This document shows positions 1 to 38,666 of a stretch of 38,666 nucleotides of DNA, one piece after another (within the stretch, counting starts at the first letter, position 1; the number at the start of each line of letters is the position of its first letter). Both the position numbers and the translations under genes were made by a program. The notes below the pieces were generated by a model. The model saw nothing but the letters and a program-made list of their open reading frames with translations. It was not told where the DNA came from and did not search any database. This DNA is from Deltaproteobacteria bacterium (GTDB lineage Bacteria > Desulfobacterota > Syntrophia > Syntrophales > UBA2192), in NCBI GenBank assembly GCA_012728915.1, contig JAAYEC010000055.1:1-38666 (forward strand), given 5' to 3'.

Positions 1-2165
1 AGGAGGCTGATTTCCCTGTTCATGAATTCCGGCCCCCGCGCGTGCCAGTAGCCGTTTTCGAGCACGTCGAGAAGCTGGAGCACGCCCGCGGGAAACAGGT
101 TCATGACCACCATGAGGGCCAGGCCGATGTTGAGGCCCCAGAAGGAGGTCCGGATGTACCTTTCGATCCCCGACCATTCGACGTCCGTCAGGACCTGCCG
201 GATGGCAAAGACGACAAAGGAGAGAGCGAACATGCCGAAAACCCCCATCATGGCCGCATGGCCGTGATTCGGCGTCAGGATCGTCCCGACCTCGAAGTAG
301 CTGACCACGGGCAGGTTGATGAGGAAGCCGAAGATGCCCGCACCGACAAAATTCCAGAAGCCGACGGCCATCATGAAGTAGAATGTCCAGCGGTGGGGGA
401 TGATCAGTTCCCTGCCGCAGACATCGCATTGCGATCGCGACAGCCTGATGAAATCCCACGCATCCAGGGTCAGGAGCGTCAGCGGGACGACCTCCAGGGC
501 GGAGAACGTCGCCGAGAGCGCGACGGTCACGTTGGTCTGTCCCGTCCAGTACCAGTGATGGCCCGTCCCGATGATGCCGCTGCCCAGGAAAAGGATCGCG
601 TCGAGATAGATGACGCGGGTCGCCGTCTGAAGCGAGACCATTCCCAGCCGGTAGAACAGCACGGCGATCATCGTCGTGACGAACAGCTCGAAAAACCCCT
701 CGACCCAGAGATGGATGATCCAGAACCGCCAGACGTCCACGGCCGTGTAATGGGTCGTGCTTCCGTAGAACATGGCGGGCAGGTACAGGAAAGGGATAGC
801 CGCGGCCGTGAGGAGGAAAAGGGTGGAGAGCTCCCCCTCCCGCGGGTCTTTCCTTGCCGGGCCCACCCCGCGAATGACCAGGAAGAGCCACAGCATGAAT
901 CCGACCACGAGGAGAATCTGCCAGGCCCGCCCGAGGTCCAGGTATTCCCATCCCTGGTGCCCGAACCAGAACCACAGATCCCCGAAAACCTGGAACACTC
1001 CGAACATCTCTCCCAGCAGGCTTCCCACGGCCACAAAGACGAGCGCCGCGAAGAGCGCATGGACACCCCCGGCCTGCCCCTTCGGCTCTTTCCCGCCCAG
1101 TCCGACGGAAAGAAAGAGCCCGCCGGCGACGTAGGCCGTCGCGATCCAGAAGATGGCGAGCTGCAGGTGCCAGGTGCGGAAGATGTTGCTGGGGAAGAAG
1201 CGGGAAAAATCGATCCCGTAGAAGCTTCCCGGGTCTGCGCGGTAGTGCGCCGTCGCCCCGCCCACCAGGGTCTGGGTGAGGAGAAGCAGAACCGCGATGA
1301 CGAAGAATTTGATCGTCGCCCTCTGGCTTTCCGTGGTCATCCCCGGAAGCATGCCGGGGTGTGCATGCTCGTCCTTTCCTTTCCAGCCGAGGAAGTTGAA
1401 TCGCCCGAAGGCGAAAAGAACGGCCGCCGTGCCCGCCAACAGGAAGATGAGGCTGATGGCGCTCCACAGGATGGCGCCCGTCGTGAGCGAGTTCCCGACC
1501 AGGGGCTCGTAGGGGAAGTTGTTCGTGTAGGAATAGGTCTCTCCGGGGCGGTTGGCCACGGAGGCCCAGGCGGTCCAGGCAAAAAAGGCCGTGAGGTTCC
1601 TGATCTCCTGCGGGTCTTGAATATGCGCATACAGAAGGCCGCGATTCACCACGGGGTCGGCAAAATAGTCCGTCCACTTCACGATCTGGCGCCGGTACGA
1701 CTCCTCCTCGGGCGCCGTGAAGAGCAGGGTGTCCGTCTTCGGATCGTAGCGGTTCTCTTTCAGGATCTCCTGCAGCCGTCCCCGGAGGGCCGACCGTTCC
1801 TCGTCCGTGAGTTCCCGGACCCCGCGGCGGTATTGCTGCCGGGCGAGAAACTCTTCCGTGTCGACGGCGAGCGTGTGCAGGTATTCGGCCGAGAAGTCGG
1901 GCCCGAGGTAGGCTCCGTGACCCCAGATGGTGCCGTTCTCCATCAGGCCGTACTTGAGGAAGACCTGCTGTCCCGCCAGGATGTCGTCACGGGTGAACAT
2001 CAGGCGGCCATCCGCGCCCGCGACCCTGCCGGGGATGGGCGGCGCTTCCCGGTAGCTGTTCACCGACAGGCCGATCAGCACGGCGAAACCGGCGATCAGG
2101 ACCAGGATGACCGTTCTTCTCCACCAGGGGGAGAGTGCTGTCGTGGATTCGGCTGTCCCTGTCAT
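1..2165 (-). CDS. norB: Quinol-dependent nitric oxide reductase (qNorB), C-terminus cut by window edge
   Basis: This gene encodes a haem-copper-oxidase-like membrane enzyme that reduces two NO to N2O with electrons from quinol. About 721 residues are visible and the frame is still open at base 1, so only the last few dozen residues seem to be missing. The N-terminal segment after the first membrane helix has the soluble domain typical of qNOR, which keeps the cytochrome-c-like fold but has no CxxCH haem site. The long hydrophobic core carries the expected metal-ligand histidines: GHHWYW, NHGHAAMMG and the HLWVEGFFELF helix with its glutamates. The start at 2165 is preceded by AGGAGG at normal spacing. 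The gene stands alone and diverges from the UspA gene. In an anaerobe its likely role is NO detoxification and not denitrification, since no other denitrification gene is visible. Confidence in the family is high. Confidence 0.95.
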   Translation of the reverse strand, partial: MTGTAESTTALSPWWRRTVILVLIAGFAVLIGLSVNSYREAPPIPGRVAGADGRLMFTRDDILAGQQVFLKYGLMENGTIWGHGAYLGPDFSAEYLHTLAVDTEEFLARQQYRRGVRELTDEERSALRGRLQEILKENRYDPKTDTLLFTAPEEESYRRQIVKWTDYFADPVVNRGLLYAHIQDPQEIRNLTAFFAWTAWASVANRPGETYSYTNNFPYEPLVGNSLTTGAILWSAISLIFLLAGTAAVLFAFGRFNFLGWKGKDEHAHPGMLPGMTTESQRATIKFFVIAVLLLLTQTLVGGATAHYRADPGSFYGIDFSRFFPSNIFRTWHLQLAIFWIATAYVAGGLFLSVGLGGKEPKGQAGGVHALFAALVFVAVGSLLGEMFGVFQVFGDLWFWFGHQGWEYLDLGRAWQILLVVGFMLWLFLVIRGVGPARKDPREGELSTLFLLTAAAIPFLYLPAMFYGSTTHYTAVDVWRFWIIHLWVEGFFELFVTTMIAVLFYRLGMVSLQTATRVIYLDAILFLGSGIIGTGHHWYWTGQTNVTVALSATFSALEVVPLTLLTLDAWDFIRLSRSQCDVCGRELIIPHRWTFYFMMAVGFWNFVGAGIFGFLINLPVVSYFEVGTILTPNHGHAAMMGVFGMFALSFVVFAIRQVLTDVEWSGIERYIRTSFWGLNIGLALMVVMNLFPAGVLQLLDVLENGYWHARGPEFMNREISL

Positions 2166-2317
2166 GAGGCTTCCTCCTTTTTTGACTGCAGGCTTGCGGA
2201 TTTCATGACCCGTTCCGCAGCGACCCGGACTGCGGACCGAAGGATCGGATGACTCAGGACTGCTCCCGGCCGCGTCCGGCCGTTTGCGTCCTGATGGATT
2301 TCGACAGGAATGATCGT

Positions 2318-2345
2318 ATCATAACAACATGACGGATCCCGTCAA
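2318..2345 (-). promoter_or_regulatory. Sigma70-type promoter of norB
   Basis: On the minus strand TTGACG (2345-2340) and TATGAT (2323-2318) are separated by 16 bp. Each box matches consensus at five of six positions. Transcription would start near 2311, giving a leader of about 145 nt before the norB start. Confidence 0.5.
2330..2344. promoter_or_regulatory. Perfect inverted repeat overlapping the norB -35 box (candidate operator)
   Basis: TGACGG and CCGTCA flank a 3-bp centre (TGACGGATCCCGTCA). The repeat covers most of the norB -35 box and part of the spacer, a position that suits a repressor. It resembles half-sites of CRP/FNR-family regulators (TGAC...GTCA) but has 7 bp between those tetramers, so the regulator is unknown. 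Confidence 0.4.
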
Positions 2346-2443
2346 TGGGATATTGAATGCCTGCCGTCCGCGTCGAACCGGAGACCGTCACGGCCACCGG
2401 CAGGACGGCCTGCTCAGGCAATCCGGACGGGGGGAAATAAAAA

Positions 2444-2489
2444 TTGAAAAATCATGGCGGATGCGGTAATAAAGCCGGCTAAATACAAT
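2444..2489 (+). promoter_or_regulatory. Possible promoter region of the UspA gene
   Basis: TTGAAA (2444-2449) lies 17 bp before TAATAA (2467-2472). A second -10-like box, TACAAT, is at 2484-2489 just ahead of the ribosome-binding site. The stretch is AT-rich compared with its surroundings. The 338 bp between norB and uspA otherwise hold only the norB promoter and the inverted repeat. Confidence 0.3.
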
Positions 2490-2503
2490 AAAGGAGGTAG
2501 ATC

Positions 2504-2953
2504 ATGTTTGCACCGAAGAACATCCTCGTTCCGACTGATTTCTCCAAATACTCGGACAAGGCGTTAAAAGAGGCGATCGACATTGCCGTTCAGTACGGTT
2601 CGAAGATCTATCTCCTCCACGTGATCGATCAGCAGGTCCAGGAATGCGCGATCGACTACTGCCTGAGCTACGAAGTCGTGCAGAGCCTGAAGAAGGAAAG
2701 CCTGAAGACCGCCAAAGAGAACCTCGAAAAGGAAGCAAACAGGATCGCCAAAGGCAAGAAGATCAAAGTCGCATTCGATGTCAAGACGGGGATCCCGGCG
2801 GAAACGATCCTGAGCGAGCAGAAGGCAAAGAAGATCGACCTGATTGTCATCGCGTCCCACGGAAAGACGGGGTTGCTGAAGCACTTCATGGGCAGTGTCG
2901 CGGACAAGGTCGTCAAGGGCGCGAAATGCCGTGTCGTCGTCGTGAAGCCGTAA
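2504..2953 (+). CDS. Universal stress protein, UspA family
   Basis: This 149-residue single Usp domain has the usual family length. It starts with the typical beta strand (NILVPTDFS) and ends with the nucleotide-binding loop ASHGKTG followed nine residues later by GS. That corresponds to the ATP-binding pattern G-x2-G-x9-G-S, with the first glycine replaced by alanine as in many homologues, so ATP binding is likely. The start is set by AAGGAGG at 2491-2497. Such proteins are cytoplasmic dimers induced by stress or growth arrest; the exact role cannot be read from sequence. It is monocistronic, with its own terminator-like hairpin. Lysine and AT-richer codons are more frequent than in the neighbours, as is common for highly expressed genes. 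Confidence 0.93.
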   Translation: MFAPKNILVPTDFSKYSDKALKEAIDIAVQYGSKIYLLHVIDQQVQECAIDYCLSYEVVQSLKKESLKTAKENLEKEANRIAKGKKIKVAFDVKTGIPAETILSEQKAKKIDLIVIASHGKTGLLKHFMGSVADKVVKGAKCRVVVVKP

Positions 2954-3024
2954 CGGCTGATCGCCTTGTCATCCGGACGAGAGGCCCGACAGGGATTCGA
3001 TCGAAGACCTCACCCATCGCAGCA

Positions 3025-3049
3025 GGGGGCGCGGGAAACGCCCCCCTTT
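3025..3049 (+). terminator. Terminator-like hairpin after the UspA gene
   Basis: GGGGGCG (3025-3031) pairs with CGCCCCC (3039-3045) around a 7-nt loop and is followed by the short pyrimidine tract CCTTTC. The T-run is weak, so termination may be partial. Confidence 0.5.
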
Positions 3050-3146
3050 CTCACGCATCGTCCACTGCACCGCCCGGCCAGGAGGTCGGGAAATTCCCCT
3101 GCGTCGTCTACCGGCCCCCGACCCGCCGCCATCCGGCAGGGGATCC

Positions 3147-3175
3147 TTGACAAACGGGGCGTCATGCGCGAGGAT
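3147..3175 (+). promoter_or_regulatory. Possible mscL promoter
   Basis: A perfect TTGACA (3147-3152) is followed after 17 bp by GAGGAT (3170-3175), a poor -10 box. It lies 57 bp upstream of the mscL start. The -35 is convincing and the -10 is not. Confidence 0.35.
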
Positions 3176-3231
3176 TTTCGACGCACCCTGACATTCATCA
3201 GGCCGTTGTGTTCCCGGAAAGGAGAAGCCTC

Positions 3232-3678
3232 ATGTTCAAGGAGTTCAAGGAATTCGCCATGCGCGGCAACGTGGTGGACATGGCCGTCGGTATCATCATC
3301 GGCGCGGCCTTCGGCGCCATCGTCAAGTCCCTCGTCGACGATGTCCTCATGCCGGTCATCGGCCTCCTGATGGGCAACGTCGACTTCTCGAACTTTTTCC
3401 TCGTGCTCAAGGCGGGCAAGGTCCCCGGCCCCTACGCGACCCTGGCGGAAGCGAAAGCGGCCACGGCGGTGACGCTGAACTACGGGCTCTTCGTCAACTC
3501 CATCGTGACCTTCCTCATCGTGGCCTTTGCGATCTTCATTTTGATCAAGCAGATCAACCGCCTGAAGAGGGAAGAGGCCCCGGCGGCTCCGACGACGAGG
3601 GAGTGCCCCTTCTGCCTGTCGACGGTTCCCCTGAAGGCCACCCGCTGCCCCCATTGCACCTCGGAGCTGAAGGCCTGA
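3232..3678 (+). CDS. mscL: Large-conductance mechanosensitive channel with C-terminal zinc ribbon
   Basis: MscL is a homopentameric inner-membrane channel that opens under membrane tension to release solutes in osmotic downshock. The 148-residue protein has the N-terminal amphipathic helix ([13 protein letters not shown]), TM1 with [14 protein letters not shown], a periplasmic loop and TM2 ([18 protein letters not shown]). The last ~25 residues add CPFC and CPHC pairs, which form a probable zinc ribbon beyond the usual cytoplasmic helix. The start at 3232 is chosen because AAAGGAG lies just upstream and the product then begins with the conserved N-terminus. An in-frame ATG at 3208 would add eight non-conserved residues. 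Confidence 0.96.
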
Positions 3679-3714
3679 CAGCGTGCCGGGTCGGGGCTGG
3701 CAGGAACACGAGAA

Positions 3715-3740
3715 GGGCGCCGGACAACGGTGCCCTTTTT
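3715..3740 (+). terminator. Rho-independent terminator of mscL
   Basis: GGGCGCCG (3715-3722) pairs with CGGTGCCC (3728-3735), with one G-T wobble and a 5-nt loop, and is followed by TTTTT. Confidence 0.8.
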
Positions 3741-3778
3741 CGCGGTCATGATGGTGTGAACGTGGAAAGCGGGACGGT

Positions 3779-3925
3779 TCAGCGGTGGTCGGCCGACGGG
3801 GCCATGTCGATGGCAACCTTGCGGCGGACCCAGCCGAGAAACCTCTCGACCGGCCAGGTGACGACCGCAATGACGGCGAGAACGAGTCGTTCGGCCATGG
3901 TGTATCTCGGGTAAACGGTCTGCAT
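3779..3925 (-). CDS. Possible 48-residue membrane peptide
   Basis: A short reading frame on the minus strand starts at ATG 3925, with GGAG 6 nt upstream, and has a second in-frame ATG at 3898. It encodes a peptide with one hydrophobic stretch (LVLAVIAVVTW) followed by a basic, tryptophan-containing segment (RRK). This looks like a single-pass small membrane protein. I do not recognise it. It lies in the 449-bp gap between mscL and the response regulator, and upstream of it is the perfect repeat ATCCGC-TGA-GCGGAT (3946-3960). Its coding status is uncertain because the frame is short and could be chance. Confidence 0.3.
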   Translation of the reverse strand: MQTVYPRYTMAERLVLAVIAVVTWPVERFLGWVRRKVAIDMAPSADHR

Positions 3926-4102
3926 CGGGTACTCCGGGGAAAATGATCCGCTGAGCGGATTTATTGCAAATTTGCTGCCACGGATGGTCAGGCGGTCCTG
4001 GAATTGCCTCTAAAGGATCATCGGTATTTTGCCGAAATATCTTGAGCCCTGGGTCCCGGCGGATGGCACCCGACGGGAATCATTGAATTTTCATGGTATC
4101 CT

Positions 4103-4127
4103 GATTCCCACTGGCAGGGAATCTGCA
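4103..4127 (+). promoter_or_regulatory. Sigma54-like promoter overlapping a perfect inverted repeat
   Basis: TGGCAG-N5-CTGCA (4112-4127) fits the -24/-12 pattern, with the invariant GG and GC doublets at the right spacing. It would start transcription about 52 nt before the response-regulator start. It overlaps the perfect repeat GATTCCC-N7-GGGAATC (4103-4123). No enhancer site for an activator could be assigned. Confidence 0.4.
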
Positions 4128-4189
4128 CGTTCTGCTCGGAAGGGACCCCCCGGATCCCTGAACGCCACGGCTGATGGAGAGTGAGACCC

Positions 4190-4597
4190 ATGCGCGTCCT
4201 GATCGTGGAAGACGACCTCGTCGGAAGCCGCCTGATGAAAAAGTTTCTCGAGGCCGACTGCTTCTGCCACCTGGCCTTTGACGGAAAGGAGGCCATCGAG
4301 GCCTTTGAGGCGGCCCTCCGGGACGGAAAGCCCTATGACCTGCTGTTTCTCGATGTCATGATGCCCGGGGTGAACGGCATCGACGTGCTCAGGACCATCC
4401 GGGGCCTGGAGGAACAGAGCGGCGTCGCGGCCGGCAAGGGCGTCAAGGTGATCATGACCACGGCGATGAACGATGCCGACGTCATCCTGGAATCCTTCAA
4501 TGCCCGGTGCGACGGCTACCTCGTCAAGCCGGTCCGTAAGGAGCAGCTCTTCGAGGAAATCCGGAACCTGGGGATCCTCCCCTTCGAAACGCGCTGA
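4190..4597 (+). CDS. Stand-alone response regulator receiver protein (CheY-like)
   Basis: This 135-residue protein is a receiver domain only, with no output domain. The acidic pocket is E7-D8-D9, the phospho-acceptor is D55 in FLDVMMPG, the switch threonine is in IMTTAM, and the conserved lysine is in LVKPV. All catalytic residues are therefore present and phosphorylation by a histidine kinase is expected. GGAGAG at 4176-4181, 8 nt upstream, supports ATG 4190 over the GTG at 4181. No kinase lies next to it, so it probably acts as a shuttle or in a distributed phosphorelay. The partner cannot be named. Confidence 0.93.
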   Translation: MRVLIVEDDLVGSRLMKKFLEADCFCHLAFDGKEAIEAFEAALRDGKPYDLLFLDVMMPGVNGIDVLRTIRGLEEQSGVAAGKGVKVIMTTAMNDADVILESFNARCDGYLVKPVRKEQLFEEIRNLGILPFETR

Positions 4598-4929
4598 GCC
4601 CTCGCGGGAGCACCTTGAGGCCCCGCCCCTTTTCGATCCCTGTCGTGCATTCATCTTTGACTGAAGACATTCCCGACGGCAGGGACGGGCATCCCTGTCC
4701 CGTCGGCCGCGGGCTCCATGACCACCCCCTCGGGTTTCCCGGGGACGTGATCCGTACGCCCTGGCCGGGGAGCACGGGGGCGGAAGGGCCCTCGGAGGGC
4801 TGCGGACCTTTCGCGGGCGCAAATCGTGGGAGCGGCATAAACGGGACGTTGGAATGACCGGGGAAAAATGGTATGAAAAGCAGGGAAACCGGAATTGAGC
4901 GGATCTTGAAGAGACATCGGAGGCATGCC
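4598..4929. other. Non-coding gap with a strong hairpin
   Basis: These 332 bp between the response regulator and panE contain no convincing gene. The main structure is a hairpin at 4673-4706: CCGACGG pairs with CCGTCGG and CAGGGA with TCCCTG around a 6-nt loop, with a 2-nt bulge. It has no T-run, so it is not a standard terminator. It could be an RNA processing signal or part of a small RNA. Confidence 0.35.
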
Positions 4930-5853
4930 ATGAGGATCGGGGTTATCGGAATCGGGGGCGTGGGGGGCTACTACGGGGGCAAGCTGGCGACGAAGTACGC
5001 CGGCGGCAGTGGTCACGAGGTCATCTTTTTCGCGCGGGGCGCGCACCTGGCGGCCATCCGGAAGGACGGTCTCAAACTCGTGACCGTCGAGGGCGAGTGC
5101 ACGGTGAGACCCGCGCAGGCCACGGATAACCCGGCCGAGATGGGCCCGCTGGACCTGGCCCTGTTCTGCACCAAGAGCTACGGGCTCGAGGAGGCCGCGA
5201 GGGCCGTCTCGGGAAATCTCGGGGTCGAATCGGTCGTGCTGCCCCTGCTCAACGGCGTCGACATCACGGACCGACTCCGGGCGGTCCTGCCGCGGCCGGC
5301 CGTCCTGTACGGCGGCGTCTTCATCAGCTCGGCCATCCAGGGCCCCGGCATCGTCAAGCAGGTGGCCGGAACGGGCCAGCTCTTCTTCGGCCCGGCCGAT
5401 CCGGCCGACGTCGAGAAATACCGCCCCATCGAGACCCTGCTGAAGGACGCAGGCATCAAGGCGGAGCTCTCCGCCGACGCTCTGCTACCTCTGTGGACCA
5501 AGTACATCTTCATCGGCCCCCTGGCGGGCGTGACCTCGCTGACGGGCAAGCCCTTCGGCGGGGTCCTGGGCGGCGTCGAGGAGCGCGCCATGGTCGAGGG
5601 GATGATGAAGGAGGTGGAGGCCGTGGCCCGCCGGAAGGGCGTCCGCTTCCCTCCGGACATCGTGCAGGCCTCCCTCGGCAAGGCCGAAGCGTTCGCCCCG
5701 GCGACGAAGACGTCCATGCAGCTCGATTACGAGCGGGGCAATCCCACCGAGCTTGACATCTTCATCGCCTACATGGTGGAAGCGGGCGAGAAACTCGGCA
5801 TCCCGGTTCCGCTGCACCGGAAGGTGTACGCGGAGCTCAGGATGCGCAAATGA
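4930..5853 (+). CDS. panE: 2-dehydropantoate 2-reductase (ketopantoate reductase)
   Basis: PanE reduces 2-dehydropantoate to pantoate with NADPH in the pantothenate and coenzyme A pathway, in the cytoplasm. The 307-residue protein opens with the dinucleotide-binding loop GIGGVGGYYGG. The catalytic lysine is in LWTKYIF and the substrate-binding glutamate region is in NPTELD. Length is normal for the ApbA/PanE family. ATG 4930 is preceded by GGAGG (4919-4923) and places the Rossmann strand at the N-terminus; an in-frame ATG at 4873 would add 19 atypical residues. The family includes paralogues acting on other 2-oxo acids, so substrate specificity is likely but not certain. The gene stands alone and converges on the LhgO-like gene. 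Confidence 0.88.
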   Translation: MRIGVIGIGGVGGYYGGKLATKYAGGSGHEVIFFARGAHLAAIRKDGLKLVTVEGECTVRPAQATDNPAEMGPLDLALFCTKSYGLEEAARAVSGNLGVESVVLPLLNGVDITDRLRAVLPRPAVLYGGVFISSAIQGPGIVKQVAGTGQLFFGPADPADVEKYRPIETLLKDAGIKAELSADALLPLWTKYIFIGPLAGVTSLTGKPFGGVLGGVEERAMVEGMMKEVEAVARRKGVRFPPDIVQASLGKAEAFAPATKTSMQLDYERGNPTELDIFIAYMVEAGEKLGIPVPLHRKVYAELRMRK

Positions 5854-5888
5854 GGGAGGCAGAGGGGATTCGTGCACCGCGCCTGCCG

Positions 5889-5903
5889 GGTCGCATTGCG
5901 ACC
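5889..5903. terminator. Hairpin between convergent genes
   Basis: GGTCGC-ATT-GCGACC forms a perfect 6-bp stem in the 52-bp gap between panE and the convergent flavoenzyme gene. There is no T-run on either side, so terminator function is a guess. Confidence 0.3.
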
Positions 5904-5905
5904 GA

Positions 5906-7036
5906 CTACCCCACCAGCGGTTGCACGAGTTCCGCCACCCTCCGGGCGATGGCCATGCAGGCCGTCAGCCCGGGCGACTCGATCCCGATGAGGTTGATCC
6001 ATCCGGGGAGTCCCAGGCGGCTCTCCTCGGAGATGACGAAATCCCGAACCTCTTCGCCGGGCCCCTGCAGCTTGGGTCGGATGCCGCACAGGTCGGGGTG
6101 GAGAGACTCCTTTGCGAGCCCGGGCAGGTACGTGACGATCGACTCGTGGAAGGCGTCGCGCCTGGCCTCGTCGACGCGGTAATCGACGGCGTCGACGTAT
6201 TCCACGTCTGGACCGAAGCGGACGCGACCTCCCAGGTCGAGGGTAGCGTGAACACCCAGGCCCTCGTGTCTCGGCGTCGGCGTCGGGTAGACGAGATGCC
6301 GGATCGGGGGGGCGGGCGACGCGAAGAAATAGCTCCCCTTGCAGAGTTTCAGGCGATACCCTTCGAGGTCCACGTCGATGCCGGGCAGGGCCGCCACGCG
6401 GTCCGACTGCAGCCCCGCGCTGTTGACGACGGTCCGGGAGGCGACGAGGCTCTCGCCGCCGTTGATCTCCAGCTCGTAGCGTACCCCGTCGTAGCGCGCG
6501 GCCGTGACACGAGAGCGGAAAGCGGTCGTTACCCCGTTGCCCGCCGCGGCGACCAGCAGGGCGCGCATGAGCCCGTGCGAGTCGATGATGCCCGTGGAAG
6601 GCGACAGAAGCCCCGCCGTGGCGACGACCTCGGGCTCGAGGGAGCGAACGACGCGCCCGCTCAGCATGAGCATGTCGTCCACCCCGTTGGCATGAGCCTT
6701 CCCCAGGAGCGCCTGAAGGGCCTCCTCCTCGGCGGCATTGGTCGCCACGATGAGCTTGCCCGTCCGGCGGTGGGGGATGCCCCGCTTCCCGCAGGCCTCG
6801 TAAAGGATCCTTCTGCCCTCGACGCACAGCGCGGCCTTGAGGGATCCCTCGGGATAATAGATCCCGGCGTGGATCACCTCGCTGTTGCGGCTGCTCGTCT
6901 CCTGCCCGTGGCTGTCGTTTCTCTCCAGCAGCAGGATGTTCCGGTAGCGCCGCGACAGTTCCTCCGCAACGGCAAGGCCGACGACGCCGGCGCCGATGAC
7001 GGTAATGTCGAAAGCGTGCCGTTCCACGGGCGCCAT
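5906..7036 (-). CDS. lhgO: LhgO-like FAD-dependent 2-hydroxyacid oxidoreductase
   Basis: This 376-residue DAO-family flavoprotein opens with the FAD-binding motif VIGAGVVGLAVA. It has the block typical of L-2-hydroxyglutarate dehydrogenase/oxidase: SSRNSEVIHAGIYYP and KLCVEGRR-type sequence, plus the GIDSHGLM-like segment (GIIDSHGLM). LhgO oxidises L-2-hydroxyglutarate to 2-oxoglutarate at the membrane, passing electrons to quinone; substrate assignment here is by family only. ATG 7036 places the FAD motif at residue ~13. Upstream in-frame starts would run through the uvrA promoter, so they were rejected. It is transcribed divergently from uvrA with a 103-bp gap. Confidence 0.8.
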   Translation of the reverse strand: MAPVERHAFDITVIGAGVVGLAVAEELSRRYRNILLLERNDSHGQETSSRNSEVIHAGIYYPEGSLKAALCVEGRRILYEACGKRGIPHRRTGKLIVATNAAEEEALQALLGKAHANGVDDMLMLSGRVVRSLEPEVVATAGLLSPSTGIIDSHGLMRALLVAAAGNGVTTAFRSRVTAARYDGVRYELEINGGESLVASRTVVNSAGLQSDRVAALPGIDVDLEGYRLKLCKGSYFFASPAPPIRHLVYPTPTPRHEGLGVHATLDLGGRVRFGPDVEYVDAVDYRVDEARRDAFHESIVTYLPGLAKESLHPDLCGIRPKLQGPGEEVRDFVISEESRLGLPGWINLIGIESPGLTACMAIARRVAELVQPLVG

Positions 7037-7102
7037 TGTAAACGAAAGCCTGGAAGGTGCAAGGCCCAAAGAAGAAAGGTACGTGCCGAGAAAAATGACC
7101 TG

Positions 7103-7131
7103 TTGCTGTTTGGGGCGGCGACGCCTACAAT
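7103..7131 (+). promoter_or_regulatory. uvrA promoter implying a leaderless transcript
   Basis: TTGCTG (7103-7108), a 17-bp spacer and TACAAT (7126-7131) form a good promoter. Its expected start point, near 7138, is only 1-3 nt before the ATG at 7140, and no Shine-Dalgarno sequence precedes that ATG. Confidence 0.5.
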
Positions 7132-7139
7132 AGTTCCGC

Positions 7140-12422
<5,283 letters not shown>

Positions 12423-12442
12423 GGCTCAAACGGGGGTTGACG

Positions 12443-13204
12443 ATGAAACGACGTCTCATCTGCACGGCTCTCGCGGCCCTCTTCGCCCTGCTCGCGATCC
12501 GCGGGGAAGCCGAGGCCGCGTCGAAGCCGCTGCCCTTCAGGCAGGGCGAGCGGCTGGTCTACCGGGCGATGTGGGGGTTCATCCCCGCCGGCGAGGCCGT
12601 CATCGAGGTCCTTCCCGACACGAGCGTGGACGGGGCACGGGCACGCCACTTCGCCATGACGACCGCGACGAACTCCCGCGTCGACCTCTTCTACAGGATC
12701 CGGGAGCGGCAGGATTCCTTCCCGGACGCCGACATGACGCGAACCCTGCAGTACCGCAAGAAGAGCACGGGAAACCACCCGCGGGACGTCGTCGTCACCT
12801 ACGACTGGAAAAACCGGACAGCGACGTACGCGAGCTTCGGCAACGCCGAGAGGCCCGTGGAGATCCTGCCGGGCTCCTTCGATCCGCTGGCCATTTTCTT
12901 CGTCATCCGCACGCACCGGCTCAGGCCGGGCGACGTCCACGAGATCCCCGTCACGGACGGCAAGACGTGCATCGCCGTCAGGGCCGCCGTCGCGGGTCGC
13001 GAGACGGTCACGATCGACGGGGTGGTCTACGATACTCACCTCGTGATTCCGGACATGGAGAGGCTGCAGGGCGTTGTGCCCCGGCAGGGCGACCCGTCAC
13101 TGAAGATCTGGTTCACCGCCGACGAGCGGCAGGTGCCCGTGAAGATCCAGAGCAAGGTGGCGGTGGGGAGCTTTGTCTTCGAGCTGATCTCGGCTGCGCA
13201 CTGA
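12443..13204 (+). CDS. Secreted DUF3108 protein
   Basis: The 253-residue protein has a signal peptide (MKRRLICTALAALFALLAI, probably cleaved after ...AEAA). It is followed by the family pattern FRxGERLVYRAMWGFIPAGEA and, further on, DPLAIFFVIR and KIWFTADERQVPVKI. These are hallmarks of DUF3108, predicted beta-barrel-like envelope proteins of unknown function. It begins 20 bp after uvrA on the same strand with a GGGG-type ribosome site, so it is probably cotranscribed. No functional link to DNA repair is evident. Confidence in the family is good; the role is unknown. Confidence 0.8.
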   Translation: MKRRLICTALAALFALLAIRGEAEAASKPLPFRQGERLVYRAMWGFIPAGEAVIEVLPDTSVDGARARHFAMTTATNSRVDLFYRIRERQDSFPDADMTRTLQYRKKSTGNHPRDVVVTYDWKNRTATYASFGNAERPVEILPGSFDPLAIFFVIRTHRLRPGDVHEIPVTDGKTCIAVRAAVAGRETVTIDGVVYDTHLVIPDMERLQGVVPRQGDPSLKIWFTADERQVPVKIQSKVAVGSFVFELISAAH

Positions 13205-13244
13205 GCGCCCGGGGTGATGTTGGGCACGGCGACGCTTTTCGCTA

Positions 13245-13350
13245 AGAGAAGGTAAGAAGGTGAGAGGGCAGGAAGGTTGGATCAGGACGCGGCCAATGAT
13301 CGCTCACCGCTTCTTCCAACCATCTCATCTTCTGCATTCACTTCATCTTC
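13245..13350. repeat. Octamer-period purine-rich repeat at a convergent gene junction
   Basis: Four 8-nt units run in register at 13245-13276 (AGAGAAGG, TAAGAAGG, TGAGAGGG, CAGGAAGG), followed by TTGGATCA. The opposite side (13311-13350) is pyrimidine-rich with loosely matching units and overlaps the 3' end of the minus-strand gene. The arms could pair imperfectly, including GGTTGGA with TCCAACC. The layout is similar to the clearer element at 18561-18653. Confidence 0.5.
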
Positions 13351-14063
13351 TCCCCCAGCTCTTCCCAGCTCTTGAGCCTCACGGCCCCCTTCGCGGGCTC
13401 GAAACTGAAGCATTGCGGCTTGTGCTTCAGTGCCGACTCGATTACCGCCGGGGCGCCGACGACGGAGCGGATCTTGAGGCCCTTCTTCGCGAGATCGTCG
13501 AACAGGGCGCCTCCGTCCCAGGGCAGAAGGGGCGCGTCGGCATATTCGTTTTGAGCGAGCCAGGCGCGGACCGCCCTCCGGTGCGTCTCTCCCGTCTGAA
13601 GGTAGACCAGGGGATGCCGGTTTGCCAGCGATTCGACCGCCTGCCTGCTGCCCGGGCGACCCGGAGACATGAAGCCCCCCTGAAGCAGGGCGCCCTCCAC
13701 GTCCACGGCGACGATCCCCGCGCCCCGCTTCGCGACCAGCAGGGCAGCCCTCCCGGTCTCGTTGCGGGACACGGCACGGATTTCCTTGAGCCCGGGGCGT
13801 GCGGCCCTGTAGGACCGGTAGGCCACGCCGTCGCCTCCCGAGAGGTTCTTCCCCAGCGGGATGTCGTCCACGAAGAATTCGACGATCTCCCCTCCCCGGA
13901 TGAACAGCGTCCCCCGCGTCTCGGCCTTGAGCCTCACCTCCTCCCCCTGGATCGCCACCATGTCGTAGACGTACACGTCGGCCTGTAGGGGAGATGACAA
14001 CAGGAAGAGCGGCAGCGCGAGGAGCAGAGCCGAGAGCCGGGACATCCTTTTCTTCCTCTTCAC
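13338..14063 (-). CDS. Secreted protein with degenerate HAD-like domain
   Basis: The 241-residue product has an n-region rich in lysine/arginine and a hydrophobic signal sequence (LSALLLALPLFLLSS), so it is exported. Residues ~30-100 look like a beta-rich sandwich. The C-terminal part (from GIVAVDVEGALL) resembles the LNS2/phosphatidate-phosphatase type of HAD fold, with the late HPLVYLQTG strand. The nucleophile motif DxDxT is changed to DVEGA, so phosphatase activity is doubtful. The start may be GTG 14063 (GGAAGG upstream) or ATG 14045. It follows porB by 42 bp on the same strand and may be the last gene of that operon. The last residues are encoded by the direct repeat CCCAGCTCTT x2 (13354-13373). 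Confidence 0.55.
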   Translation of the reverse strand: MKRKKRMSRLSALLLALPLFLLSSPLQADVYVYDMVAIQGEEVRLKAETRGTLFIRGGEIVEFFVDDIPLGKNLSGGDGVAYRSYRAARPGLKEIRAVSRNETGRAALLVAKRGAGIVAVDVEGALLQGGFMSPGRPGSRQAVESLANRHPLVYLQTGETHRRAVRAWLAQNEYADAPLLPWDGGALFDDLAKKGLKIRSVVGAPAVIESALKHKPQCFSFEPAKGAVRLKSWEELGEKMK

Positions 14064-14105
14064 CGTGGGCCTTCCGCCTTGAGCCGAACGCGCGCCGCGC
14101 GGCGG

Positions 14106-14987
14106 CTAGGCGTGCTCGCCCGCCTTGCGGAGCAGGAGCTCCCAGTCTTCGTCGACCATCTTCTGGATCACGTCCAGATCGGCATCCGTGAGGTGCTGGA
14201 AACGCCCCTGGATCTTGAAGTACTCCCGGACGGGGAAACGCTTCGGCTTGGTGTTGATCGTGTAGTGGAGGCCCTCCTCCACCTCGTAGAGGGGGAAGAT
14301 GTTGGTCTGCACGGCCATCCGCGCGATCTTGACGGCCATCTCCGAGGGGATCTTCCATCCCGTGGGACAGCTCGCGAAGATGTGAAGGAAGCGGGACCCT
14401 CCGGTGGCCTGGGCCCGCCTGACCTTGCGCACGAGGTCCTCGGGGTGGGAAATGCTGGCCGTGGCCGCATAGGGGATGCGGTGGGCCGCCAGCGCCTCGA
14501 CGATGTTCTTCTTGCGCATCTTCTTCCAGTCCTTGCCGGGGGTGGTCGTCGTCCAAGCCCCGTAGGGGGTGGAGGAGCTGCGCTGGATGCCCGTGTTCAT
14601 GTACGCCTCGTTGTCGTAGCAGACGTAGATGAAGTCCTCGTTGCGCTCGACGGCGCCGGAAAGCGCCTGGAAGCCGATGTCGAAGGTGCCGCCGTCGCCC
14701 GCCCAAGTGACGACGGTCGTATCCCTGTCGCCCTTCATGTCGAGGGCGGCACGGACGCCGCTGGCCACGGCGCCACCCGTCTCGAAGGCCGAGTGGATGA
14801 CGGGGATCTTCAACGTCGTCGTGGGGTAGGGCCCCGCGATGACCGACCAGCAGCAGGCCGGGATGATCATCATCGTCTTCTCGCCGAGGGCCTTCAGCAG
14901 AAAGCGCATGGCGATGGCCGCGCCGCAGCCCGGGCAGCCGACGTGTCCGGGGTGCATGAATTCGCGATCGCTTCGCTCGAGTTCCAT
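14106..14987 (-). CDS. porB: 2-oxoacid:ferredoxin oxidoreductase, beta (TPP) subunit
   Basis: The beta subunit binds thiamine pyrophosphate and a 4Fe-4S cluster and carries out oxidative decarboxylation of 2-oxoacids to acyl-CoA. The 293-residue protein has the N-terminal cluster motif CPGCG (~18-22) with further cysteines in ACCW and CPTG. The TPP/Mg motif is GDGGTFDIG followed by the DNEAYMNTG segment. It follows porA with a 1-bp gap. The family covers pyruvate, 2-oxoisovalerate and phenylglyoxylate enzymes; the sequence alone does not fix the substrate. The gene order porG-D-A-B is that of four-subunit enzymes. Confidence 0.93.
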   Translation of the reverse strand: MELERSDREFMHPGHVGCPGCGAAIAMRFLLKALGEKTMMIIPACCWSVIAGPYPTTTLKIPVIHSAFETGGAVASGVRAALDMKGDRDTTVVTWAGDGGTFDIGFQALSGAVERNEDFIYVCYDNEAYMNTGIQRSSSTPYGAWTTTTPGKDWKKMRKKNIVEALAAHRIPYAATASISHPEDLVRKVRRAQATGGSRFLHIFASCPTGWKIPSEMAVKIARMAVQTNIFPLYEVEEGLHYTINTKPKRFPVREYFKIQGRFQHLTDADLDVIQKMVDEDWELLLRKAGEHA

Positions 14988-14988
14988 G

Positions 14989-16146
14989 TTAGACCTCCTG
15001 CAGGCCGATCCACACGCTCTCCTTCTCGGGGGCGTCGCTGTTTTTCGTCTTCCAGTAGATTTCCTCGAGAAGCTCCGGGGTCACGTCGCGCCCGCCGATC
15101 CCGGCGACGAAGCCGAACACGGGCGGGTGCCCCGGCGCGTTGCACAGCGCCGCGCGAACCTCCTGCGCGAAGATGCCGCTCGCGCCGAAGGAGAAGTTCC
15201 TGTCGATGACGGCGACCTTCGCGGCCCCGCCGAGCGCCCTGCGGACGGCCTCCACGGGGAAGGGGCGGAAGAGCCGGATCTTGAGGATTCCCAGCCTCTC
15301 TCCGCGGGACCGGAGGTTCTCGAGCAGGCTGCGGGCCGTGCTCGTGACGGTGCCGGAGGTGACGAAGACGATCTCCGCGTCCTCGCAGCGGATAGCCTCC
15401 ACGACACCGTAGCGCCGCCCGAAGACCGCGGCGTACTCGTTCTCGATGCCCGGGAATCTCGACAGGGCCGTTTCCATCGCCTTCGCGATGTCGTGGCGCA
15501 TCTCCATGTAGACGGCGGGGGGCACGAGGGGCCCGAAGGAGCAGGGGGCCGCCGTGTCAAGCTGGAAGCGCGCCTCGTAGGGCGGTAGGAACCGGTCCGC
15601 CTCCTCCTGCTCCGGGACGTCCACGGGCTCGTAGGTGTGGGAGAGAAAGAAGGCGTCGAGGACGACCATGGCAGGCAGGGCCACCGACTCGGCCAGCCGG
15701 TAGGCCTGCAGCGTCGTGTCGATGACCTCCTGGCCGTCTTCGCAGTAGAACTGGATCCAGCCCGTGTCGCGCTGGGCGAGGCTGTCGGTCTGGTCGACCC
15801 AGATGTTCCAGCCCGGGGCGAGGGCCCGGTTCACCTCGGCCATCACGATGGGCAGGCGCGCGCCGGCCGCCCAATGCAGCAGTTCGTGCATCAGGGCGAG
15901 CCCCTGGCCGGAGGTGGCCGTGAAGGTCCTGACCCCCGCGCTCTGCGCCCCGATGAGGGCGGCCATGCAGGAGTGCTCGCTCTCCACCCTTAGGAACCGG
16001 GCGTTCATGGTTCCCGAGGCGCAGTACTCCGACAGAAACTCCACGATATGTGTCTGGGGCGTGATCGGGTAGGCGGAGACGACCTGGACGCGGGCAAGCC
16101 GGACGGCCTCCGCCACGGCCTGGCTCCCTTCAAGGACTCGTTTCAT
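14989..16146 (-). CDS. porA: 2-oxoacid:ferredoxin oxidoreductase, alpha subunit
   Basis: The 385-residue protein has the opening EGSQAVAEAVRLA and AYPITPQTHIVE, followed by ESEHSCMAALIGAQSAGVRTFTAT-type residues of the alpha subunit, which supplies the pyrimidine-binding half of the TPP site. The C-terminal half has the expected transketolase C-like fold (AAKVAVIDRNFSFG). Its ATG overlaps the stop codon of the preceding porD-GltD gene by 4 bp (16143-16146), so the two are translationally coupled. Together with porB, the fused porD and porG it forms a complete complex. Confidence in the subunit is high; the substrate is open (pyruvate, branched-chain or aryl 2-oxoacid). Confidence 0.93.
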   Translation of the reverse strand: MKRVLEGSQAVAEAVRLARVQVVSAYPITPQTHIVEFLSEYCASGTMNARFLRVESEHSCMAALIGAQSAGVRTFTATSGQGLALMHELLHWAAGARLPIVMAEVNRALAPGWNIWVDQTDSLAQRDTGWIQFYCEDGQEVIDTTLQAYRLAESVALPAMVVLDAFFLSHTYEPVDVPEQEEADRFLPPYEARFQLDTAAPCSFGPLVPPAVYMEMRHDIAKAMETALSRFPGIENEYAAVFGRRYGVVEAIRCEDAEIVFVTSGTVTSTARSLLENLRSRGERLGILKIRLFRPFPVEAVRRALGGAAKVAVIDRNFSFGASGIFAQEVRAALCNAPGHPPVFGFVAGIGGRDVTPELLEEIYWKTKNSDAPEKESVWIGLQEV

Positions 16147-17906
16147 CGGTCCTCCTCCTCGAGCGTCATGGCGTTGCGCGGGCATTCCACCACGCAGAGG
16201 CCGCAGCCCTTGCAGTAATCGTAGTTGATGCTCCGGCCCAGGCCCTCTTTCCCGCGGAGAACAGCGAGGTCGGGGCAGAACAGATGGCAGTTGTCGCACT
16301 GGTCGCAGAGACCGCAGTTGAAGCAGCGCTCTGCTTCGCGCATGGCGATGTTGCCCGAGACGCGAAGGTCGATCTCGGCGAAGGACCGGGCTCGCTCCGC
16401 ACGGACGAGGCGCGGCTGCGTCATCCGGGGGGCATACCGGAAGTAGTCGGTGTTGATCTCGCCGTAGACCACGACGTGGCGGTTCCGCAGGCGCCGCTCG
16501 CCGCCCATGTGGATCTCCATGGACAGGGAGGGGCCGACGCCCACCGTGCAGGCCTCGAGCCGGGACAGGATCGAATCGGCCCCTTCACGGAAGAGGGTGT
16601 CCAGGGCGATGGCGGCCTGCTTGCCCGAGGCGATGGCGTGGGCGACGCTCTTGATGCCGTTGGTGAGGTCACCGCCCCGGGCGAGCGCCGGTCTGCCCTC
16701 CCGGAGCGAGAGGGCGCAGTGGGACAGGGCGACGGTTCCCTTGCCGGCCGGGGGCGGGTTGTACCACGCCTCGCCGGCCTCGGCGCCGGTCGCCTTGAAG
16801 AGCCGCTCCGCGACGACGCGGCTCGTCCTGTCGCCGTCGGGCTCGATGCGCCCCCGGCCGCCCTCCTCGCCGGCGATCCTCATGTGGCGCAGGGTGATCC
16901 GGATGCGGCCACCGTCCTTTTCGATCCTCTCGGGGGCCACGAGTTCCTCGAGTTTCACCCCTTCTTCGAGGGCCATCTGCACCTCGTCCCCGAAGGCGGG
17001 CATGTCCTTTCGGCGTCTGCGGTAGAGGATCAGGGCCTCGCCGCCCAGCCGGACGATGCTGCGCGCCACGTCGACGGCCGTGTTCCCCCCGCCGATGATG
17101 ACGGACATTCCCCTGACGTCCGGCGTCTCCCCCCTGCGGATCCGCTCGAGGAACGCGAGCCCGTCGCCCACCCCGTCCAATTCCTCGCCGGGCACGCGGA
17201 GCGCCGTCGTCCGGCCGTGGCCGCAGGCGAGGTAGACGGCGCTGTAGGACGTCTCGAGGTCCCTGAGGAAACCGGGCGTGACGGGGCGCCCCGTGTGGAT
17301 GCGCACGCCCTGTGCCTCGATCCGGGCGATCTCGTGCTGAAGGGCCGCAAGCGGCAGGCGGTACAGGGGGATCCCCCAGCGCAGGATGCCTCCCGCCTCG
17401 GGGGACGCCTCGAAGACGTCGCAGGCGTAGCCGAGCTGCGTGAGGAACCACGCGGCGGCCAGGCCCGAGGGGCCCGCCCCGGCGACGGCGATTTTTTCGG
17501 GCCGGGCGGGAAGCCTTTCCAGGAGGGGCTTGAGGTCGTATCGCTCCGCCGTGTCGGCCAGGAAGCGCTCGACGGCACGGATGGCGATCGGGTCATCGAA
17601 CTCCCCGCGGTTGCAGGAGCCTTCGCAGGGATGGAAGCAGACCCGCCCGCAGACGCCCGGGAAGGGGTTTTCCCGGAGGATCGTCTCCCAGGCCTCCTTG
17701 AAGAGGCCCTGGCTCGTGAGCATCTCGACCTTCCCGATGTCCTCCCCGGCGGGGCAGGCTGCGCTGCAGGGGGCCGTCTTCTCCTCGTACCGGGGGCGCA
17801 GGTAACGCCAGGACCCGGTCTTGTTGCCCTCCGTCGAACGGGTGGAACGGGGCATGATGCGGATGGGGTTTTCCGATTCCGCCCGTGCTTGTGCTTTCTC
17901 TACCAT
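16143..17906 (-). CDS. Fusion of GltD/NfnB-type NAD(P)H:ferredoxin flavoprotein with PorD ferredoxin
   Basis: The 587-residue chain has three parts. Residues ~47-125 are the cysteine-rich N-terminal iron-sulfur domain of glutamate-synthase small subunits (CSAACPAG, CGRVCFHPCEGSC). The middle has FAD (VAGAGPSGLAAAW) and NAD(P) (IIGGGNTAVDVARS) Rossmann motifs. The last ~65 residues are a PorD-like ferredoxin with CFNCGLCDQCDNC and CKGCGLCVVECP. It would let the Por complex exchange electrons with NAD(P) as well as ferredoxin. PadH of Azoarcus phenylglyoxylate:acceptor oxidoreductase is a similar flavoprotein encoded beside the other subunits. ATG 17906 is chosen because AAGGTG lies just upstream; GTG 17915 is the alternative. 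Confidence 0.88.
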   Translation of the reverse strand: MVEKAQARAESENPIRIMPRSTRSTEGNKTGSWRYLRPRYEEKTAPCSAACPAGEDIGKVEMLTSQGLFKEAWETILRENPFPGVCGRVCFHPCEGSCNRGEFDDPIAIRAVERFLADTAERYDLKPLLERLPARPEKIAVAGAGPSGLAAAWFLTQLGYACDVFEASPEAGGILRWGIPLYRLPLAALQHEIARIEAQGVRIHTGRPVTPGFLRDLETSYSAVYLACGHGRTTALRVPGEELDGVGDGLAFLERIRRGETPDVRGMSVIIGGGNTAVDVARSIVRLGGEALILYRRRRKDMPAFGDEVQMALEEGVKLEELVAPERIEKDGGRIRITLRHMRIAGEEGGRGRIEPDGDRTSRVVAERLFKATGAEAGEAWYNPPPAGKGTVALSHCALSLREGRPALARGGDLTNGIKSVAHAIASGKQAAIALDTLFREGADSILSRLEACTVGVGPSLSMEIHMGGERRLRNRHVVVYGEINTDYFRYAPRMTQPRLVRAERARSFAEIDLRVSGNIAMREAERCFNCGLCDQCDNCHLFCPDLAVLRGKEGLGRSINYDYCKGCGLCVVECPRNAMTLEEEDR

Positions 17907-17966
17907 CGGCGTCACCTTGAAAAGAGATCGTGTCGCGGGAATATGTCCGCAATCGTCGGGCGTGTC

Positions 17967-18539
17967 TCAGGCTGCGGGCTTGACGGTCTCCGCAAAATGG
18001 ACGGCCTCGTAGGCCTCCCGGGCGGCCGTGACGTTGCGTTCGGCGTCGCCCGGCAACTCCTCCCGGATGGACGCGACGACGTCCTCGAGGGACGGCATCC
18101 CGAGGACGCGGGCCACCGCCCCCATCATCGAGGTGTTGACGATGGGGTGGGTGCGGCTCCCGATCCGGTTGTTCAGGGCGATGCGGCTGGCGTCGACCCA
18201 GGCGAGCCGGAACCCGGAAAAGGACCCGGCGCCGGTCGGGGCGGCGGGGCTGTTGATGAGCACGGAGCCTCCAGGCTTGAGCCCCCGCGTGACGTCGATG
18301 CCGGACAGAAGCGTCTTGTCGAGGACGACGACGTGGTCCGGGCTGTATACGTTCGTGCGCAAAAGAATCTTCTGCCGGTCCAGCCTCAGGTAGGCCTCCA
18401 CGGGGGCCCCGCGCCTTTCGACGCCGAAGAACGGGAAGCTCTGGACGTGGTAGCCGGCCCGGAAGAAGGCCTTGGACATCAGGATGGTTGCGACGACGGT
18501 GCCCTGGCCGCCGCGGCCGTGAAAGCGGATTTCCAGCAT
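17967..18539 (-). CDS. porG: 2-oxoacid:ferredoxin oxidoreductase, gamma subunit
   Basis: The 190-residue protein begins with the family pattern IRFHGRGGQGTVVATILMS and has FFGVERRGAPVEAYLR, both diagnostic of the gamma subunit, which contributes to CoA binding. It is the first gene of the porG-D-A-B set, with GGGGAGG just upstream of the ATG. The 174-bp gap to the upstream XRE-cupin gene is filled by an octamer-repeat hairpin that could separate or tune the two transcripts. The stop is 60 bp before the fused porD. Confidence 0.93.
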   Translation of the reverse strand: MLEIRFHGRGGQGTVVATILMSKAFFRAGYHVQSFPFFGVERRGAPVEAYLRLDRQKILLRTNVYSPDHVVVLDKTLLSGIDVTRGLKPGGSVLINSPAAPTGAGSFSGFRLAWVDASRIALNNRIGSRTHPIVNTSMMGAVARVLGMPSLEDVVASIREELPGDAERNVTAAREAYEAVHFAETVKPAA

Positions 18540-18560
18540 GGGTTCCTCCCCGAAAAGAGG

Positions 18561-18653
18561 GAAGTTAGGAAGCTATGAAGAGCGGAAGATCGGAGTGGAT
18601 TTTCTGTTCATTTGTCTTTTCCGCTCTTCCCGACTTCCGCTCTTCCGATCTTC
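18561..18653. repeat. Inverted pair of octamer-repeat arrays
   Basis: The left arm holds four 8-nt units in the plus orientation at 18561-18592: GAAGTTAG, GAAGCTAT, GAAGAGCG, GAAGATCG. The right arm (18614-18653), read on the minus strand, holds five units: GAAGATCG, GAAGAGCG, GAAGTCGG, GAAGAGCG, GAAAAGAC. A perfect 12-bp pairing exists between 18577-18588 and 18634-18645. The transcript of the regulator/por region would form a long stem here, followed on the minus strand by CCTCTTTTC and then the porG ribosome site. Confidence 0.75.
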
Positions 18654-18713
18654 GTCAACTTGACCCCTGAAGAACAACGTAACGGTCACCAGGGGATACG
18701 CCTCCGTCCGCGC

Positions 18714-19322
18714 TCAGTTGGGCCGGTTCCACACGACAACAAGCGCCCTGGCCGGCTTCGAGTCGAGGGAGCGGAAGCTGTGGTTCATCTCCGACTCGAA
18801 GTAGAGCGAGTCCCCGGGGTAGAGGACCTCCACCCGGTCGTCGGTTCGGAACTCGAGCCTGCCCTCGAGGACGAAGTGAAATTCCTCGCCCTCGTGGCTC
18901 ATGAACACCATTTCGCGCGTGTCCATGGGCTGAAACTCGACCAGGAAGGGCTCCATGTGCTTGCGGGGGTTCTTGGGCTCGAGGGACTCGTAGACGTAGT
19001 CCACCTCGCCCTCCCGGTGGTGGGGCCTGCGCTTGACCTTGACGCGCTCCCCGCTGCGGGTCACCGAGAGCCTCTCCATCTCGACCTCGTCCTCGAAGAA
19101 GAAGGCCATGCTTACGTCGAGGGCCTTGGAGAGGCGCAGGAGCGCCCCGAGGGGCGGGACCGTCTCGTCACCCTCGATGGCGGCAAGGACCGCCTTGGTG
19201 AGCCCCGTCTTGGCGCACATGTCCTCGAGGGTGAGGTGCTTTTTCTGGCGGCAGTCCCGGATGCGGGCCCCGATCTTGATGCGCTCGTCGTGCTGTGCCG
19301 TATCGGATTTCTTCCTGGCCAT
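18714..19322 (-). CDS. XRE-family transcriptional regulator with cupin sensor domain
   Basis: The 202-residue protein has a helix-turn-helix at ~18-72 (IRDCRQKKHLTLEDMCAKTG, KAVLAAIEG) and a C-terminal cupin_2 domain (~130-198: EEFHFVLEGRLEF, LYPGDSLYF, NHSFRS). This architecture is typical of small-metabolite-responsive repressors or activators such as PuuR-type proteins. GGAGG precedes ATG 19322. It is divergent from cstA and lies upstream of the por genes in the same direction. The most economical idea is that it controls both uptake (cstA) and oxidation (por) of a 2-oxoacid. The ligand is unknown. Confidence 0.85.
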   Translation of the reverse strand: MARKKSDTAQHDERIKIGARIRDCRQKKHLTLEDMCAKTGLTKAVLAAIEGDETVPPLGALLRLSKALDVSMAFFFEDEVEMERLSVTRSGERVKVKRRPHHREGEVDYVYESLEPKNPRKHMEPFLVEFQPMDTREMVFMSHEGEEFHFVLEGRLEFRTDDRVEVLYPGDSLYFESEMNHSFRSLDSKPARALVVVWNRPN

Positions 19323-19340
19323 GGTCTACCTCCGTTCAAG

Positions 19341-19369
19341 CCGGGACGATCCCGGAATGGGGATCCGGG
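19341..19369. promoter_or_regulatory. Overlapping inverted repeats in the regulator leader
   Basis: CCGGGA-CGA-TCCCGG (19341-19355) and CCCGGA-N7-TCCGGG (19351-19369) are both perfect and share bases, so only one stem can form at a time. They sit between the likely start point of the regulator transcript and its start codon. Confidence 0.35.
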
Positions 19370-19372
19370 TCC

Positions 19373-19401
19373 AATGTAGTCCAATCGCCGGACCCTGTAA
19401 A
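19373..19401 (-). promoter_or_regulatory. Promoter of the XRE-cupin regulator
   Basis: On the minus strand TTTACA (19401-19396), a 17-bp spacer and TACATT (19378-19373) match consensus at five and four of six positions. The start point would be near 19366. Confidence 0.5.
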
Positions 19402-19406
19402 GCGCA

Positions 19407-19422
19407 AAATTGTATTCAATTT
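19407..19422. promoter_or_regulatory. Candidate operator between divergent promoters
   Basis: AAATTG-TATT-CAATTT is a perfect AT-rich inverted repeat in a GC-rich background. It lies exactly between the -35 box of the regulator (19396-19401) and that of cstA (19427-19432), where one dimer could control both genes. Confidence 0.5.
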
Positions 19423-19426
19423 GTGT

Positions 19427-19455
19427 TTGACATCGGGGGTGTAAAATAATAGAAA
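19427..19455 (+). promoter_or_regulatory. cstA promoter
   Basis: A perfect TTGACA (19427-19432) is followed 17 bp later by TAGAAA (19450-19455) inside an AT-rich tract. The leader would be about 95 nt. Confidence 0.5.
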
Positions 19456-19557
19456 TGATTCGTTGCGGGAAGGGTCGGCAGACCCGGCTCGGCCGCATCC
19501 CGGGATCGCAACGCCGGTTCTTTTCTCTAAATTCCTATCTTCTGAAGGAGGGGGATT

Positions 19558-21297
19558 ATGGAAGTATCCACCACAGTCATCATCATCATCGGTTTTCTCA
19601 TTTACATGGGGCTGTACTGGACGTACGGCAAGAAGATCGAAAAGGACGTCGTCAAGGCCGACGACAACAACGCCCCGCCGTCCCAGCGGCTCTACGACGG
19701 CGTCGACTACGTTCCGGCCCACAAGGCGGTCCTCTTCGGCCACCACTTCTCGTCCATCGCCGGCGCGGGGCCCCTCGTCGGACCGGCCATGGCCATGGTC
19801 TGGGGCTGGCTCCCGGGGCTGCTCTGGGTCTGGTTCGGCAACGTGCTGATCGGCTCGATCCACGACTACCTGGCGCTCATGGCCTCGGTGCGCTACGACG
19901 CCAAGTCGGTACAGTTCGTGGCGACAGACCTCATCTCGAAGCGCACGGGCAAGTCCTTCTACTGGATCGTCTTCTTCCTGCTCATTCTCGTCGTGGCGGC
20001 CTTCGCCAACGTCATCGGCTCCATGTTCGCGAGGACCCCGTCGATCGGGTCGGCCTCGATCTTCATGACCATCGCCGCCATCATCCTGGGGGTGCTCATC
20101 TACCAGGTGAAGATGAATCTCACGATGGCCACGATCATCGGCATCGTCCTGATGACCATCGCCATCTGGCTGGGGCCCATGTTCCCCATCCCCATGAGCT
20201 ACGAGGCGTGGATGGTAATCCAGTTCGTCTACATCATCATCGCCGCATCCATTCCGGTCAACTACCTGCTCCAGCCGCGGGACTACCTGAACTCGTTTTT
20301 GCTCTACTTCGGCATCGCCATCGGCTTCATTGCGGCCATGGTGACCTTCAAGGGGATGGAGGCGCCCGCGGTCTCCGCCTTCGCGCCCGTCCTGCTGGGC
20401 AACCAGCCCACGCCCTTCTGGCCGGCGATCCCGCTGGTCATCGCCTGCGGCTCCCTCTCGGGGTTCCACTCGCTGGTGGCCTCGGGGACCTCCTCCAAGC
20501 AGCTCGCGAAAGAAACGGACGCCCTCTTCGTGGGCTACGGCGGCATGTTCACCGAGGGCTTCCTCTCGACGGTCATTATCGTCGCCATCGGCGGCTTCGG
20601 CATGACGGTCATGAAGGCCCAGGCGGCGGCGGCCAACTACAACATCACCCTCGAGGCGGCCAACTGGGCCACCACCTACGCAAAGACGACGGGGGCCCTG
20701 AAGCTGGCGCCCCCCAGCATGATCGTCGAGGCCTTCGGCGTCATGGTGGCCTCCACCTTCCTGTCCTTCATCCCCACGGCGATCGTGAAGGTCATCGCGG
20801 GGCTCTGGATCTCGGCCTTCGCGCTGACGACGCTCGACACGACGAACCGCCTGGCCCGCTACTGCCTCGTGGAGATGCTCGAGCCCGTCCAGAGCAAGCT
20901 GGGAGGTTTCTACAACATCATCACGAACCGCTGGGTGGCCTCGTTCATCCCCGCGTTCCTGGGCATCTACCTGGCCTGGACCGGCCAGTTCAACATCCTC
21001 TGGCCCTCCTTCAGCGCGGCGAACCAGCTCATCGCCTCGATCGCGCTGATGACGGGCGCGGCCTTCGTGGCCAAGAAGATGCAGTCCAAGTTCGCCATCG
21101 TGGCGATCGTCCCCGCCTGGTTCCTGTGGTTCACGGTGACCTGCGCCATCGTCTGGTTCATGTGGGTCGTCATGCCCGGCTCCATCCAGAAGACGCCCGG
21201 GATGGGCTGGACCGTGCAGACCATCATGGCGATCATGCTCGTCCTCAACATTCTCTTCATTGTCGACTTCGTGAAGTCGAGCGGGAAGAAAGGGTAG
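19558..21297 (+). CDS. cstA: CstA-family carbon-starvation transporter
   Basis: This 579-residue polytopic inner-membrane protein has the CstA signature at its start (YDGVDYVPAHKAVLFGHHF, SSIAGAGPLVGPA) and many hydrophobic helices. It is shorter than E. coli CstA (~700) and belongs to the compact form common in anaerobes. E. coli CstA and its relative BtsT transport pyruvate, and CstA has also been linked to peptide uptake. The gene diverges from the XRE-cupin regulator and is near the 2-oxoacid oxidoreductase genes, so pyruvate or another 2-oxoacid is the likely substrate here. GGAGGGGG precedes ATG 19558, and a strong terminator follows. Confidence 0.93.
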   Translation: MEVSTTVIIIIGFLIYMGLYWTYGKKIEKDVVKADDNNAPPSQRLYDGVDYVPAHKAVLFGHHFSSIAGAGPLVGPAMAMVWGWLPGLLWVWFGNVLIGSIHDYLALMASVRYDAKSVQFVATDLISKRTGKSFYWIVFFLLILVVAAFANVIGSMFARTPSIGSASIFMTIAAIILGVLIYQVKMNLTMATIIGIVLMTIAIWLGPMFPIPMSYEAWMVIQFVYIIIAASIPVNYLLQPRDYLNSFLLYFGIAIGFIAAMVTFKGMEAPAVSAFAPVLLGNQPTPFWPAIPLVIACGSLSGFHSLVASGTSSKQLAKETDALFVGYGGMFTEGFLSTVIIVAIGGFGMTVMKAQAAAANYNITLEAANWATTYAKTTGALKLAPPSMIVEAFGVMVASTFLSFIPTAIVKVIAGLWISAFALTTLDTTNRLARYCLVEMLEPVQSKLGGFYNIITNRWVASFIPAFLGIYLAWTGQFNILWPSFSAANQLIASIALMTGAAFVAKKMQSKFAIVAIVPAWFLWFTVTCAIVWFMWVVMPGSIQKTPGMGWTVQTIMAIMLVLNILFIVDFVKSSGKKG

Positions 21298-21341
21298 GGT
21301 ACGGGTATTCCCTTGAGTGTTGAAATGGATTAAAGTGGAGT

Positions 21342-21378
21342 CCCCCCCGTATCCCAACCGGGGTACGGGGGGGATTTT
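21342..21378 (+). terminator. Rho-independent terminator after cstA
   Basis: A 14-bp stem (CCCCCCCGTATCCC with GGGGTACGGGGGGG, one G-T wobble) closes a 4-nt loop and is followed by ATTTTCC. It separates cstA from the trio that begins at 21411, although read-through could link them. Confidence 0.75.
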
Positions 21379-21410
21379 CCATTCCGGAGCAGGGAGGGCC
21401 CGTTTCGACG

Positions 21411-21692
21411 ATGTCGCCGTCCGTCCTGGAACATCTTCGACATTTCCTGCAGGGCTTTCGGCAGGGCCAGCGCGAGAAGATTATCGGCCTGACCTGCATG
21501 GAACAGCAGGAACTGGAGAACGTCTTCGCGCTTTTGCTGCTGGGCTCCTTCGTCGGGTTCCCGGCGCCGCCGACGTTCCTGGCCGTGGAACTGCTGCCCT
21601 TCATGGAGCGCGAGATGCAGATCCTCGGGCAGCGCGCCGAGGACGCCTGCGACATGCTGGGGCATATGATGGGAACGCTGGGGGTGGACTGA
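21411..21692 (+). CDS. Unrecognised 93-residue protein of the ArsA-like cluster
   Basis: I do not recognise this protein. It is helical and methionine-rich, with a basic N-terminal helix (RHFLQGFRQGQREK), a hydrophobic middle (FALLLLGSFVGFPAPP) and an acidic, amphipathic C-terminal helix with several cysteines and methionines (MEREMQ, CDMLGHMM). The ribosome site is weak (GGGAGGG about 13 nt upstream). Its stop TGA overlaps the ATG of the ArsA-like ATPase by one base, so the two are translationally coupled, and a physical partnership is likely. The hydrophobic middle could be a membrane-associating or client-binding surface. Confidence 0.6.
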   Translation: MSPSVLEHLRHFLQGFRQGQREKIIGLTCMEQQELENVFALLLLGSFVGFPAPPTFLAVELLPFMEREMQILGQRAEDACDMLGHMMGTLGVD

Positions 21693-22642
21693 TGAGGATC
21701 CTCTTTTACACCGGCAAGGGAGGCGTCGGGAAGTCCACCATGGCAGCCGCGGCGGCATGGCAGCTCTCGAAGAAGAAGCGGGTGCTCGTCGTGTCGCTGG
21801 ATCCGGCGCACAACTTGGGCGATATCTTCTGCGTGCGGCTCAACGGCAGGGAAAAGAGAATGAGCGACAACCTGCTCCTCCGGGAGGTCGATCTGCAGAA
21901 GCTCTCCAGGGATTACCTGGAGCGCGAGATCGGCGTTCTGACCCGGACCTACAGCTACCTGCAGGTGCTCAACCTCGACCGGTACTTCTCGGTGCTGAAA
22001 TACTCGCCCGGCATCGAGGAGTACGCCCTGCTGACGAGCATCGAGGAGACGATCCGGAAGGACGGGGCGAACTTCGACACGGTCATTTTCGACACGCCGC
22101 CCACGGGACTGACCCTGCGCTTTCTCGCGCTGCCGCAGATCACGACCGCCTGGATCGACCGCCTGGCCGGGATCCGCCGGCAGATCCTGGACAAGCGCCA
22201 CACGATCCGGAAGATCCGCGGCCCCGCGACGGAGGAAGAAAAGCAGCGGGAGGAGAAGCTCTCCTACGACGAGAAAGATGATGCCGTGCTGCAGAGGCTC
22301 ATGGCCCTGAAGGCCAATTACGAGTCCCTCACGGGGATCCTGCAGGGACCCGACTGCGGGGTCGTTCTCGTGTTCAATCCCGACATGCTCTCCCTGCGCG
22401 AGTCCGAGAGGCTCGTGGAGGGCCTGCGGGACATCAACCTGCCGCTTCGCCTCCTCATCCAGAACAAGGTCACCGGGGAGAACCTCGCCGTGGCCGACCA
22501 GGTTGCGGCGGAACTTCGCAGAACGGTCGGGGACACACCGCTTCTGCGGGTGGCTCTTTCGTCGAACCTGGCCCGCGGCCTCGATTCGACGCTGTACGAC
22601 ATCCCTGAAGACCTGGTGACGCCACTCGACTGGAGACGCTGA
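21692..22642 (+). CDS. ArsA/Get3-family ATPase
   Basis: This 316-residue single-module ATPase has the deviant Walker A GKGGVGKST (residues 8-16), the ArsA switch motif DPAHNLGD (37-44) and DTPPTGLTLRFLALP near 132. These match ArsA/Get3 and exclude MinD or NifH as a closer relative. No pair of arsenite-binding cysteines of the classical ArsA type is evident, and no arsB or arsR is nearby, so arsenite efflux is unlikely. Get3 proteins deliver tail-anchored membrane proteins; bacterial single-domain homologues are mostly uncharacterised. It is coupled to the 93-residue gene upstream and, with a 2-bp gap, to the membrane protein downstream. Confidence 0.88.
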   Translation: MRILFYTGKGGVGKSTMAAAAAWQLSKKKRVLVVSLDPAHNLGDIFCVRLNGREKRMSDNLLLREVDLQKLSRDYLEREIGVLTRTYSYLQVLNLDRYFSVLKYSPGIEEYALLTSIEETIRKDGANFDTVIFDTPPTGLTLRFLALPQITTAWIDRLAGIRRQILDKRHTIRKIRGPATEEEKQREEKLSYDEKDDAVLQRLMALKANYESLTGILQGPDCGVVLVFNPDMLSLRESERLVEGLRDINLPLRLLIQNKVTGENLAVADQVAAELRRTVGDTPLLRVALSSNLARGLDSTLYDIPEDLVTPLDWRR

Positions 22643-22644
22643 GC

Positions 22645-23313
22645 ATGTTCGAACACGACTACCTCATCTCGGAACCCCTCTTTTGGCTCTTCATCGCTGC
22701 TACGGCGGTTTTGGTCTGGGGTTACTACTGGGGCGAGAAAGAGAACAAGCGCCTCTACCTCTCCGCCTTCAACGGTCTTGTGGACGTCATCAAGCCCGTC
22801 GACCAGACGTTCACGAACATCGGGGGGCTCATCGGCTACCACGGCCATTTCGTCACCCGGAAGGATTCCCCCATCGAGAAGGTGGAGGCCACGATCACCT
22901 TTCTGGCGCGGCAGTCGCTTCTCTACCTCCCCGTGTCGATCCTGATCCGCAAGCACGACCGTCTCTTCGTCACGATCACCATGAGGCAACCGCTCAAGGA
23001 GGAGGGGCACCTCATCGAGGAAAAGTACGCGGGCTACCGGCGCGCCCGGATCACCAACGAGGCCCGCCTCAACCGGGAGCCGATCCGATGGGGCGATTCC
23101 AGCTGGTGCGTCTACTACGAGAGCGGCCGGATGCGGGATCAACTGAAGAAACTGACGGTGAGCCACACCAACCCGGGAATCCTCCGCCACATCGCCGTCG
23201 TTCCCGACCAGAAGAAATGCTTTGTCTTCATGATCCCGAAGAAGGGGCAGGTGAAGGCCTGCTTCGAGCCCGTCTACCGCTGGATCCCCTCGCTCGTGCC
23301 CCCGGCGAAGTGA
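22645..23313 (+). CDS. Unrecognised membrane-anchored protein of the ArsA-like cluster
   Basis: The 222-residue protein has one N-terminal transmembrane helix (PLFWLFIAATAVLVWGYYWG, ~11-30) and a soluble, probably cytoplasmic remainder rich in basic residues. It includes LSAFNGLVDVIKP, GGLIGYHGHF and a C-terminal beta-rich part (FVFMIPKKGQVKACF). I do not recognise a family. It starts 2 bp after the ArsA-like gene, so it belongs to the same operon and may be the membrane dock or client of that ATPase. No cofactor-binding motif is apparent. Confidence 0.65.
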   Translation: MFEHDYLISEPLFWLFIAATAVLVWGYYWGEKENKRLYLSAFNGLVDVIKPVDQTFTNIGGLIGYHGHFVTRKDSPIEKVEATITFLARQSLLYLPVSILIRKHDRLFVTITMRQPLKEEGHLIEEKYAGYRRARITNEARLNREPIRWGDSSWCVYYESGRMRDQLKKLTVSHTNPGILRHIAVVPDQKKCFVFMIPKKGQVKACFEPVYRWIPSLVPPAK

Positions 23314-23375
23314 CGCAAAACGCCGGCGGCTGCCGGGGCGCCCCTTTCGGGGGCCGTTCCTCGAACGTTTGTGCA

Positions 23376-23404
23376 TTGTTTTTTTTCGCGGAACCCTTTA
23401 GAGT
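23376..23404 (+). promoter_or_regulatory. Promoter of the rubrerythrin-like gene
   Basis: TTGTTT (23376-23381), a 17-bp spacer and TAGAGT (23399-23404) give a plausible promoter with a leader of about 48 nt. Confidence 0.4.
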
Positions 23405-23458
23405 AATAGCCATTCTACCCATCGGGCCGGTCGGCCCGTCGAAAAAGGAGGTGCCAAC

Positions 23459-23974
23459 ATGGCCAAAGCGGAGATGAGCATTTTCGATTTTGCTGTGAAA
23501 GCGGAGCGCGACGGGATTGCGTTCTACACGAAGGCGTCAAAGAAATTCAACGACGCCGAACTCCGGAACCTGTTCCTGAAGCTCGCCAAGGAGGAGGTCA
23601 AGCACATGGAGACCTTCCTTGGGATCAAGGCCAAGGCGGAGAAGAAGGGCGCCGACCAGATCTTCCGCTCCGACCGGGTCAGCGATTACCTCGACACGAT
23701 CATCCGCGAAGGGCTCTTCCCGAAGGGCGACAGCATGGTCAAAAGGCTCGAGAAGGTCAACGATGTCGGCAGCGCCTGCGCGATCGCCATGGAGGCGGAG
23801 AAGAACGCCATCCTGCTCTATTCGGAACTGGCCAAGCTCGCGAAGGACAAGGAGCAGAGGAAGATCTTCGAGGACATCGCCAAGGAGGAAAGGTCCCACA
23901 TCGTCATGGTGGGATCGGCACGCGCCGATTATGACCCGGCCTACGCGGCCATGCGGTTCGGCAGGTTCTTCTGA
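23459..23974 (+). CDS. Rubrerythrin/ferritin-like diiron protein
   Basis: The 171-residue protein is a four-helix ferritin-like domain without a rubredoxin tail. Candidate iron ligands are the glutamate in KAERDGIAFY, EEVKH, the glutamates in AMEAEKNAILLY and EERSH, i.e. two ExxH motifs plus two single glutamates as in diiron carboxylate proteins. Such proteins reduce peroxide or store iron in anaerobes. A near-ideal AAAAAGGAGGTG ribosome site precedes ATG 23459. The gene is monocistronic with its own promoter and a structured trailer ending in a strong terminator. Confidence 0.88.
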   Translation: MAKAEMSIFDFAVKAERDGIAFYTKASKKFNDAELRNLFLKLAKEEVKHMETFLGIKAKAEKKGADQIFRSDRVSDYLDTIIREGLFPKGDSMVKRLEKVNDVGSACAIAMEAEKNAILLYSELAKLAKDKEQRKIFEDIAKEERSHIVMVGSARADYDPAYAAMRFGRFF

Positions 23975-24149
23975 TCGCAGAAGCGCGGCCCCCCGCCGAG
24001 GGGAATCGGGCGGATTCGAACACAGGGGCCCGGCGGTCGGGCAGTCCCTGCGCCGCCCGGATCAGGGGCAAGTTCCGGACGGAAGCGGTCGACGGGGAAA
24101 CGCGTGCCGGGGCGGGTGTAAAGCAGGGAGTGCCACGTAGACAGTCTGC
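23975..24149 (+). other. GC-rich structured trailer, possible small RNA
   Basis: About 175 nt separate the rubrerythrin-like stop from its terminator. The stretch is highly GC-rich with several self-complementary blocks (for example TTCCG-GA-CGGAA near 24072) and no reading frame with a ribosome site. It may be an extended 3' UTR or the body of a small RNA that uses the same terminator. No known RNA family could be confirmed. Confidence 0.3.
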
Positions 24150-24180
24150 GGCCGGCGCGACAGGGCGCCGGCCTTTTTTT
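24150..24180 (+). terminator. Rho-independent terminator
   Basis: GGCCGGCGC (24150-24158) pairs perfectly with GCGCCGGCC (24165-24173), followed by seven T. The T-run overlaps the stop codon of the convergent DUF59-like gene. Confidence 0.9.
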
Positions 24181-24451
24181 ATACGAATTCGGTCTCGAGG
24201 TCAGGAAACTCCCGGCTGAACTCGACGGCAAGGCGGCCGAGGATGGTTTCACCCACGAGTTTCGCGATGAAGACACAGGCCCTGCAGTCGGGCATGTGGC
24301 TCTGGAAGTCTGTGAAAACAAAGAGTTTCTTTTGCGTCTCGCTGAACCGGACCCGCTTGACCAGCCCCAGGTGCAAAACGGAAAGCCCGCTTTCGGGGTC
24401 CTTTACACGGTCCAGCACATTATCGATTTTCTTGATCATTTCTGGGTTCAC
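24179..24451 (-). CDS. DUF59/MIP18-like small protein
   Basis: The 90-residue product opens with a helix and the pattern DRVKDPESGLSVLHLGLVKRV, which matches the DPE-G...LGLV signature of DUF59 iron-sulfur-assembly factors (PaaD/SufT/MIP18). The cysteine pair CRAC lies in the region where these proteins have their reactive cysteine. The C-terminal helix (FSREFP) is normal. It starts at GTG 24451 with GGGAGG upstream and diverges from the DksA-like gene. Its role may be in Fe-S cluster delivery, fitting the many Fe-S proteins nearby. The match is by pattern only. Confidence 0.6.
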   Translation of the reverse strand: MNPEMIKKIDNVLDRVKDPESGLSVLHLGLVKRVRFSETQKKLFVFTDFQSHMPDCRACVFIAKLVGETILGRLAVEFSREFPDLETEFV

Positions 24452-24457
24452 AGGATG

Positions 24458-24485
24458 TTGCCTCCCGGCGGAACGTGATTATACT
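24458..24485 (+). promoter_or_regulatory. Promoter of the DksA-like gene
   Basis: TTGCCT (24458-24463), a 16-bp spacer and TATACT (24480-24485). The predicted leader is about 105 nt. Confidence 0.45.
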
Positions 24486-24501
24486 ATAGCAAAAAAGGGT
24501 C

Positions 24502-24537
24502 GAAATGTGCTATGTCAAAAACCCATTGGCACATTTC
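24502..24537. promoter_or_regulatory. Inverted repeat in the DksA-like leader
   Basis: GAAATGTGC (24502-24510) and GCACATTTC (24529-24537) are perfect 9-bp arms around 18 nt, in the untranslated leader. It may be a binding site or an mRNA stem. Confidence 0.45.
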
Positions 24538-24596
24538 ATGAATAGTCGATGTAGCCTAGGTCACGACGAAAAGAGACAGAGCAGGGGGGCGGCAAC

Positions 24597-25010
24597 TTGG
24601 CAAAGGTGCAGGCAGCGACGGCCAAAGATCTGAAACAGATCAGAAAAATGCTGCAGTCCAAGATCAACGAGCTGATGGTGGAGGCGGGGAAAACCGTCGT
24701 TGACATGGCGGGCAACGAGGAGAAGCTTCCCGACATGAACGATCGCGCGTCCCAGGAGTCCGACCTCAACCTCGAGATCCGCATGCGGGAGCGCGAGCGA
24801 AAACTCATCGTGAAGATGCGGGAGGCCATCGAACGCATCGATGCCGGGGATTACGGGATTTGCGAGGAGTGCGGCGAGAACATCGGCGTCAAGAGACTCA
24901 TGGCGCGTCCCGTGACCACCCTTTGCATCGAGTGCAAGACCATCGAGGAAAAGCGCCAGAAGATGCAGGGAAAGACACCCGAGCTGCTGCCGGCATTCTT
25001 TGCGGACTGA
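24597..25010 (+). CDS. DksA/TraR-family zinc-finger protein
   Basis: The 137-residue protein has a long N-terminal coiled-coil region (~5-80) and a C-terminal zinc finger CEECG...CIECK, the layout of DksA-family proteins that bind the RNA polymerase secondary channel. The coiled-coil segment RASQESDLN corresponds to the tip region (DxxDxA in E. coli DksA, here DMNDRASQE). The start codon is TTG at 24597, supported by the GGGGGG block 7-8 nt upstream; the next in-frame ATG would cut the coiled coil. It has its own promoter and terminator. Confidence 0.9.
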   Translation: MAKVQAATAKDLKQIRKMLQSKINELMVEAGKTVVDMAGNEEKLPDMNDRASQESDLNLEIRMRERERKLIVKMREAIERIDAGDYGICEECGENIGVKRLMARPVTTLCIECKTIEEKRQKMQGKTPELLPAFFAD

Positions 25011-25054
25011 GGACGGGGGTATCGGATCTCGGGCACGGCAAACAAGAGAAGCAA

Positions 25055-25089
25055 AAGGATCGGGGAGAAGGGCTCCGGTCCTTTTTTTT
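25055..25089 (+). terminator. Terminator of the DksA-like gene
   Basis: AAGGATCGG (25055-25063) pairs with CCGGTCCTT (25075-25083), one G-T wobble, followed by eight T including the last stem bases. It lies 14 bp from the stop of the convergent AOR-like gene. Confidence 0.8.
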
Positions 25090-25102
25090 CGTCCCCGAAA
25101 TC

Positions 25103-26431
25103 CTAGACACGATTCCCGATGCCCGATTCCGGGATCCTCCCCTCCAGGAGCCGTTCCACCTGTTCGTCGAGCGCGACGGCCAGGGACTTGACCTCTCCCG
25201 CATCGGAAGACAGGAACCGCAGGAAGTCGGAGCGATTCAGGCGTCGGGCGATCTGGACGAACACGGGACAGAGGCCCAGGATCAGGGCAGCTGCGACCCT
25301 CTCCGTCCAGGCTCTTCCGGCAGACAGGGGCGTGATGCCGCCGCCCAGCAGGCGGTAGTCATGCGCGTCGATCCCGGGGGCCGAGGGATAGTCTTCCTCG
25401 ACGACCGACGTTCCCCCCGAGGCGAGCGCATCGACGGCGCTCAAGGCCTCTTTCAGCGGGCGGTCCTCCCGCAGCGCCTGTCCGGCGGCGAGGGGGTCGA
25501 GTCCCAGTTCGAGGCACCGCCCGAGGAGGGGCAGGGCTGATTCCGATTTACGGGAAAGCCCGGCCCAGCCGGCGTGATCCAGGAGGAGGAGCCCCTCCCG
25601 TTCCTGTCCCGTCTTCCCCGGAGTCGCGTAGGTCATGCAGGGACACGGGCAGTGGTAGCACGCCCGGTTCCGGCCCAGTTTTCCCCGGAGGGCGCGTGCC
25701 GCCTCGGCTCCATCGGCGAGCCCCTTCAGGACGGGGACAAAACCCGCGGCCTTCATGGTTCCAGCGTCGCGCAGGGTCTTTTCCGCAGCCTGGGACAGGG
25801 CGGGGTGATCGTCCCGGAAGGCAAGTCCCCCGATTCCGTGGAAGAGAAGGGCCTTGAGGTTTTTCGCGCCCATCCGTCCGGCAAGACCGGCCCTGTCGAG
25901 GCTTCCCTGTCCGTCGACGGATACCGATGCGAAGGGCGAGTTCCGGTCCGCGGCAGGACCCGTCACGATGGAGGCCCGGAAGCCGGGCGCCGTCTTCCGA
26001 AGTGCCTGCAGCAGCTCGGGGACGGTCTTGTCCGCCGAATCCGGGACGGGCAGGACGTGGACCTTCCCCCGGCTGACGAGAAGGGCACAGGGCTCCGGGG
26101 CAGCGCCGCGGACCACGAGGCAGTCCAGGCCCGAGAATTTCAACTCCGGCCCGCTGCGCAGCATGAGGGGCACGTGGCAGAGGTGGTCCCAGCGGGGGGA
26201 GCGGAAGGTTCCCACCAGCAGGGCCGAGGCCGGGGCAAAGCTGCCCGTCAGCGGGCCCGTCCCGAAGACGAGGCTGTCGCTCTCGTATTCCGAGAGAACC
26301 CGGGCATTCAGGGATGCGCCGCCCAGAGCGGCTCCGCAGACCTCCCACGAAAGGTCCAGGGTGTAGCTCGCCCGGGTCGTCAGGTCGGCTACGCCGATTT
26401 TTCCGTTGAAGAAGGGCTGGTAGAGGCTCAT
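25103..26431 (-). CDS. Short, divergent aldehyde:ferredoxin oxidoreductase (AOR) family protein
   Basis: The 442-residue protein is clearly shorter than standard AOR (~600). Family features are kept: GPLTGSFAPAS near residue 58, ELKFSGLDCLVVRG, a GRMGAKNLKAL tungstopterin-binding-type segment, the cluster motif CxxCxxxC in CYHCPCPC and a late cysteine in LGLCPVF. The segment that reads RxxARxxTGSVFG in the full-length AOR of this window is changed, so catalytic competence is uncertain. Its ATG overlaps the stop of the ferredoxin-NapH fusion gene by 4 bp (26428-26431), which couples their translation and suggests a complex. It is the last gene of the nine-gene operon. Confidence 0.8.
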   Translation of the reverse strand: MSLYQPFFNGKIGVADLTTRASYTLDLSWEVCGAALGGASLNARVLSEYESDSLVFGTGPLTGSFAPASALLVGTFRSPRWDHLCHVPLMLRSGPELKFSGLDCLVVRGAAPEPCALLVSRGKVHVLPVPDSADKTVPELLQALRKTAPGFRASIVTGPAADRNSPFASVSVDGQGSLDRAGLAGRMGAKNLKALLFHGIGGLAFRDDHPALSQAAEKTLRDAGTMKAAGFVPVLKGLADGAEAARALRGKLGRNRACYHCPCPCMTYATPGKTGQEREGLLLLDHAGWAGLSRKSESALPLLGRCLELGLDPLAAGQALREDRPLKEALSAVDALASGGTSVVEEDYPSAPGIDAHDYRLLGGGITPLSAGRAWTERVAAALILGLCPVFVQIARRLNRSDFLRFLSSDAGEVKSLAVALDEQVERLLEGRIPESGIGNRV

Positions 26432-27732
26432 GCGTTCGCCTCCCCGGGGGTCGATTTCTGCCAGCGGAAACGGACCTTGGCCGCACCGTAGGGACAGCGG
26501 TCCACGCACCGCAGGCACATGATGCACTCCGTCATGGGCACCTTCGGGGAGATGCCCTCGCGGAGTTCGTCGGCATTGATGATTCCCACCGGGCAGACCT
26601 CGGCGCACTGGATGCAGGAGAACTTCTTGCACTTGCGCGCCCCGATGACGATCTTGAGGAGCCGAAGCAGGCTCGCGATGCCCAGCGTGGCGCCCACGGG
26701 ACAGAGGTAGCGGCACCAGGAACGGCGCTCGGCGATCTCCGTAGCGGCCAGGGCCGGCACGATGGCCAGCTCGGCGCTCTGCATGACCGACTGGACCCCA
26801 TAGGAGCGGCACAGGGTGCCGATGGGGCAGACGGTGCAGAAGGCCTGGTATCCCAGAACGGCGCTGCTTCCGACGGCACCGCCCAGGATGCCGTATTTGG
26901 CCATGCGGCTCTTGAGGAAGGCCGGCCAGCCCAGTCTCTTCGGGACGATCTTGTCCACGAGGTCCAGGACGAACCCGAAGGGGCAGAGCCAGCCGCAGAA
27001 AACCCTGCCGAAAAGGACCGTCAGGATGAGCAGGGCCAGGGCCGACGAGGCGCCGACGAGGATGAGCGTTCCCGACGAGGCGATGTTCTGCAGGGTGCCC
27101 GTCGGGCATGCCAGTTCCACCGTACCGGCCCTGAAGTAGCAGAAGGTCCCCACGACGAGGATCACGAGGAACAGGAACGAAAGGGCCTGCACGCCCCACC
27201 GGGCGGCCTTGATCCAGCGCAGGGCCTTGCCGCGCGTGAACGTCAGGGCCTTCCCGGGGCAGTGCTTGACGCAAAGCGGGTCGCCCTCGCAGAGGTCGCA
27301 CTTGTGGATCTCCTGCCGCGCCGGGTCCCTGAGCGGGGCCGCCTCGGGGCAGGCCATCGTGCACATCCCGCAGTCGGTGCAGTAGAGGTCGTTGATGCGG
27401 ACGATGCCGTCGTCGCCCTTCTCGATGGCCCGCGTCGGGCAGGCCTCGAGGCAGAGGGGTCTGCGGCAGTGCTGGCAGAGGATCGCGAAGCTCTTCCCGA
27501 GCCTCTCGTTGGTGAGGACCTTGATGCTGGCCAGCACCGGCGCCACCACGGCCGCGTTGCGCGTCGAGCAGATCATCTCGCAGGTCCCGCAGCCCGTGCA
27601 CTTCGCAGGGTCGAAGAGGATGTGCCGGTTCCGCCGGGGCATGAACCGGTCGGAGAAACGCTTCTTCTCCGGCTGCCGCGGCCTCAGGTCCTCGAGGTTC
27701 AGTTGGGGTTCGAGCTGTCTGGATGCTTCCAT
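26428..27732 (-). CDS. Fusion of a multi-cluster ferredoxin with a NapH-like membrane Fe-S protein
   Basis: Residues ~38-165 of 434 form a four-cluster ferredoxin of the AorA/CooF/HycB type (CTGCGTCEMIC, CQHCRRPLC, CTDCGMCTMAC, CDLCEGDPLC). A membrane part follows: first helix QALSFLFLVILVVGTF, then the NapH/CcoG signature FCGWLCPFG, further CTVCPIG and CRYLCPVG motifs, and two cytoplasmic clusters at the end (CIQCAEVCPVG, CIMCLRCVDRCPYG). NapH-type proteins move electrons between the quinone pool and soluble Fe-S partners. ATG 27732 is chosen by homology; its ribosome site is weak and the upstream frame is open through 9-bp repeats, so the start is uncertain. Confidence 0.85.
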   Translation of the reverse strand: MEASRQLEPQLNLEDLRPRQPEKKRFSDRFMPRRNRHILFDPAKCTGCGTCEMICSTRNAAVVAPVLASIKVLTNERLGKSFAILCQHCRRPLCLEACPTRAIEKGDDGIVRINDLYCTDCGMCTMACPEAAPLRDPARQEIHKCDLCEGDPLCVKHCPGKALTFTRGKALRWIKAARWGVQALSFLFLVILVVGTFCYFRAGTVELACPTGTLQNIASSGTLILVGASSALALLILTVLFGRVFCGWLCPFGFVLDLVDKIVPKRLGWPAFLKSRMAKYGILGGAVGSSAVLGYQAFCTVCPIGTLCRSYGVQSVMQSAELAIVPALAATEIAERRSWCRYLCPVGATLGIASLLRLLKIVIGARKCKKFSCIQCAEVCPVGIINADELREGISPKVPMTECIMCLRCVDRCPYGAAKVRFRWQKSTPGEANA

Positions 27733-27741
27733 GTAAACGTC

Positions 27742-27777
27742 TATCCGGTCTATTCCGTCTGTTCGGTCTATTCGGTC
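27742..27777. repeat. Four 9-bp tandem repeats just upstream of a start codon
   Basis: Units in register: TATCCGGTC, TATTCCGTC, TGTTCGGTC, TATTCGGTC. They end 10 bp from the start codon of the ferredoxin-NapH gene, i.e. they replace its ribosome-binding region. If translated upstream they would encode a DRx-type tripeptide repeat. Confidence 0.8.
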
Positions 27778-27790
27778 CAAATCCTCTTTC

Positions 27791-27826
27791 ATCCCCCTTT
27801 GCAAAAGGGGGAACGAGGGGGATTTT
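27791..27826. repeat. C/G-tract inverted repeat after the HdrC-like gene
   Basis: CCCCCTTT (27793-27800) can pair with AAAGGGGG (27804-27811), or ATCCCCC (27791-27797) with GGGGGAT (27817-27823), giving two alternative hairpins. The pattern, with C5/G5 tracts and a TTTGCAAAA centre, is like a short intergenic repeat I recall from many bacterial genomes. Confidence 0.6.
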
Positions 27827-27827
27827 C

Positions 27828-28289
27828 TTATGCGTTGCGCAGCAAATAAATCTCCCGCCGGCAGGAGGGGCATGTCTCGAGGGCCTTGAGGACGTTTGCC
27901 GGCTCGTCCTTGAGCCTGCCCTGGACGAATCCCTCCACGGGGGCGGCCAGGAAGAACCGGCCGCAGGTCTCGCAGCGCCTGGCGTTTTCGACGACGTCCT
28001 CCTCGATGGCCGCTTCACGGAGCTTGCGGATCAGGTCCCGGCAGCTCACCCCCTGGGGGCAGACGTCGGTGCCGCTGTTGCACTCCGTGCAGAACCAGAT
28101 GTTGCGGTCTGCGACGACGTCCTCGCCGACAAGCGTCTTCTTGATGATGCCCCGGGGGGACATCTCGATGCCGAAGTCCGCGTACATCTCCGCCATGGGG
28201 CAGGCGGCCACGCATCGGCCGCATTCGACGCAGCCCGAGGCCCCGGAGAGCTTCTTCGCTTCCTCGATCCTATCGCGCCTTGGCTTCAT
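27828..28289 (-). CDS. HdrC-like iron-sulfur protein
   Basis: The 153-residue protein has two HdrC-type 4Fe-4S motifs, CVECGRCVAACP (~20) and CTECNSGTDVCPQG (~67), with the typical MSPRGIIKK segment between them. A C-terminal part adds two CxxC pairs (CETC and CPSC), possibly a zinc or rubredoxin-like site. HdrC normally links HdrA to the HdrB subunit, but no HdrB with its CCG motifs is present in the window, so this protein may instead wire HdrA to the NapH-like membrane protein. It overlaps fdhA by 20 bp, which implies translational coupling. Confidence 0.82.
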   Translation of the reverse strand: MKPRRDRIEEAKKLSGASGCVECGRCVAACPMAEMYADFGIEMSPRGIIKKTLVGEDVVADRNIWFCTECNSGTDVCPQGVSCRDLIRKLREAAIEEDVVENARRCETCGRFFLAAPVEGFVQGRLKDEPANVLKALETCPSCRREIYLLRNA

Positions 28290-30318
28290 GATCCTTTTCC
28301 AGTTTCACGGCGCACACCTTGTACTCCGGCGTTTTGCAAACCGGATCGAGCGCCGGGTTCGTCAGCATGTTGGCCCTCGCCTCGGTGAAGTGGAAGGGGG
28401 CGAAGATGCTCCCCTGGACCACGCGGTCCGAAATGCGGGCCGTTGTCACGATGCTGCCGCGGCGCGAGGTGACCCGGATCCAGTCGCCCGGCCCCACGCC
28501 GAGCGATGCAGCGTCGTCGGGATGGATTTCCACGTAGGGGTCTTCGATCTCACGGTTCAAAAACGGTGAGCGCCGCGTCATTGTTCCCGTATGGTAATGG
28601 GCGAAGACGCGCCCCGTGTTGAGGTAGTAGGGGTACTCCGCGTCGGGTTTTTCCATGGGCGGCGTGTAGTCGGGGACGACGAACCGGCCGAGGCCCCGGG
28701 TGAATGTCGTGCCGTGCAGGAACCGCGTGCCCGGGTGGTTCTCGTCGGGGCAGGGCCACTGCAGTCCGACCCGCTCGAGGCGGTCGAAGCATATCCCCGC
28801 GTAGGCCGGAACGAGGTTGGCATACTCGGACATCACCTCGGCGGGCGAGGCGTAGTCGAAGGGCAGGCCCAGGGCCTTTCCCATCAGGCAGAGGATCTCA
28901 AAGTCGCCCTTCGCGCCACCCGGCGGGTCGACGGCTTTGTGCAGCAGCTGGAAGCGCCGCTCCGTGTTCGTGTAGGTCCCCGTCTTCTCAGCAAAGCAGG
29001 CGCCCGGCAGGACGAGGTGGGCGAACTTCGCCGTCTCGGTGAGGAAGATGTCCTGCACGACGAGGAAGTCGAGCCGCTTCAGGGCCTCCATGACGTGGTT
29101 GACGTCGGGGTCGCTGATGCAGGGGTTCTCGGCCATGATGTAAAGGGCGCGGATGTCCTTGCCGGCGGCGTCGATGAGCTCCGTCACGGTCTTGCCAGGC
29201 GTGTCGGGGAGTTCGGACTTCCAGGCCTTCTGGAACTTCTCGCGGACGGCCGGGTCGGAGACGGCCTGGTAGCCGGGGTAGAGGCTCGGCAGGGCCCCCA
29301 TATCACAGGCGCCCTGGACGTTGTTCTGGCCGCGCAGCGGGTAGATCCCCGAGAAGGGCTTCCCCACGTGGCCGCAGAGCATGGCCAGGTCGCAGATGGC
29401 GATGACGTTGGCCACCCCGCAGGCGTGCTGCGTGATGCCCATGCAGTAGACGATGGCGGCGTTTTCGGCCTTCGCGTACGTCTCGGCCACCTCGCGGATC
29501 GTCGCCTCGCCGATCCCGGTCTCGGAGGCGGCCTTGTCCAGGGGCCAAGCCGCAAGAAACGTCCGCAGGGCTTCGAAGTTCTCCGTGCGCTTCTCGATGA
29601 AATCTTTCGCGTGGAGCCCGCTGTCCACGATGTGGCGCATCATGCCGGCCAGAAGCGGGATGTCGGTGCCCGGGTTGAGCCGCAGGAGCCTGCGGGCATT
29701 GCGCGCCACCGGAGTCTTCCTAGGGTCAATGACGAACACCGCCGCCCCGCGGTCGAGGGCCCTGTAAACCGCGCCCATCAGGACGGGGTGGCTCTCGGCG
29801 GCGTTGGAGCCGATGAAGAGGATGCAGTCCGCGCCGGCCAGATCGGAGATGGAGTTCGTCATGGCGCCGCTGCCCAGGGTCTGGAGCATGCCCGCCGTGG
29901 TGGCGACGTGGCAGAGTCTCGCGCAGTGGTCCACGTTGTTGGTCCGGAAGGCCGCCCGGATGAGTTTCTGGAAGAGGTAGTTCTCCTCGTTGGTGCACTT
30001 GGCCGACGAGAGGCCGCCCACGCTGTCGGGGCCGTATTTCTCGGCCGTCTCCCGGAGCTTGCGGGCCGCCAGGCCGATGGCCTCCTCCCAGGGGATCTCG
30101 ACGAAGGCATCGCCCCTGCGAAGAAGCGGCGCCGTCAGGCGCTCGGGGTGATGGACGAACTCATGGGCAACCCAGCCCTTCACGCAGAGAGAGCCCTTGC
30201 TGACCGGGTTTTCGCGGTCGGGGTACGAGGCCGCGGCGCGGCCGTTTTCGACCTTCAAAACGAGGCCGCATCCCGTTCCGCAATAGGGGCATATGGTCCG
30301 GACGAATTCGGGGTTCAT
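28270..30318 (-). CDS. fdhA: Formate dehydrogenase catalytic subunit (molybdopterin, cysteine form)
   Basis: The 682-residue protein is a molybdopterin oxidoreductase of the FdhA/FdhF class. The N-terminal cluster is C10-x2-C13-x3-C17-x27-C45. The metal ligand is the cysteine in ARLCH (~135), at the position that is selenocysteine in E. coli FdhF (VUHGP), followed by the histidine needed for formate chemistry. GSNAAESHPV and the C-terminal dinucleotide-binding domain (GTMTRRSP, PDDAASLGV) are normal. No Tat or signal sequence is present, so the enzyme is cytoplasmic. Its start overlaps the FdhB-like stop by 4 bp. The order FdhB-FdhA next to HdrA and MvhD suggests that formate feeds a flavin-based electron-transfer complex. 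Confidence 0.92.
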   Translation of the reverse strand: MNPEFVRTICPYCGTGCGLVLKVENGRAAASYPDRENPVSKGSLCVKGWVAHEFVHHPERLTAPLLRRGDAFVEIPWEEAIGLAARKLRETAEKYGPDSVGGLSSAKCTNEENYLFQKLIRAAFRTNNVDHCARLCHVATTAGMLQTLGSGAMTNSISDLAGADCILFIGSNAAESHPVLMGAVYRALDRGAAVFVIDPRKTPVARNARRLLRLNPGTDIPLLAGMMRHIVDSGLHAKDFIEKRTENFEALRTFLAAWPLDKAASETGIGEATIREVAETYAKAENAAIVYCMGITQHACGVANVIAICDLAMLCGHVGKPFSGIYPLRGQNNVQGACDMGALPSLYPGYQAVSDPAVREKFQKAWKSELPDTPGKTVTELIDAAGKDIRALYIMAENPCISDPDVNHVMEALKRLDFLVVQDIFLTETAKFAHLVLPGACFAEKTGTYTNTERRFQLLHKAVDPPGGAKGDFEILCLMGKALGLPFDYASPAEVMSEYANLVPAYAGICFDRLERVGLQWPCPDENHPGTRFLHGTTFTRGLGRFVVPDYTPPMEKPDAEYPYYLNTGRVFAHYHTGTMTRRSPFLNREIEDPYVEIHPDDAASLGVGPGDWIRVTSRRGSIVTTARISDRVVQGSIFAPFHFTEARANMLTNPALDPVCKTPEYKVCAVKLEKDHEAKAR

Positions 30319-31169
30319 GGTTTCTTTCCCGCCGTGTCGACCCAGTCGGGCACGTGCTGCCCGGACCGGGGTTCCGCGATGAAGTCGAAGAGGACGGGAG
30401 ACTTGCGGTCCGCATCGAGCCCCGCCTCGTAGTTGTAGTCTCTCTTCAGCGCCGCCCGCATCGAGAGCTGCAGCGTCATCAGCGGGATGCCGACCGGGCA
30501 GGCCTCCTGGCAGGCCCCGCAGGCCACGCACGCATCGGAGAGGTGAAAGGCCCGGATGTGGTGGAACGAGACCATCTCGGCCGGGATGACCCCCCGCTCG
30601 ACCCATACGTCGTCCTCGAGCTTGCAGGGCACGCAGATGCAGATGGGGCAGGCGTTGCGGCAGCCGTAGCACTTGATGCAGCGCCTGAGCTGGGCGGTCC
30701 ATTTCTCCATCCTCTGCGCCCCGTCGCCATCGAGGAAAGCCTTCACCCGCTCGTCCGCGAAGGGGTCCACGCCCTCCACGGCATCTCCCGCGTCGAGTTT
30801 CCCGGGGAAGGGGCGGCTGCAGAGGCACGCTTTTGCCTGATCCGCGCCGCAGGCGTACCCAATGGTGAGGATCCGCCCGCGATCGATCTGGCTGCGCTTG
30901 ATGAGCTCCACGATGGCCCTCTCGTCGCAGCCCCGGACGGCAACGGCGAGCCTGTACGCCGCCGGTTTTGCGCGGAGGATCGACCGGGCCATCTTGGCGA
31001 AGAGCCACTTGGGCTCCAGGACGAGGGTGTCCAGTTCCGCCGGCGTCGTGAAGACGTGCGGCTGGATCACGTCGAAGAGGCCTTTCCGGAGTCCCAGAAC
31101 GCCATCGGCTTCCTTCCCTTCGAGGATCGCCTTTGCTTTTTCTTTTAGTTGATTGAGCATCCGCTGCAT
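30315..31169 (-). CDS. FdhB/FrhB-like Fe-S electron-transfer subunit
   Basis: The 284-residue protein has an N-terminal half similar to FrhB/FdhB (AYRLAVAVRGCDERAIVELIKR, GYACGADQ) and two C-terminal 4Fe-4S motif groups, CIKCYGCRNACP with adjacent cysteines (CICVPC), and CVACGACQEACPVG. It is the likely partner that passes electrons between FdhA and the Hdr part. Either ATG 31169 or ATG 31160 could be the start; neither has a strong ribosome site, perhaps because the 186-bp repeat element lies just upstream. It overlaps fdhA by 4 bp. Confidence 0.85.
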   Translation of the reverse strand: MQRMLNQLKEKAKAILEGKEADGVLGLRKGLFDVIQPHVFTTPAELDTLVLEPKWLFAKMARSILRAKPAAYRLAVAVRGCDERAIVELIKRSQIDRGRILTIGYACGADQAKACLCSRPFPGKLDAGDAVEGVDPFADERVKAFLDGDGAQRMEKWTAQLRRCIKCYGCRNACPICICVPCKLEDDVWVERGVIPAEMVSFHHIRAFHLSDACVACGACQEACPVGIPLMTLQLSMRAALKRDYNYEAGLDADRKSPVLFDFIAEPRSGQHVPDWVDTAGKKP

Positions 31170-31186
31170 CGTCTTCGTTATTCTGA

Positions 31187-31372
31187 AAGGACCGTAAACC
31201 GATTTCGCCGGCGAAAAACCGCTTTGCGACGGTTCTAAAACTCGCTTCGCTGCGGTCGCAAAAACTCGCCCTTCGGGCTCAAACAGTTTGCGTCGCGGGC
31301 GCTCCGCTTCGTCAAGAACCGTTCGCGCAAAGGCGCTTTAACGTCGCCTTGCGAAACCGTTTTACGGTCCTT
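31187..31372. repeat. 186-bp intergenic element with 12-bp terminal inverted repeats
   Basis: AAGGACCGTAAA (31187-31198) is matched perfectly by TTTACGGTCCTT (31361-31372). The similarity continues inward with a few mismatches (CCGATTTCGC versus CGGTTTCGC). Inside are further hairpins such as GCCC-TTC-GGGC (31269-31278) and repeated CGCTTCGC-like blocks. No reading frame of note is present. It is inserted between mvhD and the FdhB-like gene of one operon and can fold into a cruciform or long RNA stem. Confidence 0.7.
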
Positions 31373-31393
31373 GACCGTTACTTGCCGCTCGCT

Positions 31394-31421
31394 GGTTACC
31401 GGTTATCGGTCACCGGCCACT
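31394..31421. repeat. Four 7-bp tandem repeats over the mvhD stop
   Basis: Units GGTTACC, GGTTATC, GGTCACC and GGCCACT follow each other in register and encode the last residues and stop codon of mvhD on the other strand. Confidence 0.55.
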
Positions 31422-31837
31422 GAAGTCATCCACGACTCCATCGACGGCAGTCCTTCCACGTGCCTGTGGAAGTCCCGGATCGTGTCGGCCCACTGGTGGT
31501 GCTCATGCGCCGTGCCGAACCCGAGCAGGAGGCGGTCCCCGCCGATGCCCGTCGTGTCGAGGAGCGTCCGGAGAAGCTCCAGGCGCTTGAGGGCCGGGTG
31601 GTTGGCGTCGTTGAACCGGCACCCGCCCACGTGACATCCAAGAACGGCCACACCCGCCGCGCCGCTCGCGAAGGCGCGGATCACCGCGTCGGGCTCCACG
31701 TAGCCCGCGCACTCCACGGGGATGACGCGGAAGGAGGCGGGCAGCTCCGTCCGCCTGCGCCCGGCGCCGTCGGCCCCGATGAGGCCGCACCAGCGGCAGG
31801 CGAAGACGAGAATGTTCGTGTCGGCGACGGGGGACAT
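31403..31837 (-). CDS. mvhD: MvhD-type [2Fe-2S] electron-transfer protein
   Basis: This 144-residue protein is in the MvhD/hydrogenase delta family. Cysteines in FACRWCG, VECAG and LGCHVGGC supply the [2Fe-2S] cluster. MvhD connects a hydrogenase or formate dehydrogenase to HdrA. Here the neighbours are HdrA (1 bp upstream) and FdhB/FdhA, so it probably carries electrons between formate dehydrogenase and HdrA. Its 3' end is made of 7-bp tandem repeats, so the last residues are probably not conserved. Length and motif spacing are normal. Confidence 0.92.
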   Translation of the reverse strand: MSPVADTNILVFACRWCGLIGADGAGRRRTELPASFRVIPVECAGYVEPDAVIRAFASGAAGVAVLGCHVGGCRFNDANHPALKRLELLRTLLDTTGIGGDRLLLGFGTAHEHHQWADTIRDFHRHVEGLPSMESWMTSVAGDR

Positions 31838-31838
31838 C

Positions 31839-33545
31839 TCAGCGCACCTCCCGGAAGGCCCTGCGGATCATGGCCCCCGTGACGCGGTAGTTCTGCTCGG
31901 GGATCTGCATGGCCCCGTTCGGGCAGACCGACATACAGCTGCCGCAGGCCTTGCAGCGGACCTTGATCACCCGGCTCACGGAGCGCTGCCCGACCCGCTG
32001 GAGCTTGCAGGCCCTGTAGGGGCAGACGGCGACACAGTTGCCGCAGCCCGTGCAGGCCTCGGCGTTGGCCTCTGCATGGCCGAGCTTGGTTCCGGGCACG
32101 CGGCTCATCGTGAGCGCCGGGACCGTCTCCTTGCCGAGGAAGGAGGCCGCCTTCACGGCCGCCGCTTCACCCTGCGCGATGGCCTGGTCCGACGAGGCCG
32201 GCCAGCGGGCCGTCCCGCAGATGAAGACGCCGTCGTTTCGCGTCTCCACCGGGTGCACCGGGTAGACCTCGGCGATGAAGCCGTGCCTGTCCACGGGGAT
32301 CTCGAGCATGCGGGCGAGCGCCGCACTTTCCGGATCGGCCACGAGCGGCGTGCTCAGGACGAGGAGATCCGCCTCGATCGAGCGGGTCACCCCGCTCAGG
32401 ACATCGAAGACCTCGACACCGCTCACCAGCCCGTTTCCCCGAATCTCGGGGGGCCTCTGCGCGTCGAAGCGGACGAACCGGACGCCCCTGTGCAGGGCCT
32501 TGCGGTAATAGGCCTCCAACGTGCTGCCCGGCGTCATGATGTCGCGGTGCAGGATGGTCACCGTCGAGCCGGGCGCCTCGTCGAGGATCCGCATGGCGTT
32601 CTTGAGCGACAGGGGGCAGCAGATGGTCGAGCAGTAGGGCCGCTCGGCGCAGCGGGCGCCGACGCACTGGATGAAGACGGCGTTGCCGCAGGCGACGTTC
32701 CCCGCCGCGAACTGCCTCTCCATCTCCATCTGGGTGATGACGTTTTTCATCTTCCCGTAGCCGTAGAGGCCCCGGGGAAAGAGCAGGCGCGCCCCCGTGG
32801 CGAGGACGACGGCGCCCGCGCGCAGGCTCGTGTTGCCCTCCGGTCCGGCCAGGGCGACCTTGAAATCGCCGGCATACCCCTTTACCGAGGCGACCTTCGT
32901 CTTGCCGTAGAAACGGATCAGGGGGCTGCTTCCCGTCATCTCGACGAGTGACTTGATCTTCGCCGGTCCGGATACCTCCGTCGGGTACACTTTCGTTACC
33001 ACGTTGAGAAGCCCGCCGGGGGCGGACCCGCGGTCGACGAGATGAACCGGGATGCCCATTCCGGCCAGGCCGCAGGCGGCGGCGAGGCCCGCGGGCCCCG
33101 CGCCGATCACCAGCGCCTCGCTACGGACGCGGATGTCGATGTCCATCGAGTCCTGCCCGTTCTGAAGGCGCGCCAGTTCCATGTCGAGCTGGTTGGCGGC
33201 TTTTCGCGTGGCGCCGGCGGGGTTCTTCCCGTGGATCCAGGCGCAGCCCTCGCGCAGGTCCGCACCGCGGACTTTCCGCATGTCGACACCCTCTTTCGCG
33301 AGACCGAGGCGCACCGTTTCCATCCTGCCGTAGGGTGAGCAGGCGCCGAGGAGAACCCTGCCGACCCCTCGCTCGCGGAGCGTGGCGCGCACCTCGGCTG
33401 CATCGCCCGGCATGCAGAGGGACTCGCGCAGGGCCACGAAGCCCACGGAGGGGTCGGACGCGAGCCGCTTCCGGATGGACTCCAGATCGACGGTACGGCC
33501 GATCTCGCCGAAGCAGTTGCAGAGGAATACGCCGATTTTCTTCAT
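31839..33545 (-). CDS. hdrA: HdrA-type flavoprotein with N-terminal and C-terminal Fe-S domains
   Basis: The 568-residue protein has the N-terminal HdrA domain (GVFLCNCFGEI, SLCMPGD, GACSP, REGCAW), which in HdrA holds a 4Fe-4S cluster. The FAD-binding thioredoxin-reductase-like domain starts near 144 (VIGAGPAGLAAA). A C-terminal two-cluster ferredoxin follows (CTGCGNCVAVCP ~497, CKACGSCMSVCP ~532). HdrA is the flavin centre of electron-bifurcating or confurcating complexes. It lacks the ferredoxin domain that is normally inserted ahead of the FAD region; the companion gene directly upstream supplies such a domain. It is 1 bp from both neighbours, in a tight operon. Confidence 0.92.
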   Translation of the reverse strand: MKKIGVFLCNCFGEIGRTVDLESIRKRLASDPSVGFVALRESLCMPGDAAEVRATLRERGVGRVLLGACSPYGRMETVRLGLAKEGVDMRKVRGADLREGCAWIHGKNPAGATRKAANQLDMELARLQNGQDSMDIDIRVRSEALVIGAGPAGLAAACGLAGMGIPVHLVDRGSAPGGLLNVVTKVYPTEVSGPAKIKSLVEMTGSSPLIRFYGKTKVASVKGYAGDFKVALAGPEGNTSLRAGAVVLATGARLLFPRGLYGYGKMKNVITQMEMERQFAAGNVACGNAVFIQCVGARCAERPYCSTICCPLSLKNAMRILDEAPGSTVTILHRDIMTPGSTLEAYYRKALHRGVRFVRFDAQRPPEIRGNGLVSGVEVFDVLSGVTRSIEADLLVLSTPLVADPESAALARMLEIPVDRHGFIAEVYPVHPVETRNDGVFICGTARWPASSDQAIAQGEAAAVKAASFLGKETVPALTMSRVPGTKLGHAEANAEACTGCGNCVAVCPYRACKLQRVGQRSVSRVIKVRCKACGSCMSVCPNGAMQIPEQNYRVTGAMIRRAFREVR

Positions 33546-33546
33546 G

Positions 33547-34758
33547 TCAGTTCTTGCCTGTAATCGTTCTGAGCGCCGCCGAGGCCGCCTGGATCGCCGA
33601 TTCGGTCACGTCGGCGGGTTCCATGACGAACCCGCAGGAGACGGAAGCCGGTGCCACGAATCCCTCCCCGTCCAGCTCCGGCCGCGACGCCGGCGCGGGC
33701 TTCGACGCAAGGGAGGGCCGCAGGTTCCCGTTGAGGATCACCATGTCGAACCTGCGGATCTCGCGAGTCCCCGCCAGTGTGTCCTCGTACTTCACGGCGA
33801 TGCCGTCGCCGCCGGGCAGGGGGGTGATGAGCGAGGAGCGCCCGCGGACGAGCCGGATGCCGTTGCCGTTGAAATCGCGCAGGGCGTACTCGTAGTAGTC
33901 CCTCCCCACGGCGCGCAGGTCCGTGTAGAGGATGACACAGTCGATCGAGGGGTTCCTGCGCTTGACCCACTGGGCCTGCTTGAGTGCGTGCATGCAGCAG
34001 ACGGCCGAGCAGTGGGGCAGGAGCCTCAGGTCCCGGGCGCCCGCACACTGGACGAACAGAATGCTCCGGGGCACGGATCGGTCGGAGCGACGGAGGATCT
34101 TCCCCCGGTTTTCGCCCGCTTCGGCCTTCCAGGCCTCGAATTCGAGCGAGGTGAGGATGTCCGGGTGCGTCCCCCAGCCGTATTCTTTCAGAGGCTCGAG
34201 GCTCACTTCCTCGAACCCCGCCGCCCAGATGACCTCGTCCGCGTCCAGCTCGATCGGGCGCTCTTCCCGGTCGAAGGCGATGGCCTTTGTGGGGCAGACC
34301 TCCACGCAGGACCGGCAGTCCCCGCAATGGGCCCCTTCAATAAGGTATACGGGCGGGTAGGCGTGTTCCCAGATGGGCCTGGCAACGCCTTTCGGGCATG
34401 CCGCCTCGCAGCGGCCGCAGTTTATGCAGAGCTCCGGGTCCACGACGGGGGCTGACTTGACGACGGCTATGCGGTAGCCCTGCTCCCGCATTTCGAGGCT
34501 CTCCACACGGGCGAGCGTGTGGACGGCAATCGCCTCGCTTTCCTTGCAGCGGCGGATCTCCGTCCAGAGGGGGCAGAACGCGCAGTGGTCCGTCGGGTAG
34601 AACTTGTCGAGCCGGGCCACCTGGCCGCCCAGGTCATGGCCCCTCTCGACGAGGTGCACCCGGTGGCCGTTTCCGGCCAAGTCGAGAGCCGCCGATATCC
34701 CGGCCACCCCGCCGCCGACGACGAGAACGGTCTTCTTCTGATCTGCCTTTTTCTGCAT
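33547..34758 (-). CDS. Second, shorter HdrA-like flavoprotein
   Basis: The 403-residue protein begins with an FAD motif (VVGGGVAGISAALDL) and has the HdrA segment FYPTDHCAFCPL. It then has an inserted two-cluster ferredoxin (CINCGRCEAACPKG, CGDCRSCVEVCPTKAI) and the HdrA block VQCAGARD with CSAVCCMHALKQA. It has neither the N-terminal HdrA domain nor the C-terminal ferredoxin. Combined with the following hdrA product, all domains of a full HdrA plus a second flavin site are present. Start 34758 was chosen because sequence upstream comes from repeat DNA; the ribosome site is weak. Confidence 0.85.
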   Translation of the reverse strand: MQKKADQKKTVLVVGGGVAGISAALDLAGNGHRVHLVERGHDLGGQVARLDKFYPTDHCAFCPLWTEIRRCKESEAIAVHTLARVESLEMREQGYRIAVVKSAPVVDPELCINCGRCEAACPKGVARPIWEHAYPPVYLIEGAHCGDCRSCVEVCPTKAIAFDREERPIELDADEVIWAAGFEEVSLEPLKEYGWGTHPDILTSLEFEAWKAEAGENRGKILRRSDRSVPRSILFVQCAGARDLRLLPHCSAVCCMHALKQAQWVKRRNPSIDCVILYTDLRAVGRDYYEYALRDFNGNGIRLVRGRSSLITPLPGGDGIAVKYEDTLAGTREIRRFDMVILNGNLRPSLASKPAPASRPELDGEGFVAPASVSCGFVMEPADVTESAIQAASAALRTITGKN

Positions 34759-34780
34759 GCTCCGCTTGCTCGTGCTTGGG

Positions 34781-34915
34781 GGAAGCCGGGACGTTGCGAC
34801 GTCATGAAGTCTGGAGACGCTGCGGACGTTCAACGACCCGTCGACTTCTCCGAACTTCCCAACATCGAAGCGTCACCGCTTCCCGTTCTTTTCACTCTTC
34901 CTCGTCTTCCTTAAT
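34781..34915. repeat. Probable third octamer-period repeat region
   Basis: At 34781-34828 successive 8-nt units GGAAGCCG, GGACGTTG, CGACGTCA, TGAAGTCT, GGAGACGC, TGCGGACG share a phase with GA at positions 2-3 in five of six. The following pyrimidine-rich stretch (34842-34915) has loosely spaced CTTC blocks and overlaps the 3' end of the NapG-like gene. It is more degenerate than the two octamer elements at 13245 and 18561. Confidence 0.35.
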
Positions 34916-35593
34916 GATCCCGTAATGCTCCCCGAGCTTGTGGATCCGTTTTTTCAGCCATTCCGTGAATCCCTCCACGCGCGCGTGTCCCCGGTCCTCT
35001 TCCTCCACGCGGCGCAGGGCGACGCCCTTTTCCGGCGGGGGGATCCGCTTGACCTTGTCGTAGTAGGTGACGATGGACTTGGGCTTCGTGGGGCATCGCT
35101 TCTCGCAGGCGTTGCAGCCCGTGCAGGGGTCCTCGAGGACGACGGGGAACTTGTCCTTTTCGAGGATGATCGCATCGTAGCGGCAGGCGTCATAGCAGCG
35201 CGTACAGTCTTCCTGGCCGGTCCAGGTCAGGCAGGTCGAGCGGTCGATGACGGCCGTGCCGATGTCGACCTCGTCGCGGGAGATCTTCGCGATGGCCCCC
35301 GTGGGGCACTCCTTGATGCAGGCCATGCAGAAGATGCATTCCTTGTGGAGCAGGACGGGGGTGCCGAAGCTCGCGATCCCGCCGGTCAGCCCGGCGGGGC
35401 GCAGCGCGTCGGTGGGGCAGACGTCGACGCACCGGTAGCAGCGCGCGCAGTATTGGAGGAAGTATTTCTCTTCGAGGGCCCCGGGCGGTCGCGGGATCTC
35501 CTTCGCCCCGCTGACTTTAAAGAGCCCGAAGACGGCGGACGCGACGGCGCCGCTGACGAGAAGTTGAATCGTGTCCCTGCGAGAAAAGGCCAT
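34892..35593 (-). CDS. NapG/MauM-like ferredoxin with twin-arginine signal
   Basis: The 233-residue protein starts with SRRDTIQLLVSGAVASAVFGLF, a twin-arginine type leader with RR at 5-6, so it may be exported or membrane-tethered. Four 4Fe-4S motifs follow: CARCYRCVDVCP, CIFCMACIKECP, CTRCYDACR and CTGCNACEKRCP. This is the NapG/MauM layout. NapG works with the membrane protein NapH, and a NapH-like protein is encoded later in the same operon, so the two may form a quinol-linked module. It is the first gene of the nine-gene operon; ATG 35593 is about 70 nt after the predicted start point. The C-terminal residues are acidic (EDEEE). Confidence 0.85.
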   Translation of the reverse strand: MAFSRRDTIQLLVSGAVASAVFGLFKVSGAKEIPRPPGALEEKYFLQYCARCYRCVDVCPTDALRPAGLTGGIASFGTPVLLHKECIFCMACIKECPTGAIAKISRDEVDIGTAVIDRSTCLTWTGQEDCTRCYDACRYDAIILEKDKFPVVLEDPCTGCNACEKRCPTKPKSIVTYYDKVKRIPPPEKGVALRRVEEEDRGHARVEGFTEWLKKRIHKLGEHYGIIKEDEEE

Positions 35594-35667
35594 GGGTGTA
35601 CTTGTCCCCTGATCGTTCCAGGTTCCGTGTCACCGACCCCTCTCCTCCGCGGTTACGGACCGACAGA

Positions 35668-35696
35668 ACTATAGTCAAGGATGAAAGGAAAAGCAA
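35668..35696 (-). promoter_or_regulatory. Promoter of the nine-gene redox operon
   Basis: On the minus strand TTGCTT (35696-35691), a 17-bp spacer and TATAGT (35673-35668). It starts inside the T-rich end of the AOR terminator, so one unit ends where the next begins. Confidence 0.5.
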
Positions 35697-35721
35697 GGAC
35701 GGGTGAGCGGGCCACCCGCCC
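35684..35721 (-). terminator. Terminator of the ferredoxin-AOR unit
   Basis: On the minus strand GGGCGGGTG (35721-35713) pairs with CACCCGTCC (35705-35697), one G-T wobble, followed by the T-rich TTGCTTTTCCTT. Confidence 0.6.
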
Positions 35722-35741
35722 CTGCCTTCGTAATCAAGGGG

Positions 35742-37568
35742 TTAGAGGTTGTACTTCTTCTTCGCCGCGTTGAGTTCGTCGATGAACGGATCCAGGCCGT
35801 ACGCCTTCAGGGTCGCCTCGGTCGGGATGCCCTTGGCGTCCCAGCCGAAGAATCCGTAGGTCTTGGCCTCCATGTCCTTCTGGTCGGCGTCGGTGAAGAC
35901 GACGTCCTTCCGGGGTCCTGCCGGCAGCTTCTCCCTGTACATGCGGATGGGCAGCCGGTCGTCCTTGGAGCTGACGCCCTCGCGGACCAGCAGGATTCGC
36001 TCCGCCGTGAAGATCCGCTTGCACGCCGTCCAGTAATCCTCGGTCTTCCAGTCCCAGCCGCACAGCGGGTTCAGCATGTCGGTGGTGATCTTGTCGGCGC
36101 CCGCGCCGTACAGGAGGAAGTTCGTGAAGGAGCAGATGACGAGCGAGTCCGCCATGGCCGTCATGCCGAGGGCCTGGGGGCCCTGGCCTTCGTGGTGATC
36201 GCCGCCGTTGGTGCCCATGGTGTAGCTGTAGGCCCGGATCTTGTCGCCCCGCGGGTCGTGGGCGGCCAGTTCCCGGCCCTTGACCGTGCAGGCATAGGCC
36301 TCGGTGCCCTTCCCGATCTGCTTGGACATCCGGGCCACGCCCTGGGCCATGAACTTGCCGGCCTTGCCTTCCTTGTAGGCGATCCGGCGGATCATCTCCA
36401 TGTAGGTGTCGCCGTCGTCCCACTTGGGCTTCAGGCCGTCGAGGTCGGCGGGCTTGATCGCGCCCTTCTCCATGGCCTCCGTCAGGAAGCCGAGGACGCC
36501 GCCCGTGGAGATGTTGTCCAGCCCGTAGGCGTCGCAGGCCTCGATGAGGGCGATCATCTCGTCGAACTTCGTCATGCCCAGGTTGGTGCCCAGGAGGCCT
36601 CCGGACTCGTACTCGGGCCCCTCGGCGACGAGGCCCGCGTACTTGCCGCTGCGGATGACGCCCAGCTTCAGGCAGTGCGTCGGGCAGTTCGTGCAGGCCG
36701 CGTGCCGCTTCCAGAAGGTCCGCATGGCCTCCTCGCCGCCGATCTTCACGACGTCGGGGTACCAGGTGGTCTGGAAGTTCTTGGTGATGAGCGAGCCGTG
36801 GAGGAAGTGCTTGAGCTCCATGAGGCCGCCGGTGCCCCACTTCTTGATGCCCTCCCAGGCCTCGCCCCGCATGTTGTTTTCCTTGTTGACCCGCGCGGCG
36901 GCCAGGAACTTGGCGTTGTCCGCGACGGGAACGGCGTACTTGGTGCCGCGCACGGCGATGCCCTTGAGCTTCTTGTCGCCGAACACGGACCCCGTGTCGC
37001 TGCGCGCGGCGGCGCGGAAGCGCTCGACGACCAGGCAGGCGTACAGGACGCCGTTCTCTCCGGCCGGCCCGATGACGACCGTGCGGATCTCGGGATCCTT
37101 CATCTCCTTGATCATCATCTCGTGCGCGGTTTCCGTCGTCTTGCCCCACATCTTCGAGGCGTCCTTGAACTCCACCTTGTCGTTCACGATGGCGAGCCAG
37201 ACGGGCTTCCTGGCGCGGCCCTTGATATAGATGCCGTCCCAGCCGGCGAACTTGATCTCGCTGGCCAGGTGGGCGCCGCACTCGGAGTGGTTGATATTGC
37301 CCGTGTAGGGGTTCTTGTTGACGAAGCAGGTGCGGTGGGAGAGGGCCATCGTGCCCGACATGGGGCCGACCCCGATGAAAACGAAGGCGTCCTCGTCGAG
37401 GGGGTTTTTCCCCGCCTTGTACTCCGTGAGGGCGTAGTAGGCCCCGAGCCCGCGCCCGCCGATATACTTCTGGAGGATCTCCTCGGAAACAGGCCGGGTC
37501 TTGTAGGTCTGCTTGCTGAGGTCGATCTCCAGGACCTTTCCGAAATTTCCGCCTTTGGGTGCAGTCAT
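35742..37568 (-). CDS. Full-length aldehyde:ferredoxin oxidoreductase family protein (tungsten/molybdenum)
   Basis: The 608-residue protein has normal AOR length. It shows the N-terminal GKVLEIDLSKQ and IGGRGLGAYY, GPMSGTMALSHR, the ECGAHLASEIKFAGWDGI block, GPAGENGVLYAC and GSVFGDKKLKGIAVRG pterin-binding segments, and the cluster cysteines CTNCPTHC (~291-298) with the distal C near 502 (PLCGW). The product would contain a tungsto-/molybdo-bispterin and a 4Fe-4S cluster. Substrate is unknown; the family includes aldehyde oxidoreductases, E. coli YdhV and benzoyl-CoA reductase BamB. It has no signal peptide of its own but directly follows a Tat-signal ferredoxin (5-bp gap). GGGGAGG supports ATG 37568 over the upstream GTG. 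Confidence 0.92.
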   Translation of the reverse strand: MTAPKGGNFGKVLEIDLSKQTYKTRPVSEEILQKYIGGRGLGAYYALTEYKAGKNPLDEDAFVFIGVGPMSGTMALSHRTCFVNKNPYTGNINHSECGAHLASEIKFAGWDGIYIKGRARKPVWLAIVNDKVEFKDASKMWGKTTETAHEMMIKEMKDPEIRTVVIGPAGENGVLYACLVVERFRAAARSDTGSVFGDKKLKGIAVRGTKYAVPVADNAKFLAAARVNKENNMRGEAWEGIKKWGTGGLMELKHFLHGSLITKNFQTTWYPDVVKIGGEEAMRTFWKRHAACTNCPTHCLKLGVIRSGKYAGLVAEGPEYESGGLLGTNLGMTKFDEMIALIEACDAYGLDNISTGGVLGFLTEAMEKGAIKPADLDGLKPKWDDGDTYMEMIRRIAYKEGKAGKFMAQGVARMSKQIGKGTEAYACTVKGRELAAHDPRGDKIRAYSYTMGTNGGDHHEGQGPQALGMTAMADSLVICSFTNFLLYGAGADKITTDMLNPLCGWDWKTEDYWTACKRIFTAERILLVREGVSSKDDRLPIRMYREKLPAGPRKDVVFTDADQKDMEAKTYGFFGWDAKGIPTEATLKAYGLDPFIDELNAAKKKYNL

Positions 37569-37573
37569 GGTTC

Positions 37574-38326
37574 TCACCTCCCCTTCCTGGTCTTGGACTT
37601 CGCGGGCACGACCCTCTTGCCCTCGACGTTGGGGTAGAACAGCAGGTTCGCGAGGTCCTTACCGGCCTGCTCGGGCGTCACCTCCCGGAAGGCCATGTTC
37701 ACGCCGATGCCGAGGGGCCGGCCCTGGAGGCAGGGCCCCTGGGGGTTGCCCGCCTGCTCCATGCAGGCCTTGACGCACTGGGGGTCGCCGCCGCAGAGAT
37801 CGCAGATCAGGGGCTGCCCCGTGTCGGGGTTTCCCCGGATGTATTTGGCCGGGCAGGCTTCCTGGCACTTCATGCACTTCGCTCCCAGGCAGGTCTTCTC
37901 GTTGAGGATGATGCCGTTGGTCTTGGGATCCTTCGTGAGCGAGTTCGGCGTCGTCGGGCAGGCCTTGATGCACGGCGCGTCGTCGCAGTGCCAGCACATG
38001 ACCGGGACGTCGACGATGTCCTTGTACTTGGCGATGTAGATGCGCGCCAGGGCAGGACGGGCGGTGCCGTAATGGAACAGCGAACAGGCAAACTCGCAGC
38101 TCCGGCAGCCCGTGCAGTTCTGCCGCTCGGCGAAACGGTATTTCTGCGCGTAGGGCTTGGTGCCCGGCACGCCCTGGACCGAGTACTGGGCCTCGGCCTT
38201 CTTGGGGGCGATGCCGCCGATGGCGGAAATCGCGATGGCGCTTCCCGCCGCCGTGGCGGTCCCTCTCAAGAAGTCACGACGGCTCGTCTCCTTCTTGAGA
38301 ACATCAGGCAGTTTCTTGTCTTCCAT
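37574..38326 (-). CDS. Tat-signal four-cluster ferredoxin, partner of AOR
   Basis: The 250-residue protein has a classical twin-arginine leader, SRRDFLRG with RR at 16-17, followed by GTATAAGSAIAISAIGG and a likely cleavage site after AEA. The mature part has four 4Fe-4S motifs in the DmsB/PhsB style (CTGCRSCEFACS, CWHCDDAPCIKACP, CLGAKCMKCQEACP, CDLCGGDPQCVKAC). It should act as the electron-transfer subunit of the following AOR. GGAGGTC precedes ATG 38326. E. coli ydhYVWXUT similarly combines an AOR homologue with exported-looking ferredoxins. Confidence 0.88.
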   Translation of the reverse strand: MEDKKLPDVLKKETSRRDFLRGTATAAGSAIAISAIGGIAPKKAEAQYSVQGVPGTKPYAQKYRFAERQNCTGCRSCEFACSLFHYGTARPALARIYIAKYKDIVDVPVMCWHCDDAPCIKACPTTPNSLTKDPKTNGIILNEKTCLGAKCMKCQEACPAKYIRGNPDTGQPLICDLCGGDPQCVKACMEQAGNPQGPCLQGRPLGIGVNMAFREVTPEQAGKDLANLLFYPNVEGKRVVPAKSKTRKGR

Positions 38327-38440
38327 GTCTGACCTCCATTGGATTGCCTCGTGTTAGCGGCTTGACACATCGACGAAATGAGACCGCGGCACCTCCTTTC
38401 ATCCGTTTATGACTTCTTTCTTCATTGCTTTTATCTTTTT

Positions 38441-38453
38441 CCCCGTTGCGGGG
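38441..38453. other. Small hairpin after the cytochrome gene
   Basis: CCCCG-TTG-CGGGG lies directly after the stop codon of the minus-strand cytochrome gene. On that strand it is followed by A-rich and not T-rich sequence, so terminator function is unlikely. Confidence 0.25.
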
Positions 38454-38454
38454 G

Positions 38455-38666
38455 CTACTTCAGCTTGCTGGTCCAGGTGTAGTCATTGGTCTTCTGGGCC
38501 TCGTGGCACTTGATGCACTCGTCGACCTTGCCCTCCTGAGTCACCTTGCCGCCGGCGGTGACCTGCGCCCAGTACCAGTCGCCGCCCTTGGGATTGTAGC
38601 CCTTGACCTTGTACATGATGTCGACCCACTTGAGCTTCTTGTTCTTGTCGAAGTTGTCCTGGATGA
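38455..38666 (-). CDS. Cytochrome P460-like haem protein, C-terminal 70 residues only
   Basis: Only the C-terminus lies in the window. It contains YKVKGYNPKGGDWYWAQV and, near the end, one haem-binding CIKCH followed by NDYTWTS. The single CxxCH close to the C-terminus, preceded by the GDWYW strand, matches the cytochrome P460 fold, whose haem is c-type with an extra lysine cross-link. The lysine cannot be pointed out with certainty in this fragment. Known P460 proteins oxidise hydroxylamine or handle NO. It is the gene upstream of the ferredoxin-AOR pair, on the same strand, with a 128-bp gap. Confidence 0.65.
   Translation of the reverse strand, partial: IQDNFDKNKKLKWVDIMYKVKGYNPKGGDWYWAQVTAGGKVTQEGKVDECIKCHEAQKTNDYTWTSKLK

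Follow-up and report, generated by a model that had tools for sequence, protein, structure and literature searches.

A gene encoding a CstA-family transporter and the three genes downstream of it form a conserved unit, the last product of which, CstY, is predicted to fold like CCDC47, which in animals and fungi belongs to the machinery for making membrane proteins. The middle gene of the three encodes an ATPase bearing the motifs of the ArsA/Get3 type, and the unit is restricted to genomes that carry CstA. Together, these genes most likely specify an accessory complex dedicated to CstA. The more specific reading, in which the ATPase of a CstA-dedicated membrane complex acts via the small protein CstX to alter the state of CstA, is one whose chances we consider about even. 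The gene unit is known but little studied, and the identification of CstY as a CCDC47-fold protein is new.

The window analyzed here is a stretch of 38,666 nucleotides from a bacterium of the Syntrophales (contig JAAYEC010000055.1 of assembly GCA_012728915.1). The following features of the window are discussed:

19558 to 21297, plus strand: cstA, encoding a CstA-family carbon starvation/pyruvate-peptide transporter of 579 amino acids (Pfam CstA, E 4.7e-129)
21337 to 21378, plus strand: RNA hairpin between cstA and cstX, a probable 3′-end or attenuator element (-43.4 kcal/mol, z -4.0)
21411 to 21692, plus strand: cstX-like gene for a small protein of 93 amino acids, a putative relative of the NCBIfam family cory-CC-star (NF041419 match and helix model)
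21692 to 22642, plus strand: arsA-type gene for a single-domain ATPase of 316 amino acids, TRC40/GET3/ArsA family (TIGR00345, 172.1 bits, and motifs)
22645 to 23313, plus strand: cstY-like gene for a protein of 222 amino acids, with an N-terminal transmembrane (TM) helix and a cytosolic domain of predicted CCDC47 fold (AlphaFold2 model and Foldseek)

The three downstream reading frames are tightly packed, with a 1-bp overlap between cstX and arsA (ATGA) and a 2-bp gap between arsA and cstY, and cstA ends (21297) 113 bp upstream of the start of cstX. The original prediction had described exactly this arrangement, directly after cstA and away from any arsenic gene, and it holds on each count: no arsenic-resistance protein was found among nine proteins scanned between 16 and 28 kb, where the sole arsenic-named match was a weak one to ArrB (50.7 bits against a cut-off of 450) on a generic Fe-S protein. 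The description of the system as unnamed needs correction, since the names CstX and CstY date from 2010 (PMC2963123). On the opposite strand upstream of cstA (16143-18539) lie genes for a PorC-like gamma subunit of pyruvate/2-oxoacid:ferredoxin oxidoreductase and for a fusion of a GltD-like protein with a PorD-like ferredoxin domain; a PuuR-like regulator is also encoded upstream on that strand. The 2-oxoacid oxidoreductase genes would fit CstA-mediated uptake of pyruvate or amino-acid-derived compounds that feed 2-oxoacid metabolism. A phage origin of the unit was rejected following a PHROGs search.

Genes for the 93-residue protein, the ATPase and the 222-residue protein occurred in identical order in all 30 of the first loci recovered from relatives, so the arrangement is not due to chance. 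A scan of 84,980 genomes extended the set to 67 loci, nearly all from Thermodesulfobacteriota and Spirochaetota, a few metagenome-assembled genomes among them bearing other phylum labels. The ATPase is encoded in 64 of the 67 loci, the small protein in 62 and CstA, which sits upstream of the trio, in 57; loci without CstA mostly end at contig edges. Among the three loci without an ATPase, two (L081 and L082) have cstY at the start of the contig, while the third (L097) is a genuine exception. The original prediction proposed a search for conserved neighborhoods with ArsA homologs and cstA, and would have failed if the small and membrane proteins had no homologs beside ArsA-type genes in other genomes; they clearly do have such homologs. 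The near relatives of the window CstY belong to the Syntrophaceae/Syntrophales, and deeper members from other families of the phylum again show the order cstA-cstX-arsA-cstY. This gene order persists in two phyla and in members whose CstY is ~20% identical to that of the window, which supports a complex dedicated to CstA.

Under even sampling the unit is uncommon, with CstY present in 12 of 395 genomes of Thermodesulfobacteriota and 14 of 247 of Spirochaetota, one of the latter being a 29-residue stub. All 13 spirochaete genomes in which the CstY match is longer than the stub also encode CstA, compared with 142 of 247 overall, a co-occurrence with a P of 6e-4 that would hold for independent genomes, which these are not. 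Mirror-tree comparison gave correlations of 0.80-0.89 among the pairwise distances of the four proteins, with no pair singled out. Exceptions to the usual layout occur as well. In four loci (L148, L149, L150 and L153), cstA, cstX and arsA have no cstY alongside, and an additional gene separating cstA from cstX encodes a membrane protein of ~150 residues; in two others (L171 and L172) cstY adjoins cstA in the absence of arsA and cstX. Since units occur without cstY, and CstY-CstA pairs without ArsA and CstX, CstA is the common partner, and the genomic context thereby bears out the suggested link to CstA by marking it as the dedicated partner.

In four spirochaete genomes (L168, L169, L170 and L173), a lone cstY lies between folK and an operon resembling mcsA/mcsB/clpC, names assigned by the look of the sequences rather than by family search; neither arsA nor cstX is beside it, and cstA is located elsewhere in the genome. 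These cases hint at a broader role in proteostasis. Nine loci (L014, L016, L018, L020, L029, L090, L091, L094 and L095) encode second CstY copies, with identities down to 20-24%, either in tandem with the first or on the opposite side of cstA. A search of plasmids found no CstY and one marginal CstX-like fragment.

The intergenic region between cstA and cstX contains a G+C-rich hairpin in nearly all relatives (L031-L096), its position being kept while its sequence varies. When this region was shuffled 40 times, no more than one version folded as well as the native sequence in 44 of 49 relatives. A comparison of the hairpin with Rfam matched no family. Its probable role is to protect the 3′ end of cstA or to attenuate expression of the genes that follow.

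CstX had been described as a small amphipathic protein, in keeping with its model (pLDDT 74.5), in which two long helices (residues 3-48 and 55-89) meet at a conserved bend, G-x-P-(A/S)-PP, with a hydrophobic run. All 37 members of the CstX family match the cory-CC-star model (NF041419; best E 5.7e-7). The window protein scores 22.5 bits against an equivalog cut-off of 80 bits and has no C-terminal CC, and by sequence CstX appears to be a distant relative of this NCBIfam family. Comparison of the model, which is of modest confidence, with the PDB gave no match below E 4.7. Identity with YbdD was rejected; YbdD/YjiX (PF04328) had no match in the genome at E 1. CstX-like small proteins with the motif GDLVGLPLLPPYYSLRLLP were also noted in L157, L160 and other loci, often as tandem pairs; one is encoded next to a distant CstA and another lies close to an ATPase of the FGGKGGLGKTT type.

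The ATPase is a member of the TRC40/GET3/ArsA family, as originally proposed, scoring 172.1 bits against TIGR00345 (cut-off 135) and E 5e-51 against Pfam ArsA_ATPase. At least 95% of 86 sequences conserve the P-loop, the DPAHN sequence of switch I and residues D134-T138 (DTPPT) of switch II. The CXXC zinc motif is found in none of these 86, and in alignments with archaeal 3UG6 and 3ZQ6 a charged segment takes the place of the hydrophobic client insert of Get3 (the TRC40 insert). The missing CXXC does not by itself decide the matter, because some Get3 proteins also lack it (PMC10248533).

The structure of CstY was modeled with AlphaFold2 without templates from 35 window-family sequences (pLDDT 85.8, pTM 0.80). 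A Foldseek search of 350,542 PDB chains placed CCDC47 from 7TM3 (E 2.3e-9), 9I78 (1.0e-6) and 6W6L (4.1e-4) at ranks 1-3, followed after a large gap by rank 4 at E 1e-2. VIA re-alignment gave Z scores of 16.4 (205 of 222 residues, 3.2 Å), 15.0 and 11.1 for CCDC47, and the next structural match was mycobacterial TtfA (PDB 6T84; Z 10.3). The overall arrangement of CCDC47, a TM helix and a cytosolic domain, is reproduced in the predicted model, which ends after a helix of the globular domain (203-217) and has no counterpart of the C-terminal coiled coil of CCDC47.

A sequence signal accompanies this resemblance. The window CstY scores 13.9 bits against PF07946 (CCDC47), below the gathering score of 27.7, and a divergent relative falls just short of it (27.2 bits, E 2.7e-6). 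At E < 0.1, PF07946 matches 27 of 35 and 26 of 37 CstY members (best E 7.3e-6 and 2.5e-6, respectively). The signal is confined to the TM/juxtamembrane block and is lost in TM-less versions. In this block, G30 and N34 of CstY are invariant in bacterial alignments and align with the G and N of a juxtamembrane G-x3-N in human and Chaetomium CCDC47, and human CCDC47 outscores each of 150 shuffles with a PSSM of the CstY family. Applied to 297 genomes, the PF07946 model retrieved one true relative (G185) and two apparent chance matches at the C-terminus (L111 and L112). Single-sequence hhalign of CstY with human CCDC47 was not significant, and sequence-only PDB searches with CstY profiles gave no matches. 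A second block, chosen by eye and pairing residues 84-113 of the window CstY with 222-251 of human CCDC47 (FLARQSLLY/FLKRQDLLN), was equaled in 40 of 20,000 shuffles; it was dropped as proof of homology, since an unbiased scan beyond the TM/juxtamembrane block was marginal (272 of 3000 shuffles, ~0.09).

From the model and the sequence signal together, CstY very probably shares the CCDC47 fold, and common descent of the two proteins is likely. Convergence, in which CstY would share with CCDC47 only a layout of one TM helix and an alpha/beta domain, might explain why the sequence signal is short and why TtfA, no known relative of CCDC47, also matches the model. This explanation is improbable, however, given that the three top matches are CCDC47 from independent structures well separated from rank 4, that the topologies are alike, and that both the invariant G-x3-N and the family profile connect CstY to CCDC47.

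In the mechanism that we favor, CstY would be anchored by its single N-terminal TM helix (N outside), and its cytosolic alpha/beta domain would pack against a multipass protein, here CstA. The single-domain ATPase would act as a homodimer and reach CstA through the helical hairpin of CstX, and ATP would be used to change the state of CstA, energizing or gating it. The arsenical ATPase ArsA energizes or gates ArsB. The RNA hairpin after cstA would serve to hold the three accessory proteins below the amount of CstA. Against coupling to ATP, no ArsA is known to act on E. coli CstA or BtsT, both of which are functional; transport by itself therefore does not require ATP.

A tentative alternative is that the system is a biogenesis factor for CstA, in which the Get3-family ATPase and the CCDC47-like protein would act as a chaperone pair to insert, fold or quality-control the transporter, with CstX as adaptor. 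Such a system would be akin to the GET and PAT factors of eukaryotes, but simpler. The suggested insertion of CstA by this system is possible. The families of the ATPase and CstY, by sequence or fold, handle membrane-protein biogenesis in eukaryotes, CstA as a multipass protein is the client type of the CCDC47 translocon, and the mcsA/mcsB/clpC-like neighbors of the four spirochaete cstY genes point the same way. Weighing against it are the missing zinc CXXC and hydrophobic insert of the ATPase, the brevity of CstY (222 amino acids, without the ribosome-contacting coiled coil), the failure to see an Asterix-like partner, and the many sampled Spirochaetota that have CstA without CstY. The most far-reaching version of this idea, that CstY is a true homolog of CCDC47 and forms with the ATPase a prokaryotic biogenesis module for multipass CstA, the bacterial/archaeal counterpart of supposedly ER-specific factors of eukaryotes, in a fold family of which mycobacterial TtfA would be a third branch, is rather unlikely.

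The original prediction of a Get3-like targeting system thus stands in part: the ATPase superfamily, a small helical partner and a membrane protein with one TM pass, here resembling CCDC47, are as expected, while a generic tail-anchor pathway is not upheld. Family membership and the best PDB sequence matches of the ATPase, which include eukaryotic ARSA1 and archaeal Get3-like proteins, are what a general system for targeting tail-anchored proteins would share, yet such a system is very unlikely, because the ATPase lacks both the zinc motif and a hydrophobic client insert, and because gene order and co-occurrence are strictly tied to CstA. Energizing of arsenic or metalloid efflux, to which the family name of the ATPase is the sole pointer, has a negligible probability: there is no ars gene among the neighbors scanned, the partner is CstA, and the one-domain protein scores 90.4 bits against the model of the two-domain arsenical pump ArsA (TIGR04291, cut-off 650). 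An arsenic role was rejected on these grounds.

A bacterial protein with the fold and topology of CCDC47, encoded next to a Get3-family ATPase and one multipass client candidate, would allow the function and origin of the CCDC47 fold to be studied in a small model open to genetics. CstA transporters for pyruvate and peptide uptake would gain an ATP-dependent partner, and mycobacterial TtfA, essential for MmpL3 function, could join a CCDC47-fold family.

Several known systems resemble parts of this unit. Clusters of ArsA, CstA and CstX were described by Castillo and Saier (2010; PMC2963123), who also noted, in five archaea, a CstY of ~210 amino acids with a single TM helix. From co-evolving trees they proposed that ArsA energizes CstA through CstX. 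The present unit agrees with these in gene content, sizes and order (CstA, ~90-residue CstX, single-domain ArsA of ~300 residues and single-TM CstY, together in an operon that has no ars genes), and the single archaeon in which they saw CstY and CstA unaccompanied by ArsA matches the layout of L171 and L172. CstY was there limited to five archaea and assigned to no family, whereas here it occurs in Thermodesulfobacteriota and Spirochaetota with a predicted CCDC47 fold, the archaeal CstX and CstY being likened to ours by size, topology and context. In E. coli, CstA requires a small partner, YbdD (PMC5847655), which is likewise encoded next door; unlike YbdD (PF04328), which is absent here, the small protein of the window is CstX/cory-CC-star-like, and the described E. 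coli pyruvate uptake system has neither the ATPase nor CstY. Get3/TRC40 shares with the ATPase a single-domain architecture, the P-loop, DPAH of switch I and DTxPTG of switch II, and differs in its CXXC and hydrophobic client insert.

Prokaryotes have been stated to lack components of the PAT complex, including CCDC47 (2022; PMC9630114), the C-terminal coiled coil of which reaches the ribosome exit tunnel (PMC7505659). Like CCDC47 of the PAT complex and multipass translocon (7TM3, 6W6L, 9I78), CstY has a TM helix followed by a cytosolic domain and the G-x3-N motif; unlike it, CstY is bacterial and has no acidic luminal N-terminus, no ribosome-binding coiled coil and no Asterix partner seen. 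No link of either CstY or TtfA to CCDC47 was found in the open-access PMC literature. TtfA serves the MmpL3 transporter as an accessory subunit (PMC6593404). It resembles CstY in its cytosolic fold and in being tied to a large transporter, CstY by context, but is only 10% identical and serves a different transporter. We know of no ATPase partner of TtfA. CstY, TtfA and CCDC47 may belong to a shared fold family that includes accessory proteins of transporters.
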